Part shown: positions 1-60,401 of the stretch, in pieces
How the letters are laid out: every line of letters starts with the position of its first letter
Position numbering within the stretch: position 1 is the stretch's first letter
NCBI GenBank assembly: GCA_021299855.1
Contig: JAJTEY010000007.1
Coordinates: 1 to 60,401, forward strand
Direction: 5' to 3'
From: Bacteroidota bacterium
Lineage (GTDB): Bacteria > Bacteroidota > Bacteroidia > Palsa-965
DNA length: 60,401 bases
Made by a program: the position numbers and the translations under genes
The notes under the pieces: generated by a model
What the model saw: only the letters and a program-made list of their open reading frames with translations
Databases searched by the model: none
What the model was told of the DNA's origin: nothing

Positions 1-28
1 TTTCTAAATCAATACTTGCAATGTTCTA

Positions 29-3000
29 TTAATACGCATCCAAATCAGCAGGACGCATTACGCCAAACCACTTCAAAATCTTTTCACCTACACCCGGAAC
101 TTCAACGTGTACAATGTACAAGCCACTCGCCACAGGAATGTTTGCCTGGTTTTTCAAATCCCAGTCTACATATGTTTGCGGTGAATCCTTTGTGATACGA
201 CGTACCATAGTTCCGTTTACAGTGTAAATACGAATTGTACACTTTTCAGGAAGGTTGGTAAACTTCACACGATTATCCAACTGATTGCGCTCGTACTCAG
301 AATATGCATAGTACGGGTTAGGAACCACATTAATCAAATCCAATGCATTCTTCGCTGCATCCAAATTAGCGGTCTGCACTTTCAGGTCGTTGGTATTGAA
401 CGAATACATCGGGTTGTTACCGTTCTGAGGATTAGCAACAGAATCCGTTGCTAATGCAGGGTTATTGGCATTTGGCTGAACACCTGTGAGGTATTTCTTA
501 TAAGGTTTAGCCACACGAATCTTAACCTTTACATCAGTTGGTAATACCGGATCAGACTGATAGCCATTTCCGAAATTCCAAGTCGAAAAATCTTCATCCA
601 ACATCGGAACATTTACCCACATAGCATCACGGAACACCTCTGTGCGCTCGGTAGCAGCAGCAGACGAAGTCATGATCTTCATGATCATCTGACCACAATC
701 GTATGCCGGAACGTCACGTAATTCATTTCCAAGTGGTCCTGAAGGGAAACGTCCGTTACCGTTGTGGCCGAATACGTAGAGGTAGTGTAAACCACCCCAA
801 CGAGATTCAAACAAGTTTCCTGTTTCAGTAGAAGTCGGGTTCCACAACATATCGCGGCCACGCTCAGCAACCATTGCAGAGTTTTCTGCAAATGCCATGT
901 TCAAACGCTCACCGGTTTCAACGTTAATTACGTAACCGGGGAACCAGCTCATTCCTGTTGCAGAAATGAAGTCCGCATCATTTGGATCGTTTGATACTAC
1001 ACCATCACCCGTGCGACCATATTTGTCCACAGAAGGTGAGTTACGTACGAAGAACGCTTGTGTTAATCCTTGGTTCAATTGTGGGTTTGGACCTACTTCG
1101 AATACTGGTACACGTGACCACTTAGAACGATCGTTTGTAAACACTACATCAATGCTGGATACGTTTTCGAAACGGTTAGCTGCAGTAGTAGTAGCGTTCG
1201 GGAAGCCCGGGCCAAATGCATAACATGGCTGCGTTGCGGTTGGAGAAATGTTATCAGCAACCAAACGATATGGTCCCCAGGTTCCATTTACCACTTTTTC
1301 GTATTGAGCGTCAGCGTCAATAAACGTAGCACCAATTGAACGGTCATTGAAGTCTGCAACGCAAACACCTGTACCGCTTGTTGTACCCGCACGAATCCAG
1401 TTGTATTCCGAATTACTGTCATCATCCTGAATTCCTGACAACCAATCCTTAGTAGGATCTGTGAATGTCATAGACGAAGACAAGAAACCGTTTTGAATCG
1501 GATTTTGTTGTAGACCGTTAGTAAAGCCCGGAGGATTTACCTGCGCTAATGTTACAGACATACCTAATTCAGGGATAATCTGCTCGTTAAAATAGGTACT
1601 ATAGATATTTAATGTAGTATCAGAGCTCCAAGAACGAGATACAGGAGATGTTTGAGTCAATACCCAACGTGCTGTATCAACAACCACAGGACGGTTATTC
1701 GGATTATTGATGATCTGAATGGTGAATTCACCCTCAGGAACATTCAAAGGATCGATAACCTTAATATTTACAGGACCTGCACCATTTTCATAAGTAACCT
1801 GATCAACACGGCTAGTTCCACCGTTGTTTACGGTTGTCGCGTTAAGAATCGCGTCAATTGATGACTGCGTCAACTCTAAAATGTTTTGACCGTGACCGGT
1901 ACCTTCCAAACGAGTCAATTTAGGACCTGAACCGTAAACTGCCTGTTGATTTGTTCCACCGGCTTCCGGAGACGGAATGTGAGGAATAGCAGTGTATACC
2001 TTAATGTTACGACGACCTGCTAAGTAAGGCTTCTTCTGACCGATGTTAGAAGGTGAAGTTGCATTCAAAGGATCGAAACTAACGTCAGAGTATTGGATAT
2101 AATTATTATACGCATATGAAACAGCCATATAATAATAAGTCTTGTGGTTAATCAAACGACGATCTCCTGTTGCAAAAGCATCTTCAGTGATCTGGAAGGA
2201 ATTGAAGATACCTTCGTCGTTCGCCTGCAAGGTCATATCCTTTGGAACGTCTGCATTCAATGCCTGATCAAATTCGCGGTTAACCAAGTTAGTTACACCA
2301 TTCTTAACGTCGCACTGATAAATCAAACGAGCTTTGTCAGGATTGTAGATATCCGCAGTAGTCACGGTTGCATCTTTTAACTGGAAGATTTGATAACCTT
2401 CGAAATTGTAAGTAGTATCGATACCCGGAGCAACGTTGCTATAAACGATACCCGGATCAAATGCTTCGTAACTATTCAGATAGTTGTTGCCGGTTTCTTT
2501 GTTAGACAAATAAATCAACAATTCTTTATCCAACTCTTGGATGGTTATATCCGGAGCATCCGGACCGTCCAAAGTACGGAAACAGTTGTCGAATAAGCGC
2601 TGAGCTTTGTCATCTGTAACACGCATTAACGCAACAGAAGCCGCAGGGCCACCGCTCGCTGCACGCGCCCAAACAGCACCTACAGTAATGTAGTTGATCG
2701 CACCCGGTTGCAAAGTAAACGGACCGGCAGACTGTAACATACGACGGTCAGCAGGAGTGTTACCTACAGAAGCTTCATCCCAAGCCGGTTGAGGCTGGAA
2801 GTTCGTACCCCAACCCTGAGGATCTGTATCTCCAGGGAACATGAAATCACATACCAAAGAACCTCCATAAGCATTACCACCATAGGTCAAAGGAGATCCG
2901 TCTTTCCAGAAACCTGACAAATAGTTGTAGAAATGCGTTGCGTTTTCAGGGTTACCAATAATCGTAAAGTCGTTATTATAGTATACGAATTTAGACATAA

Positions 3001-4132
3001 TGATCTGCTCACCTACCTCGTCAACAGTTCCGTCGCGGTCATTGTCTTTTCCATCACCCGGATCGGCAATTGGCCCTTCGAAGAAGTCCATTCCAATCGC
3101 AGGAGGATTAGCACCATAAGTACCTAAAGTCGGCTGTGCAGAAGCACCGTCGTTAGCGTCACCATTATACGTATAACCCAAACCACGAGCAACGTCACAA
3201 CCTACGTAGTCATCCAAATAATCACCCAAATCTGCGTCAGTCCACTGACCGAAGTAAGTGTTATTCATGGCTACTGTTGAACGGTTGATAATTTTGTACG
3301 AATAGAATGTCATGTTGTTGATTTCATCGTTCGTAGAGAACGCGAAAGCCTGTGCATGAATCTCTAAACCGATCGCCTGTGCACCTGATTCTGAGTGTAC
3401 GTTACCTTTATCGTTAAACACCCACCACAAACACTGGTCACCATAGATCTGATTCTTGGAGCAACCTAAATTACCCGCCACATCAAATGCAGGGTAATCA
3501 CCCGCAGTGTAATCGTAGAATCCATCTCCGTTAACGTCCACGAATGGAGCCAAGTATTTACCTTGTCCAAATGCGGCATCACCGTTACCAGGCCAGTTCT
3601 GAATTACCAAAGGAACCGTATAACCAGAAGGTCCTTGCCCTAATGTGTACGCATAGAAATCTTCAACTTCTTTACGGGTAATTTTCCAGTGGCGATCGTA
3701 GCTATTACATACTGCACCATCAATAGATACAGTTGTCGTATCCAAAGGACCCGGCCAGAAGTCGTTACCGGTCTGACGATAAGTCATTGCAGCAACTTTT
3801 AACTGTCCACCAGCATCCAAACCACCAATCCAAAGAGCTCCGGCAAACACAGAGTGCGCCTTACTACCCTTAGGAACTTCGTACTTGGCATTGTTCAAGT
3901 CCCACCACATATCACCGCCGGTCATAATCGTTGTACGAACGTTATTGATTTCCAAGTCGGTTTTAGCCGTTGCCGGCGTACAAGATGCAGCTAACTGATC
4001 TTGAGTAGTGACACGCATACTACCATTTGGTCTACGTCCCCCGGACGCTCCATTCTCTCTTGCAGATGCAGCGACAGTTAATGCCATCACCGCTGTGAGA
4101 GACCAAACATGAAGATTACGCTTGATTTTCAT
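29..4132 (-). CDS. Very large secreted protein with FlgD/T9SS-like C-terminal domain
   Basis: No precise function is recognised. The product is 1,367 residues. ATG at 4132 is preferred to in-frame codons further upstream because GGAAG lies just before it and a signal peptide follows (basic MKIKRN, hydrophobic core, AASA). Two Asp-rich loops that resemble calcium-binding loops are visible, DVNGDGFYD near residue 200 and DGKDNDRDGTVDE near residue 360. The last ~95 residues start with VVPNPYYAY and end in a beta-rich GLYIVHVEVPG segment, like the FlgD-type Ig folds that close many T9SS cargo proteins. The terminal KWFGVMRP is unlike the usual basic sorting tail. The gene starts 64 bases after the receptor gene upstream, so the two are probably co-transcribed and may work together at the outer membrane (inference). 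Confidence 0.75.
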   Translation of the reverse strand: MKIKRNLHVWSLTAVMALTVAASARENGASGGRRPNGSMRVTTQDQLAASCTPATAKTDLEINNVRTTIMTGGDMWWDLNNAKYEVPKGSKAHSVFAGALWIGGLDAGGQLKVAAMTYRQTGNDFWPGPLDTTTVSIDGAVCNSYDRHWKITRKEVEDFYAYTLGQGPSGYTVPLVIQNWPGNGDAAFGQGKYLAPFVDVNGDGFYDYTAGDYPAFDVAGNLGCSKNQIYGDQCLWWVFNDKGNVHSESGAQAIGLEIHAQAFAFSTNDEINNMTFYSYKIINRSTVAMNNTYFGQWTDADLGDYLDDYVGCDVARGLGYTYNGDANDGASAQPTLGTYGANPPAIGMDFFEGPIADPGDGKDNDRDGTVDEVGEQIIMSKFVYYNNDFTIIGNPENATHFYNYLSGFWKDGSPLTYGGNAYGGSLVCDFMFPGDTDPQGWGTNFQPQPAWDEASVGNTPADRRMLQSAGPFTLQPGAINYITVGAVWARAASGGPAASVALMRVTDDKAQRLFDNCFRTLDGPDAPDITIQELDKELLIYLSNKETGNNYLNSYEAFDPGIVYSNVAPGIDTTYNFEGYQIFQLKDATVTTADIYNPDKARLIYQCDVKNGVTNLVNREFDQALNADVPKDMTLQANDEGIFNSFQITEDAFATGDRRLINHKTYYYMAVSYAYNNYIQYSDVSFDPLNATSPSNIGQKKPYLAGRRNIKVYTAIPHIPSPEAGGTNQQAVYGSGPKLTRLEGTGHGQNILELTQSSIDAILNATTVNNGGTSRVDQVTYENGAGPVNIKVIDPLNVPEGEFTIQIINNPNNRPVVVDTARWVLTQTSPVSRSWSSDTTLNIYSTYFNEQIIPELGMSVTLAQVNPPGFTNGLQQNPIQNGFLSSSMTFTDPTKDWLSGIQDDDSNSEYNWIRAGTTSGTGVCVADFNDRSIGATFIDADAQYEKVVNGTWGPYRLVADNISPTATQPCYAFGPGFPNATTTAANRFENVSSIDVVFTNDRSKWSRVPVFEVGPNPQLNQGLTQAFFVRNSPSVDKYGRTGDGVVSNDPNDADFISATGMSWFPGYVINVETGERLNMAFAENSAMVAERGRDMLWNPTSTETGNLFESRWGGLHYLYVFGHNGNGRFPSGPLGNELRDVPAYDCGQMIMKIMTSSAAATERTEVFRDAMWVNVPMLDEDFSTWNFGNGYQSDPVLPTDVKVKIRVAKPYKKYLTGVQPNANNPALATDSVANPQNGNNPMYSFNTNDLKVQTANLDAAKNALDLINVVPNPYYAYSEYERNQLDNRVKFTNLPEKCTIRIYTVNGTMVRRITKDSPQTYVDWDLKNQANIPVASGLYIVHVEVPGVGEKILKWFGVMRPADLDAY

Positions 4133-4196
4133 TTTACTTCCTTTTTTGTTTCTTACTAACTGAATTTCTGTATTGGGATCAATCACGCGTTCCTGT

Positions 4197-7100
4197 TTAG
4201 AAATCTAGCATTACCCCCAAACGAATACGGCGAGGGATGCTGTAGTTCGAAGGATTATTCACTTTTACTGTATACAAATCCATGAATGAAGTCGGATCGT
4301 TCTGAGCATTGATGATCTGTTGAGTTTGTGCTGCAGCCAGGTAACCGTCATCATTCGCGTTACCGGTGTAACGGTAAACGTTTAATACGTTACGAGTGTT
4401 CAAGACGTTCAACACCTGCAAATAAATGTTCAGGTTAGCCATCTTCCGGCCATCACCTTCAGGTGTTCCACCCCATGACAACTCAACGTTCTTGTCGATA
4501 CGCAAGTCCATACGATACTGCCAAGGCAAACGAGAACCATTAACAGAACCGTCCAGGTTTTGACGAGTAGCTATACCAAACTGTGCTTCAGGAGTTGGGT
4601 TAGACTGCTTAGTATAAGGAGTACCTGAACCTGCACGGAACACTACGTTAGCACCTACGTTGTCAAATACACGAACAGACTTACCATTCTTGCGTGTCCA
4701 AACAGGACCAGTGTAGTTTTGACCTGAACCGAAACGGTAATCCACGTTAGCAACGATAGCATGACGCTGATCGAAATCCAACGGAATAGTTGTTCTCAAG
4801 TTAGGCTGACCGGAGTTAATCAGGTTAGCAGCTTCAGTAGCACCGGAACCCGTACCATCAGCGAACTGTAAGGTATAGCTTGCTGTCAACTGAACACCGC
4901 CTGTACGACGTAAGTCATACGCTACAGTGAAACCTTTAACGGTACCGAAGTCGATGTTACCAAATGTGAAGTAGTTAACAGGATAAGCGTAGTTAACAGC
5001 TACAGCCTGAATCATGTTACGCATTTCACGATAGAATGCTGTTAATGTAATTGCTGCATTCTTACGAGCTGACAAAGTTTGAGTGAAACCTAATTCGTAG
5101 TCAGTAGTACGTTGTGGTTTCAAATCCGGGTTGTTGTTGAACAAACCAACGCGGTTCTGAATGTAGTAGTACTGGATAGGATCCAAACGATAACCTGTTG
5201 TAGGACGCTGAGTCAAGACGTCGTAGTGAGCGAAGAAGTTAGCCTCATCAGAGATCGGGAATGCAAACGCAATACGTGGCATGAAGATCAACTGAGGATC
5301 GTAATCTTTAAATGCTTTTGAAGTTACTGCAGTCTGCGTAGGATCAACCAAGTATGGAGTGATACGACCGGTAGTAGTAGCCTGCGCCAATACCGCAGGA
5401 TCCTGAATTTCGTTACCCTGAGCATTGTACCACTTGTCTCCGTTACGGTAACCCACAACACCTGTTGGGTTGTTAGCATCGTTAACATAAACCACATAAT
5501 CATCGCCCATGTTATCAGGGTGTGAGAAGTTTCCTACTTCACCTACAGTTTTTGCTTCATAGAACAAATACTTGTCCTTCAATACTTGCTGGTTAGCATC
5601 GAAACGGTCAACACGCAAACCAACGTTGAACTTCAAATCTTTGAAGTCGAACTTGTCCTGAATAAATCCTGCCATGTAGATTGGGCGGAAAGCACCAATA
5701 GAACGTGTAAACACACCATTTTCCTGACGTGTAAAGAAGTCGTCGAAAGACGGGTTATCACTTGCCTTCATGCGCTTACCGGTGTGATCGTAACCATAAT
5801 AAGAAACGATGTTTGAACCGTCCAACAATAAGTCGTCAGCGCTGAACATATCTACAGAGAAGAAATCAGGTGAATAAGAATCGATATCGATCCAATCGGT
5901 GCTGTTTTCAGCTAAACCTAATTTAGCACGCAACTGCTTATCGAAATAACGTTGCTGGCTACCGTCATAAAAACGATCATACAAGAAGGCGTCGTAAGTA
6001 CCGAAATCTACCTGCTGCGGGTTAGCAACATCCAATTGAGTTAAGTGGAAGTTTGCCAATTGACGCATACGGATCCAAAGATCCAATGGGCTTAAAGAAT
6101 AAGCACGTTCAGCGCGTTGCTCAAATTCGAAACCAACCTGAATAGCGTGATTCTTAACGTCAGCAGAGAACATTGTGAACACACGGAATTGCGTATTGTC
6201 CTGAATCTGATATCCGTTATACTGACGACCCGTATTATACCACAACGAGTAAACGTTAGATGGACGATAACCGTTCAACAAACCTAAGTTCGCCAAAACC
6301 TGGTCACCATTTACTACCTGAGAACCGAAGTTATCAAATACGTATCCTGTGTAGTTAGACATCAAAGGATTCGGATTAACCTGCTCACCATTTTCATTCA
6401 AGTAATATGGCTGGAATGTTAATGCTGAATCAGCGAAAGCAGTCTGAACATAACCGCTCAACGTGTCGCCATTGATAACAACAGTTCCGGGAGCGAATGC
6501 ACGACGCTTGTACTGATTGAACGTTCCCACGTAACCGTAATCGAATACACGGTCACGGTGTGAATCGTCTTCTGTTACAGACTTGAACTGGGTGTAACCA
6601 ACCTGCAATGTATAATATGCATTCTTAATATTAGAAGAAGATTTCGGATCATTAGAGCCGAAACGCTGCGTCAAACGGGCATATGCACGCCAAGTATTAC
6701 TTGTTGTGATGGGATTGTTGCTTGGGTTAAACAACGCGTACTCATATACATAACCGTAATTGGTCCCGTAATCGATAGAACCACCGAATGTGATGTTCAG
6801 ATTGTCGGTTGGTTTGAAATCGATTTTAGCGTTCAGACGCAAAGCACGCGTAGATACGTTCTGCCGCGCAGGGATTTGTTCTAAGTCGCCCATCGTCACA
6901 AATTCAGCATTACGAACGAAACCGGCACCATTTGGAGCAGGACGCAAAGGATTAGCCTCCAAATCACGAAGCTTATCGTCGTTTATCTTATATGTACCAA
7001 TAGCTGATGGATTTGGGTCCTTTTCCAAAACACCTTCACCTGATAAGATGAAACCAAGAACCGGCTTATTGCCGTTCACAGAGTCCTTCTTCATCCAGAT

Positions 7101-7874
7101 TGGTCCACCAACACTGAAACCTACGAAGTTGTAACCGTAATCATCCAGAACTTCTGAAGTGATTAATTCCACACCACCGAAATACTGGCTCTGAGGACCG
7201 CGCGTAGTAATGTTGATTACACCACCTGTAGCATCACCGAACTGAGCAGGAACACCACCGGTGATCACGCTTACTTGTTCGATAGACTGCTGAGGCATGT
7301 TCGGTGAACCGATTACACGCTGACCGTCGATGAAATACGCGGTACCGTCGGAACGCTGACCACGCATGTTCAAACCTCGGCCTTCGTCACTTTGATAAAC
7401 ACCCGCAGTAGTAGAAGCCACTGAGTTGATGTTTTTCGAAGGCATCGCCAAGAATTCTTCGCGGGTTACAGTTCCACCTGACTTTGTATCCGGGTCGATG
7501 AGTGGCTCCTTATATTCTACGATTACCACGTCATTCAATTGAACGCTGGTAGCATTCATCTCAATGGTGATATACGTAGTTTTCAATTCGCCAACCATAA
7601 TACCTTTCATTTCGGTAGGTTGGTAACCGGTGTATTGTGCTTTTACGTTGTAGCTACCCGCAGAGAGTGGCTTCAACATAAACTCACCGTTGAGATCCGT
7701 AGTGGCCCCACCGGCATTTACACCATTTAGAGAACAGGTAATAACCGCAAACGGTATCCCCTCTTTCGTCGCTTTATCGACGAGCTTTCCTTTAATCGCA
7801 CCGCCGCTCTGAGCGACGGCGAACGATACACTTGCCAACACGAAGGCAATTGCAACGTAAATTTTTCGCAGCAT
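4197..7874 (-). CDS. TonB-dependent outer-membrane receptor with carboxypeptidase-regulatory-like N-domain
   Basis: An outer-membrane TonB-dependent receptor of 1,225 residues. ATG at 7874 is chosen because a signal peptide (MLRKIYVAIAFVLASVSFAVAQ without the last residues, cut after AVA/Q) follows directly. Residues ~28-115 form the beta-sandwich seen in Bacteroidota receptors (IKGKLVDKATKEGIPF, GSYNVKAQYTGYQP). A plug domain follows (LNMRGQRSDGTAYFIDG, GGVPAQFGDATGGVINI), then a long beta-barrel ending in LGVMLDF, with a terminal aromatic residue typical of barrel proteins. The barrel is longer than that of siderophore receptors. A promoter is visible at 7956-7991. The next gene downstream encodes a large secreted protein. 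Substrate is unknown. Confidence 0.88.
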   Translation of the reverse strand: MLRKIYVAIAFVLASVSFAVAQSGGAIKGKLVDKATKEGIPFAVITCSLNGVNAGGATTDLNGEFMLKPLSAGSYNVKAQYTGYQPTEMKGIMVGELKTTYITIEMNATSVQLNDVVIVEYKEPLIDPDTKSGGTVTREEFLAMPSKNINSVASTTAGVYQSDEGRGLNMRGQRSDGTAYFIDGQRVIGSPNMPQQSIEQVSVITGGVPAQFGDATGGVINITTRGPQSQYFGGVELITSEVLDDYGYNFVGFSVGGPIWMKKDSVNGNKPVLGFILSGEGVLEKDPNPSAIGTYKINDDKLRDLEANPLRPAPNGAGFVRNAEFVTMGDLEQIPARQNVSTRALRLNAKIDFKPTDNLNITFGGSIDYGTNYGYVYEYALFNPSNNPITTSNTWRAYARLTQRFGSNDPKSSSNIKNAYYTLQVGYTQFKSVTEDDSHRDRVFDYGYVGTFNQYKRRAFAPGTVVINGDTLSGYVQTAFADSALTFQPYYLNENGEQVNPNPLMSNYTGYVFDNFGSQVVNGDQVLANLGLLNGYRPSNVYSLWYNTGRQYNGYQIQDNTQFRVFTMFSADVKNHAIQVGFEFEQRAERAYSLSPLDLWIRMRQLANFHLTQLDVANPQQVDFGTYDAFLYDRFYDGSQQRYFDKQLRAKLGLAENSTDWIDIDSYSPDFFSVDMFSADDLLLDGSNIVSYYGYDHTGKRMKASDNPSFDDFFTRQENGVFTRSIGAFRPIYMAGFIQDKFDFKDLKFNVGLRVDRFDANQQVLKDKYLFYEAKTVGEVGNFSHPDNMGDDYVVYVNDANNPTGVVGYRNGDKWYNAQGNEIQDPAVLAQATTTGRITPYLVDPTQTAVTSKAFKDYDPQLIFMPRIAFAFPISDEANFFAHYDVLTQRPTTGYRLDPIQYYYIQNRVGLFNNNPDLKPQRTTDYELGFTQTLSARKNAAITLTAFYREMRNMIQAVAVNYAYPVNYFTFGNIDFGTVKGFTVAYDLRRTGGVQLTASYTLQFADGTGSGATEAANLINSGQPNLRTTIPLDFDQRHAIVANVDYRFGSGQNYTGPVWTRKNGKSVRVFDNVGANVVFRAGSGTPYTKQSNPTPEAQFGIATRQNLDGSVNGSRLPWQYRMDLRIDKNVELSWGGTPEGDGRKMANLNIYLQVLNVLNTRNVLNVYRYTGNANDDGYLAAAQTQQIINAQNDPTSFMDLYTVKVNNPSNYSIPRRIRLGVMLDF

Positions 7875-7955
7875 AATGGTTCTGTTTCGTGTGTTAAATT
7901 TTAATTGGTCGTGCAATTGAAGTCGGTAAATATAGAGAGTTTTATTTTTTACGTG

Positions 7956-7991
7956 CAAATTTACTTTTAATAAAATTTAACACATCCAAAA
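7956..7991 (-). promoter_or_regulatory. Bacteroidota-type promoter of the receptor operon
   Basis: On the minus strand TTTTG (7991-7987) is followed after 23 bases by TAAATTTG (7963-7956). This fits TTG-N17-23-TAnnTTTG, the consensus described for Bacteroidota. Transcription would start near 7950, about 75 bases before the receptor ATG at 7874. The element falls inside the upstream extension of the reading frame, which supports the internal start. Confidence 0.65.
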
Positions 7992-8054
7992 TAAAGCTTC
8001 AATACATTGATTATCAGCAATCAAAGTATTAAAAAAACTAAACAAACTAACTTA

Positions 8055-8220
8055 CTTAATAACCTCCTGCCGGGGGGATGTGAGCAGTGGTATTCGAAAC
8101 GGGTCAGGTATCGAACGCAACCTTGCGGTTACCGGGTTCGGAATTTCTTCCGGGTTATGTCATTGACTTCAGAATGACATCAAAGAACGTTTCGCTAATG
8201 TATGATGAAAACGTTAAGAA
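8055..8220. other. Intergenic region with several hairpins; possible structured RNA
   Basis: No gene is supported between 7875 and 8298, but this part is richer in inverted repeats than other gaps. It holds CCTCC (8063-8067) facing a G-run (8072-8077), CGGAA/TTCCG around 8139-8152, a perfect 8-bp stem ATGTCATT/AATGACAT with an 8-base loop (8157-8180), and AACGTTT/AAACGTT (8186-8215). The AT-rich tract 7975-8050 lies beside it, with a T-run if read on the minus strand. I could not match it to tmRNA, SRP RNA or RNase P motifs. A 6S-type RNA is possible but not shown. Strand is undecided. Confidence 0.3.
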
Positions 8221-8298
8221 ATCTCAAAACGTTATTCGTTTCTATTCAATGGTATGAAAAACGAGCCATGTGGCAGCAATACGGCTATAACTGGAAAA

Positions 8299-8634
8299 CT
8301 ACTTCTTCAGCTTCTTAAACCAGCGCTTAACGAAGAATTCGCGTTTATTTTCATTCACCATTTTGGCCTTCTTCGCAGTTTTCTTCATGCGTTTGCGCGT
8401 TTTCTTGGTGTTGTATTTCTTGTGGTATTCTTTCTTTGCTTTTGCATCCGACATTTCCTTTTTACGCTGCTTCTTCCACTCTGCCTTAGCTTTTTTACGC
8501 TCCGCTCGAGATGTTGGTGCTTTTTGTTCACCGTTGTCTTTACCGCCGCTACCGTTATCCTGTGCAAATGAAGACGCGGCAAACATGATGCTCAGCGTTA
8601 AAAACAAAATGCGAAATGCGTTTCTGAATCTCAT
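8299..8634 (-). CDS. Small lysine-rich exported protein, unknown function
   Basis: A 111-residue protein with a signal peptide (MRFRNAFRILFLTLSIMF..., cleavage near SSFAQ). A short acidic/glycine linker (DNGSGGKDNGEQ) leads into a ~80-residue tail that is mostly Lys, Arg and Ala with some Glu and ends KRWFKKLKK. The tail is probably helical and strongly basic. No domain is recognised. It could bind lipopolysaccharide, nucleic acid or another polyanion in the periplasm, but that is a guess from composition. The start is supported by TAAGTTTG (8646-8639) a few bases upstream, which implies an almost leaderless transcript. It is not co-directional with the gene that follows it on the plus strand. 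Confidence 0.7.
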   Translation of the reverse strand: MRFRNAFRILFLTLSIMFAASSFAQDNGSGGKDNGEQKAPTSRAERKKAKAEWKKQRKKEMSDAKAKKEYHKKYNTKKTRKRMKKTAKKAKMVNENKREFFVKRWFKKLKK

Positions 8635-8638
8635 ACCA

Positions 8639-8646
8639 CAAACTTA
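8639..8646 (-). promoter_or_regulatory. -7 promoter element of the lysine-rich protein gene
   Basis: TAAGTTTG on the minus strand matches TAnnTTTG and ends five bases before the ATG at 8634. Transcription should begin at or next to the start codon. No clear -33 TTG is seen at the right distance. Confidence 0.45.
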
Positions 8647-8714
8647 CATATTGACATTACAATAATCGCACCATGATATCGTTATTTCCCGGCATGTTCA
8701 TTTATCTTTACTAC

Positions 8715-9137
8715 ATGACAATAACGAAGCCTATTGCATTACTATTGCTGATGTGGATGTTAGTTTCCTGCAAAGAAGAACAGCAAGGAGTTCCACCTGC
8801 ATTTGTTGACTTAAGGATATATCTATCGGATCCGCAAAATATCGAGTTGACGAATATCGGTGGATGGAAGTTTTTTTCAGGAGGTTATCGGGGCGTACTT
8901 GTGTATCGTAAATCGCAAAATGAATTTATGGCTTATGATCGCGCTTGTCCTTACAAAGTAGAAGAACCCACCAGTTTGATCGTAGTAGACACCTCCAACA
9001 ATATTATTGCCGTAGACGAAAGCTGCGGAAGTAAATTTCAATTGTTGGATGGATCTACCTTGCAAACACCGGCATTGGTTCCTATGAAACAATATCGAAC
9101 CGTTTTTGATGGTACAATGGTGCGAGTAACCAACTAA
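8715..9137 (+). CDS. Rieske-like lipoprotein lacking histidine ligands
   Basis: A 140-residue predicted lipoprotein. ATG at 8715 is chosen because the signal sequence ends in the lipobox LVSC with Cys19 as lipidation site; an earlier in-frame start would add an unusual extension. The rest resembles a small Rieske beta fold (FMAYDRACPY, then DESCGSKFQLLDG, then PMKQYRTVFDGTMVRV). A true Rieske cluster needs C-x-H and C-x2-H. Here both Cys remain (78 and 104) but the His positions are Tyr80 and Lys107, so no 2Fe-2S cluster of Rieske type is expected. The two Cys might form a disulfide. It probably has a structural or binding role in the periplasm. It ends at a terminator shared with ahcY. Confidence 0.7.
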   Translation: MTITKPIALLLLMWMLVSCKEEQQGVPPAFVDLRIYLSDPQNIELTNIGGWKFFSGGYRGVLVYRKSQNEFMAYDRACPYKVEEPTSLIVVDTSNNIIAVDESCGSKFQLLDGSTLQTPALVPMKQYRTVFDGTMVRVTN

Positions 9138-9146
9138 AACAAAAAA

Positions 9147-9175
9147 AATCCTCCTGATGCGGAGGATTTTTTTAT
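9147..9175. terminator. Bidirectional intrinsic terminator
   Basis: Eight-bp stem AATCCTCC / GGAGGATT with loop TGATGC, A-run on the left and T-run on the right. It can end both the lipoprotein gene (plus) and ahcY (minus), whose stops lie on either side. Confidence 0.85.
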
Positions 9176-9195
9176 TCTATCAATCTGCGTACTAT

Positions 9196-10515
9196 TTAGT
9201 AACGATAATGCTCCGGCTTAAACGGACCATTTACCGCAACACCAATATATTCAGCCTGATCAGATGATAATACATCCAGCTCAACGCCGATTTTCTCAAG
9301 GTGTAACATCGCTACTTTTTCATCCAGATGCTTTGGAAGCGTGTACACTTTCTTCTCGTACTTATCCGAATTCATCCACAATTCCAACTGCGCTAATGTC
9401 TGGTTGGTAAATGAATTAGACATTACGAAAGATGGGTGTCCTGTTGCACAACCTAAGTTTACCAAACGACCTTCAGCAAGAACGATGATGTCTTTTCCAT
9501 CAACGGTATACTTGTCTACCTGAGGTTTGATTTCATCTTTAGATGATCCGTAGTTCTTATTCAACCAAGCCATATCGATTTCAGTATCGAAGTGACCGAT
9601 GTTACAAACGATGGCATTGTGCTTCATGGCGCGGAAGTGACGCTCAATAACGATATCTTTATTACCGGTTGCTGTTACGATGATGTCAGCACGTTTTACG
9701 GCGTCGTCCATCTTTTTCACTTCGTAACCATCCATAGCAGCCTGCAATGCGCAGATCGGATCGATTTCAGTAACAATAACACGTACACCCTGACTGCTTA
9801 ATGATTGAGCAGAACCTTTACCAACGTCACCGTAACCGGCAACAACGGCAACTTTACCTGCCAACATCACATCAGTTGCACGACGAATAGCGTCAACCAA
9901 CGATTCGCGACAACCGTACTTGTTATCGAACTTTGATTTAGTAACTGAGTCGTTGATATTAATTGCAGGCACCAATAATGTTCCTTTGCGCATACGCTCG
10001 TATAAACGATGCACACCGGTTGTAGTTTCTTCAGACAAGCCGCGGATTCCGGCAGCCAATTCAGGATATTGGTCGAACACCATGTTTGTTAAATCACCAC
10101 CGTCGTCCAAAATCATATTTAACGGTTTGCGATCTTCACCAAACCATAATGTTTGTTCAATACACCAATCGAATTCTTCGTTGGTCATTCCTTTCCATGC
10201 ATACACAGAAATACCTGCGGCAGCAATAGCAGCAGCAGCATGATCTTGTGTTGAGAAAATGTTACAAGATGACCAAGTTACTTCAGCACCTAATTCAACT
10301 AATGTTTCGATTAAGACAGCGGTTTGAATAGTCATGTGCAGACAACCTGCAATACGTGCACCTTTTAAAGGTTTTTGTGCGCCATACTCTTTGCGGATGG
10401 ACATCAAACCGGGCATTTCAGCTTCCGCCAACTTAATTTCTTTTCTTCCCCACTCTGCCAGGGAAATATCCTTCACTTTGTAAGGAATGTACTTTTTAAC
10501 AGCAGTATTGCTCAT
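9196..10515 (-). CDS. ahcY: Adenosylhomocysteinase (S-adenosylhomocysteine hydrolase)
   Basis: Cytosolic NAD-dependent enzyme that splits S-adenosylhomocysteine into adenosine and homocysteine in the methyl cycle. At 439 residues it has the normal bacterial length. The substrate domain shows [16 protein letters not shown] and the NAD domain shows [16 protein letters not shown]. The C-terminus ends FKPEHYRY, the conserved tail that closes the NAD site of the neighbouring subunit in the tetramer. It is a single gene with its own promoter (10541-10572) and terminator. No SAH or SAM riboswitch fits in the short leader of about 20 bases. Confidence 0.97.
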
Positions 10516-10540
10516 GTGATAACGATTTATTTTAGGAGTG

Positions 10541-10572
10541 CAAAGGTACTTTAATTCAGGGTATTACCCAAA
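10541..10572 (-). promoter_or_regulatory. Promoter of ahcY
   Basis: On the minus strand TTTG (10572-10569) is followed after 20 bases by TACCTTTG (10548-10541), a full match to the Bacteroidota consensus. Transcription would start near 10536, about 20 bases before the ATG at 10515. Confidence 0.7.
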
Positions 10573-10610
10573 TTATGATCCGAAACGGTTAAAATGCTGT
10601 ATTTTGCGCC

Positions 10611-11234
10611 ATGCCCTTGGCTCAGACACTACATCCGGACACGTCGTCCTGCATTTACATCTGGAACGTATCCGAACCATCGGAAGAACTTGCTGAACAT
10701 GAAGCACTTGCAGGTAAAGTGATTTCGCCGGGTAACGAGTACAGTGCAGAACATCGACTCCAACATTATTATTTGCAGCGAATATTGGTTGAACAGCATT
10801 TTCCCGGTGTTACTTTGAATTACAACGCAAGTCGTAAGCCAATATTAACTAATGGACAACACGTTAGTTTTACACATTCCGGTAAATATTTCGGAGCATA
10901 TTTCAGCCATTCGTTATGCGGAATTGATATCGAACTCAGTAATTCGAAAGCACTGAAGGTTTTAAGAAAGTTTTTAAAAGACGACGAAATCATCTATTGC
11001 GAAAAATGGACAGAAGAGCTCGCGTTGAAAATGTGGTGCATTAAAGAATCTTCATTTAAAGTTGTGGGGCGTGAAGACATGTTTCTAAAGAGTCATATTT
11101 TCGTAAAAGAACTTCCGGTGCACGATGAAGGGATTGTCCCGGTAGTGATTGATAGTAATGCCGGTTTTCTGAAACGAGATGTTCGCTTTATGCTTAATAA
11201 TGATTATTGCTTAGCTTATACTTTGCCTGTATGA
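10611..11234 (+). CDS. 4'-phosphopantetheinyl transferase family protein
   Basis: A 207-residue cytosolic enzyme of the Sfp/AcpS superfamily, which moves 4'-phosphopantetheine from CoA to a serine of carrier proteins. The family signatures are present: CGIDIE (Mg-binding acidic pair) about residue 105 and MWCIKESSFK about residue 144. The length suits the Sfp-like two-lobe type rather than the ~120-residue AcpS. Its target is not evident, since no carrier-protein gene lies nearby. It is the first of five overlapping genes; its TGA overlaps the next ATG (ATGA). TATTTTG just upstream of the ATG is one base shorter than a consensus -7 element. Confidence 0.88.
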   Translation: MPLAQTLHPDTSSCIYIWNVSEPSEELAEHEALAGKVISPGNEYSAEHRLQHYYLQRILVEQHFPGVTLNYNASRKPILTNGQHVSFTHSGKYFGAYFSHSLCGIDIELSNSKALKVLRKFLKDDEIIYCEKWTEELALKMWCIKESSFKVVGREDMFLKSHIFVKELPVHDEGIVPVVIDSNAGFLKRDVRFMLNNDYCLAYTLPV

Positions 11235-11959
11235 TTTACGAAGAGATACTCAAAGCGAAAAAACAGCAGCGAAAGCAACTTTTTGTACTCGTAGATCCGG
11301 ACAAAACAGGGCATCTTGAAAATATCTTGCAGCAGCCTGAACACGAGCTACCTGACGCTTTTCTTGTTGGGGGTACGTTGCTGGAGGAAAACAACACCCA
11401 AGCAGTTGTTGAGTTTATAAAAAAAGCATGTCGCAAGCCGGTGATTTTGTTTCCGGGCAATCCTTCACAGCTGTGCAGTAATGCAGATGGTTTATTGTTG
11501 CTGAGTTTAATCTCGGGACGCAATCCTGAATTATTGATAGGTCAACATGTTTTAGCGGCACCTCTAATTCACAAGTCAAAATTAGAGGTGATTAGTGTTG
11601 GATACATTTTGATGGATAGTGGGAAACCAACTGCGGTAAGCTACATGAGTAATACCGTTCCGATTCCGGCAGACAAACCCCAGATTGCAGCAGCAACAGC
11701 ATTAGCAGGGACGCAACTTGGACTTAAGTGTATTTATCTGGAAGGCGGAAGTGGTGGTCAACAACATCCGAGTACTGAAGTAATAAAAGCTGTGCGCGCC
11801 TTCATTGATACTCCTTTGTTAGTAGGTGGTGGAATTACAACACCGGAACAAGCTCGAAATATTTGCAAGGCCGGTGCGGACATATTAGTTGGCGGAACTA
11901 TATTTGAACACGAACCAAATTTGGTTGCTGAATTTATTCGCGCGATTCGACCATTATGA
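11231..11959 (+). CDS. Geranylgeranylglyceryl/heptaprenylglyceryl phosphate synthase family protein
   Basis: A 242-residue TIM-barrel prenyltransferase of the GGGPS/PcrB family, which joins a polyprenyl diphosphate to sn-glycerol-1-phosphate. Seen: FVLVDPDKTG (catalytic Asp/Mg region), DAFLVGGTLLEENN, VILFPGNPSQL, YLEGGSGG and LLVGGGITTPEQA, the last two forming the phosphate site. Homologues are known in Bacteroidota and belong to the group II enzymes; prenyl chain length cannot be read here. ATG at 11231 overlaps the upstream stop by four bases, favouring this start over the in-frame ATG at 11207. It lies inside a five-gene operon. The product's fate in this organism is unknown. Confidence 0.9.
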   Translation: MIYEEILKAKKQQRKQLFVLVDPDKTGHLENILQQPEHELPDAFLVGGTLLEENNTQAVVEFIKKACRKPVILFPGNPSQLCSNADGLLLLSLISGRNPELLIGQHVLAAPLIHKSKLEVISVGYILMDSGKPTAVSYMSNTVPIPADKPQIAAATALAGTQLGLKCIYLEGGSGGQQHPSTEVIKAVRAFIDTPLLVGGGITTPEQARNICKAGADILVGGTIFEHEPNLVAEFIRAIRPL

Positions 11960-12585
11960 AACTTATTGTGATTTCATCCTCCAAACCTGTTCCTGAAGAG
12001 ACGACTATCGTGACGTCGCTTTTTGAACATGGGCTGGAAATTTTTCATCTGAGAAAGCCCAAGATGCGGACGCGTGAGATGGAAGATTTTATCAAAGCAA
12101 TACCGGCTCACTTTCGCGATAGAATCGTCATTCACAGTCATCACAAGCTTGCAAGAAAGTACAATTTAGGCGGCATACACATTACACGAACACATCGAAA
12201 AAGAAAGTGGAGTACCTGGTGGAACAAGCGATCATTAAAACTTAAAAATCCTTCAGCATTAATTACTACTTCATTTCACAAACTGGCTTCGTTATATGAA
12301 AATAAGGAAGCCTACAGTTATGCGTTTTTGGGAAATATTTACGATGGTATTAGCGGTAATTACGGAGCCGGATTTAATCATCACAGTCTTCAATCAGCGT
12401 TGCAGCGCGCGGGCATTCCCATTGTTGCGCGAGGCGGAACAAATCTGGAAAATGCAACAACATCACAAGCATTAGGATTTACGGGTATAGCTTTATACGG
12501 GACCATATGGAAGTCAAGTAATCCATTACTTACGTTTCTTACTATTAAAGAAAAGTTGGCCGAAAATCCTTCTACACCTGTATGA
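11956..12585 (+). CDS. Thiamine phosphate synthase family protein (ThiE/TenI-like)
   Basis: A 209-residue TIM-barrel protein of the ThiE/TenI family. Matching segments are EIFHLRKPKM (ThiE has QLR-K), GGIHITRTH, YAFLGNIYDGISG and IPIVARGGTNLENA with GFTGIALYGTIW. ThiE joins the pyrimidine and thiazole phosphates to form thiamine phosphate. The usual Ser-Lys after the IFDS motif is not evident here (DGISGNYGAGF), so true ThiE activity is less certain than family membership. A TPP riboswitch 1.1 kb downstream fits a thiamine role. It overlaps both neighbours by ATGA, so translation is probably coupled. Confidence 0.75.
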   Translation: MKLIVISSSKPVPEETTIVTSLFEHGLEIFHLRKPKMRTREMEDFIKAIPAHFRDRIVIHSHHKLARKYNLGGIHITRTHRKRKWSTWWNKRSLKLKNPSALITTSFHKLASLYENKEAYSYAFLGNIYDGISGNYGAGFNHHSLQSALQRAGIPIVARGGTNLENATTSQALGFTGIALYGTIWKSSNPLLTFLTIKEKLAENPSTPV

Positions 12586-13187
12586 TTACAGAAGTCGTAT
12601 TGGATACAGTGCGTCACACCAGCGTATGGTCGTGGATTTCAACGCTGAGTTCAATTTTATACATCGTTGGAGCTTCTCGCGGCAAAGCGTGGTGCTGGCC
12701 GGCAGGAATTACAGGTAGTGCAACCGCCATGTTAGAATACTATTTCCAGGGATTACCGGCAGAGAGTGTGCTGAACGGAATTTATGTGATACTTGGGTTT
12801 TCCGGCTGGTACATGTGGCTCCAACAAGATCAAGCGAGCAAAAATGTTTTCATCGTAAGAACCCTAAACGGCAGCCAACTTCAATTGTCACTGGTCATTT
12901 CATTATGCGGTGGATTTACGTTAGGCTTCTTTAGTTCCACGTACAACTGGAGTAACTATCCGTATATCGATAGTATCCTCGCCGTAAGTTCGGTGGTTGC
13001 GACTTGGCTAACGACAAAACGTTTTATTGAGAACTGGATTTTCTGGATCATCATTGATGTCGCATCTGTGATGTTGTACATGCATAAAGGGTCCGAAATG
13101 TATTTGTTCGCCATATTATTTTTCATCTTTACCGTTCTTAGTGTTACGGGACTGCTTTCATGGAAACGACAACTATCAAACGCATAG
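12582..13187 (+). CDS. PnuC-family vitamin transporter (nicotinamide riboside or thiamine)
   Basis: A 201-residue inner-membrane protein with about seven hydrophobic segments. Family features: WCWPAGITGSATAM, a GFSGWYMW segment, and ENWIFWIIIDVASVMLYM near the C-terminus. PnuC members carry nicotinamide riboside by facilitated diffusion with trapping by a kinase; the relative PnuT carries thiamine and is often under TPP riboswitches. The context points both ways: a NadR-type kinase overlaps the 3' end, but a ThiE-like gene precedes it and a TPP riboswitch follows. I leave the substrate open. It overlaps the upstream gene by four bases and the downstream gene by 28. Confidence 0.85.
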   Translation: MITEVVLDTVRHTSVWSWISTLSSILYIVGASRGKAWCWPAGITGSATAMLEYYFQGLPAESVLNGIYVILGFSGWYMWLQQDQASKNVFIVRTLNGSQLQLSLVISLCGGFTLGFFSSTYNWSNYPYIDSILAVSSVVATWLTTKRFIENWIFWIIIDVASVMLYMHKGSEMYLFAILFFIFTVLSVTGLLSWKRQLSNA

Positions 13188-13696
13188 CATTAATTGGAGC
13201 GGAAAGCACCGGCAAAACTACGTTGTGTCGTTCTCTTGCTATGTGTTACAATACACTGTGGGTTCCGGAGTATGCGCGAGAGTTCGTTGCAGGCAGTAGT
13301 AAGGAAACTTCACTTGATGATATCGTTACCATTGCACACAAGCAACTAGAACATGAAAATGAATTAGCCGCACTTGCGAATAAACTTTTGTTTGTAGACA
13401 CTGAATTTATTCTCGCGAAAGTGTGGTGTGAAGACATTTACGGTAATGTTCCGACATGGATTGAAGAGCGAATTTCGACACACCAATATGATTTGTATTT
13501 ATTAACGAATAATGATTTGCCTTGGGTGCCTGACCCGGTGCGCGTTAATCCACAACGTCGTGATTACTTTTATCAGCTCTACCTTAAAGAACTTACGAAT
13601 CGTCAATTGCCTTTTGAAATAATTAGCGGGCGTTACGAAATGAGACTTTATAATGCTACTCAGGCATTGCAAAAACATTTTCCCGATTTAAGTTAA
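13160..13696 (+). CDS. NadR-type ATPase/kinase (ribosylnicotinamide kinase-like)
   Basis: A 178-residue cytosolic P-loop protein. Walker A is GAESTGKTTL at residues ~13-22, followed by VPEYAREF and LLFVDTEF, as in the C-terminal kinase domain of NadR, which phosphorylates nicotinamide riboside to NMN. The adenylyltransferase and HTH domains of full NadR are absent, so this is a stand-alone kinase domain. The gene starts inside the PnuC gene (28-base overlap), the usual partner for trapping an imported riboside. If that transporter moves thiamine instead, the kinase could act on another vitamin (inference). The promoter of the following riboswitch lies at its 3' end. Confidence 0.8.
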   Translation: METTTIKRIALIGAESTGKTTLCRSLAMCYNTLWVPEYAREFVAGSSKETSLDDIVTIAHKQLEHENELAALANKLLFVDTEFILAKVWCEDIYGNVPTWIEERISTHQYDLYLLTNNDLPWVPDPVRVNPQRRDYFYQLYLKELTNRQLPFEIISGRYEMRLYNATQALQKHFPDLS

Positions 13697-13710
13697 TTCC
13701 TATACCTTTG
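13678..13710 (+). promoter_or_regulatory. Promoter of the TPP-riboswitch transcript
   Basis: TACCTTTG at 13703-13710 matches TAnnTTTG. TTTTC at 13678-13682, 20 bases upstream, is a weak -33 element (TTTTG expected). The start near 13715 coincides with the 5' strand of riboswitch helix P1. Confidence 0.55.
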
Positions 13711-13714
13711 CGCT

Positions 13715-13831
13715 GATCCAAAGGGGTGTCTTGTGTTTACACGAGGCTGAGATCATACCCGGTTCATGATTGTTCCAAACACAATGATGAACACACCTGA
13801 ACAAGATAATGCTTGCGTAGGGACCAGGATC
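13715..13831 (+). promoter_or_regulatory. TPP riboswitch aptamer (THI element)
   Basis: The conserved THI-box blocks appear in order: AGGGGTG (13721-13727), GGCTGAGATCATACCC (13745-13760), ACCTGAACAAGATAATG (13795-13811) and GCGTAGGGA (13815-13823). Helix P1 is GATCC (13715-13719) with GGATC (13827-13831). P3 is longer than in E. coli thiM, containing the ATTGTTCC...AACACAAT region. It precedes a TonB-dependent receptor, a known arrangement for thiamine uptake in this phylum. The expression platform is listed separately. Confidence 0.95.
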
Positions 13832-13888
13832 GGAACATGAAACGATGCATCCCTTGTCGCGGAATGTCCGATCCACAAAAAGGACAAA
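13827..13888 (+). promoter_or_regulatory. Expression platform of the TPP riboswitch
   Basis: The 3' strand of P1 (GGATC, 13827-13831) is also the start of an 11-bp anti-P1 helix: GGATCGG with a bulged A then ACAT (13827-13838) pairs with ATGTCCGATCC (13864-13874). A third helix, TGTCC (13865-13869) with GGACA (13882-13886), would cover the Shine-Dalgarno AGGA (13881-13884) four bases before the ATG. It excludes the anti-P1 helix. With TPP bound, P1 forms, anti-P1 is lost and the ribosome site is closed; without TPP it is open. Read by eye; energies were not calculated. Confidence 0.75.
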
Positions 13889-16297
13889 ATGAAAAAAACA
13901 GTAGTAGCGAGTTTTTTAACTCTGTTTGCCTGCACAACAATTGCAGCACAACAACTTCAACTTCGCGGCACGCTTAAAGATGCCACAACGAAGGAACCAT
14001 TGGCTTTCGCAATCATCAAACAAGCGGGAAGCTTCACACAAACACAAACTGATTTCGCCGGCAATTTTGTTTGGGAAATTAAATCTGATTCTACCGAAAA
14101 AACAATTTGCCTGATACCGTTGGTAATGGGTTATCGTCGGGACACGCTTTGTTTTGATAAGGTAAATACGCTTGACATTTTCCTGGAACGCGAAGCATAC
14201 ATGAAAGAAGAAGTGTTGATTACTGCAACACGTGCGAATGAGAAATCCGGCATGGCGTATTCTGAAATAGGTAGAGCTGATATTGCAAAGCAAAACACCG
14301 GTCGTGATATTCCGTTTCTGCTGAACACTATGCCATCGGTGGTGACAACTTCTGATGCCGGCAATGGTGTTGGTTATACCGGCATTACCATTCGAGGAAC
14401 GGATGCTACGCGAATTAATGTCAGCATTAACGGAATTCCACTTAACGATGCGGAATCGCAAGGTGTATTTTGGGTAAATATGCCCGACTTCGTTTCGTCC
14501 ACTGATAATATTCAGGTGCAGCGTGGCGTAGGAACTTCAGTAAACGGTGCAGGTTCTTTCGGAGGAACAATTAATCTGCAAACCGACCAAATTAATAACC
14601 GCGCTTACGGTGAGATAATCGGTTCGGCGGGATCATTTAACACGTGGAGAACAACTGCAAAAGCGGGTACAGGTTTAATCAATAATCGGTTTGCATTCGA
14701 TCTTCGTTTGTCCCGATTGAACTCCGATGGTTTTATCGATCGCGCTTCTTCCGATTTGAGAAGTTGGTACGCTTCCGGCGTGTATGTAACAGAAAAATCC
14801 TTGCTTCGTTTTACCGCGTTCTCAGGTCGTGAGCGCACCTATCAGGCGTGGTATGGAGTTCCTGAAGATTCTATCAAAGCAGGCAACGTTACTTTCAATC
14901 CTGCAGGGATATATTTTGACGAAAACGGACAATTGCAGTATTACCAAGGTGAGACGGACAACTATCAGCAAGATCATTATCAGTTGCAGTTTATTCATCG
15001 CATTAACAACAGATGGAATTTTAACGCTGCATTGCACGCCACAAAAGGCCGCGGCTATTATGAACAATTTAAAGAAGATGCCAATCTGGGAGCATATGGA
15101 TTTACGGATTCGCTTTCACTTGCAACTCCAACAGATTTAATTAGACAGTTATGGTTGGATAATTGGTATTACGGAGGAACATGGAATGTCGCCTACAACA
15201 GCGCTAAAAAAATAAAAATAACGATTGGTGGTGCGGCAAGTACATACAGCGGAGATCATTACGGAACTATTGTATGGTCGCGCTATCTGCCACCGGCGGC
15301 ATTAATTAATCCTGAGTTTTACTTTAACACCGCTACGAAATCAGAAGCGAATATGTATGGCAAAATGAACTATCAACTCAATAATAAATTCAATTTATTT
15401 ATTGATGGGCAATATCGCTATGTGAATTATGCATTTGAAGGAATTAACATCTTGGGAGAATCATTGCCACAAGAAGTAACGATGCATTTCTTTAATCCGA
15501 AAGCAGGATTGACATATGAAATCAACGATGCGCAACAAACATATGCCTCGTTTAGTGTTGGCAATAAGGAACCGAACAGAAATGATTTTACAGATAGTCC
15601 GCCTGAAAATCGTCCGGTACACGAAACTGTTTATGACACCGAATTGGGATGGCGGTATAGAAAAAATAAATTATTCGCCGGAGTTAACTTGTACAATATG
15701 CAGTACAAGAACCAATTAATATTGACCGGAAAAATTAATGATGTAGGCGCATACACGCGACAGAATGTGCCGGTTAGTTTCCGCAGAGGGATTGAAGTTG
15801 AAGGCGGCTATCAACCATTTACTTCATTATCAATCGTTGGTAATTTGACATACAGCAATAACTTCATTCCACGATTTGTGGAGTACATTGATAATTACGA
15901 CACAAGTACTCAAGATTCTATCGTTTACAACAACGCACCAATAGCGTTATCACCAAATATCATAAGCGCGGTTACGATTACGTACAATTACAAGAAAGTG
16001 ATCGAAACCGGATTTATCGTAAAACATGTTGGGCGACAATTCCTGGACAATACCGGACAAGAATCGAGGAGTATTGATCCATACACTATACTTGATTACA
16101 GATTCACGTGGCACATTCCGACAAAATCGATGCAAAACTTATCTGTAAGTGCGTTTGTGTATAATGTATTGGACCTGCGGTATAACGCTAACGGATATAC
16201 TTACGGATGGATTGCCGGCGGTGCGGAAGAACGTTACAACTTCTTCTATCCGCAAGCAGGAAGAAACTTTATGATAATGCTGAATGCGAAATTCTGA
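13889..16297 (+). CDS. TonB-dependent receptor under TPP riboswitch, probable thiamine importer
   Basis: An outer-membrane receptor of 802 residues. It has a signal peptide (MKKTVVASFLTLFACTTIAA), a carboxypeptidase-regulatory-like domain (LRGTLKDATTKEPLAF), a plug (GRDIPFLLNTMPSVVTTSDA, ITIRGTDATRINVSINGIP, GVGTSVNGAGSFGG) and a 22-strand-type barrel that ends NFMIMLNAKF with a terminal Phe. The TPP riboswitch in its leader makes thiamine or a thiamine precursor the likely substrate; such receptors are known members of the THI regulon in Bacteroidota. The inner-membrane step may be the PnuC-family protein upstream. It ends directly against the stop of the convergent LRR gene. Confidence 0.9.
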   Translation: MKKTVVASFLTLFACTTIAAQQLQLRGTLKDATTKEPLAFAIIKQAGSFTQTQTDFAGNFVWEIKSDSTEKTICLIPLVMGYRRDTLCFDKVNTLDIFLEREAYMKEEVLITATRANEKSGMAYSEIGRADIAKQNTGRDIPFLLNTMPSVVTTSDAGNGVGYTGITIRGTDATRINVSINGIPLNDAESQGVFWVNMPDFVSSTDNIQVQRGVGTSVNGAGSFGGTINLQTDQINNRAYGEIIGSAGSFNTWRTTAKAGTGLINNRFAFDLRLSRLNSDGFIDRASSDLRSWYASGVYVTEKSLLRFTAFSGRERTYQAWYGVPEDSIKAGNVTFNPAGIYFDENGQLQYYQGETDNYQQDHYQLQFIHRINNRWNFNAALHATKGRGYYEQFKEDANLGAYGFTDSLSLATPTDLIRQLWLDNWYYGGTWNVAYNSAKKIKITIGGAASTYSGDHYGTIVWSRYLPPAALINPEFYFNTATKSEANMYGKMNYQLNNKFNLFIDGQYRYVNYAFEGINILGESLPQEVTMHFFNPKAGLTYEINDAQQTYASFSVGNKEPNRNDFTDSPPENRPVHETVYDTELGWRYRKNKLFAGVNLYNMQYKNQLILTGKINDVGAYTRQNVPVSFRRGIEVEGGYQPFTSLSIVGNLTYSNNFIPRFVEYIDNYDTSTQDSIVYNNAPIALSPNIISAVTITYNYKKVIETGFIVKHVGRQFLDNTGQESRSIDPYTILDYRFTWHIPTKSMQNLSVSAFVYNVLDLRYNANGYTYGWIAGGAEERYNFFYPQAGRNFMIMLNAKF

Positions 16298-16912
16298 TTA
16301 CTGATCGCACTTACATGGTGGAGACATGTGAATGGTCGTATTCGGCAGCAATGAACGAATACGTTCTTGTGTTGATTTGTTAATGAGAATAGCGCGTAAA
16401 TCCAACACTTTAAGGTTTCCTGCAATCTCTTTTAACTCCTCCGGGAATATGGATAAGTTGTTATCCCATAAATCCAGATGTGTGAGATTTTTCAGTTTGC
16501 CAATTTGTGGAGGAATAGCCACTAATTCATTTTGACTGAGGTCAAGAATTTTAAGCTTGGCCAAATCGCCTATTTCACGCGGCACGAAATCCAATTTATT
16601 GCGGGACACTTTCAGTACCTGAAGATTTTTGAAATAGCTGATAGAATCCGGTATTTCGGTTATACTGTTTCTGGAAAGATCTAGATACTGTAAGTTCGGA
16701 AACTTCCATAATTCAGCAGGGAAAGAACTTAACTTCTCTTTTCGCAAAGTAAGTTTCACCACTTTCTCCGGTTCTTTCAAAGCTGCAGCCAAACTGGTGT
16801 GGCCGTCCATCGTGTCTAATGTCAGGGAATCGATTAATGGCAACAAATTCTGAGCGTGAAGTACATTTCCACACCAGAAAAAAATCAGTAGTGCCAGGAA
16901 TCGTATGCTCAT
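16298..16912 (-). CDS. Exported leucine-rich repeat protein
   Basis: A 204-residue protein with a signal peptide (MSIRFLALLIFFWCGNVLHA) and about five leucine-rich repeats of 23 residues (for example LQYLDLSRNSITEIP, LKILDLSQNELVAIP, LTHLDLWDNNLSIFP). The spacing is that of bacterial/plant-type short LRRs, which form a curved solenoid for protein binding. The C-terminus is Cys-containing (SPPCKCDQ). The partner is unknown. The ATG lies two bases after the ribF stop, so the gene is most likely co-transcribed with ribF, although no functional link is evident. It converges with the thiamine receptor gene with no gap. Confidence 0.88.
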   Translation of the reverse strand: MSIRFLALLIFFWCGNVLHAQNLLPLIDSLTLDTMDGHTSLAAALKEPEKVVKLTLRKEKLSSFPAELWKFPNLQYLDLSRNSITEIPDSISYFKNLQVLKVSRNKLDFVPREIGDLAKLKILDLSQNELVAIPPQIGKLKNLTHLDLWDNNLSIFPEELKEIAGNLKVLDLRAILINKSTQERIRSLLPNTTIHMSPPCKCDQ

Positions 16913-16913
16913 A

Positions 16914-17840
16914 CTATTTAGATAACAAGGATCGCGCCATTTGTTCGTCCTTTTTTATTTGTGATTTTAATGCTTCCAAAGAATCGAATTTCAGTTCATC
17001 ACGAATGCGTTGTACAAAACTCACCTTCAATGATTCACCATAAATATCCGAATTAAAATCCATTATGTGTACTTCGTTGGTCCGAGTTACACCATCAACG
17101 GTGGGACGAACGCCGATATTCATTACACCTTGATGAACTTTACTGTTATGTAGCACTTCAACAGCATAAACACCATTGGAAGGAATTAACTTAAACGTGT
17201 CACTTACCACTACGTTAGCTGTAGGAAAACCGATTGTACGACCCAGTTGTTTTCCTTTTACAACTGTCCCTGATATAGCGTACCGATAACCTAACAACGC
17301 ATTAGCGTCCTCCACTCGCCCGGCCTCAAGAGCTTCTCGAACCTTGGTAGAACTGATCACATTATCGTCAATCAACTTTGCAGAAATTTCGTCTACATCG
17401 AAGCCTAGTTCAGGCGCCATTTTGCGCAAATTTTCGAAACTACCTTCCCTGTTTCGCCCAAATTGGTGATCGTACCCGATTACTAGTTTTTTCACTCCCA
17501 ATTGCCGTACCAGAATTTCACGAACAAACTCTTCGTACGTCATCATTGAAAACTCGCGGGTAAAAGGCTGTATGATGAGATGATCTAAACCTTGTTGACG
17601 TAACAAATCAATTTTCTCCTCCAAAGTTGACAGCAATAACTGCTTACGCTCCGGGAATAGCACCATGCGCGGGTGCGGGTAAAAAGTCAGCAAAACCGAT
17701 TCGCCTTGCACAGCATTTGCCTCTGTTACCAGTCGCTTCAGTATTTTTTGATGACCGAGATGAACACCATCGAACGTACCGATAGTAACCACCGGGTTAG
17801 AAGGCTGACCAAATTCGGACAGATTGTAATAAACTTTCAC
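16914..17840 (-). CDS. ribF: Bifunctional riboflavin kinase / FAD synthetase
   Basis: A 308-residue cytosolic enzyme that makes FMN from riboflavin and then FAD. The N-terminal nucleotidyltransferase shows TIGTFDGVHLGH and VIGYDHQFGRNREG; the C-terminal flavokinase shows GRTIGFPTANV and NIGVRPT. I place the start at GTG 17840 rather than the in-frame ATG at 17930. A -7 element TATTTTTG at 17854-17847 lies inside that longer frame, and VKVYYNL is where the family normally begins. The transcript would be nearly leaderless. The LRR gene follows after one base. Confidence 0.93.
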   Translation of the reverse strand: MKVYYNLSEFGQPSNPVVTIGTFDGVHLGHQKILKRLVTEANAVQGESVLLTFYPHPRMVLFPERKQLLLSTLEEKIDLLRQQGLDHLIIQPFTREFSMMTYEEFVREILVRQLGVKKLVIGYDHQFGRNREGSFENLRKMAPELGFDVDEISAKLIDDNVISSTKVREALEAGRVEDANALLGYRYAISGTVVKGKQLGRTIGFPTANVVVSDTFKLIPSNGVYAVEVLHNSKVHQGVMNIGVRPTVDGVTRTNEVHIMDFNSDIYGESLKVSFVQRIRDELKFDSLEALKSQIKKDEQMARSLLSK

Positions 17841-17846
17841 AGGGCG

Positions 17847-17854
17847 CAAAAATA
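17847..17854 (-). promoter_or_regulatory. -7 promoter element of ribF
   Basis: TATTTTTG on the minus strand, with TTTTC 22 bases further upstream as a weak -33. It ends seven bases before the GTG at 17840, so it decides the start codon and predicts a leader of only a few bases. Confidence 0.5.
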
Positions 17855-17970
17855 GACAAGTATGCTTGTCACAGACGAAAATAAGCCGATCATGCTGAAA
17901 AAAGTGACGTTCGTCAGGCAAAAGGCACATCAGGAAGAAGTTGTGCTGAAATTATTAACACGCGTGACTG

Positions 17971-17997
17971 TTGTCAGAATAAAACTTGCTACTTTTG
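17971..17997 (+). promoter_or_regulatory. Promoter of atpD-atpC
   Basis: TACTTTTG at 17990-17997 with TTG at 17971-17973; the 16-base spacer is one short of the usual range. The leader to the ATG at 18035 would be about 32 bases. Confidence 0.5.
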
Positions 17998-18025
17998 CAC
18001 CGGTTTTTTGACAACCCATATATAA

Positions 18026-19543
<1,518 letters not shown>

Positions 19544-19572
19544 GATTATAAACATTACCTGAACAGCACATT

Positions 19573-19809
19573 ATGTTTTTAGAAATAATCACACCCGATA
19601 AGAAAGTATACAGTGGAGACGTGAAATCTGTTGTACTTCCGGGCAGCGAGGGAAAATTCGGCATTATGAATAACCACGCTCCAATGATTTCTTCTTTGGG
19701 CAAGGGTGTTATCAAGGTAACGGATGTTAATCAGCAGATTCAGCAATTCACGATTAGTGGCGGTGTTGCTGAAGTGTTCAAGAACAAAATCATTGTTCTG
19801 GCTGAATAA
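19573..19809 (+). CDS. atpC: F1Fo ATP synthase subunit epsilon, short form
   Basis: A 78-residue epsilon subunit of the F1 central stalk. It has the N-terminal beta-sandwich only (LEIITPDKKVYSGDVKSVV, GKFGIMNNHAPMI, ISGGVAEVFKNKIIVLAE). The ~45-residue C-terminal helical hairpin, which inhibits ATP hydrolysis in other bacteria, is absent. Short epsilon subunits of this kind are common in Bacteroidota, so this is not taken as a truncation. It is co-transcribed with atpD and ends at a terminator. Confidence 0.95.
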   Translation: MFLEIITPDKKVYSGDVKSVVLPGSEGKFGIMNNHAPMISSLGKGVIKVTDVNQQIQQFTISGGVAEVFKNKIIVLAE

Positions 19810-19835
19810 TATTCAAATCGCATACAAGACAAACA

Positions 19836-19865
19836 AATCCTCGCTCTCAAGGCGGGGATTTTTTT
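19836..19865 (+). terminator. Intrinsic terminator after atpC
   Basis: Nine-bp stem AATCCTCGC / GCGGGGATT with one G-T pair and a seven-base loop, followed by seven T. It overlaps the stop of the convergent comM gene. Confidence 0.8.
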
Positions 19866-21399
19866 ATGCTCCCCACCCTGAACGATCTAAACTTCTAAAG
19901 TGAATGGCTTCCGCCAGATGTTGCGGCTGTATTTCATTTGAACTATCCAGATCGGCAATAGTGCGAGCTACTTTAAGAATCCTGTCGTACGCTCTCGCGG
20001 ATAACCCTAAACGCTCCATCGCTGTTTTCATCAGTTGATGACAAGCATCATCTATGCGACACACCGTGCGTAACATGCCCGCCTGCATTTGAGCATTAGC
20101 ATGTATTGATTCGTGCTTTTTAAATCGTTCTGATTGCATAGAACGTGCTTTCACAACGCGCTCACGAATGGACATAGAAGACTCTGCTTTTCTTGAATCT
20201 GATAACTCCCGAAAAGAAACCGGTGTCACTTCAATATGAATATCAATTCGATCCAACAAAGGACCTGAAAGTCGATTGAGATATTTCTGCACCACACCGG
20301 CCTGACATGTGCATTCTTTTTCGGGATGGTTATAGAAACCACACGGACAAGGATTCATAGAAGCAACGAGCATAAAACTTGCAGGGTATGCGATAGAAAA
20401 CTTTGCACGAGAAATAGTAACGATACGATCTTCCAGCGGTTGGCGCATGACTTCCAGCACCGTTCGTTTGTATTCGGGCAGTTCGTCTAAGAATAAGACA
20501 CCATTGTGTGCAAGCGATATTTCGCCAGGTTGCGGAATAGTTCCACCACCCACTAATGCCACATCGGAAATGGTGTGGTGCGGTGCTCGAAACGGACGCT
20601 CGACTACTAATCCACCTTTGCCCGGCAACTTGCCCGCGACCGAATGAATCTTGGTAGTTTCCAACGATTCAGATAACGACATTGGAGGCAAGATACTACC
20701 CAGACGCCGCGCCAGCATTGTTTTTCCCGCACCCGGTGGACCGATCATTAAAATATTATGCCCACCCGCTGCTGCAATTTCGAGTGCACGTTTAATATTT
20801 TCCTGACCTTTTACTTCAGAAAAATCAGCTTCAAATTCATCTTTGGTTGCGAATTCTTCTTCGAGTTTAATTTCAAAAGGCTCCGGAAAACCCGTTCGAA
20901 AAGCTTGAATTACTTCGTTGATGTGGCTCATCGTATACACCTTTAAACCATTCACCACAGCCGCCTCCCGCGCATTTTGTGTGGGTAAAATTAATCCCTG
21001 AAATCCGGCTCCTGCAGCTTCCAAAGCAATTGGCAGCGCTCCGCGAACTGGTCGTATTTCACCGTCCAAGGATAACTCGCCCATAATTACATAGTTGCTG
21101 ATTTTATCGTTTGGAATTTGTTCCGATGCCGCCAGTATTCCAACTGCAATGGGCAAATCGTATGCAGAACCTTCCTTACGTATATCTGCAGGCGCAAGAT
21201 TAACGGTGATTTTTTTTCCCGGCATTTTCAGCCCGTTAATTTTCAACGCTGCATCAATGCGCTTCTGACTTTCTTTCACTGCATTATCAGGTAACCCGAC
21301 AATATGGAAATTGATTCCTGCGTCAATATTAACCTCAACTGTTATTGGTGTTGCGGAAATGCCATGTACGGCACATCCGAATGTTTTAACAAATCCCAT
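19864..21399 (-). CDS. comM: YifB/ComM family Mg-chelatase-like AAA+ ATPase
   Basis: A 511-residue AAA+ ATPase. Domains in order: N-terminal Lon-protease-like ChlI domain (~1-170), AAA+ core with Walker A GPPGAGKTMLARRL (~residue 220) and Walker B GVLFLDELPEYKR, a Cys-rich NPCPCGFYNHPEKECTC insertion, and a C-terminal helical domain (LGLSARAYDRILKVARTIA). In naturally competent bacteria ComM is a branch-migration helicase for integrating incoming DNA. Whether this organism is competent cannot be told from the window. The start ATG has a near-consensus -7 element (TAGATTTTG, one base long) upstream. Confidence 0.93.
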   Translation of the reverse strand: MGFVKTFGCAVHGISATPITVEVNIDAGINFHIVGLPDNAVKESQKRIDAALKINGLKMPGKKITVNLAPADIRKEGSAYDLPIAVGILAASEQIPNDKISNYVIMGELSLDGEIRPVRGALPIALEAAGAGFQGLILPTQNAREAAVVNGLKVYTMSHINEVIQAFRTGFPEPFEIKLEEEFATKDEFEADFSEVKGQENIKRALEIAAAGGHNILMIGPPGAGKTMLARRLGSILPPMSLSESLETTKIHSVAGKLPGKGGLVVERPFRAPHHTISDVALVGGGTIPQPGEISLAHNGVLFLDELPEYKRTVLEVMRQPLEDRIVTISRAKFSIAYPASFMLVASMNPCPCGFYNHPEKECTCQAGVVQKYLNRLSGPLLDRIDIHIEVTPVSFRELSDSRKAESSMSIRERVVKARSMQSERFKKHESIHANAQMQAGMLRTVCRIDDACHQLMKTAMERLGLSARAYDRILKVARTIADLDSSNEIQPQHLAEAIHFRSLDRSGWGA

Positions 21400-21549
21400 A
21401 ATTCGTACTTACAAAATCTAAAGCCTAAAGCGCTAATAATTATCCTTATGACTGCAAAGCAAGAAAAGTGGCACAGCTTCTGCAAGTGATGTTGAAAAGT
21501 TAAACTCATGTTACTGTCTTCGGGGAACACCTCGACTAACCACATCCGC

Positions 21550-21990
21550 ATGAAACAACTTACTCTAGTAGTAGCTTTCACTGCATTAACTGCAATTGGA
21601 TTCGCACAAAACAAAGCCGCAGACGCCAAGCCTTCGAATTGCTACACCAAATGGGAAGAAAAATTTGAAGAACGCGGCGCAGAAGAAGTGAAGGACGGCA
21701 CATACGAGGATATTATTATCTCTGGGAGAAGCGGCCCTGATGCGCGTTGTTATACCGGGAAGGTTGAAGTGAAGGAAGGCAAAATCATTGCGATGTACCG
21801 CAAACTTGAAGACGGTTCGTACGAGAAGTTTAAACCTAAGTATGCATTCGAAAAGCCAATGACCATTGTCAACGGTATTTCAGTTTCTATGCTGACGATT
21901 GATGATGAATTGGTGAATGTAATTTTCCCAAAGACATTAAAACCTAAAAAAGTAGGTTACAGTTCTGCACCTGAGCCACCACAAGACTAA
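21550..21990 (+). CDS. Exported protein of unknown function
   Basis: A 146-residue protein not recognised. ATG at 21550 (MKQLTLVVAFTALTAIGFAQ) begins a clear signal peptide and is preferred to the in-frame ATG at 21508. The mature part is charged and beta-rich, with two Cys (SNCYTKW and DARCYTGK) that could form a disulfide in the periplasm, and a proline-rich end (SSAPEPPQD). Its TAA overlaps the ATG of a 40-residue membrane protein by one base, so it heads a small operon of three. Confidence 0.75.
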   Translation: MKQLTLVVAFTALTAIGFAQNKAADAKPSNCYTKWEEKFEERGAEEVKDGTYEDIIISGRSGPDARCYTGKVEVKEGKIIAMYRKLEDGSYEKFKPKYAFEKPMTIVNGISVSMLTIDDELVNVIFPKTLKPKKVGYSSAPEPPQD

Positions 21991-22112
21991 TGCTACTCGA
22001 CGCCCCCGGACTAGGATTTTTAGCTGCGTTCCTTCTATTAATTGTCGGAGCGATAGGAGCTGTTGTTTTTATTGCTGTCTTGCTTTACAAGAAGTTTAGA
22101 AACAAGAAATAA
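21990..22112 (+). CDS. 40-residue single-span membrane protein
   Basis: A small frame that begins in a TAATG overlap with the preceding gene and ends in a TAATG overlap with the following one. The product starts MLLDAPGLGF, has one long hydrophobic span of about 25 residues, and ends in a basic tail (LYKKFRNKK), giving a cytoplasmic C-terminus by the positive-inside rule. The tight overlaps on both sides are the main reason to believe it is translated. Function unknown. Confidence 0.6.
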   Translation: MLLDAPGLGFLAAFLLLIVGAIGAVVFIAVLLYKKFRNKK

Positions 22113-22402
22113 TGTTCTACTCGGCCTTCCTGTTTACGCTAATCACTGAATGGCTGCTGTTTACATGGCTTTGTAAAGGAACGTTTCGAAACACATTTGT
22201 CGGCCTTGTACTCATCAACTTAACGACTTGGTCCATTTGTACGTATCTGTACAACACCACTTCTATTCATATTATCTGGCTGTAATTAGGCGGTATTGTA
22301 TACACGCTCGATCTGGAAGCATTGCAACCTTATCTAATTGGAATTTATTCGGTGTTGCTTTGCCTTATCGGCTTTCGTTTATGGAAAACGAAATCATTTT
22401 AA
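22112..22402 (+). pseudogene. Small multi-span membrane protein gene with in-frame stop
   Basis: The frame opens with ATG in a TAATG overlap and encodes 57 residues (MFYSAFLFTLITEWLL..., two hydrophobic spans) up to TAA at 22283-22285. The same frame then stays open for 38 more codons (LGGIVYTLDLEAL..., one hydrophobic span, basic tail RLWKTKSF) to TAA at 22400. The continuation has the look of a third membrane span with a cytoplasmic tail, so the two parts were probably one 96-residue protein. Changing the TAA to GAA would give IIWLELGG. I infer one G-to-T nonsense change, or a base-call error. It overlaps the convergent gene by nine bases. Confidence 0.55.
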
Positions 22403-23017
22403 AGTAGATGATTTGCCTACCTTAAGTTCAATAGATTTGATACGACCTTTATCTGTATTGGTTTTCACCACACGCGCCATGATATTGACAGTATCTGAAG
22501 GAAGAGTTTGATTCTCTTTCACGGTAAGAATTTTCTTTTTTACACCACCGCGATTCAACGTATAGAATCTATCGTGCAACGCATCCAGAACCATGTTATA
22601 ATCTTCACGAACGAGGATTTTGCCGTTGTCATCAAAAGCGAAATACAATGTATCCGCATCAGAACGCACGCGAGTTTTTAATTCATTTTCCTCCGCGAAA
22701 TTTACTTGCAGTTCGCCTTCATAATCCGACTTTACAATAAATACATATACCGGTGGTTGGTAAGGCTCACGTTGATTTAAGTACCACAGCAAAGGACCTA
22801 AGACCAAAGCAACCTGAATTAATACCTCCAGTTCCCAATCGAATTTCAGCAACTGTAGAATAAATGCGCACAACAAATAACCGCCGGCGGCTGCAGGAAC
22901 ATACCACCAATACGCTGCCATTTCATTTCCGGAAATGGAATGCCATGCCATGGAGAACAAGAAAATCACGACCAGTAAATATGCCAACAAAGAAACCGGA
23001 GCCGAGTACCACTTCAT
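22394..23017 (-). CDS. Membrane protein with periplasmic or cytosolic soluble domain, unknown
   Basis: A 207-residue protein, not recognised. ATG at 23017 (MKWYSAPVSLL) is preferred to a TTG 18 bases upstream. There are three hydrophobic segments in the first ~90 residues, then a soluble domain of ~115 residues with a prealbumin-like strand pattern (VYVFIVKSDYEGELQVNF, GKILVREDY). It lies after a terminator on the same strand, so it has its own weak promoter or depends on readthrough from purS. Confidence 0.7.
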   Translation of the reverse strand: MKWYSAPVSLLAYLLVVIFLFSMAWHSISGNEMAAYWWYVPAAAGGYLLCAFILQLLKFDWELEVLIQVALVLGPLLWYLNQREPYQPPVYVFIVKSDYEGELQVNFAEENELKTRVRSDADTLYFAFDDNGKILVREDYNMVLDALHDRFYTLNRGGVKKKILTVKENQTLPSDTVNIMARVVKTNTDKGRIKSIELKVGKSSTLK

Positions 23018-23040
23018 ATTATACTGCGATATCAAATAAA

Positions 23041-23061
23041 AAACCCCGTGAATCGGGGTTT
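23041..23061 (-). terminator. Intrinsic terminator after purS
   Basis: Perfect 8-bp stem AAACCCCG / CGGGGTTT with a five-base loop. On the minus strand it is followed by TTTTTTATTT, ending the purS transcript. Confidence 0.8.
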
Positions 23062-23066
23062 ACGAG

Positions 23067-23318
23067 TTATAGTGCCGTGATCTTAAATTCGTAAAATTCC
23101 ATGATTTGATTCGCCAGCAATTTGCGACAAGCTTCATCAACTTTTGTTTTCGCAATTTCTTCGTTAGGCGCTTGAATTTCAAGCGAAATATGTTTACCAA
23201 TGCGAACGTTTTCGATTTCAGCGAGGCCTAAATTTTTCATTGAACCGGTAACAGCTTTGCCTTGCGGATCCAAAAGTGCCTTCAAGGGCATTACATCAAT
23301 TTCTGCTTTGAACTTCAT
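23067..23318 (-). CDS. purS: Phosphoribosylformylglycinamidine synthase subunit PurS
   Basis: An 83-residue protein of the normal PurS size. It is the small subunit of the three-part FGAM synthase (PurS-PurL-PurQ) of purine synthesis, where a PurS dimer bridges the other two. Matching segments are FKAEIDVMPLKALLDPQGKA and VRIGKHISLEI. ATG at 23318 is chosen because the -7 element TAAATTTG (23347-23340) overlaps the longer in-frame extension. No purL or purQ gene is in the window. Confidence 0.9.
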   Translation of the reverse strand: MKFKAEIDVMPLKALLDPQGKAVTGSMKNLGLAEIENVRIGKHISLEIQAPNEEIAKTKVDEACRKLLANQIMEFYEFKITAL

Positions 23319-23339
23319 AACATCAGGATTATAACGCTG

Positions 23340-23347
23340 CAAATTTA
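23340..23347 (-). promoter_or_regulatory. -7 promoter element of purS
   Basis: TAAATTTG on the minus strand; predicted start near 23335, giving a leader of about 17 bases. No clear -33 TTG. Confidence 0.5.
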
Positions 23348-23368
23348 CAGCATTTGCGTGCAGTAAAA

Positions 23369-24124
23369 TTATTTTTTACTGACTAAATTATTGACAAATG
23401 ACATCAGGATATACACGATGATAATTAGAGGAATCGCGGCTACTTGAAGAACCACAAGCATTACCAATGAGATTCCTAAGAAGATAAAGCGTATTTCATT
23501 TCCTTTCCAACCGAATGACTTAAACTTCAACGCGAACAACGGTAATTCTGCAATTAACAAAATTGACATTACCACACAAAGCCCGGACAACATATACGGC
23601 AGCATGCTCACCTCTTCCACTAAACGATCAATCTTCCAATCCTTGTGATTAAGATCCGACATGGAACCAATACCTAAAGTAAACTCCATCACTAAAGGAA
23701 TACTCAGCATCAACATGGCATTAGCAGGAGTCGGGACACCAATAAAGGAATCGGATTGACGCGTATCCACATTAAACTTGGCCAAACGCAATGCAGAAAA
23801 CAAAGGGATAATTAATGCAACAAAAGGAAGTAATGAATCGTGAACACCGGCACTTATCTCCATTCGGAGAATTAAATGATACATCGCGATTCCGGGCACT
23901 AAACCAAAAGAAATAACATCGGCTAGCGAATCCAGTTGCTTTCCGATTTCCGAAGGTTGCTTTAAAATTCGTGCAGCAAAGCCATCAAAAAAATCGAGTA
24001 CAGCAGCAAGAAGCACCAAATACGCCGCCATAATCAGATTTCCCGCAAAACTGGAAAAGATGGCCAGTATACCACACAACAAATTTCCCAGCGTGATAAT
24101 GTTAGCTACGGTAAACAATCGCAT
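23369..24124 (-). CDS. pssA: CDP-diacylglycerol--serine O-phosphatidyltransferase
   Basis: A 251-residue inner-membrane enzyme making phosphatidylserine, precursor of phosphatidylethanolamine. The CDP-alcohol phosphotransferase motif D-x2-DG-x2-AR-x8-G-x3-D-x3-D is complete: D44, D47-G48, A51-R52, G61, D65, D69. About seven hydrophobic spans are visible. ATG at 24124 is preferred to 24142 because TATCTTTA, a near-consensus -7 element, sits in between. It is divergent from the MBOAT gene with only 64 bases between the starts. Confidence 0.93.
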   Translation of the reverse strand: MRLFTVANIITLGNLLCGILAIFSSFAGNLIMAAYLVLLAAVLDFFDGFAARILKQPSEIGKQLDSLADVISFGLVPGIAMYHLILRMEISAGVHDSLLPFVALIIPLFSALRLAKFNVDTRQSDSFIGVPTPANAMLMLSIPLVMEFTLGIGSMSDLNHKDWKIDRLVEEVSMLPYMLSGLCVVMSILLIAELPLFALKFKSFGWKGNEIRFIFLGISLVMLVVLQVAAIPLIIIVYILMSFVNNLVSKK

Positions 24125-24188
24125 GCGGTAAAGATACTGCATTATAACGGAGCCGCGCGGAGTGACCTGAAAAGGCTATTTTTACCCT

Positions 24189-25592
24189 ATGCGCTTCAAT
24201 TCCATGGAGTTTGTGTATTTCCTGCCAGCCGTATTGGTGCTTTACCAAATATTGCCGTCAGCCTGGAGGCGCATTCTATTGTTGTTGGCCAGTTACTTTT
24301 TTTATTCCGTTCACACACCCTGGTGCGGATTGCTGTTACTTGCAACAACGCTGGTGGATTGGTACAGCGCACTTCGAATCGATCAAAGCACAGGACAAAA
24401 AGCGAAACGAATTTGGTTGTTCGTCAGTATTATCGCCAATATAGGTGTGTTGTGTGCATTTAAATACTCGGCATTAGTGTACAATACCTTCGGAATTCTA
24501 TCGGGAGTTATTTCAGATACAACATGGAACGTGTGGGATGGACTCATCATTCCGGCCGGGCTATCATTTTACACATTTCAATCATTAGGTTATACGATTG
24601 ACGTGTATCGTGGAATGCGCGCAGAGCGGGATGTTATACAATTTGGATTATTTGTTTCGTACTTTCCCCAATTGGTTGCAGGACCTATTGAACGTTACAA
24701 AACATTTGGGACCCAATTACAGCACTGGCACCGAATTACAAGCGAAAATATTGTTGCCGGTATGCAGCCGCTTTTGTGGGGATTTTTCAAAAAACTGGTT
24801 GTTGCCGATCGTCTTGCAGAATTTGTAAACCCTGTTTTTGCAGCTCCCGAAAATTTTTCCGCAGGAACATTATTCGTTGTGGCGTTCCTGTTCATGATTC
24901 AAGCGTACTGTGATTTTTCAGGATACACGGACATTGCAACAGGAGTGGCGAAATGGTTAGGCAAAGATTTAGTGATCAATTGGAGACGACCATTCTTCTC
25001 CAAATCATTGCACGAATTCTGGCAACGGAATCATATCAGTATGACATCCTGGTTCCGCGACTATTTGTACATTCCTTTGGGAGGCAACAGAGGCGGGCGA
25101 TTCAATCATTTTAGAAACATTTTTCTGACATTTTTAATCAGCGGATTATGGCACGGTGCGGGATGGAATTTTGCTATTTGGGGAGCGCTTCATGGCATCG
25201 TGTTTATTATTGAAATACTGTTACGTGATAAAATCAGATTACCCTTTCTTGGGTCGATCTACCTCCTGACTTTCCACGCATTAAGTTTAATTGCATTTCG
25301 CAGTTCAGGCTTCACCAATTTATCGGAATACTATTCGCAATTTTTTACCGGAAGTTGGAATTGGTCTTTGTTATGCATCGAGCTTCGTACGTTAAACGAC
25401 TTATTTCCCTTGCTTCTAACACTTCTCGGTGTATTGCTCTTTGTTGTGTATGAATACTGTGAAGAACGACAAATTTTACAACGCGCGTTAACTCATCCAA
25501 CAGCTGCATTAACACTTCAAATTGTTATCACAATACTCATTTTCGTGTTAGGAAATTTTAACACGACCGAATTTATCTACTTCCATTTCTGA
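24189..25592 (+). CDS. MBOAT family O-acyltransferase (AlgI-like)
   Basis: A 467-residue inner-membrane acyltransferase with ~11 hydrophobic spans. Key motifs: SYFPQLVAGPIERY, NFWRRPFFSKS-like INWRRPFFSKSLHEFWQRNH, SWFRDYLYIPLGGNRGG, and SGLWHGAGWNFAIWG with the catalytic His. AlgI-type MBOAT proteins pass acyl groups across the membrane to polysaccharides or peptidoglycan, working with a periplasmic SGNH partner. Such a partner overlaps its 3' end by one base here. The acceptor sugar is unknown. TATTTTTA just before the ATG is a possible -7 element. Confidence 0.93.
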   Translation: MRFNSMEFVYFLPAVLVLYQILPSAWRRILLLLASYFFYSVHTPWCGLLLLATTLVDWYSALRIDQSTGQKAKRIWLFVSIIANIGVLCAFKYSALVYNTFGILSGVISDTTWNVWDGLIIPAGLSFYTFQSLGYTIDVYRGMRAERDVIQFGLFVSYFPQLVAGPIERYKTFGTQLQHWHRITSENIVAGMQPLLWGFFKKLVVADRLAEFVNPVFAAPENFSAGTLFVVAFLFMIQAYCDFSGYTDIATGVAKWLGKDLVINWRRPFFSKSLHEFWQRNHISMTSWFRDYLYIPLGGNRGGRFNHFRNIFLTFLISGLWHGAGWNFAIWGALHGIVFIIEILLRDKIRLPFLGSIYLLTFHALSLIAFRSSGFTNLSEYYSQFFTGSWNWSLLCIELRTLNDLFPLLLTLLGVLLFVVYEYCEERQILQRALTHPTAALTLQIVITILIFVLGNFNTTEFIYFHF

Positions 25593-26527
25593 TGAAACGT
25601 TTGCTCCTATATATCGGCGTTTGCACTGCACTGCTTTATGGTGTAAGGGAGCTGCTTTATATAGGAATTCGATCCAATGCAGGAGGAGAATTCGGTAAAC
25701 TGAATACGGCCTTTCGTTTCAAACATGAAACGGATGTTTTACTTGTTGGAAGTTCTCGTGCAGAATGTCAGCTCTATCCTCCGATTTTAGAAAATGTTTT
25801 AGGTGTACGAGTGTACAATATCGGCATGACGGGAGCAACCCTGCCATTGATTACACGATGTTATGAAGCGTTCCGGGAAAATAGTCCGGCACCAAAACAA
25901 GTTGTATTATTAGCGGATGTCCATTCATTGGGTGATCGTCCGGATAGTATTTATCATTATCCGCGATACTTTCCGTATTTGTCAAATGTGAAATTGTATG
26001 AGGGTTTACGTGAACTGGATCCAAGATTTTCAGGATTTAAATGGAATGCGGCATATAGTCTGGCTCACCTTTCTGATAGTTACAAAAATGCGTCAGTACG
26101 CGGATTTACGGGGAAGAAAAGCAAATATAATTACCTCTATCATAAAGGCTATAGTCCGTGCAAAGCAGTAATGAGTGATAGTACTTTTTTTTCGCTGCGA
26201 CCTTATGCATACCCCAATCGATTGCCCGAACATTTTACAACAGCTTTGCAAGAACTGGCTCAATTGTGTCGTAAAGACGGGGCACAGCTGATTGTATTAC
26301 TGGCTCCGGTACACACTTCGTACACGAAACAACTGCCGGGATATGAAGCCCGAATTGCCGAACTTCAGACATTGTGTGATCAATTACAAATTAGCTGCGG
26401 CAACCCTGTATCTTCCGGTAACATGCAGGACCGCAGGCTATACGCTGATCCGGCGCATTACAATGTGAAAGGAGCGATACTGTATTCCATCTATGCAGCT
26501 AAATATTTAGACACATTGACGCAATAA
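25592..26527 (+). CDS. SGNH-like protein, probable partner of the MBOAT acyltransferase
   Basis: A 311-residue protein with an N-terminal signal anchor (MKRLLLYIGVCTALLYGVRELL). The SGNH fold is suggested by block I LLVGSSRAECQ (Ser54/55), NIGMTGATLP, and a C-terminal ADPAHYNVKGA that supplies the Asp-x2-His pair. AlgJ/AlgX-like SGNH proteins transfer the acetyl group delivered by MBOAT proteins. The TGATG overlap with the MBOAT gene supports a joint role. The exact acceptor and whether it acts as transferase or esterase are not known. Confidence 0.75.
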   Translation: MKRLLLYIGVCTALLYGVRELLYIGIRSNAGGEFGKLNTAFRFKHETDVLLVGSSRAECQLYPPILENVLGVRVYNIGMTGATLPLITRCYEAFRENSPAPKQVVLLADVHSLGDRPDSIYHYPRYFPYLSNVKLYEGLRELDPRFSGFKWNAAYSLAHLSDSYKNASVRGFTGKKSKYNYLYHKGYSPCKAVMSDSTFFSLRPYAYPNRLPEHFTTALQELAQLCRKDGAQLIVLLAPVHTSYTKQLPGYEARIAELQTLCDQLQISCGNPVSSGNMQDRRLYADPAHYNVKGAILYSIYAAKYLDTLTQ

Positions 26528-26546
26528 AATTCGCAGTAATTCGTTG

Positions 26547-26577
26547 TTGCAAGCGTTAATTGAATGCTCTATCTTTA
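26547..26577 (+). promoter_or_regulatory. Promoter of the porV2-like gene
   Basis: TTG at 26547-26549, 20-base spacer, TATCTTTA at 26570-26577 (one mismatch to TAnnTTTG). The leader would be only about six bases. Confidence 0.5.
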
Positions 26578-26587
26578 ACTCATTGTC

Positions 26588-27673
26588 ATGAAACTTCGTA
26601 TTCTATTTTATTCGCTTGTTGCAACGCTGACCTTTCAGACGCTGCATGCTCAGGCTCCAAAATACAGCAATGAATTTCTTGCGATTGGAGTTGGTGCACG
26701 TGCATTAGGCATGGGTAACGCACAGGTGGGTTCCGTTCGTGATGTGACTTCCGGATATTGGAATCCCGCGGGTTTAATGGGCATTCGCAATAACATGCAA
26801 GTTGGCTTAATGCATTCTGAATATTTCGCGTCTATTGCCAAGTACGATTATCTTGGTATTGGCGGTGTTATCGATAGCAGCAGTTCCTTTGGTTTCAGCG
26901 TCATTCGTTTTGCGGTTGACGACATTCCTAATACCACGCAACTTATTGACGCCGGCGGTAATATCGATTACGATCGCATTACTACATTCTCTTCTCAGGA
27001 TTACGCTTTCGTATTGAGTTATGCGCGTAAAGCACCGATTGAAGGGTTGAATTACGGAGTAAATGCAAAAATAATTCGTCGTAAAGTGGGCGACTTTGCG
27101 GGCGCATGGGGATTTGGAATTGATGCGGGTGCGCAATATGACGTGAAAGGCTGGAGATTCGGTGCGGTTGTACGAGATGTTACGTCTACGTTTAACGCAT
27201 GGAGTTTCAACTTGTCTCAAGACATGATTGATGTTTTTGCCGCAACCGGAAATGAAATTCCTTCCAATTCGTTGGAATTGACTTTACCGAGAATGATTTT
27301 AGGCGCCAGCAAGAAATACGTTTTAGGCAGTAAGCAACTATTTTCTGTGGAAGGTTCTTTAGACATGGTGAATACCTTCGACGGAAAAAGAAACGTAATG
27401 CTTAGAACCGGAGTTTGGAGCATGGAGCCGATGTTGGGATTTGAAGCCGGCTTTAAAGAAATGGTGTATTTGCGCGGTGGCATTACCAATATTCAAAAAG
27501 CGCAAGATATTTTCGGAAAATCAGTTACTACATTCCAGCCGAATTTCGGAATTGGCGTAAAATTCAAATCGCTTTCTATCGATTATGCACTAACCGATAT
27601 TGGCGATCAATCGGTGGCCCTATACTCCAATGTATTCTCTTTACGACTCGATATCAATAAAAAAGCGAATTAG
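26588..27673 (+). CDS. PorV/PorQ-family outer-membrane protein, PorV2-like
   Basis: A 361-residue beta-barrel protein with a signal peptide (MKLRILFYSLVATLTFQTLHA). The start of the mature part, FLAIGVGARALGMGNA, followed by SGYWNPAGLMGI, is the signature of the PorV/PorQ family (FadL-like 14-strand barrels). PorV shuttles T9SS cargo to the PorU sortase. Here the gene is paired with a C25-peptidase gene like PorU, an arrangement annotated in Bacteroidota as PorV2/PorU2. It overlaps the start of that gene by about 44 bases. Confidence 0.85.
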   Translation: MKLRILFYSLVATLTFQTLHAQAPKYSNEFLAIGVGARALGMGNAQVGSVRDVTSGYWNPAGLMGIRNNMQVGLMHSEYFASIAKYDYLGIGGVIDSSSSFGFSVIRFAVDDIPNTTQLIDAGGNIDYDRITTFSSQDYAFVLSYARKAPIEGLNYGVNAKIIRRKVGDFAGAWGFGIDAGAQYDVKGWRFGAVVRDVTSTFNAWSFNLSQDMIDVFAATGNEIPSNSLELTLPRMILGASKKYVLGSKQLFSVEGSLDMVNTFDGKRNVMLRTGVWSMEPMLGFEAGFKEMVYLRGGITNIQKAQDIFGKSVTTFQPNFGIGVKFKSLSIDYALTDIGDQSVALYSNVFSLRLDINKKAN

Positions 27674-30600
27674 TCCTTTTATAACGAGGCGATTCGGAAC
27701 GTTACAAAATAGTAACCGCGCTTATTATTTATTGATATTGTGTTTTTTGCTTTGTGAAAGGTTGCTTGCTCAACCTTTTGGCAACGAATGGATCAATTAC
27801 AATCAACGCTATCTTAAAATCAAAGTTGTTAATGATGGTGTGTATCGTATAGATTCCGCGACGTTAGCCAATGGCGTAGCATTAACAGGCGGCTCACTCA
27901 GTGCTATTGATCCAAGATATTTTCAGTTGTTTCGTTTAGGCGTGGAACAGCCCATTTGGATAGAAGGCGAGAGCGACGGTCAATTTAACAACTCTGATTT
28001 TATTGAATTTTACGGTGAACGTAATCGTGGTGAAGCAGATGCAGAACTGTACGGTGGCATTGCACAACAACTCAATCCATACTACAGTTTATTTTCTGAT
28101 ACCGCTATTTATTTTCTGACGTGGAACAATGCGATAAATAATTTACGTTACTCCTTTTATCAGGACACTGCATTTAGTTCTTACACGCCTTCACCCTATT
28201 TTTTAAGTAAAGAAATATATGCGGGAAGCATTTACATGCAAGGTGCTACAGATGGTGTCGGGGTTACTGACCCTCAGTACATTCCGACAGAAGGATTTTA
28301 TGGACCCGAATTTTATTTCGGGCAGAGCACTACAATACCACTAACTTCATCGAGCGCTTTTTCTTCGGGCCCTGCAGCCCGGCTTCGAGTTCGAGTTGGT
28401 TCGCATTCCAATGACTATGCCGTTGCCAACGAAAACACCGTTCGTGTTCAATATAACAGCACTGTTTACGACACCACATACGATGGTTACGCAGTGTACA
28501 CCTACGATCAATTTTTCCCTGCGGCAGATTTAAACGCCGCACAATTGCAGGTAGCAGTTGCCAGTTTGAATAATGCATCTGCCGCTTCATCCGGGCGTAC
28601 AGCTGTTGCTTTTGCAGAACTTACTTACCCGCATACCTGGAACATGGACAGCAGGACGCGTTATGCCGGTTTGCTTCCTGATAATACATTGCAAGGCTCA
28701 TCTCTGCTAAACATGGTTAACATGGGAGGAGTAGGAGCCGTGTACGTGTATGATAGATACGGGAACCGACGCATTCCAACAATCTTTGGACCTCAAGGCT
28801 TTCAGGCAGTAGTGCCTAACGGCAATGGAAGCGAGAAACCATTCGTTGTTTTTATTGAATCCGGAATTCAAAATATTACTTCGTTAACTCCGGCCGGTGC
28901 AAATGGCACGTTCACGAATTATGGCGCGAACCTCGGTGATTCGTCTTTTGTAATTGTTACGCATGGCAAGTTGTGGAATGTTGCTCAGGATTATCAAACT
29001 TATCGTGCCTCAATCGCCGGTGGATCGCAACATGTCATTCTGGCCAATGTTGAAGAATTATACGATCAATTTGCCTTTGGAATTCATCATCACGCTAACA
29101 GCATTCGTAATTTTTCGGATTACTTAATTCAAAATAGTCCGTCTGCACCGCGACATTTATTTCTCTTCGGAAAATCTTATTACACGTACTTATCGCGATC
29201 ACAACCGTACTACTCTATGTGTCTCGTTCCGACCTACGGTTATCCTTCAACAGACATCGGTTTTACAGCAGGTTTAAATGGAACTAATTGGGAACCGGCA
29301 ATTGCAACAGGACGATTAGCGGCAAAGGATAGCACCGAGGCGCGTTGGTATTTGGACAAAGTGATTGAATATGAAAATAACGCACCTGCGGAATGGATGA
29401 AGCATGTGTTACACTTCGGAGGGGGAACAAGTACTGCCGAACAAAATACATTCAAATATTATTTGCAGACATACGAAGCAACAATTGAAGACACTGCTTT
29501 TGGTGGTGTTGTACAAACGTATTTAAAGACGAGTTCAAACCCAATTCAAATTAATTCGTCTGATACTTTACGCAGAAGAATTGAAGACGGCGTATCCATT
29601 ATGACTTTTTTTGGACACGCTTCCGGAACAGGATTTGACCAAAGCATCGACGACCCGTCAACATATAACAACTTCGATCGTTATCCTTTGCTGATTGCCA
29701 ACTCCTGTTATGCTGGTGATTTACACTCAACAGGAACTAGTTCCAGCGAAGCCTTCACATTAATCGAAAACAAAGGAACGATTGGTTACATAGCTTCGGT
29801 AGGATTGGGAATTGCAGGTTTCTTGGATGCTTATACCTCGCGGTTATATAAGGCGATTGGTCAAACCGAATATGGGAATAGCATTGGTGCTTGTATGCAA
29901 CGTGCAGCTTTTGATGCTCAGAATAGCAATCCATCGAGCTTGTTCATGAAAGCGACCATTATGGAAATGACGCTACACGGTGATCCTGCCGTGAGAATTA
30001 ATTCGATCAAACAACCGGATTATGTTATTACAAATGCCGATGTTTCTTTCGATCAGCAAACTTATCCGGATTCTATTATTGTGAACAGTGTGATAAGCAA
30101 TGTGGGCAAGGCAATTAATGATACCATTGTGATACGCATGCAACGTCGTTTACCTAATGGTGATACAGCAACTTACTTCAAACAAGTGCGTGCCCCATAT
30201 TATCGCGACACCGTTTCTTTCATAGTTCCTGTTGATGTGCAGAATGGAATCGGGTTAAATCGTTTTAATATTTACGTTGACTTTTACGGGCAAGTTGCTG
30301 AATTCAACGAAACCAATAATTACACCATTCCTGATGTCGATTTATTAATTAAGGGAAGTGCCATTGCGCCGATCTATCCGTATCCATACGCAGTAATTCC
30401 TACCGATACGGTCACACTCAAAGCTTCTACAATCAATGTATTTGAACCACAACGGACGTATCGTTTTGAATTGGATACAACTGATTTATTTAACAGTCCC
30501 TTCAAACAAACATATGTCATCAATGCATCCGGGGGAGTCGTATCATGGAGACCAACTTTATTAACTGCTGATAGCTCGGTGTACTTCTGGCGTGTGAGTC

Positions 30601-31268
30601 CGGATTCGATTACACCAACTGATGCATTTGTGTGGAGAGAATCATCCTTTCAATATATCAATGGACAAACCGGTTGGGGACAGGATCACATCTATCAATT
30701 TAAAAACGATGATTACCAATATGTTCAATTGAATCGACCTCAACGACGTTTTGATTTTGTGAATGACGTTAAAACCATTAGCGTGAAGAATGGCATTTAC
30801 GGCCCAACCGTGCCTTGGAATGAGGTTTGGTACAAAATGAATGGTGCTACGCAACACATTTTTACTTGCGCTCCTCCGGGTGTTTCTATTGCAGTAATAG
30901 ATCCTGTTAGCGGGAATCCTTGGAGTTTTAATGTTAGTACGCCCGGCGTGCATCCTGTGTATGGTAACTATGCCTGTGTCGCTAATCAGCCATTACAAGC
31001 ATTTGATTATTTTGATAATGATTCCAGTTGGCGCGCATCAATTGAATCCTTCATTAACCAAATTCCAACAGGACATTACGTTTTAGTATACAGTCAGTGG
31101 TTGCACTCGGCAAGTCAGTATAACACGGGGCTGCGTAATGCTTTGCAATCTATTGGAAGCGGTATGGTTTCAGGATACAATTGTCACCAACTGGAGGGAA
31201 GGACATATTGCTTCAGAAATTATAGGGCCTGCAAGTGCATGGGGCTCTTTACACTGGAAACAGGTTGA
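27630..31268 (+). pseudogene. PorU2-like C25 family peptidase, N-terminal part of a broken gene
   Basis: 1,212 codons of a T9SS sortase-like C25 protein. The start is uncertain: ATG 27630 lies in the preceding gene and gives a long basic n-region before the export signal YYLLILCFLLCERLLAQ. The peptidase domain carries the C25 His and Cys in TFFGHASGTG and IANSCYAGDLHSTG. After ALQSIGSGMV (about 31166) the frame runs into an unrelated tail and stops at 31268, while the downstream half continues in the next frame from about 31165. Family members have ~30-35 residues here (a glycine-rich, Tyr/Phe-containing stretch) before DTI-TNW, so I infer an out-of-frame internal deletion rather than a one-base slip. 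The remaining part could still fold as a peptidase. Confidence 0.75.
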
Positions 31269-32580
31269 TGATGAAACGCCAAGTAATGATTCTGTGGCGT
31301 TAGAGATATGGGGAATAGACAATCAGGGTAACAAAACCATGATTCAACGTTTACCCGAAGACAGTACAGACCTATTGAATTTAGGGAATCTCGTAAATGT
31401 TAATTCATATCCGCGGTTACAATTAATATTGAGAACCATTGACGACACGAATCGCACACCTGCTCAATTACAGCGTTGGCATGTGCTGTATACTCCATTA
31501 CCCGATGCGGCACTCGATCCTCCATTAGAGTTTAGTTTATACAACGACACTATTCAGGAAGGCGACAGCATTAAACTTCGAATGGCGGTAAGAAACGTTA
31601 CGGAATGGGCGTTTTCAGACAGCTTACTCATCACATATTGGATTAAAGATCGTAACGGCAACATTCACAACCTGCCTCAACAGCTAACTGCTCCTCCATT
31701 TGCGGGCTTCACGTATTTTACCGCAACCTTAAATTTCTCGACAGAAGGCTATCCGGGATTAAACGAATTGTGGATGGAAGTAAATCCTGTTGGTAACCTG
31801 AACAGTCAGCCTGAACGACATCATTTCAATAATATTGCCATGATGCCGTTTTACGTCGGCACTGATCAAATTAATCCATTACTCGATGTTACGTTTGATG
31901 GAATGCACATCATGAATGGCGACATCGTTTCCGCGCGTCCGCAAATTCTGATTACACTAAAAGATGAAAATCAATTTTTAGCATTGAACGATACTGCAGA
32001 TTTCCGCGTGTTTATTCGCAGACCAAATCAGTCCAACTTGGAATTGTTACCCTGGAATAGTGAACTACAATTCACACCGGCTGTATTACCGAATAATAGC
32101 TGCAAAATTCTATACATGCCAACATTACAAACAGACGGCGTGTATGAGCTTTTAGTACAAGCTAAAGACCGATCATCAAATAACTCAGGATTGGTTGATT
32201 ATCGAATCACGTTTGAAGTAATTAACAAAGCAACTATCACCAACGTTATTAATTATCCTAATCCGTTCACCACGTCAACTCAGTTTGTATTTACATTAAC
32301 CGGTAGTGAAGTTCCTCAAGTGTTTACTATTCAAATCATGACCATTAGCGGTAAGGTAGTTCGGGAAATCAGTCGAGAAGAATTGGGAGATATTCGTATC
32401 GGAAGAAACATCACGACTTATGCATGGGACGGCACGGATCAGTTCGGCGATCGTTTAGCGAATGGGGTGTATTTGTATCGTGTCATTACCCGATTAAATG
32501 GGAATGCTATTGAACAGCGGGAAAGCGGCGCTGATTCTTACATTATTCAAGGATGGGGCAAAATGTACCTCATGCGATAA
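31138..32580 (+). pseudogene. PorU2-like C25 family peptidase, C-terminal part of the broken gene
   Basis: Frame-shifted continuation of the preceding gene. The meaningful sequence begins about 31171 with DTIVTNWREGHIASEIIGPA; the ATG at 31138 is fortuitous. It holds Ig-like beta domains and ends with a sorting-type domain: VINYPNPFTTSTQFVFTL, then DGTDQFGDRLANGVYLYRV, typical of FlgD/T9SS C-terminal folds. The whole intact protein would be about 1,650 residues. There is no start signal of its own, so it is probably not translated unless the break is an assembly error. Confidence 0.75.
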
Positions 32581-32606
32581 TCTTCGTTTTAACTCGTATT
32601 CAATAA

Positions 32607-32614
32607 TATCTTTG
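32607..32614 (+). promoter_or_regulatory. -7 promoter element of lnt
   Basis: TATCTTTG, exact TAnnTTTG match, ending five bases before the ATG at 32620; predicts a leaderless mRNA. The -33 region is not clear. Confidence 0.5.
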
Positions 32615-32619
32615 CAGCA

Positions 32620-34242
32620 ATGAATAGAAAGTTATTGTTTCTTTCTTTAAGCGCTGCGTTTTTGCTGATCGTATCGTGGCCGCACTTCGGATTTTCTCCA
32701 CTGATTTTTATGGCGTGGATTCCGTTGTTATTGTTAGAACAACACATCATTACTGATACGCGCTTTAAGAGCAAACATCTGTTTTTGTATTCTTATCTCA
32801 CGTTCTTCCTTTGGAATCTTGGCACGACGTGGTGGATCTATTATGCTTCTGCCGGTGGTGCAGCAATGGCCATATTGTGTAATGCACTGTTAATGGCTTT
32901 TACATTTCAGATTTACCACTTGCTTCGCAAGAAAATAAATAAAACATGGAATGTTATTTTAATAATTCCGGTTTGGATTGCATTTGAATATCTTCACTTA
33001 GATTGGGACTTAACATGGCCTTGGTTAACGCTTGGCAACAACCTCGCGTCATTTCCGCAACTGGTGCAGTGGTATGAGTTCACAGGAGTATTTGGTGGCA
33101 GTCTTTGGATATTAAGTTTCAATGTCATCCTATTCCATTTGTATTATTACAGAAATACGCTTTATCGTGACTTTAAAAGAAGAATTATAATTACATCCGC
33201 TCTGATTCTGATTGTATTTATTCCGACAGTTTTTTCATTGCTCTTGTATTACAATTTTGAAGACCGACAGGATCCAACTACGTCAATTAATGTTGTTGTT
33301 GTGCAACCCAACATTGATCCTTATCGAAAATTTAGTTCTGATTTCAAGGAACAACTTCAACGCATGACTGATCTCGCAGTAGCAAAAACTGATACATCAA
33401 CTGATTATCTGGTTATGCCGGAAACTGCATTGGTAGAAGATATTTGGGAGAACGAAATGCAGTATTCTTTCAGTATTCGTCGCTTAAGTGAATTGAGTAA
33501 GCGCATGAACGGTGTAAAAATAATTACCGGCGCATCGACTGCGCGGTTTTATGCAGAAAACGAAACGCTTAGTGCAACCGCGAGAAAATTAAAGATGCAA
33601 CCTGGCTATTACGACAACTACAATACCGCAGTTTATTTGGATAGCACCGGCAAACTGGATGTATATCACAAGTCAAAATTAGTTCCGGGTGTGGAGAAGA
33701 TGCCTTTCCCAAAATACCTGCGTTTTCTGGAAGATTTGGCCATTGATATGGGCGGCACAAAAGGTTCACTTGGAGTACAAGAAGATCGCTCCGTGTTTGT
33801 TCCTTCCTACGGTGACGGAGTTATTGCACCGGTAATTTGTTACGAAAGTATTTATGGTGATTATGTTTCGGAATACCTGCGCAACGGAGCTAATTTTATT
33901 TTCATCATCACCAACGATGGGTGGTGGGACGACACTCCCGGTTACAAACAGCATTTGTTGTACGGAAGATTACGTGCCATAGAAACCAGAAAAAGTATTG
34001 CGCGTTCCGCAAACACCGGAATTTCCTGTTTTATCAATAGACGCGGAGATATTGAACAAGCTACCACTTGGTGGCAACCTGCAGCGATTAAAGGAACACT
34101 AACCTCACAAACCACTCAAACATTTTATACACGGCACGGTGATTTCATCGGAATTGCGTGCTTATACATAGCATTAGCAAGTATTTCAATCGGCTCAATA
34201 CTATACTTGCTTTCCTATTTGCAGCGGTTCAAGAATAAGTAA
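32620..34242 (+). CDS. lnt: Apolipoprotein N-acyltransferase
   Basis: A 540-residue inner-membrane enzyme that adds the third acyl chain to lipoproteins, using phospholipid as donor. The N-terminal ~205 residues hold 6-7 membrane spans, then a nitrilase-like periplasmic domain, then a last span near residue 515. The catalytic triad is visible: Glu268 (MPETAL), Lys353 (YHKSKLVPGVE) and Cys407 (ICYES). It is close in length to E. coli Lnt (512). The window's several predicted lipoproteins would be its substrates. Confidence 0.96.
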   Translation: MNRKLLFLSLSAAFLLIVSWPHFGFSPLIFMAWIPLLLLEQHIITDTRFKSKHLFLYSYLTFFLWNLGTTWWIYYASAGGAAMAILCNALLMAFTFQIYHLLRKKINKTWNVILIIPVWIAFEYLHLDWDLTWPWLTLGNNLASFPQLVQWYEFTGVFGGSLWILSFNVILFHLYYYRNTLYRDFKRRIIITSALILIVFIPTVFSLLLYYNFEDRQDPTTSINVVVVQPNIDPYRKFSSDFKEQLQRMTDLAVAKTDTSTDYLVMPETALVEDIWENEMQYSFSIRRLSELSKRMNGVKIITGASTARFYAENETLSATARKLKMQPGYYDNYNTAVYLDSTGKLDVYHKSKLVPGVEKMPFPKYLRFLEDLAIDMGGTKGSLGVQEDRSVFVPSYGDGVIAPVICYESIYGDYVSEYLRNGANFIFIITNDGWWDDTPGYKQHLLYGRLRAIETRKSIARSANTGISCFINRRGDIEQATTWWQPAAIKGTLTSQTTQTFYTRHGDFIGIACLYIALASISIGSILYLLSYLQRFKNK

Positions 34243-34248
34243 AACCTG

Positions 34249-34256
34249 TACATTTG
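34249..34256 (+). promoter_or_regulatory. -7 promoter element of lpd
   Basis: TACATTTG, exact TAnnTTTG match, 21 bases before the ATG at 34278. No TTG at the usual distance. Confidence 0.45.
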
Positions 34257-34277
34257 TGCTTCAAAAACCAAGAGGTT

Positions 34278-35684
34278 ATGGATCAGTTTGATGTTATTGT
34301 TATTGGCTCAGGGCCGGGAGGATATGTTTCCGCAATTCGCTGTGCTCAACTTGGACTTAAAACCGCAATCATTGAAAAATACAATGCATTGGGCGGGACT
34401 TGTTTAAACGTGGGATGTATTCCATCCAAAGCGCTCTTAGATTCTTCTGAACATTACTACAATGCGGTGCATCATTTTTCCGAGCACGGCATTGATGTAT
34501 CCAAGCCTAAGGTGGATTTAAAAAAAATGATCGACCGTAAGGCGGATGTGGTGAAACAAACTTCACAGGGAATCTCTTTCCTGATGAAGAAAAATAAAAT
34601 CACCACATTCATAGGAATGGGTTCATTTGTTGACAAGAATACCGTTCGTGTAACTGACGGTGCAGGTAAAACAACTGATATTGGAGGTAAACACATCATC
34701 ATTGCAACGGGTTCTAAACCTTCCACATTGCCGGGCATAACAATCGACAAGAAGCGTGTGATTACATCTACTGAAGCGCTTTCACTTCAGGAAATTCCGA
34801 AACACATGATCGTAATCGGTGGTGGAGTTATCGGATTGGAATTGGGATCAGTGTATGCGCGTTTAGGCAGTAAAGTTAGCGTTGTAGAATTTACCAATTC
34901 AATTATTGGTACTATGGACGGAGCTTTAGGCACGGAATTACTCAAAGTGTTGAAGAAACAAGGTCTCGAGTTTTACTTAGGCCATAAGGTTACTGAAGTT
35001 GCTGCTAAAGCAAAAGAAGTTACCGTTAAAGCAGAAGATTTAGCTAAAGATCAAACAATCGAGTTGCATGGCGATTATGTTTTAGTATCCGTTGGTCGTC
35101 GTGCATATACAGATGGTTTAAATCTTGACAAAGCAGGATTAACTGCTGATGAGCGCGGCCGTGTTCTAGTAAATGATCATTTACAAACAGCGGTTCCTCA
35201 CATTTACGCTATTGGTGATGTGGTGCGAGGAGCAATGTTAGCGCATAAAGCAGAAGAAGAAGGTGTATTTGTTGCCGAAACAATTGCAGGTCAGCATCCA
35301 CACATTAACTATAATTTGATTCCGGGTGTAGTTTATACCTGGCCGGAAGTTGCGGGTGTGGGTTATACAGAAGAACAGTTAAAGCAAGCAGGTCGTAAGT
35401 ACAAGTCGGGATCATTTCCGTTCAAAGCCAGCGGACGTGCCCGTGCGAGTATGGATACAGATGGATTCATCAAAGTACTTGCGGATGCCGAGAATGATGA
35501 AATACTCGGCGTTCACATGATTGGACCACGCGTTGCGGATATTATCGGAGAAGCTGTTGTGGCAATGGAGTACAGAGCCAGCGCAGAAGACATCAGCAGA
35601 ATGAGTCACGCCCATCCGACGTTTAGCGAAGCTTTGAAAGAAGCTTGTTTAGATGCAACAGGCAAGCGCGCACTGAATATGTAA
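34278..35684 (+). CDS. lpdA: Dihydrolipoyl dehydrogenase (E3)
   Basis: A 468-residue FAD disulfide reductase, the E3 part of pyruvate and 2-oxoglutarate dehydrogenase complexes. Seen: FAD site VIGSGPGGYVSAIRCAQLG, redox disulfide GGTCLNVGCIPSK, NAD site VIGGGVIGLELGSVYARLG, and the active-site His-Glu of the partner subunit, SHAHPTFSEALKEA. ATG at 34278 (MDQFDVIVIG) is preferred to an upstream in-frame ATG because AGAGG precedes it and a -7 element overlaps the extension. It is a single gene with a strong terminator; no E1/E2 genes are here. Confidence 0.97.
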   Translation: MDQFDVIVIGSGPGGYVSAIRCAQLGLKTAIIEKYNALGGTCLNVGCIPSKALLDSSEHYYNAVHHFSEHGIDVSKPKVDLKKMIDRKADVVKQTSQGISFLMKKNKITTFIGMGSFVDKNTVRVTDGAGKTTDIGGKHIIIATGSKPSTLPGITIDKKRVITSTEALSLQEIPKHMIVIGGGVIGLELGSVYARLGSKVSVVEFTNSIIGTMDGALGTELLKVLKKQGLEFYLGHKVTEVAAKAKEVTVKAEDLAKDQTIELHGDYVLVSVGRRAYTDGLNLDKAGLTADERGRVLVNDHLQTAVPHIYAIGDVVRGAMLAHKAEEEGVFVAETIAGQHPHINYNLIPGVVYTWPEVAGVGYTEEQLKQAGRKYKSGSFPFKASGRARASMDTDGFIKVLADAENDEILGVHMIGPRVADIIGEAVVAMEYRASAEDISRMSHAHPTFSEALKEACLDATGKRALNM

Positions 35685-35707
35685 ACTAAAATCATTCGAG
35701 TTTGTTA

Positions 35708-35739
35708 AAGATGTGTTGCACGTGCAGCACATCTTTTTT
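35708..35739 (+). terminator. Intrinsic terminator between lpdA and hemH
   Basis: Twelve-bp stem AAGATGTGTTGC / GCAGCACATCTT with one G-T pair and loop ACGT, followed by TTTTA. It lies only five bases before the hemH ATG, so hemH must start from a promoter that overlaps it or rely on readthrough. Confidence 0.85.
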
Positions 35740-35744
35740 ATACC

Positions 35745-36761
35745 ATGAAAACAGGAATACTGCTCATCAACTTAGGAACTCCGGACAGCCCTTCTACAGG
35801 TGATGTCCGAAAATATTTACGTGAATTTCTGAGTGATCCGGAAGTGATTGACATTAATCCTATAGGGAGATGGTTGCTGGTGAATTTGATTATCGCACCA
35901 TTCCGTGCGCCAAAATCGGCCAAACTGTACAGCGAAATTTGGACCAAAGAAGGAAGTCCACTGTTGTTGTATGGCATTGAATTAAAAAACAAGGTACAGC
36001 AGGCTCTAGGTGAATCATTTGTAGTTGAGCTTGGCATGCGTTATCAATCACCTTCACTTGAATCTGCTTTTCAAAAATTAATTGCTTCCGGCGTTGATCG
36101 GATTGTTGCATTACCGTTGTATCCCCAGTACGCATCATCTACAACAGGTTCAACGATAACAGCAATTAATGAAACCTGTGCTAAATTAAAATGGGACATG
36201 TCGAAGCTTCACATCGTTGAGCGCTTTCACCATCTCGAGTCCTATAAAGAGGCATTAATTAAAACCGCAGCTAATTACAGTTACCGCGATTACGATCATG
36301 TAATCTTTAGTTTTCATGGTGTACCGCAACGACACATTACCAAAACGGACCAAAAACTCGGCAGTGGGCAATGTAAATTTGGCTCATGTTGTGAAACAAT
36401 AAACGAGGGCAACAAATATTGTTATCGTGCGAATTGTGTTGTAACCGCTAATGATCTTGCTGCTGCATTGGCCATTCCGAAAGAAAAATATACCATCAGT
36501 TTTCAATCGCGCTTAGGACGCGACCCTTGGGTACAACCTTATTCCGACCAAACGATTATTGAATTGGGAAAATCCGGCAAAAAGAAACTGTTAGTTTTCT
36601 CACCTGCATTTGTTGCGGATTGTTTAGAGACCATTCATGAAATTGGTGTGGAATATGACGAACTCTTCCAAGAACACGGAGGTGAAGAAGTTACGCTTGT
36701 ACCATCGCTTAATGTTGAAGACTTTTGGGTAGATGCCGTTGTAACAATTGTAAACTCCTGA
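35745..36761 (+). CDS. hemH: Ferrochelatase
   Basis: A 338-residue enzyme that inserts Fe2+ into protoporphyrin IX in heme synthesis. Seen: GILLINLGTPDSP at the N-terminus, the catalytic His in IFSFHGVPQRH, the SRLGRDPWVQPYSD segment and the acidic FVADCLETIHEIGVEYDE. A Cys-rich stretch (CKFGSCCETINEGNKYCYRANC, about residues 208-229) is present; Cys-rich inserts at this place occur in Bacteroidota homologues and may bind a metal cluster (not proven). No other heme genes are nearby. Confidence 0.95.
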   Translation: MKTGILLINLGTPDSPSTGDVRKYLREFLSDPEVIDINPIGRWLLVNLIIAPFRAPKSAKLYSEIWTKEGSPLLLYGIELKNKVQQALGESFVVELGMRYQSPSLESAFQKLIASGVDRIVALPLYPQYASSTTGSTITAINETCAKLKWDMSKLHIVERFHHLESYKEALIKTAANYSYRDYDHVIFSFHGVPQRHITKTDQKLGSGQCKFGSCCETINEGNKYCYRANCVVTANDLAAALAIPKEKYTISFQSRLGRDPWVQPYSDQTIIELGKSGKKKLLVFSPAFVADCLETIHEIGVEYDELFQEHGGEEVTLVPSLNVEDFWVDAVVTIVNS

Positions 36762-37169
36762 AGATATAATTGGAAGAAAACCAAACGAGTATTTAGAACT
36801 AAATAATCCATAAAAACTACTTCACGTCCGCGTGATACAGATGAATAGAAAATCGTACCAGAGTATGATATTATTCGAATTCCAAGAATTCTAATTGGTA
36901 AAAGATGATTCTCTTAGGTAGTTGGACAGTAGATTTATTCTATCAAACTTAATTATAAATTACAACGTTTAAATATGTCTTTTAATCAATGGTTACTATA
37001 TCAGACAGACAAATTCTACGCATGTAAGTGACCAGTTTAAACGTGCACCGCAATGCGATGTAGCTACACATATTTTATTATCGGGATGACCTGAAACCTC
37101 ATAATCATGCAATTCGGTACATTTGAACAATATGTCCCTGTCGATTTGTAAAAAAATACACAAAGACCA
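36762..37169. other. 408-base AT-rich intergenic region without recognised gene
   Basis: No frame here is supported. Both strands are full of stops and the base composition is more AT-rich than the flanks. GAATTC occurs twice close together (about 36879-36891). The only signal I see is a TACATTTG element at 37118-37125 that could drive pabB. It may be decayed sequence. Confidence 0.4.
37118..37125 (+). promoter_or_regulatory. -7 promoter element of pabB
   Basis: TACATTTG, exact TAnnTTTG match; predicted start near 37130, 40 bases before the ATG. No clear -33. Confidence 0.4.
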
Positions 37170-38345
37170 ATGATAACGTGCTTGTTGGAACTTGATCAAT
37201 TCAGAAACGTGTACGTAGGAAGAAATGCTTCTGGTTGGTTAATTGCTGTCGGTAATAACGAAATAAGCATAACCGATGAATTTATTGGAACCTGGTCCTT
37301 TGGTCACATTACCTACGACTACAAAAACGAAATCGAGGCTTTACAATCTAAACAACAATCCGCTTTTCGATTTCCGAATCTTAGTTTCTTTCAACCTGAA
37401 GTGGTCGTCTTGTTGAAATCGAATGATATTGAAATTTTATACAGCTCTAATCCGGCCTGTGAAAAAAAATTAATACGTGCGCTTAATAAAAGGGCTCCAT
37501 TAAAATCTTATAACCTTAATAGCAGAAACATTGTTGCTTTATCGACAAAAGGAGAATATTTGCAAAACGTCCGAAAGTTGCTTCACCATATTCAACAAGG
37601 CGACATTTACGAAATCAACTATTGTATCGGGTTTCGTTATAACGGAACAATTGATCCGTACGCAACGTTCAGCAAACTATGGGAGCTAACCGAAGCGCCA
37701 TTTTCTTGTTTCTATAAACGCGACAATCAATTTGTTCTATGCGCTAGTCCGGAACGTTACATCTGCAAAACCGGTTCTACATTGATTTCTCAGCCTATAA
37801 AAGGCACAGCCGCTCGTTCAGAGAATAAAGAAATCGATATTCAACACAAGAAGGAATTGCAATCCAACTCGAAAGAACGCGCGGAAAACGTCATGATCGT
37901 GGATATCGTTCGCAATGATCTTTCGCGCATTGCACAGCGTGGTTCCGTTCGTGTTAAGGAATTATGTAAAGTGTACAGTTATAAAACGGTGCATCAGATG
38001 ATTTCTACCGTAGCTTGCGAGTTAAAACCGGATATTATGTTTAAGGATATTATCCACGCTACTTTCCCAATGGGCTCCATGACAGGCGCACCTAAAGTAC
38101 GGGCCATGCAGTTGGCTGATCACTACGAAAATTTTCAAAGAGGAATGTATTCCGGAACGATTGGTTATATAGCTCCCAACGGTGATTTTGATTTCAACGT
38201 TGTCATTCGTGCCATCGTGTATGATCGCGAAAAACAAATTGCGGAGTTATATGCAGGCTCCGCAATTACAGCTAATTGTAATCCTGAAAAAGAATACGAA
38301 GAGTGCCTGCTGAAAGCGCAAAGCATGATTCGTGCTTTGAATTGA
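37170..38345 (+). CDS. pabB: Aminodeoxychorismate synthase component I (chorismate-binding)
   Basis: A 391-residue enzyme of the anthranilate/aminodeoxychorismate synthase family. The PIKGTAAR motif (Lys211) is diagnostic for PabB, since TrpE has Ala in place of this Lys. Further motifs: GDIYEINYCIGF, ENVMIVDIVRNDLSRIA and TFPMGSMTGAPKVRAM. With a glutaminase subunit (PabA, not in the window) it makes the folate precursor aminodeoxychorismate. The N-terminal third is short and divergent, as in many single PabB proteins. Its 3' end overlaps tilS. Confidence 0.93.
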   Translation: MITCLLELDQFRNVYVGRNASGWLIAVGNNEISITDEFIGTWSFGHITYDYKNEIEALQSKQQSAFRFPNLSFFQPEVVVLLKSNDIEILYSSNPACEKKLIRALNKRAPLKSYNLNSRNIVALSTKGEYLQNVRKLLHHIQQGDIYEINYCIGFRYNGTIDPYATFSKLWELTEAPFSCFYKRDNQFVLCASPERYICKTGSTLISQPIKGTAARSENKEIDIQHKKELQSNSKERAENVMIVDIVRNDLSRIAQRGSVRVKELCKVYSYKTVHQMISTVACELKPDIMFKDIIHATFPMGSMTGAPKVRAMQLADHYENFQRGMYSGTIGYIAPNGDFDFNVVIRAIVYDREKQIAELYAGSAITANCNPEKEYEECLLKAQSMIRALN

Positions 38346-39646
38346 AGTATTTTAGTGGTGTGAATCTCGAACTCGCTATTACTGCTCTGTTAGGTAAATA
38401 TTCGTCAAGCGGAATTAAATCGTCATGTGTAGTGGCTATTAGCGGTGGCGTTGATTCGACAGTCCTACTGGTTGCCGCTAAAAGTGCGGGAGTTCCCATT
38501 GTCGCTGCACACGTCAACTACGGCTTAAGAAATTCTGAATCGAATGAAAATCAAGAATTCTGTGAAGAACTTTGCGCGCGATTGCAAGTTCCTTTGTACA
38601 CGATGAGATTATCACCGGAACAAAGTGAAGAATTAAAAACCGATAATATTCAGAATGCTGCACGAAAAATTCGCTATGATTTCCTGGAACAAGTTCGTCG
38701 CGAAAACGGTTGTGAATTCATATTAACGGCGCACCATTTTGATGATCAGGTTGAAACCGTAATCTATCGCTTATTGCGTGGATGGGGCTTAAAAACGTTA
38801 CACGGCATTCGTTCGGTGCATGGAAAAATTTTACGACCGTTTCTTCATCTTGAAAAGAAAGACTTGATTGAATATGCGAATCAACATAAATTGAATTGGA
38901 GTTGCGATAGTAGCAACCAAACGGATAATTACGACAGAAACAAAATCAGAAATCAACTACTACCGTTGTTGTATGAAGTAGTGCCTCATCAGCACCATGG
39001 CCTTAAACGCGGTGTACAGATAATTAGTACGGAATCTGAAATCATTGAAGAATGGTTAAGAGAAAGAGAACAAGAGTGGATTGAAAAACGTCATGATGTG
39101 TACATTATTAAAGAGGCGTGTTTGAGATGCGGGCAAAAGGGCGTGTATTTTCTTAGTCACTTCCTTGCTCCTTGGGGATTCAGTTTCGCACAATGTGAGT
39201 TGATTCCGAAATTGATTGATGCTGAGAACAACAAGTCTGTGATGACTACGAGTTATCGCCTAGTGAAACGAAATAATGAGTTAATCTTAGAACCAATTTC
39301 CACATCACAAAAGGTGGTTCAAATCAGAACCGAGCAAGTGCAGATTCATGAAGTTGATTTAACCGATATGCAAAGTGGCTGGATGGACGCAACAAAAATT
39401 TCGGGCGAATTGCACGTTGAAAATTTAAGTGAAGGGTGTCGCATGGAACCATACGGACTGAACGGAAGCAAATTAGTCTCTGACATTTTAAATGAAATGA
39501 GAATACCTCAGCATAACAGAGCAAACTATCCGCTGTTATTTGATCAACGAGGTGTTGTTTGGATTCCGGGCTACCGTATTGCCGAACGTGTTAAAATCGA
39601 TCGTGATGTTACGACAGTTGTAATAAGAGCATACGTGCATGAATAA
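38303..39646 (+). CDS. tilS: tRNA(Ile)-lysidine synthase
   Basis: Modifies C34 of the tRNA-Ile CAU anticodon to lysidine, an essential step for reading AUA. The PP-loop is AISGGVDSTVLLVA, followed by AAHVNYGLRNSESNEN, ILTAHHFDDQVETVIYRLLRG and the CDSSNQTDNYDRNKIRNQLLP motif; the C-terminal TilS domains follow (VWIPGYRIAERVKI near the end). No ATG lies before the PP-loop. The outermost start is GTG 38303, 43 bases inside pabB; TTG 38342, in a TTGA overlap with the pabB stop, and GTG 38360 are alternatives and fit the family N-terminus better. I list the longest frame. Confidence 0.95.
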   Translation: MPAESAKHDSCFELKYFSGVNLELAITALLGKYSSSGIKSSCVVAISGGVDSTVLLVAAKSAGVPIVAAHVNYGLRNSESNENQEFCEELCARLQVPLYTMRLSPEQSEELKTDNIQNAARKIRYDFLEQVRRENGCEFILTAHHFDDQVETVIYRLLRGWGLKTLHGIRSVHGKILRPFLHLEKKDLIEYANQHKLNWSCDSSNQTDNYDRNKIRNQLLPLLYEVVPHQHHGLKRGVQIISTESEIIEEWLREREQEWIEKRHDVYIIKEACLRCGQKGVYFLSHFLAPWGFSFAQCELIPKLIDAENNKSVMTTSYRLVKRNNELILEPISTSQKVVQIRTEQVQIHEVDLTDMQSGWMDATKISGELHVENLSEGCRMEPYGLNGSKLVSDILNEMRIPQHNRANYPLLFDQRGVVWIPGYRIAERVKIDRDVTTVVIRAYVHE

Positions 39647-40187
39647 CGAAGAGATATTATTCCAGGAAACACAATATGCCGGCACCAATCGCCATTCTTT
39701 AATCCGTCGTTTGGTACTCGCCGTGTTCTGTTTTGTGGCCTATTACTGGTCGGAACATCCTGAACCTGTAGATCTCGACTTTTTTCAATTGGGAGAATAT
39801 CCCGGTGAAGACTATTCGGGCAAGATATTCTTCTTGTTAGGGTTAGTGATTCTTATTGTTAGCGTGGTACTCATGTTTGTAAAACATTTTACGACAACCG
39901 TGCGATCCGGAGCAATTTACCTTGAAAGCCTTTGGACATCAAGAAAAGTACGAATCGACCTCAACAGTGTCGAATCGGTTCGTAAAATCATTCTTAAAGC
40001 CTCGGTTCTCAATCGTCCCGTATACAACCTGCATGCATCCGGTAAAATTCGCTTTTACACACACGGGCATGAAGCTGTGGAGCTGGTAATGAATGATGGT
40101 TTGACGTACAGGATTGGCACTCAACGCGCCGGAGAGTTAATGCAATTACTCCGAAAATTGAAAAAAAATGTAAACGAAGGAAACTAA
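39639..40187 (+). CDS. Two-span membrane protein with PH-like cytoplasmic domain, unknown
   Basis: A 182-residue protein, not recognised by name. Two hydrophobic segments (about residues 24-36 and 63-84) are followed by a ~95-residue domain with a beta pattern ending in a helix (RSGAIYLESLW, RKVRIDLNSVESV, LTYRIGTQRAGELMQLL). That pattern is like the bacterial PH-type domains of small membrane proteins. It overlaps tilS by eight bases and is followed after 41 bases by another small conserved-looking gene. Confidence 0.7.
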   Translation: MNNEEILFQETQYAGTNRHSLIRRLVLAVFCFVAYYWSEHPEPVDLDFFQLGEYPGEDYSGKIFFLLGLVILIVSVVLMFVKHFTTTVRSGAIYLESLWTSRKVRIDLNSVESVRKIILKASVLNRPVYNLHASGKIRFYTHGHEAVELVMNDGLTYRIGTQRAGELMQLLRKLKKNVNEGN

Positions 40188-40228
40188 AGCCCGAAGCGTT
40201 CGTAGAACGTATCTAAACACACACACCC

Positions 40229-40522
40229 ATGAATGCTGCATCTAACTCACCCATCTTTATAGAAAAAGAGGCGGTTCGTGAACTAACGTTTCCTAACGCC
40301 GAGGTTTTATCATCGACAGAAGATCGTCGAAGAAGAGACAGTGAATTAAATAGGGCGTTAGTGCTCGGAAATATGGACAGAAATAAGGTTCGGATCATTT
40401 TTAGTGATGATGAAGGCAAAAAAATGATTGAAACCACCATCTGGGCTGTCACTCCGGAGCGTATTATCCTGAAAAGCGGCATGATGATTCCGGTAAACCG
40501 AATTCATGAAATTGTGACTTAA
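40229..40522 (+). CDS. Small cytosolic protein, unknown function
   Basis: A 97-residue protein without signal peptide or membrane span. The N-terminal half is charged and helical (STEDRRRRDSELNRALVLGN); the C-terminal half is a small beta pattern (KVRIIFSDDEGKKMIETTIW, ILKSGMMIPVNRIHEI) of the type seen in small nucleic-acid-binding SH3-like folds. That likeness is only by pattern. It probably belongs to the tilS transcript. Confidence 0.65.
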   Translation: MNAASNSPIFIEKEAVRELTFPNAEVLSSTEDRRRRDSELNRALVLGNMDRNKVRIIFSDDEGKKMIETTIWAVTPERIILKSGMMIPVNRIHEIVT

Positions 40523-40545
40523 TTCAGGTTACTAACATAGTTTTG
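40512..40545 (+). promoter_or_regulatory. Promoter of the DsbD-N-like gene
   Basis: TTG at 40512-40514, 23-base spacer, TAGTTTTG at 40538-40545. The leader to the ATG at 40610 would be about 60 bases. Confidence 0.45.
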
Positions 40546-40609
40546 TGAATAATTTGTAACTTTATATCGTCAGATGTCGTTACAGTTAGTCCAAATACGG
40601 AAACAAACT

Positions 40610-41110
40610 ATGTCACAGCCCCACACCCAAAGAAATCGTAAGCGATTTTTTTTATCATTAACGTTTGTTGCATTAACGCTTTCACTCACCTCTTTTAAGG
40701 TACAACGCGATCGTATGAAATGCGATTGGTCGGCCATGGTGGTTGCTTTGCCTAATAATGAAGCTGAAATTCGCTTCACATGCAACATCCCCGCAGGTTG
40801 GTTCATCTATTCCAAAAACATGTCGGAATTTGATGGACCACTGCCAACATCAATTGAAATAGATCCTTCCGGTCATTTTGAGTTAATCGGAGAAATGACG
40901 GAATCGGGCAGCTATGTTAAATGGATGGAGCCCTCTTACAACAAAGAGGTGACATGCCTTCAAAAACAAGCTCGTTACACCCAAAAAATTAAAATCAATA
41001 CTACAGATCCTTTCCAAATTAAAGCATCAGTAAACTATATGCTGAACAAAAAAGGAGACATCTTGCAACCGGACGATGAAAATGTAATCATTACCGTAAG
41101 CGGATTGTAA
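40610..41110 (+). CDS. Stand-alone DsbD N-terminal-like domain without redox cysteines
   Basis: A 166-residue exported protein. ATG at 40610 is chosen because a basic n-region and hydrophobic core follow (RNRKRFFLSLTFVALTLSLT). The mature part aligns by eye with the N-terminal domain of the DsbD protein encoded 137 bases downstream: GWFIYSKNMSEFDGPLPT against [17 protein letters not shown], and FELIGEMTE against YELVGKTSE. Where DsbD has its redox pair (VCNDGAC) this protein has LNKKGDI, so it cannot do thiol exchange the same way. It looks like a paralogue kept for binding or regulation. Confidence 0.8.
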   Translation: MSQPHTQRNRKRFFLSLTFVALTLSLTSFKVQRDRMKCDWSAMVVALPNNEAEIRFTCNIPAGWFIYSKNMSEFDGPLPTSIEIDPSGHFELIGEMTESGSYVKWMEPSYNKEVTCLQKQARYTQKIKINTTDPFQIKASVNYMLNKKGDILQPDDENVIITVSGL

Positions 41111-41126
41111 TATCACTAAACTTCAC

Positions 41127-41155
41127 AAAAGGGTTGCACGAACTGCAGCCCTTTT
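41127..41155 (+). terminator. Intrinsic terminator-like hairpin before dsbD
   Basis: Twelve-bp stem AAAAGGGTTGCA / TGCAGCCCTTTT with one G-T pair and loop CGAAC. The trailing T-run is weak (GCATTTTC), but the stem ends in T4. Confidence 0.65.
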
Positions 41156-41217
41156 GCATTTTCTGACGTTTCCTTTACAATAAGGTATTTAAACAACCGC
41201 CCACAACCGATAATACT

Positions 41218-41225
41218 TATTTTTG
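41218..41225 (+). promoter_or_regulatory. -7 promoter element of dsbD
   Basis: TATTTTTG, exact TAnnTTTG match, 21 bases before the ATG at 41247. No clear -33. Confidence 0.4.
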
Positions 41226-41246
41226 ACCTTTAATTGATTCTAAATT

Positions 41247-43394
41247 ATGAAGCGATTCGCATATTCCTCCAAGTATTTTTTTCTGTCAGTATTCGGCTTA
41301 TTCACGATAGCCGCTTTTGCTCAACCTAAGCAGCATGTTGCGTGGTCATACTCGGTTAAGCAACTTTCCGATTGTGAATTTGAATTGCAGTTTAAAGCAA
41401 CAATTGAAAAAGGCTGGCATTTGTATTCTCAAATTCCGGTAGATAACGGCCCTTTACCCACTGAATTTCTTTGGGATAAAAGCGCAGATTATGAATTGGT
41501 GGGAAAAACATCAGAACCCAAACCAATTGAAAAACCCGAACCGGTATTCGACAATCAGGTGATCAAGTATTTTGAGGATGTTGCTGTGTTTAAACAAAAA
41601 ATTCGCGTTAAAACAGATAAAGAATTTTCCATAACCGGAGCAATTGACGGCATGGTTTGCAACGATGGTGCGTGCGTTAACTTTTTTCCTCAACCTCAAT
41701 TTAAGTTTACGGTAAAAGGGAAACCATGTGCTGCAGGAACAGGACAAACCATTCCTGTGAACGGCACAACCGGATCTGTGGCAGGCTCCAACGGAGCGTC
41801 GGGATATTGCGATAGCCTACAAGCTGTAATTGCTGCGCTACAGGGAAGCGATTCCTTAGACACCAATGCAACCACAGCGGACACTGCACAATTGTCAGGA
41901 ATGGCAACAACTGATACAGATTCCGAAACACCGGCACCTGCAACACTAAATGAAGGTTCCAGTATCTGGACCGCATTCGGTGGCGGATTTCTGGGAGGAT
42001 TATTAGCATTGATTACTCCTTGCGTTTTCCCGATGATTCCGATGACGGTAAGCTTTTTTACCAAGCGTGCAAAGGATAGAAAGAAAGGGATTCGTGATGC
42101 GATTATTTATGGTTTATCCATCGTTGCAATTTATGTTTCATTAGGACTTTTGGTAACTCTTGCAACAGGCGATCCTCAAGTGCTGAATCAGCTTAGTGCG
42201 AACATCTGGTTTAACCTGATCTTCTTCGCAGTATTTATCGTTTTTGGTGTATCGTTCTTGGGTGCATTCGAAATTACATTGCCGTCATCCTTTGTAAATA
42301 AAGTGGATGCCGCTTCCGATAAAGGAGGATTAATCGGAATATTTTTCATGGCGTTTACGCTCTCTCTGGTTTCCTTTTCTTGTACAGGTCCGATTGTTGG
42401 AACAGCATTAGTACAAGCTACTCAGGCCGGGATCACGGGTCCGCTGTTTGTGATGTTGGGCTTCAGTATCGCATTAGCATTACCATTTATGTTGTTTGCA
42501 CTATTCCCGGGTTGGTTAAGTTCTTTACCAAAATCGGGCGGGTGGTTGAACTCTGTTAAAGTAGTGATGGGTTTATTGGAATTTGCATTAGCACTGAAGT
42601 TCTTATCGAACGTTGATTTATCTTATCACTGGGGCATTGTAACACGTGAGGTATTTATCGCAGTATGGGTGGTATGCTTCAGCTTAATCGGTTTTTATCT
42701 TCTAGGAAAACTCAAATTCTCGCACGACAGTGATTTACCATACATCAGTGTACCACGTATTGTTTTTGCAATTATTACCTTCTCATTCGTGATATATATA
42801 ACGCCGGGTATGTGGGGCGCACCTGTTCGTGCACTTAGCGGGATTTTACCTCCTGCATATTACAGTGAGAACGCGGGAACATTTGCCGGTGGCAGTGGAA
42901 GCAAATCGGGAGAAGATGCGTTGCCTGAAGGTGTTGATCCATCGCACTGTCCGTTAAATCTGAATTGTTTTCACGATTACGATTTAGGACTGGCCTACGC
43001 TAAGAAAGTGAACAAGCCTATTTTCGTAGACTTCACCGGATACAATTGCGCGAACTGTCGACGCATGGAAGATAACGTATGGCCTGAGCCGGATGTATTA
43101 ACACAGTTGCAAAAAGATTACGTGGTAATTTCTTTGTATTGTGATGACAAAAAAGAATTGCCGGAAGACAAGAAATATACAACTAAAGACGGTGTAAAGA
43201 TCCGCACGTGGGGTAATAAATGGAGTCAGATGCAAATTGACCGTTACGGCTCCAACGCGCAACCGCTTTATGTGTTATTAGACCACAACGAAAAAACATT
43301 GCTGCCTCCACAACCCTATACTCCAGACGCAAACGAGTACGCGAATTTCTTGAGAAAAGGAAGCGCTAACTTTAAGAAGAGTAGCGGCAACTAG
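41247..43394 (+). CDS. dsbD: Thiol:disulfide interchange protein DsbD
   Basis: A 715-residue inner-membrane protein that carries reducing equivalents from cytosolic thioredoxin to the periplasm. Order: signal peptide ([20 protein letters not shown]...), N-terminal alpha domain with redox pair Cys138/Cys143 (VCNDGAC), a low-complexity Thr/Ala/Gly linker (~175-235), the eight-span domain with membrane Cys in [12 protein letters not shown] and [12 protein letters not shown], and a C-terminal thioredoxin-like domain with Cys601-A-N-Cys604. All six redox cysteines are present. It ends in a four-base overlap with the convergent lptB gene. Confidence 0.96.
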
Positions 43395-43702
43395 CCCGGA
43401 CGACGCAATTCGAAATTCTTACCGAGATACACACGACGCACTTGTTCATCAGCGGCGAGTTCTTCGGCGGTACCTGCCTTAAGAATAGATCCTTCGAACA
43501 ATAAATAGGCACGATCTGTAATAGATAGTGTTTCGTGTACGTTATGATCAGTAATCAAAATGCCGATGTTCTTGCTCTTCAGGCTGGCAACTACACTCTG
43601 AATATCTTCTACCGCAATAGGATCAACACCCGCAAAAGGTTCATCCAGTAAAATAAATTTCGGATCCCATATTCGTGCGGATATGTTGCAAGCCAAATTC
43701 AT
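43391..43702 (-). pseudogene. lptB: LptB, C-terminal part of a broken gene
   Basis: Frame-shifted second half of the LptB ATPase. The true sequence begins about 43666 with [21 protein letters not shown] (Walker B, D-loop) and continues through the H-loop [11 protein letters not shown] to the family end YLGKNFEL. The ATG at 43702 belongs to the other frame's coding sequence and is fortuitous. About 91 family residues are present. Together with the 133 of the first half this leaves some 19-20 missing from the usual ~243. Confidence 0.85.
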
Positions 43703-44063
43703 CCAACAAACTTTCCAATTTATTGGCTTGTTCCCCTGCCGTTAACTTGGTCATTTCCAATATTGCTTTGATGTTGTCTTCAACTGACAACTTGCGAAAC
43801 ACAGAAGCTTCCTGTGCCAGATAACCAATACCTAACTGCGCCCGACGATACATCGGCTCGCGTGTAATTTCAATATCATCCAAAAATATTTTTCCTTCGT
43901 TCGGCTTAATCATTCCCACAATCATGTAAAATGATGTCGTCTTCCCTGCTCCATTCGGGCCCAACAACCCGACGATCTCGCCTTGTCTTACGCGTATAGA
44001 AACATCCTTTACGACTGTGCGCTTTTTATATTTCTTTACCAAATGATCCGCTCCTAAAATCAT
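43641..44063 (-). pseudogene. lptB: LptB, N-terminal part of a broken gene
   Basis: LptB is the cytosolic ATPase of the Lpt machine that moves lipopolysaccharide to the outer membrane. The start at ATG 44063 gives [17 protein letters not shown]. Walker [15 protein letters not shown] and the Q-loop [13 protein letters not shown] are intact. After HIRTNMG (about 43665) the frame should enter the ABC signature LSGGERRR; instead it jumps to the codons of DPKF in another frame and stops at 43641. I infer an out-of-frame deletion of about 56-59 bases removing the signature motif. LptB is normally essential, so another copy must exist or the assembly is wrong here. It starts ten bases after the DUF5686 gene. 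Confidence 0.85.
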
Positions 44064-44073
44064 AATTCCAATA

Positions 44074-46545
44074 TCAGAATAACACTTGTAAAGATACGCG
44101 GATTCCGAAAGGCTTAACACGCGGCTGATCCAAGTAACTCAATCGCCAAAATGCATCAACGCGGAAGAATCGGAAAATATTTTCAATACCTGCTCCTGCT
44201 TCCATATATGGTCCTTTGTTCAAGGTGAATAAGGAGTTCGGAAATAACAGTGCATCGTGATTAACCTGAGAAACTGTTCCATACAGCGCCCGGAATGACG
44301 CCACCTCACGCCATTTCAACTTTCGCATCAACGGAATTTTATTCAGAAAAAATCCATCGAAGTGATGAATTAAAATTGCAGAAGCATACTGATCACTGGC
44401 AAATTCGTAATAATTCATCATGTTGTACGCGGTGCCATCATACACGTATGTCTCGTTACCCGGATGCAACACCATTAAAGGGAAAGGCACGACGCCCCAA
44501 ATTTTTCCGGCTTCTAAAATGTAATTCAAATAACCGATCGGATTAATTCGTACACGGTCATCCACATTAATACTCAAACGTTGATACGTGTATTCACTAT
44601 TAAACACACCTTTTAGTCCTGAAGTATAATTCATCTGAACAATTGGCCAGTATCCACCAACTGGGACTCTCGTAAATACACCTTCCACATATTTTTCATC
44701 GTGACACCAACGCACCTTCAATTGAATCTCTGTTGTAGTGATACCTGACTCATAAGCTGCAGTGTTGTCGGGTAATGGACGAACAAATTGAGCTCCATTA
44801 AGTGGAAACATATTTCGGTTTACAAATGAAGTACGCACATTAAGTCCCGAACGAATATCCCGTTCGTACCACAATTCATAATGCTCAACCCGTGTCATGT
44901 TGGTCAACGGAGTTCTGCGGAATAACGTAGCCATGATGTTATCGTTAGAGAACGCATTGGAACTTAAACCCAGAATTTCGTAATCGTTTTTGTAGGTACC
45001 GCCAACCATTTGTCGCGGTTTCTTGGTGATGAACGATTTGAAAGAAGCGCCGTATTTAAATTCATGGTCGGTTAAACCATATGCCGCATATCCGCTAAGT
45101 TCAACCCATTTACTGAAAGCATTGGATGTTCTTCCTCCTACACGCAATCGCACGCCTTCAATTTGGTTGTAGCTAACAGTTTTATGCCATGGCCCGTATT
45201 CTATTGGTCCGATAATTTTATAACCTGAATACAGTGTAATCACCAGATCTTCCCATGTTTTATAAATAGGCAAATTCTGAATGGAATCTACCATATCGTA
45301 AATGCCTTGTTCTTTGCCGGTTAACGAATCGTGACGTTGCGCAACCCAAAAGCTATCATTACGATTTTCTGCACCTTGTTCAACAATTAAGTTGTCCGTT
45401 CGTGTATAGAACTCCTGTTCCCGGGGAGCATTCACTTTATAATTCTTGTAGGAAGTAGTTTTTCTGCCATAAAAGCCCATTTGTTTATCGGCTATTGCAA
45501 AATCCGCGATGATCTTCTCCTTGCGTAGCATCCAACTTCCCGCGTCATCACTAAACTCCTGAATAATATAAAACGCCTTAACATAATTAAGATTCGCATC
45601 TTCCACTACACTCATCTGTAACTGCTTCACGGCGTAACTGGAATCGGCAATCCAGATATTTCCTTCAAATAATAGTTCCTGTTTACGCTTCGGTTTAAAC
45701 TGAATTTGATAGCACCAGTGTTCACCGATGTACATACTATCTACCAGATAATATTTATAAAACAAAGTACCGTTATTAGAAACAGGACTAACGAACAGCT
45801 TATTGAATAGTAAAATATTGTTATCGTAAATATTAATGTTCTGATACATTTCTCCCGTAAACTGAGAAACGCTGGCGTCCTGAACTCCGGAGACTTTAGA
45901 CCCTTTAATTATTTCCTTTTTCGTTTTCGGGTTTTTCAAATAATAAAAATCGGAGACACTTTCACTGAAAAATATGGGAAGATTCGCTTTCTCTGTTGGA
46001 TTGGTGGTATCGATGTTATCAAACACAAATTTCACCGGACGCATGACTTTACTTTTCTTAAAGTCGTCTGTGATGTTATTTAAATCAAATTCCAGTTTAT
46101 TATAGATCTCGCACTGATATGCATCTAATCGTTCCTTATCGTTTTTGTATTTGTTGGCGTGAACTTTCTTTAACAGCGTGATTGCCGGATTTTCACCCGG
46201 CAGAATTACAACTTCATTTAGTTGCACAGAATTAGGAGCAAGGCCGATATTAATTTGCTGCGTTTTGCCCGGTACAATCTTTAGTGTTGTCGGTTTATAT
46301 CCGATATACATGGCTTTGATCGAATCTACCCGCACTTCAGTAACGATAGTATAATTTCCATCTACGTCAGAAATTCCGCCCACCTTGGTGCCTACCAAAA
46401 TGATATTCACAAACGGCATGGGCTCGTTTGTTTGGGTGTCATAAATTTTCCCTGAAATACGGGTAGTTTGCGCGCTTGCCTGAACAACAAAACACGCGCA
46501 AATAAAAAGACTTACTAATCGAAACAAATTGGGGGATAATCTCAC
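44074..46545 (-). CDS. DUF5686 outer-membrane protein with carboxypeptidase-regulatory-like domain
   Basis: An 823-residue exported protein: signal peptide ([17 protein letters not shown]), a beta-sandwich like those at the N-terminus of TonB receptors ([19 protein letters not shown]...), then the DUF5686 region ([18 protein letters not shown], the Tyr-rich middle) and a C-terminal beta-barrel ending RVSLQVLF. The function of the family is unknown. Start is GTG 46545, four bases after a -7 element; no ATG is available. It is followed after ten bases by lptB, so it may belong to outer-membrane assembly (inference). Confidence 0.85.
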
Positions 46546-46548
46546 ATT

Positions 46549-46578
46549 TAAAGTTACGGAAACTTTTGTGTGTTACAA
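46549..46578 (-). promoter_or_regulatory. Promoter of the DUF5686-lptB operon
   Basis: On the minus strand TTG (46578-46576), a 19-base spacer, then TAACTTTA (46556-46549, one mismatch). Transcription should start at the GTG 46545 itself, giving a leaderless mRNA. Confidence 0.55.
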
Positions 46579-46594
46579 TTGGAATAACAAAAAC

Positions 46595-46942
46595 TTATTG
46601 ACGATTTTCCAATGCATCCCAAAACTCTACTGCGCGACGCGTATGCGGAATTACAATGGTTCCACCAACAATATTCGCAACGGAGAAAATCTCAAAAACC
46701 TCCGAGCGCGTTACACCTAATTGGAAACATTTTTCAAGGTGATATTTTACACAATCATCGCAACGCAACACCATTGAAGCTACCAACCCAAGCATTTCTT
46801 TTGTCTTTGCTGATAAAGCGCCATCCTGATACGTGTTCGTATCCAAATTAAACAGACGCTTCAATACCAGATTATCTTCTGCAAGAATACGCTCGTTCAT
46901 TTTAGCGCGATAGGCGTTGAAGTCGTTCACTAATTCACTCAT
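46595..46942 (-). CDS. AhpD/carboxymuconolactone decarboxylase family protein
   Basis: A 115-residue helical protein of the AhpD-like alkylhydroperoxidase family. The redox motif is Cys61-D-D-Cys64 with His68 (LRCDDCVKYHLEKC), and the segment MLGLVASMVL precedes it as usual. Members act as thiol reductants of peroxides or as decarboxylases; the CxxC-x3-H pattern favours the redox type. The gene begins two bases after the tatC stop, so the two are co-transcribed. Confidence 0.88.
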   Translation of the reverse strand: MSELVNDFNAYRAKMNERILAEDNLVLKRLFNLDTNTYQDGALSAKTKEMLGLVASMVLRCDDCVKYHLEKCFQLGVTRSEVFEIFSVANIVGGTIVIPHTRRAVEFWDALENRQ

Positions 46943-46944
46943 AA

Positions 46945-47781
46945 TTATAAGTTTTGTTCAGCACGTTTTTTTTCCACGCGGGCAGCCACCAGAATGCTGG
47001 CTTCATACAAGACCCACAGCGGCATAGCTACCAGCATCTGCGTAAAAATGTCTGTAGTTGGAGTAATAACTGCAGATACGATCAGAATGACAATAAGTGC
47101 GTGTCGGCGATACTTGCGCATAAAACCCGGGGTGAGTATTCCGAATTTGGCGAGGAAAAATGCCAAAATCGGTAATTCGAAAACTAATCCCATCATCAGC
47201 ACCAATGTAGTCATCACAGAGATGTACGAATCGATGGTGAAAATATTTTGGATGGACGGATCCACCTGATAATTTCCCAAGAAGTAAATGGCCATTGGAG
47301 CAACTATAAAATAGCTGAAGCAAACTCCCATCAGAAACAAACATGATGCATAAAATATAAATCCGCGAGCTGCGTTAATTTCCTTCTCCTGCAACGCCGG
47401 TTTTACGAATTTCCACAGTTCGTAAAGCAAGAACGGGAATCCGCAAATAATGCCGGCCACAATTGCTGCCCACATGTGCAACGTAAACTGACCGGTAACA
47501 TCCGTATTCTGAAATTTAAAATCGAATTTGGTAAAACACAATGCATCACCCATGCCCCATGCTTGAGATATATTGCATAGTGTTTGATACGTCACAAACT
47601 GAGGATCGCGGGGACCAAGAATAATTTTTCCGAATAGAATTTCGGGAAACGCAAACGCTACTGCCGCGAAAATGAAAATTACCGCGGCACTTCGCACCAA
47701 ATGCCAGCGCAATGCCTCCAGATGTCCCATAAAAGACATTTCACCCTTTTCCGCAGGCTCTGATTTTCCGAATAGTGCCAT
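46945..47781 (-). CDS. tatC: Sec-independent protein translocase TatC
   Basis: A 278-residue six-span inner-membrane protein, the receptor of the twin-arginine export system. Seen: SFMGHLEALRWHLVRSAAV at the N-terminus, FPFLLYELWKFVKPAL, and FELPILAFFLAKFGIL with the conserved Glu. ATG at 47781 is chosen over 47811 because the -7 element TATCTTTG (47798-47791) lies within the longer frame. A long extra loop between spans 1 and 2 (about residues 55-95, Cys-containing) is seen. No tatA gene is in the window. Confidence 0.95.
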   Translation of the reverse strand: MALFGKSEPAEKGEMSFMGHLEALRWHLVRSAAVIFIFAAVAFAFPEILFGKIILGPRDPQFVTYQTLCNISQAWGMGDALCFTKFDFKFQNTDVTGQFTLHMWAAIVAGIICGFPFLLYELWKFVKPALQEKEINAARGFIFYASCLFLMGVCFSYFIVAPMAIYFLGNYQVDPSIQNIFTIDSYISVMTTLVLMMGLVFELPILAFFLAKFGILTPGFMRKYRRHALIVILIVSAVITPTTDIFTQMLVAMPLWVLYEASILVAARVEKKRAEQNL

Positions 47782-47790
47782 AATGCGTGT

Positions 47791-47798
47791 CAAAGATA
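47791..47798 (-). promoter_or_regulatory. -7 promoter element of tatC
   Basis: TATCTTTG, exact TAnnTTTG match on the minus strand, ten bases before the ATG at 47781; leader of about five bases. It decides the start codon. Confidence 0.5.
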
Positions 47799-47888
47799 TC
47801 TTTTTCAACACATACTAATCCGCTTAACTGCGGGTAGCATTAGGTATTATTTCTAAATTCGACTATTTAACCGTTGGCCCTAAAACAC

Positions 47889-50111
47889 ATGATTAAATTT
47901 CTTCGACAGAACGTAGCTTTTGCTATTGCCTTTGTCATGTTGCAAGTGATGATTATCCTGGTTTACAGTAATCACTTTGACAACCCTTTTCACTTCGACG
48001 ATTCACATACTATCGAAACCAACGCGGCCATTCGTGACCTTGGCAACTGGAAACGATATTTTACAGATCCTGCCACATCGAGCAGTTTACCGGCTAACCA
48101 GGCCTGGCGCCCGGGAGTTACCACGATTAATGCAATTGACACATACCTGAGTGGAGGAACTCCGGACTCATCGGTTTTTCACCGTAGTATTTTTATCAAC
48201 TACCTCATGATCGGCTGGTTAGTTTTTGCAATACTTTATCAACTCCTGAAATGGTGTTTCCCTAACGGAAAAAACATGCTTTGGGCGGCGTTGCTGGGAA
48301 CTGCGTTTTATATGCTGCACACCGCAAATGCGGAAACCATTAATTACATCATTGCACGTACGGATACACATTCTACGTTTTTTATTCTGCTGAGTATCTG
48401 GTTCTACTTGCTCGGCCGTCAGTACAGAAATTGGTACTTGTTTTTAATTCCGTTAGCGATTGGATTTTTGATTAAAGAACCTGCCGTTACAGTCGGCCCG
48501 ATTTTGTTGGTTTTGGAATGGTTATTCCACAAGGAGCTGAATACAAAAGGCAAAGCGAAGTGGTATGTTGCTTCGGCGTTTGGCGCGGCTGTTTTTTTAT
48601 TCATGATCGCACAAGCCAACACTGCGGAAACCTGGACTTCAGGCGGCGGTAAATGGTATCACTATCTCATTACGCAGAGTTTTGTAATTGTGCACTATTT
48701 CAACACCTGGCTCATTCCTGTCAATTTAAGTGCTGATACAGACTGGACACTTATTACCAATTTCTTTGATGATCGTGTTTTGGTGGGAGCTGCATTTGTT
48801 TTAGGCATGTTTTACATTGTTTGGAGATTACACGAACATGAGCAATTGCGTGGCGTTTCGTTTGGTATTGCGTGGTTCTTTCTTGCACTCGCACCTACAA
48901 GTAGCGTTTATCCGTTTGCTGAAGTGTTGAATGACCACCGAATTTTTTATCCGTTTATCGGTTTAACCATTGCCGGCAGCGTGCTGGTGGTGTATGTATT
49001 GCAACATGTTCAGGAAGCACGGAAAAAATTTGTAACAGGCGCTACAATAGCCTTGGTGCTACTAGTGATCATGGGTCATAGCTATGGAACTTATCAGCGC
49101 AATGAAGTTTGGGGAAGCGGAGAAACTCTATGGAAAGATGTAACTAAAAAAAGTCCCCGAAACGGCCGTGGTTGGATGAATTACGGCAATGCGCTCATGG
49201 CTAAAGGCGATATAAAAGGGGCTATTTCTTGCTACGAAAAATCACTGGAAATATATCCGAACTATATGTATGCGCATATTAACATGGGAATTGCGAAGGC
49301 GTTTATTAATGAAGACGTTGAGGCAGAAAAATATTTCAAACGATCCACAGAACTAGATGCCAGCAATCCGGAAGGTTATTACCATTATGGTAACTTTTTA
49401 CTGAGAAAAGGGCGCATAGAAGAAGGACGTGCCTGGCTAATGCGCGGTTTGGAAATAAGTCCTGAACATGCACAGATAAAAGCAGCACTCGCTCCATTTG
49501 AAAGTGGACAGATTAAATCACCTATTGATATTGTTTTAGACAAAATCAAACAGGCTCCAACTCCGGAAAATTATGTTGAACTCAGCTTAGCGTATTACCA
49601 AGGCGGGCAATACATTAAATCTGCAGAAGCTGCACTGGAAGCAACAAAACTTAAACCGGATTATGGCATTGCATGGAACAACGTGTGCGCTGCGCACAAC
49701 AAGGCCGGCATGTTCAAAGAAGCGATGGCTGCAGGTGAAAAAGCAGTTCAATTGCAGCCGAATGATCAGTTGGCAAACAATAACTACCAAGAAGCTGTTC
49801 GCCTCAACAAGTACTTCACAGAAAAGCAAAGTGAATTAGAAAAAACACCCAACTACAACGGTTATATTCAATTGCGTTTGGATTGGTATAATCAAGGGAA
49901 TTATGAAAACAGTATTGCTGCAGCAGAGAAAGCAACTCAACTCGACGCCAACCAATTTGCAGGATGGAACAACATTTGTGCTGCCGCGAACAAAATTGGC
50001 TTATGGGATAAAGCAATTGCCGCCGGAGAAAAAGCTGTTGCGCTGGACCCAAATTCACAATTAGCGAAAAATAATTTAGCCGAAGCTCAACGCGGCAAAA
50101 ACAAGGAATAA
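47889..50111 (+). CDS. TMTC-like GT-C membrane protein with TPR repeats
   Basis: A 740-residue inner-membrane protein. ATG at 47889 is preferred to a TTG 15 bases upstream. About ten hydrophobic spans fill residues 10-400, and the first outer loop holds FHFDDSHTIETNAAI, like the Asp-Asp motif of GT-C transferases of the TMTC type. TPR repeats follow (NYGNALMAKGDIKGAISCYEK..., HINMGIAKAF, and a second block near the C-terminus in which AWNNVCAAHNKAG and GWNNICAAANKIG are near-copies). TMTC proteins transfer mannose to proteins; the bacterial members are little studied. A carbamoyltransferase follows after four bases. Confidence 0.75.
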   Translation: MIKFLRQNVAFAIAFVMLQVMIILVYSNHFDNPFHFDDSHTIETNAAIRDLGNWKRYFTDPATSSSLPANQAWRPGVTTINAIDTYLSGGTPDSSVFHRSIFINYLMIGWLVFAILYQLLKWCFPNGKNMLWAALLGTAFYMLHTANAETINYIIARTDTHSTFFILLSIWFYLLGRQYRNWYLFLIPLAIGFLIKEPAVTVGPILLVLEWLFHKELNTKGKAKWYVASAFGAAVFLFMIAQANTAETWTSGGGKWYHYLITQSFVIVHYFNTWLIPVNLSADTDWTLITNFFDDRVLVGAAFVLGMFYIVWRLHEHEQLRGVSFGIAWFFLALAPTSSVYPFAEVLNDHRIFYPFIGLTIAGSVLVVYVLQHVQEARKKFVTGATIALVLLVIMGHSYGTYQRNEVWGSGETLWKDVTKKSPRNGRGWMNYGNALMAKGDIKGAISCYEKSLEIYPNYMYAHINMGIAKAFINEDVEAEKYFKRSTELDASNPEGYYHYGNFLLRKGRIEEGRAWLMRGLEISPEHAQIKAALAPFESGQIKSPIDIVLDKIKQAPTPENYVELSLAYYQGGQYIKSAEAALEATKLKPDYGIAWNNVCAAHNKAGMFKEAMAAGEKAVQLQPNDQLANNNYQEAVRLNKYFTEKQSELEKTPNYNGYIQLRLDWYNQGNYENSIAAAEKATQLDANQFAGWNNICAAANKIGLWDKAIAAGEKAVALDPNSQLAKNNLAEAQRGKNKE

Positions 50112-50115
50112 CATT

Positions 50116-51870
50116 ATGATCGTATTAGGATTTAATTGCTACGGACATGATTCTGCAGCGGCATTGATGATTAATGATGAAGTTGTATTTGCCGTTGAAG
50201 AAGAACGCCTAAATAGAAAAAAACATTTCGGCGGTGTACCCAAACACGCCATACAAGCGTGTTTAGACGCCGGTAATATTACGCTTGCCGATGTAGATCA
50301 CATCGCATTTTTCTGGAAGCCTTCCATTTCGTATGCAAAGATTCCTGTGTATTTGTTAAAGTTTTGGGATAAAGTTCCGGCTTTACTTCGTGAGCAGCGC
50401 AGTTTCAATGTAGAAGAGAATTTAGGTATGTTGAATTACCTGAAAGATATGCGCAAATTGCCCGAAACATTGAAGGCGCTTTTTCCGTCACCTAAAGATT
50501 ACAAATTCCAATTTCATACGCTCGAGCATCACTTCTGTCATGCAGCCAGTGCCTTCTTCCCTACTCCTTATGAAGATGCAGCAATCTTGACGATTGATGG
50601 CGCCGGTGAGTGGACGACCAGCATGTTGGCACACGGTAAAGGCAATGAGATCAGAAAAATATCAACCGTTGATACGCCTTATTCATTAGGCGCTTTCTAT
50701 CAGGCGGTTTCGCGTCATCTCGGATTTAAACTCATCGAGGGTCCGGGTAAATTGATGGGACTTGCATCATACGGGCAACACGATTCGGATGCATATCAGA
50801 AAATGAAAAAATTGGTAAAACTGACCGATGATGGAGGCTTTCAACTTGACATGTCCTACTTCTGTTATCACTATACAAGGAAATCGGGTGTAACAAAAAA
50901 ATTTACCGAGCTGTTCGGCCCTTCAAAAACAAAAGGAGAAGATTGGACGGATCATGAATTAAATGTGGCTGCCGCTGCACAGCATGTTGTTGAAGATGTG
51001 ATTCTGCATATGGCACGACATCTGAAAAAAGTAACGGGATCTGAAAACTTGTGTATGGCCGGTGGTGTGGCTTTGAATAGTGTAACGAATGGTCTCATCG
51101 CTAAAGAAGGAATGTTTAAGAACATTTTCATTCAACCTGCAGCAGGAGATTCCGGCACTGCACTTGGAGCAGCATTATTGTTGAATCATGGTACGTTTAA
51201 AAGAAACCGTAAATGGATAATGGACACCGCTTTTTTAGGCCCAAGCTATGATGATGCCTCCATTGAAACTGCATTAACGAAACATCAACTGCCGTTCAAA
51301 AAAACAAAAGAACATTTCAATTTCGCCGCGAAGCAATTGGCTAAAGGGCATATTCTTGGCTGGTTTCAGGGCAAGATGGAATTTGGTCCACGAGCTTTGG
51401 GCAACAGAAGTATTATTGCGAACCCGACTGTTGCAGAGATGAAGACGATACTGAATGTACGCGTAAAATTCCGCGAAGGATTTCGTCCGTTTGCAGCAAT
51501 TGTGTTGGAAGAAGATTGCGGCAAATACTTCGATAGCGATTTCCCGAATCCGTACATGTTGTTAGTATATAATGTACGACCGGAGTATTTAGGAAAGTTG
51601 CCTTCCATTACACACGTCGATAACAGCGTTCGAATTCAAACGGTGAATCAAACCGAAAATCCGGAAATGCGCCAACTTTTGGAAGCGTTCAAAAGAGAAA
51701 CGGGCTATAGCGTTTTGGTGAATACGTCTTTTAATATTAAAGGCGAACCAATTGTGGCTACACCTGAAGATGCTGTGCATTCTTTTGCACGTGCAGATAT
51801 GGACTACCTGGTTATCGGTGATTATATCGTGGCTAAACCCGGCGATGAAAAAGCGCTGGAGACCGTTTAG
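50116..51870 (+). CDS. NodU/CmcH-type carbamoyltransferase
   Basis: A 584-residue cytosolic enzyme. The N-terminal Kae1-like domain starts MIVLGFNCYGHDSAAALMI and has the metal-binding His in TLEHHFCHAASAF, with LTIDGAGEW after it. The C-terminal domain shows KMEFGPRALGNRSIIANP and VNTSFNIKGEPIV. Family members move carbamoyl phosphate onto sugars, antibiotics or Nod factors, using a carbamoyl-adenylate. The acceptor here is unknown. The close spacing behind a TMTC-like glycosyltransferase suggests a surface or protein-linked glycan. It overlaps the convergent barrel gene by four bases. Confidence 0.9.
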   Translation: MIVLGFNCYGHDSAAALMINDEVVFAVEEERLNRKKHFGGVPKHAIQACLDAGNITLADVDHIAFFWKPSISYAKIPVYLLKFWDKVPALLREQRSFNVEENLGMLNYLKDMRKLPETLKALFPSPKDYKFQFHTLEHHFCHAASAFFPTPYEDAAILTIDGAGEWTTSMLAHGKGNEIRKISTVDTPYSLGAFYQAVSRHLGFKLIEGPGKLMGLASYGQHDSDAYQKMKKLVKLTDDGGFQLDMSYFCYHYTRKSGVTKKFTELFGPSKTKGEDWTDHELNVAAAAQHVVEDVILHMARHLKKVTGSENLCMAGGVALNSVTNGLIAKEGMFKNIFIQPAAGDSGTALGAALLLNHGTFKRNRKWIMDTAFLGPSYDDASIETALTKHQLPFKKTKEHFNFAAKQLAKGHILGWFQGKMEFGPRALGNRSIIANPTVAEMKTILNVRVKFREGFRPFAAIVLEEDCGKYFDSDFPNPYMLLVYNVRPEYLGKLPSITHVDNSVRIQTVNQTENPEMRQLLEAFKRETGYSVLVNTSFNIKGEPIVATPEDAVHSFARADMDYLVIGDYIVAKPGDEKALETV

Positions 51871-54689
51871 TGCGGACGATGCGGCATTCCCTGAGGACGT
51901 CCTTCTGCGCCTTCTTCAGGAATTTTTCCGCTGAACTTTCTTAAATTGTAAGTAAACGTTAACATGAAATATTGTGTTAACACATCAGATCGTGTGTCTT
52001 CGATATACATTTCATTCACCGTTCTGTTAATCGCCGTGTTTTGTTTCAAAATATCGAACACTGTCAACTTTACTTCTGCTGCATTTTTCTTTAAAAACTT
52101 GTAAGCTATCGATGAATTCAACAACAGGAAATCATCATTAAAATCACTACCAAGCCCTGTGTACACGGTATAATTTCCTTCGCCGGAAATTACCACCTTC
52201 TTCATTAAAATAATATTAAACTTTGCCCCGGAGCTGTGATAAAAGAAGTTATTATCCTGCTGTGGCAATAACAAATTTTGCACAATGTTATAATTACCGT
52301 TCCAACTTAATGTGAAATCAATATCCTCACTCACGTTGCTACCGACAACCATTCCTGCCGTTATCACCTGATTTTTGGTAATATTTCTCATCCCGTTTAC
52401 CAAACCCGGAGAATTATTATAGGTGTACCCCCAATTGATATTAACGTTTGATTTGATCGCTTTAATCGGTGTACTGAAAACACCGAATGTCATTGCCGAC
52501 CAGTAACCACTAATGTTTACCGGAATTGTTAGTTGACCACCGGCAGGAACATTTATCCCGAATACAGTCGTATCCATTCCCGTTACCCAAATCGAATTAC
52601 CGATATAATTATTGTTCAAAGAACCCATGGCCATCACGAACAAACTACGACCTGATTCTGAATCACTTTTACTGATTCGAGAAAAAACACGATGCGTGTA
52701 TGATTGTTTCAATAACGGATTACCAATAGACAAGGAAAGCGGATTGGTGTTATTGATAACATTTTGCAATTGTGACACTGATGGCAACGATGTTGATGTT
52801 CGATAATTCACCCGAATGCTCATGGACTTATCCACTTTGTACGTGAACGTTGCGGTTGGTAAAAGAATTCGAAAAGTCCGATGAACGGATAATTCATTCG
52901 GGAATAGTTGATCGCTGTATAAATCCGTTTGCTGTCCGCGCAATCCGATATTGATGGTACGCTTTTCATCAGACCATCGATAATCTGTACCTACGCTTTG
53001 TACTGTTGTTCTGCTGTCAAAACGATTGGATAATATGCTGTCCAATGATGAATACGAATTCTGTAAAGAATCAAAATTTGAAGTTTCTTTATCCGAGCGA
53101 TTGATAGACAACGTTGGATTATAAGTCCAAGAAATCATGCCTTTCTTTCCGGCTTTCTCCGTCCAGGTAAACGTTGGACTTACACTGTAGGCATTACTAA
53201 ACGTGCTCGATTCCTGATCCAAAACTTCAACAGAATCAACAGTGCGATAAAAAGTATTTGAAGAATACAACCAACCATCACCGCGACGTTCGTTCAGATT
53301 GCCATCAATATCTGCAGTTAAGGTTCTTCCCGGCTTCTTAAACTTTCGGCGATACGTTAAATTACCATTGAGCTGCCAATAGAAATTATCCGACTCCTGA
53401 CTATTCTGCAAGCTGCTGATTAATGCTGAAGGCAACGCGTTGACACCTGAAAAAGAATTCGTGTAATTACTTTGTTGTGTACTGAAACGCGGAGCAAAAA
53501 CAATGGTATTCATCGAATCGACATTCCATTCCATCCGCAAACTGGCGCGGTGGTTCGCATTCACAGTACCTGTTAAACTATTCTGCACATATGTTTGCCC
53601 GTTATTTTCAGCGCTAAAAAATGCGCGTGACAAATCGGTGTTGACCGTGTTATCCGTTTGATTAAAAAAGTAACTCGCACTGATGATTCCATTTTTGCCA
53701 AGACTATCCGAATAATTAATTCCTGCAGCATGCGCAACGGTTAAACCATTTTGTTTTCCCTGCATGAAATCAGAGGAATTCCCACCACGTGAAAACCCGC
53801 GCCCACCGCCGCGTCCACCACCACCTGAAGTTCCCATAAAATCCTGAGTACTGAAATTCTGCTGATTAATATTATTCGATCCGCCTACGAGCGTGATGCG
53901 ACGTGCATTTTTAAAGTTATTATAAGAAACACCGGCCTGATTACGATCATCGGTTCCATAGCCGGCATAAAACTTTCCAAATTCTCCATTGCCTTTCCCT
54001 GATTTGGTAACAATGTTCATCACCTTTTGTGTGTTACCGTCGTCAATTCCTGTAAAGCGCGATTGATCACTACGTTGATCAAAAATCTGGACTTTATCTA
54101 CTACTTCTGCCGGCATATTTTTTAATGCAGCATTAGCATCATCACCAAAATATTCCTTCCCATCAACGGTTACCTTCGCTACGTTTTCACCCTGTGCTTT
54201 TACCTGCCCATTCTCTACGGTAACTCCGGGCATCTTTTTTACCAAATCTTCTGCATTCGCATCCGGATTCGTCTTAAATGCATTGGCATTGATTTCTGTG
54301 GTATCCCCTTTCTGCTGAACCCGAATCATGGTTTCCGTGATACGAACTTCCCCAAGTAATTTATCATCGGCAGAAACGATTACTTGTCCCAGATTTACAG
54401 TATCTGCGTTAACGACAATTAATTTACTAAAGGAAATACCGACGTATTTGATTCGAAGATTGTAGGTATCACGAGCAACACCTTGTAACGTAAAAAATCC
54501 TTCTACATCAGTCGAGGTTCCTGCAATAACTTTATTCGTATCGTTACTTGCAAATAACGCGACAACCGCACCCGGAACCGCACTGGTATCCTTCAAGTCA
54601 ATAACTCGGCCGGAGATCTGTTGTGCAAATGTGCTCAGAACAGGAAAGAGGAAAAGCAGGAGGAGAAAACTGCATTTTTTAATATTCAT
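51867..54689 (-). CDS. Large outer-membrane beta-barrel protein (TonB-receptor-like)
   Basis: A 940-residue exported protein: signal peptide (MNIKKCSFLLLLFLFPVLSTFA), carboxypeptidase-regulatory-like domain (SGRVIDLKDTSAVPGAVV), a plug-like domain (NAEDLVKKMPGVTVENGQV, KVTVDGKEYFGDD) and a barrel with the C-terminal half of the 'outer membrane protein beta-barrel' family. An unusual Gly/Arg-rich loop (GGGGRGGGRGFSRGG) lies near residue 295. The C-terminal tail RPQGMPHRPH is not the usual aromatic end of a barrel. Substrate unknown; no partner lipoprotein is adjacent. Confidence 0.85.
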   Translation of the reverse strand: MNIKKCSFLLLLFLFPVLSTFAQQISGRVIDLKDTSAVPGAVVALFASNDTNKVIAGTSTDVEGFFTLQGVARDTYNLRIKYVGISFSKLIVVNADTVNLGQVIVSADDKLLGEVRITETMIRVQQKGDTTEINANAFKTNPDANAEDLVKKMPGVTVENGQVKAQGENVAKVTVDGKEYFGDDANAALKNMPAEVVDKVQIFDQRSDQSRFTGIDDGNTQKVMNIVTKSGKGNGEFGKFYAGYGTDDRNQAGVSYNNFKNARRITLVGGSNNINQQNFSTQDFMGTSGGGGRGGGRGFSRGGNSSDFMQGKQNGLTVAHAAGINYSDSLGKNGIISASYFFNQTDNTVNTDLSRAFFSAENNGQTYVQNSLTGTVNANHRASLRMEWNVDSMNTIVFAPRFSTQQSNYTNSFSGVNALPSALISSLQNSQESDNFYWQLNGNLTYRRKFKKPGRTLTADIDGNLNERRGDGWLYSSNTFYRTVDSVEVLDQESSTFSNAYSVSPTFTWTEKAGKKGMISWTYNPTLSINRSDKETSNFDSLQNSYSSLDSILSNRFDSRTTVQSVGTDYRWSDEKRTINIGLRGQQTDLYSDQLFPNELSVHRTFRILLPTATFTYKVDKSMSIRVNYRTSTSLPSVSQLQNVINNTNPLSLSIGNPLLKQSYTHRVFSRISKSDSESGRSLFVMAMGSLNNNYIGNSIWVTGMDTTVFGINVPAGGQLTIPVNISGYWSAMTFGVFSTPIKAIKSNVNINWGYTYNNSPGLVNGMRNITKNQVITAGMVVGSNVSEDIDFTLSWNGNYNIVQNLLLPQQDNNFFYHSSGAKFNIILMKKVVISGEGNYTVYTGLGSDFNDDFLLLNSSIAYKFLKKNAAEVKLTVFDILKQNTAINRTVNEMYIEDTRSDVLTQYFMLTFTYNLRKFSGKIPEEGAEGRPQGMPHRPH

Positions 54690-54759
54690 GTTACGCGAAG
54701 ATACCGAGTTGCGGGCGATTTGACCCGGATTTTGGACGAATTAACCGTAGAAGAATAAG

Positions 54760-54833
54760 TCGGGGTGGCGGGACTCGAACCCACGACCCCCAGCACCCCA
54801 TGCTGGTACGCTAGCCAACTGCGCTACACCCCG
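54760..54833 (-). tRNA. tRNA-Pro (anticodon GGG)
   Basis: A complete 74-base cloverleaf on the minus strand. Acceptor stem CGGGGTG / CACCCCG with discriminator A; D arm with AGTTGGCTAG; anticodon stem CCAGC / GCTGG around loop ATGGGGT, so T33, anticodon GGG and G37; T arm GTGGGTTCGAGTCCCGC. CCA is not encoded. It stands alone between two outer-membrane protein genes. Confidence 0.96.
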
Positions 54834-54982
54834 AACTATTTCTAATTAAAACGAACGTTTGCTGCAACAATTCGTAACACGAATTCGACGAGCAGCGGTC
54901 AAAGGTAAAAAAGGGATTGTTTTGTACAATGCGAAACAACAGCGCCTGTCATCTGTTAACAGCTAAGACCAACCCTTTTGAG

Positions 54983-54990
54983 TACTTTTG
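54983..54990 (+). promoter_or_regulatory. -7 promoter element of the receptor/DUF4249 pair
   Basis: TACTTTTG, exact TAnnTTTG match, 26 bases before the ATG at 55017. No TTG at the usual distance. Confidence 0.4.
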
Positions 54991-55016
54991 CAACCTATTA
55001 AATGCAACACACACAC

Positions 55017-57398
55017 ATGAAATACGCTTTTTCCATACTTGTTACAATAACTGTTCAATTGGGAGTTTCTTCCCTAGCGCAGGCACAGAACAAGAAATAT
55101 ACGATAAGCGGCTACGTTAAAGATCAAAGTTCCGGCGAGGCATTAATTGGTGCAACCGTTTCCATCCGCCAACCTTTAAAGGGAACTGTTACTAACAGCT
55201 ATGGCTTCTTTTCTATAACCGCTGATACGGGAGCATACACACTGGTAGCGTCATACATTGGTTTACAGCCTGATACGATGCAGATTAATTTGAATAAGGA
55301 CATTTATCTGGAAATTAAACTTAAACCACGTGAACTAAAAACCATAGTTATTTCAGATGAAAAGGGCGATGAAAATGTGAAAGATTCGCGTATGGGTACT
55401 GTGCAGATGGACATGAAACAAGTAAAACAACTACCCCAATTTATGGGTGAAGTGGACATCCTAAAGACGATTCAATTATTGCCCGGAGTGAAAGGTGCAG
55501 GTGAAGGCAATTCCGGATTTTACGTGCGTGGCGGAGGACCAGATCAAAATTTGATTTTACTGGATGAAGCAACAGTTTATAACGCGGGACATTTGTTCGG
55601 TTTCTTCTCGGTTTTTAACGGTGATGCAGTAAAAGACTTAACTCTTGTAAAAGGTGGTATGCCGGCACAATACGGCGGACGATTAGCTTCCGTGTTAGAC
55701 ATTACCATGAAAGAAGGGAACAGCCAGAAATTTGAAGTAGATGGAGGCATTGGTGCAATTTCTTCGCGTTTAACCGTTCAGGGACCAATAAAAAAAGACA
55801 CTTCATCGTTCATTATTTCAGGACGTCGTACTTACATCGATGTATTGATCAATCCGTTTATTAAGGAGTCGTCTCCATTCAAAGGATCCGGTTACTACTT
55901 CTTTGACTTAAACACGAAGTTTAACTGGCGTATCAATGATAAGAACCGCATTTTTCTGAGCGGATATTTTGGACGCGATGTATTCTCCTTCAACAATGCA
56001 GATTCAGATTTTCTGGTTACAATTCCTTGGGGAAATGCAACAACATCATTACGATGGAATCACTTAATCGGTCCGAAATTATTTGTGAATACTACTGCAG
56101 TATTTTCGGATTATAAGTTTTCATTTGGTGCAGAACAAGATGGATTTGAATTCAAATTGTTTTCCGGAATTCGTGATTACAACTTAAAGACCGACTTCTC
56201 GTACATACCAAACAGCAAGCACTATGTGCGTTTCGGAGCCAATTATACATGGCACATTTTTACGCCTAACAATGTTTCCGCAAAACAAGGAGAAACGGAA
56301 TTTGATTTGGGCGGATTGAAAAAACAATATGCGCATGAAGCCGGTATTTACATTAACGACGATTGGGATATTACAGATCGTATTCGTGTTAGTCCCGGAT
56401 TACGCTTTTCTTACTTCATGCAAGTTGGACCTTTTGATCGTTACCTAACTGATGTTACAGGACGTGTTACAGATACGATTTCGTACGGCAGAGGCGAAAA
56501 AGTGCAAGACTATTACGGAATTGAACCTCGAATCAGCGTGCGTTTCATTACTGACGAAAACTCCTCCGTAAAAGCATCGTTTACTCAGAACTATCAATAT
56601 GTGCATTTGGCAACTTTATCACCAATTTCTTTACCGACTGATATTTGGGTGCCATGTTCGGATGTGGTGAAACCGCAAATCGGAAGACAGTATGCATTAG
56701 GATACTTCAGGAATTTCCTGAACAACACGTATGAAACTTCAGTTGAAGTGTATTACAAAAAAATGCTCAATCAGGTTGAATTCGCACCGGGAGCATTGCC
56801 TGAAGACAACGTCAATAACAACACCGATAACAGTTTCGTTTTCGGAACAGGCGAATCGTACGGCGCAGAATTTTTTGTCAAGAAAAGAACCGGAAAACTA
56901 ACGGGATGGATTGGCTACACTTTGTCGTGGACTACAAGAACATTCCCTGATATTGAAGACGGCAGAGTGTTTTATGCGCGTTATGATCGCCGTCATGATG
57001 CATCAGTTGCGTTATCGTACGAGCTCAATGATAAATGGACGTTCGGATCCATCTTCGTTTACGGAACAGGTAATGCCATAACACTTCCGGTATCTCGTTA
57101 TTTGATTGAAGGAGAAATTGTGCCGGAATACGGGCCACGAAACAGTTTCCGTATGGCGCCTTATCATCGCTTAGACATTTCCGCAACATACACCTGCAAA
57201 GAGAAGAAGTTGTTCCATCGTTTGCCGTATCGCAGCAGCTGGAATTTCTCGGTGTACAATGTGTACAATCGTCGCAATCCGTATTTTATTTATTTCGATA
57301 ATGAAGGCAGTGTTGCAGAAGGAAACATAACGGTTAAGGCCAAGCAGGTTTCCCTCTTCCCTATTCTTCCATCCGTAACCTGGAACTTCCATTTTTAA
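55017..57398 (+). CDS. TonB-dependent receptor, partner of a DUF4249 lipoprotein
   Basis: An outer-membrane receptor of 793 residues. ATG at 55017 is preferred to 55002 because the signal peptide begins there (MKYAFSILVTITVQLGVSSL). Residues ~25-110 are the carboxypeptidase-regulatory-like domain (ISGYVKDQSSGEALIGATV), then the plug (GFYVRGGGPDQNLILLDEA, GGMPAQYGGRLASVLDITMK) and the barrel, ending SVTWNFHF with a terminal Phe. A DUF4249 lipoprotein gene follows after five bases; such pairs are common in Bacteroidota and recall SusC/SusD import pairs. The substrate is unknown. Confidence 0.9.
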   Translation: MKYAFSILVTITVQLGVSSLAQAQNKKYTISGYVKDQSSGEALIGATVSIRQPLKGTVTNSYGFFSITADTGAYTLVASYIGLQPDTMQINLNKDIYLEIKLKPRELKTIVISDEKGDENVKDSRMGTVQMDMKQVKQLPQFMGEVDILKTIQLLPGVKGAGEGNSGFYVRGGGPDQNLILLDEATVYNAGHLFGFFSVFNGDAVKDLTLVKGGMPAQYGGRLASVLDITMKEGNSQKFEVDGGIGAISSRLTVQGPIKKDTSSFIISGRRTYIDVLINPFIKESSPFKGSGYYFFDLNTKFNWRINDKNRIFLSGYFGRDVFSFNNADSDFLVTIPWGNATTSLRWNHLIGPKLFVNTTAVFSDYKFSFGAEQDGFEFKLFSGIRDYNLKTDFSYIPNSKHYVRFGANYTWHIFTPNNVSAKQGETEFDLGGLKKQYAHEAGIYINDDWDITDRIRVSPGLRFSYFMQVGPFDRYLTDVTGRVTDTISYGRGEKVQDYYGIEPRISVRFITDENSSVKASFTQNYQYVHLATLSPISLPTDIWVPCSDVVKPQIGRQYALGYFRNFLNNTYETSVEVYYKKMLNQVEFAPGALPEDNVNNNTDNSFVFGTGESYGAEFFVKKRTGKLTGWIGYTLSWTTRTFPDIEDGRVFYARYDRRHDASVALSYELNDKWTFGSIFVYGTGNAITLPVSRYLIEGEIVPEYGPRNSFRMAPYHRLDISATYTCKEKKLFHRLPYRSSWNFSVYNVYNRRNPYFIYFDNEGSVAEGNITVKAKQVSLFPILPSVTWNFHF

Positions 57399-57403
57399 GC
57401 GCC

Positions 57404-58261
57404 ATGAAAAAATTACTGATCATCATACTACCCGCGTTATTACTGTTCTCCTGCGAACAGGAAATTACTGTTGACTTACCCGAAGTAGAACAACGCATTG
57501 TTATTGACGGTGGGATTTTTGCCGGAGAAAATCCCTTTGTTGCGGTAACACGCAGCGCAGGATATTTCGATCCGATTGATTCTGCATCGCTTGCCAATTA
57601 TGTTGTTACCAATGCTATTGTTATTGTCAGCGACGGCAGCATTACTGATACGTTAACGCTAACGTTTGATCCGAATTTACCAGTTCCGCTCGTGTACAAA
57701 AGCACACTCATCACCGGACAAGTAGGTCGCACATATTTTTTAACTGTTATCGCCGACGGACAAACCGTTACTTCCGAAACGACAATTCTAAACCCCATTG
57801 CACTGGATAGCGTATGGTTTGAACCTGACCGTCCAGGTGACAGTCTCGGGTTTTCGTGGGCTCGTTTAACAGATCCTGCCGGTTTTGGCAATGCGTACCG
57901 TTGGTTTGCAAAACGCAGTCAGGATGCACGCTTCTTAACCTCATTCGGAAGTACATTCGACGATCAGTTTGTGGATGGAAAAACATTCGACTTTGCATAC
58001 ATACGTGCAGTTGAAGACGGATCAACAGCTCCGGAAGATAACAATCGTGAACGCGGCTATTACAAAATAGGCGACACCGTTATTGTGAAGTTCTGCACCA
58101 TTGGCGTGAATGAATCTGATTTTTTCAGAACCCTCGAAACTGAAGTTGCCAATAACGGAAATCCTTTTGCAGCTCCGGGTGTGATTAAAACCAATATCAG
58201 AAACGGATTGGGCATTTGGTGCGGTTATTCTCCGGCATACGATACCATCATTTGTCAATAA
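57404..58261 (+). CDS. DUF4249 family lipoprotein
   Basis: A 285-residue lipoprotein with lipobox LLFSC (Cys17) and the opening EQEITVDLPEVEQRIVIDG typical of DUF4249. The body is beta-rich with VYKSTLITGQVGRTYFLTV and a C-terminal segment GIWCGYSPAYDTI. It is the accessory partner of the TonB receptor just upstream, probably sitting on the outside of the outer membrane above the barrel (inference from the SusD-like gene order). The family's ligand is unknown. Confidence 0.85.
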   Translation: MKKLLIIILPALLLFSCEQEITVDLPEVEQRIVIDGGIFAGENPFVAVTRSAGYFDPIDSASLANYVVTNAIVIVSDGSITDTLTLTFDPNLPVPLVYKSTLITGQVGRTYFLTVIADGQTVTSETTILNPIALDSVWFEPDRPGDSLGFSWARLTDPAGFGNAYRWFAKRSQDARFLTSFGSTFDDQFVDGKTFDFAYIRAVEDGSTAPEDNNRERGYYKIGDTVIVKFCTIGVNESDFFRTLETEVANNGNPFAAPGVIKTNIRNGLGIWCGYSPAYDTIICQ

Positions 58262-58312
58262 AAGACAACAATTCGTTGAATTCGCATTATTCACAGTGTG
58301 ATTTCCATCACA

Positions 58313-58340
58313 TTGCGTGCCCATTATATGTGTAATTTTG
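58313..58340 (+). promoter_or_regulatory. Promoter of trxB
   Basis: TTG at 58313-58315, 17-base spacer, TAATTTTG at 58333-58340: a full consensus match. Leader about 34 bases. Confidence 0.65.
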
Positions 58341-58378
58341 TACCCGCAAATCAGTACGAATTTTAACACACCAAAAAT

Positions 58379-59329
58379 ATGAGCACACCGGAAAAAGTAA
58401 ATTGTTTGATCATCGGTTCAGGTCCTGCAGGTTATACTGCTGCTATTTATGCTGCACGCGCCGATTTAAAACCTATGATGTATATGGGTCCGGAGCCCGG
58501 CGGACAACTAACTACCACCACAGAAGTAGAAAATTATCCGGGATTCCCGCACGGCGTTCAGGGTCCTGAAATGATGGAATTGTTTAAGAAACAAGCCGAA
58601 CGATTCGCAACCGATATCCGTTATGGTTGGGCCACCAAAGTTGATTTTTCGGGACCTGTACATAAAGTTTGGGTGGATGACGGAAAAGTGGAGATTCATG
58701 CAAACACCGTAATCATTGCTACCGGAGCATCAGCAAAATGGTTGGGATTAGAATCCGAACAAAAATATCGTAGCATCGGCGGTGTTTCCGCCTGTGCCGT
58801 ATGTGATGGATTCTTCTATCGCGGAAAAGACGTAGCAATCGTTGGTGCAGGTGATACTGCAGCAGAAGAAGCCACTTACCTGGCAAAATTGTGCAACAAA
58901 GTGTACATGATTGTTCGTCGCGAAGAAATGCGTGCTTCAAAAGCTATGCAACACCGTGTATTGAATACCCCAAATATCGAAGTGTTGTGGAATACGGATA
59001 CGAAAGAAGTTTTGGGTGATGACAAAGGCGTGAATGCTGTGATTGTAACTAACAGCAAAACGGGTGAAGATCGCAAACTTGACGTGTACGGATTCTTTGT
59101 TGCAATTGGTCATAAACCCAACACTGATGTATTTAAGGATTGGTTGGAAATGGACGAAGCGGGATACATTAAAACTATTCCTGGAACATCCAAAACCAAC
59201 ATAGAAGGCGTTTTTGCCGTAGGTGATGCGCAGGATAAAGTATACCGTCAGGCAGTTACTGCCGCCGGCAGCGGATGTATGGGTGCATTGGATGCTGAGC
59301 GTTATCTGGCATCAAAAGGCATTCACTAA
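58379..59329 (+). CDS. trxB: Thioredoxin reductase (NADPH)
   Basis: A 316-residue FAD enzyme that reduces thioredoxin with NADPH. FAD site LIIGSGPAGYTAAIYAAR, redox pair Cys139-A-V-Cys142 followed by DGFF, NADPH site VAIVGAGDTAAEEA, and GVFAVGDAQDKVYRQAVTAA at the C-terminal FAD site. Normal length. The usual GGGNSA motif is GAGDTA here, a variant seen in related bacteria. It has its own promoter and terminator. It would feed the DsbD protein encoded elsewhere in the window through thioredoxin. Confidence 0.97.
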   Translation: MSTPEKVNCLIIGSGPAGYTAAIYAARADLKPMMYMGPEPGGQLTTTTEVENYPGFPHGVQGPEMMELFKKQAERFATDIRYGWATKVDFSGPVHKVWVDDGKVEIHANTVIIATGASAKWLGLESEQKYRSIGGVSACAVCDGFFYRGKDVAIVGAGDTAAEEATYLAKLCNKVYMIVRREEMRASKAMQHRVLNTPNIEVLWNTDTKEVLGDDKGVNAVIVTNSKTGEDRKLDVYGFFVAIGHKPNTDVFKDWLEMDEAGYIKTIPGTSKTNIEGVFAVGDAQDKVYRQAVTAAGSGCMGALDAERYLASKGIH

Positions 59330-59352
59330 TGCGTTTATAACAATATTAATTT

Positions 59353-59374
59353 GCCCGCCTCGTGCGGGCTTTTT
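59353..59374 (+). terminator. Intrinsic terminator after trxB
   Basis: Six-bp GC stem GCCCGC / GCGGGC with a five-base loop, followed by TTTTT. Confidence 0.85.
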
Positions 59375-59401
59375 ACTTTTAAGAAATAATTCCACTTCCC
59401 C

Positions 59402-60148
59402 GTGAATAATCGAATCCTGTTCGCTCTGATTGTTTGCCTATTTTCTGCAGGTGGACTTTTCGCGCAATTGGGCAAGCAAAAAAATCTCGTTACGTTTTAT
59501 CTTTTCGAAAACGTGTACGATTCTACCATGGGTATCGACATCTACGACAAGCTGATCAAACAGATGGCCGGAGACTCCATTCGTTATACACCGAAAGGTT
59601 ATGTCTGTCAGGGAAACTGGGAAGATTATTACAAAAGCGGAGCGGTTATACACCTGGGGTATTATGTAGACGGACAATTACAGAGCTTCAAAAATTTTTA
59701 CGAAAACGGCCAGGTAGAACGTGAGTTTAAATCGTTGGATTATACCCGTTATCAGATGGTGTTGTATTATCCGGACGGAAAAGTTCGATCGGATATTATT
59801 TACTATCAAGGCGAACCTCAAATCACGAAAGAGTATTTCCCTAATGGCAATCCTGAAATACTGGAAGAGTTTGCTAAGAAAAACGAATACCTGATGTATA
59901 GAACGTTGTATTTTGAAAACAACAAGATGCAAAGTGATACGAGATTGGTAGATCTTAAGAAAAAACGATACTCGCATAAAGAATATCACGAAACCGGAAA
60001 CCTGATGGAAGAAGGAACGCTCGTGTATTACGAAGAAGTGGACAATTTCCTCAAAGAAGGAACATGGAAAGTGTACGATGAAAACGGGAAGCAAATCGCT
60101 ACGCAAGTGTGGTCGCGCGGGCAATTAGCGGAAGAAAAGAAGTTGTAG
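59402..60148 (+). CDS. Exported MORN-like repeat protein
   Basis: A 248-residue exported protein with GTG start at 59402 and a signal peptide (MNNRILFALIVCLFSAGGLF). Several YY-x-x-G-x-hydrophobic repeats resembling MORN/YwqK-type units are visible (NWEDYYKSGAVIHLGYYVDG, KNFYENGQVEREF, LYYPDGKVRSDI, KEYFPNGNPEIL, KEYHETGNLMEEG, WKVYDENGKQI). Repeats of this sort form beta-hairpin ribbons; the role in Bacteroidota is unknown. The start is close to the trxB terminator, with no clear promoter. It ends directly against the stop of a minus-strand remnant. Confidence 0.8.
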   Translation: MNNRILFALIVCLFSAGGLFAQLGKQKNLVTFYLFENVYDSTMGIDIYDKLIKQMAGDSIRYTPKGYVCQGNWEDYYKSGAVIHLGYYVDGQLQSFKNFYENGQVEREFKSLDYTRYQMVLYYPDGKVRSDIIYYQGEPQITKEYFPNGNPEILEEFAKKNEYLMYRTLYFENNKMQSDTRLVDLKKKRYSHKEYHETGNLMEEGTLVYYEEVDNFLKEGTWKVYDENGKQIATQVWSRGQLAEEKKL

Positions 60149-60218
60149 TTATTTCTTGTGACGTAACTTCAATACGTCGATGACATCCTCCAATACAATC
60201 AGCCCAACATTTTCCTCA
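60149..60218 (-). pseudogene. Possible gene remnant resembling a CBS-domain end
   Basis: On the minus strand a short open stretch reads SDEENVGLIVLEDVIDVLKL and then RHKK before TAA at 60151-60149. The VGLIVLEDVIDVL pattern is like the end of a CBS domain. In-frame stops lie just upstream (about 60223-60230) and no start codon is available, so it is not an intact gene. It abuts the convergent gene's stop exactly, as a real gene end would. It may be a relic or chance. Confidence 0.2.
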
Positions 60219-60401
60219 TCACTTCTTCACCATCAGCACATGCAGTACTTCTTGTGTGCCACGAATTTGAATCAGGTATAAACCCGCTTGTAAATTTCGG
60301 ATATCCAATTGTTGCGTCCATTCGGTTTCGGTGATGGTAACAAACGACTCTTGCCAAACTATCTGACCCAATGTATTGATGATACTGATGTGTAATTCTG
60401 C
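60219..60401 (-). CDS. T9SS cargo protein, C-terminal sorting domain only (partial)
   Basis: The last 60 codons of a minus-strand gene that enters from beyond the window end. The sequence LHISIINTLGQIVWQESF, then LDIRNLQAGLYLIQIRGTQ and the end VLMVKK, is a standard type A T9SS C-terminal domain, recognised by the PorV/PorU machinery and removed on secretion. The function of the rest of the protein is outside the window. Confidence 0.85.
   Translation of the reverse strand, partial: AELHISIINTLGQIVWQESFVTITETEWTQQLDIRNLQAGLYLIQIRGTQEVLHVLMVKK

Follow-up and report, generated by a model that had tools for sequence, protein, structure and literature searches.

A TPP riboswitch with an additional J2/4 hairpin and putative competitors for its P1 and P2 strands precedes a TonB-dependent receptor gene in a Bacteroidota bacterium

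The TPP riboswitch (Rfam RF00059, THI element) is built on a P1–P5 core with CUGAGA and GCGUAGGGA motifs, and the leader described here shares this core, both motifs and a position 5' of a thiamine-type transport gene. The consensus of Barrick and Breaker includes an optional P3a between the CUGAGA motif and the P2 3' strand, and the accessible text of that work mentions no J2/4 helix (PMC2258182); the present leader differs in carrying a 34-nt hairpin in J2/4. In the translational E. coli thiM riboswitch the aptamer forms first and subsequently rearranges into a rival conformation with a mispaired P1 (PMC3280964). The course proposed below is similar, except that the competitor is directed at the P2 5' strand as well and that there is no clear dependence on a Shine–Dalgarno (SD) sequence. 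The Bacteroides OMthi and pnuT TPP riboswitches share riboswitch class, receptor type and phylum with the present one. In the accessible portion of the report on these, however, the authors leave the mechanism of TPP riboswitches in Bacteroidota open and term it uncertain, and neither a J2/4 hairpin nor a P2 5' complement is mentioned there (PMC5613172), the papers compared here being open-access ones.

The window analysed is a stretch of 60,401 nucleotides from a Bacteroidota bacterium. On its forward strand the TPP aptamer occupies positions 13715–13831, 5' of a gene (13889–16297, +) for a TonB-dependent receptor of 802 amino acids (Pfam PF00593 and PF07715). A local search of 401 nt recovered a full-length RF00059 match (model positions 1–105) at 13712–13841, with 29.9 bits and E=4.6e-4. 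Since the bit score does not reach the gathering score of 54.3, which is a curated detection threshold and not a structural feature, the Rfam scan of the whole window at the gathering threshold returned no TPP riboswitch. The sole above-threshold Rfam match in the window is a tRNA gene at 54760–54833 (−). In the Rfam alignment and the fold, all five helices are present and the ligand-site motifs CTGAGATCATACCC, ACCTGA and GCGTAGGGA are intact. The P1 5' strand GATCC (13715–13719) is followed by P2 (13724–13727 with 13757–13760), P3 (13728–13735 with 13740–13747) and the CTGAGA T-loop motif within 13724–13760, by P4 and P5 with ACCTGA ... GCGTAGGGA (13796–13821), and by the P1 3' strand GGATC (13827–13831). 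The free fold of the leader is more stable than expected (z=−3.4). As judged from these features, the aptamer would be expected to bind TPP. The first-pass annotation had called the aptamer clear; it is indeed present, but an additional hairpin in J2/4 had been overlooked. The P2 3' strand ACCC and ACCTGA are usually separated by 2–4 nt, whereas here the spacing is 34 nt and folds into a hairpin (13762–13767 with 13787–13792 and 13769–13773 with 13781–13785; loop TCCAAAC; z=−2.9 alone).

The genes adjoining the receptor gene are of thiamine type. Conserved ThiE/TenI-like, PnuC-like (PnuT-type) and NadR-like kinase genes lie upstream of the riboswitch at 11956–13696 (+), and the receptor together with its PnuC-like, ThiE/TenI-like and kinase neighbours was found in seven genomes, so that the aptamer stands, as is typical of TPP riboswitches, in the leader of a gene with a presumed thiamine-type substrate. 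On the basis of the riboswitch and the neighbouring genes, the receptor is likely to be of the thiamine type (OMthi/OMR1). Gene order at the orthologous locus is kept in the examined genomes of the genus and the family; a search at the level of the order, which contains only this family, added no further genomes. The conserved run immediately 5' of the riboswitch (10611–13696) comprises PPTase, PcrB-like, ThiE/TenI-like, PnuC-like and NadR-like kinase genes, and is possibly a thiamine salvage set that has no TPP riboswitch of its own in this genome. The genome searched is a bin of 2.08 Mb, 72% complete, in which this leader gave the one RF00059 match. Other members of the genus also carry the receptor-leader riboswitch only, apart from L006 (G003), where no close ortholog of the receptor is present and the TPP riboswitch is of the thiS type, lacking the J2/4 hairpin.

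GGATC at 13827–13831 had been proposed to be shared by P1 and an 11-bp anti-P1 helix with 13864–13874, and both pairings are found at precisely these positions. The anti-P1 hairpin (13827–13874, +) consists of 8 bp, a bulged A13835 and 3 bp (13827–13834 and 13836–13838 with 13864–13874). It is stronger than expected from dinucleotide shuffles (p=0.003) and provides the P1 3' strand with an alternative partner, as in thiM. Of six family relatives with this leader, four have similar hairpins, different in sequence, that overlap the P1 3' strand (L012, GAUCCGGAA/UUCCGGGUC; L009, GAUGGAA/UUCCGUC; L010, GAUUCAUGAU/AUCAUGAAUC; L008, GGUUUACA/UGUAAAUC); in the leaders of L007 and L011, P1 itself is not clear. 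In the wider Bacteroidota, anti-P1 strands of insert-type receptor leaders, that is those with a J2/4 insert, paired better with their own partners than with swapped ones (z=4.5 with n=28 in one set; z=2.7 with p=0.005 in another), in tests that remove relatedness only in part. When the leader was folded length by length, short transcripts adopted the aptamer, with a P1 probability of about 1.0 up to around 13850. Once 13874 had been transcribed, anti-P1 reached a probability of 1.0 and replaced P1 fully, and therefore some 43 nt of transcription after completion of P1 would be available for TPP to act. The free state reached at the end is 6 kcal/mol more stable than the one in which P1 is constrained.

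In the anti-P1 hairpin, the loop region suggests a second competitor. The pyrimidine-rich element GCATCCCTT (13847–13855, +) is the 9-nt complement of AAGGGGTGT (13721–13729, +), which covers J1/2, the P2 5' strand and the start of P3. The duplex is calculated at −12.0 kcal/mol, and on its own is marginal against dinucleotide shuffles (p=0.06). When transcripts end near 13860, this helix attains a probability of up to 0.85 and displaces P1. The same transient pairing appears on folding of L009 and not of L012, and L007, L008 and L011 have no clear CCCUU loop. When six segments of the aptamer were compared with shuffled leaders, only the P2 5' segment had an excess of complements among leaders from the class (t=7.3 for the insert type and 5.1 for leaders with no insert). 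The P4 3' strand AGGGA, considered as another partner for the pyrimidine loop, was rejected, since its complements were not in significant excess (t=1.75 and −1.1). The variable bases that precede GGGG co-vary with the leader, as in UGCUUUAGGGGUG/CAUUCCUGAAGCA and UAAUACAGGGGUG/UAUUCCUGUAUUA. To guard against inflation by P1, the swap test for this flank demanded three or more of the four G residues and trimmed the P1 3' strand; own partners then exceeded swapped partners with z=6.6 in thiS leaders and 8.3 in receptor leaders, and with z=5.3 when each flank was represented by a single receptor leader, relatedness again being controlled in part. A second receptor-leader set showed weaker covariation (z=2.6 for all leaders, 3.1 for those with no insert). 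Covariation was weak or absent in insert-type leaders (z=2.3; not significant in the second set), for which the case for the P2 5' competitor rests on the enrichment of complements. Once the anti-P1 hairpin is complete, pairing of its loop with the P2 5' strand would form a pseudoknot, which falls outside the scoring of the programs used.

In several thiS leaders (L006, L021–L024 and L043), the complement of the P2 5' strand (CATTCC...) is complementary to the start-codon region (GGAATG) as well, and inspection of L043 and L006 shows CAUUCC together with GGAAUG. Across the sets the signal for a match between this element and the start-codon region is modest (z=2.0 for thiS leaders and 4.8 for non-insert receptor leaders). 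These matches suggest direct masking of the start codon in thiS leaders by the P2-5'-complementary element.

How the competition would be conveyed to the receptor gene is less clear-cut. The first-pass annotation had drawn a three-helix switch, in which anti-P1 opposes P1 and, with TPP bound, TGTCC (13865–13869) sequesters GGACA (13882–13886) over the Shine–Dalgarno. Every helix of this scheme is present: the sequestering helix (13865–13886, +, over AAGGAC) lies where it was placed, is mutually exclusive with anti-P1 and forms when P1 is forced. L009 has a counterpart with changed sequence, UGUUCC/GGAAUA. However, pairing between the ribosome site and the upstream leader is not significant on its own against dinucleotide shuffles (p=0.09), and the compensatory changes seen for anti-P1 in four of six relatives were seen for the sequestering helix in one of six, the other family members that share the leader having no counterpart. 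Pairings of the ribosome site are in fact fewer than expected in insert-type leaders (z=−2.6), in which the change in accessibility between states was not significant. In the present leader, mean accessibility of 13878–13895 is 0.76 in the free fold and 0.71 with the aptamer and P1 forced. The two values are nearly equal because GGA is predicted to be paired in the TPP-free fold too, with the released P1 5' strand. That pairing, which spans a long range and closes a multiloop, is uncertain in its turn; when the leader was folded alone, the values were 0.07 paired versus 0.23. The annotation was right to expect weak SD use: none is apparent in the window, with SD-like sites at 3 of 39 ORFs versus 3 in a control stretch, an approximate count on automatic starts. 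In Bacteroidota generally, SD sequences are not used and structure near the start codon tunes initiation (PMC6847099). An OFF step at the ribosome site is plausible on this modelling, while the complete switch in its clean three-helix form appears doubtful.

We also considered that control might be transcriptional, through a terminator or Rho, and not translational. A Bacteroidota −7 promoter box, TACCTTTG (TAnnTTTG; 13703–13710, +), fits the published consensus (PMC7366714). Of 88 receptor-type leaders, 66 have the motif (mean of 1.8 in shuffles), in most cases 11–13 nt 5' of the P2 GGGG. From its position, transcription is predicted to start within a few nucleotides of 13714, so that the mRNA would begin at P1 and P1 would be short, about 5–6 bp. 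A second match in the genome to the promoter plus GGGGTG (C64) proved on inspection to contain no riboswitch. The hairpins of the leader are stable, and the thi biosynthesis operon of B. thetaiotaomicron responds to thiamine at the RNA level according to the accessible part of that report (PMC5613172), both of which would suit a transcriptional output. Against this, no intrinsic terminator follows the aptamer in 13650–14000, where the single terminator-like match lies upstream, within the promoter/P1 region, and the same part of the report describes B. thetaiotaomicron OMthi RNA, like pnuT RNA, as unresponsive to thiamine. The lack of a terminator after the aptamer and the unresponsive OMthi RNA favour an output at the level of translation, which may operate via structure near the start codon, and make transcriptional control unlikely.

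The low Rfam score is explained by the 34-nt insert in J2/4, which Rfam forces into the optional P3a slot. Among family relatives, insert carriers score 29–40 bits and insert-free riboswitches 66–72 bits. An insert is present in all family relatives with a receptor-leader riboswitch, with differing sequences, and is absent from the family's thiS-leader riboswitches. In a broader sample of the class, J2/4 length is bimodal, either 2–4 nt or 16–84 nt; inserts occur in none of 40 thiS leaders, in about one-third of receptor leaders and in one PnuC-like leader. The mean folding z of 54 inserts was −3.3. An alignment of 15 inserts had 78% of cells paired, as compared with 52% in shuffles, and 56 two-sided changes as compared with 25; neither value was equalled in any of 500 shuffles or by slid registers. 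The covariation score of the helix was 0.71 against 0.26 for shuffled sequences. These alignments were built automatically, and relatedness was partly controlled. Hairpins of 32–37 nt often have loops of the CCAAA/UCAAA type despite wholly different stems (13774–13780 here; L054, L155, L158, L159, L168, L176, L008 and L012), and it is possible that such loops dock in a tertiary contact. The J2/4 hairpin marks an aptamer subtype within the Bacteroidota TPP riboswitches that goes undetected at standard Rfam thresholds. In the class sample, 139 of 149 genomes have an RF00059 match at E<=0.01, which exceeds the cut-off in only 91, a gap due in part to inserts of this kind. That the riboswitch has decayed, its 29.9 bits against a cut-off of 54.3 and its P1 of just 5–7 bp reflecting lost function and its alternative helices chance, is very improbable, given the intact ligand-site motifs, an insertion that accounts for the score and is common to relatives and covarying, and the conservation of the locus in related genomes.

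Overall, we favour as probable a TPP-responsive kinetic OFF switch for the thiamine-type TonB-dependent receptor, in which the P1 and P2 strands would both be competed away when TPP is absent. Transcription would start at or beside a short P1, and the aptamer, with its J2/4 hairpin, would fold first. Binding of TPP would hold P1 and P2. In the absence of TPP, the downstream leader would form the anti-P1 hairpin and capture the P1 3' strand, while the pyrimidine-rich loop would claim the P2 5' strand: initially, with transcription still under way, in an ordinary helix, and at a later stage perhaps in a pseudoknot. This would dismantle the aptamer and allow expression of the receptor gene. Pairing of the freed 13864–13874 strand with GGAC near the start codon would be one possible translational output among others. 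Of the switch as originally drawn, the anti-P1 half stands and the sequestering half is weak; the main additions are the J2/4-hairpin subtype and, across the class, competition for the P2 5' strand.

Somewhat more tentatively, Bacteroidota TPP riboswitches may share a mode of switching that does not mask an SD sequence, in which competition for the P2 5' strand comes from an element further downstream, frequently the pyrimidine-rich loop of a hairpin, and may include a receptor-specific subtype with a J2/4 hairpin whose conserved CCAAA-type loop would make a tertiary contact. Competition for the P2 5' strand by a conserved, covarying element would offer a testable answer, applicable to many Bacteroidota genomes, to how TPP riboswitches act in a phylum without Shine–Dalgarno sequences.
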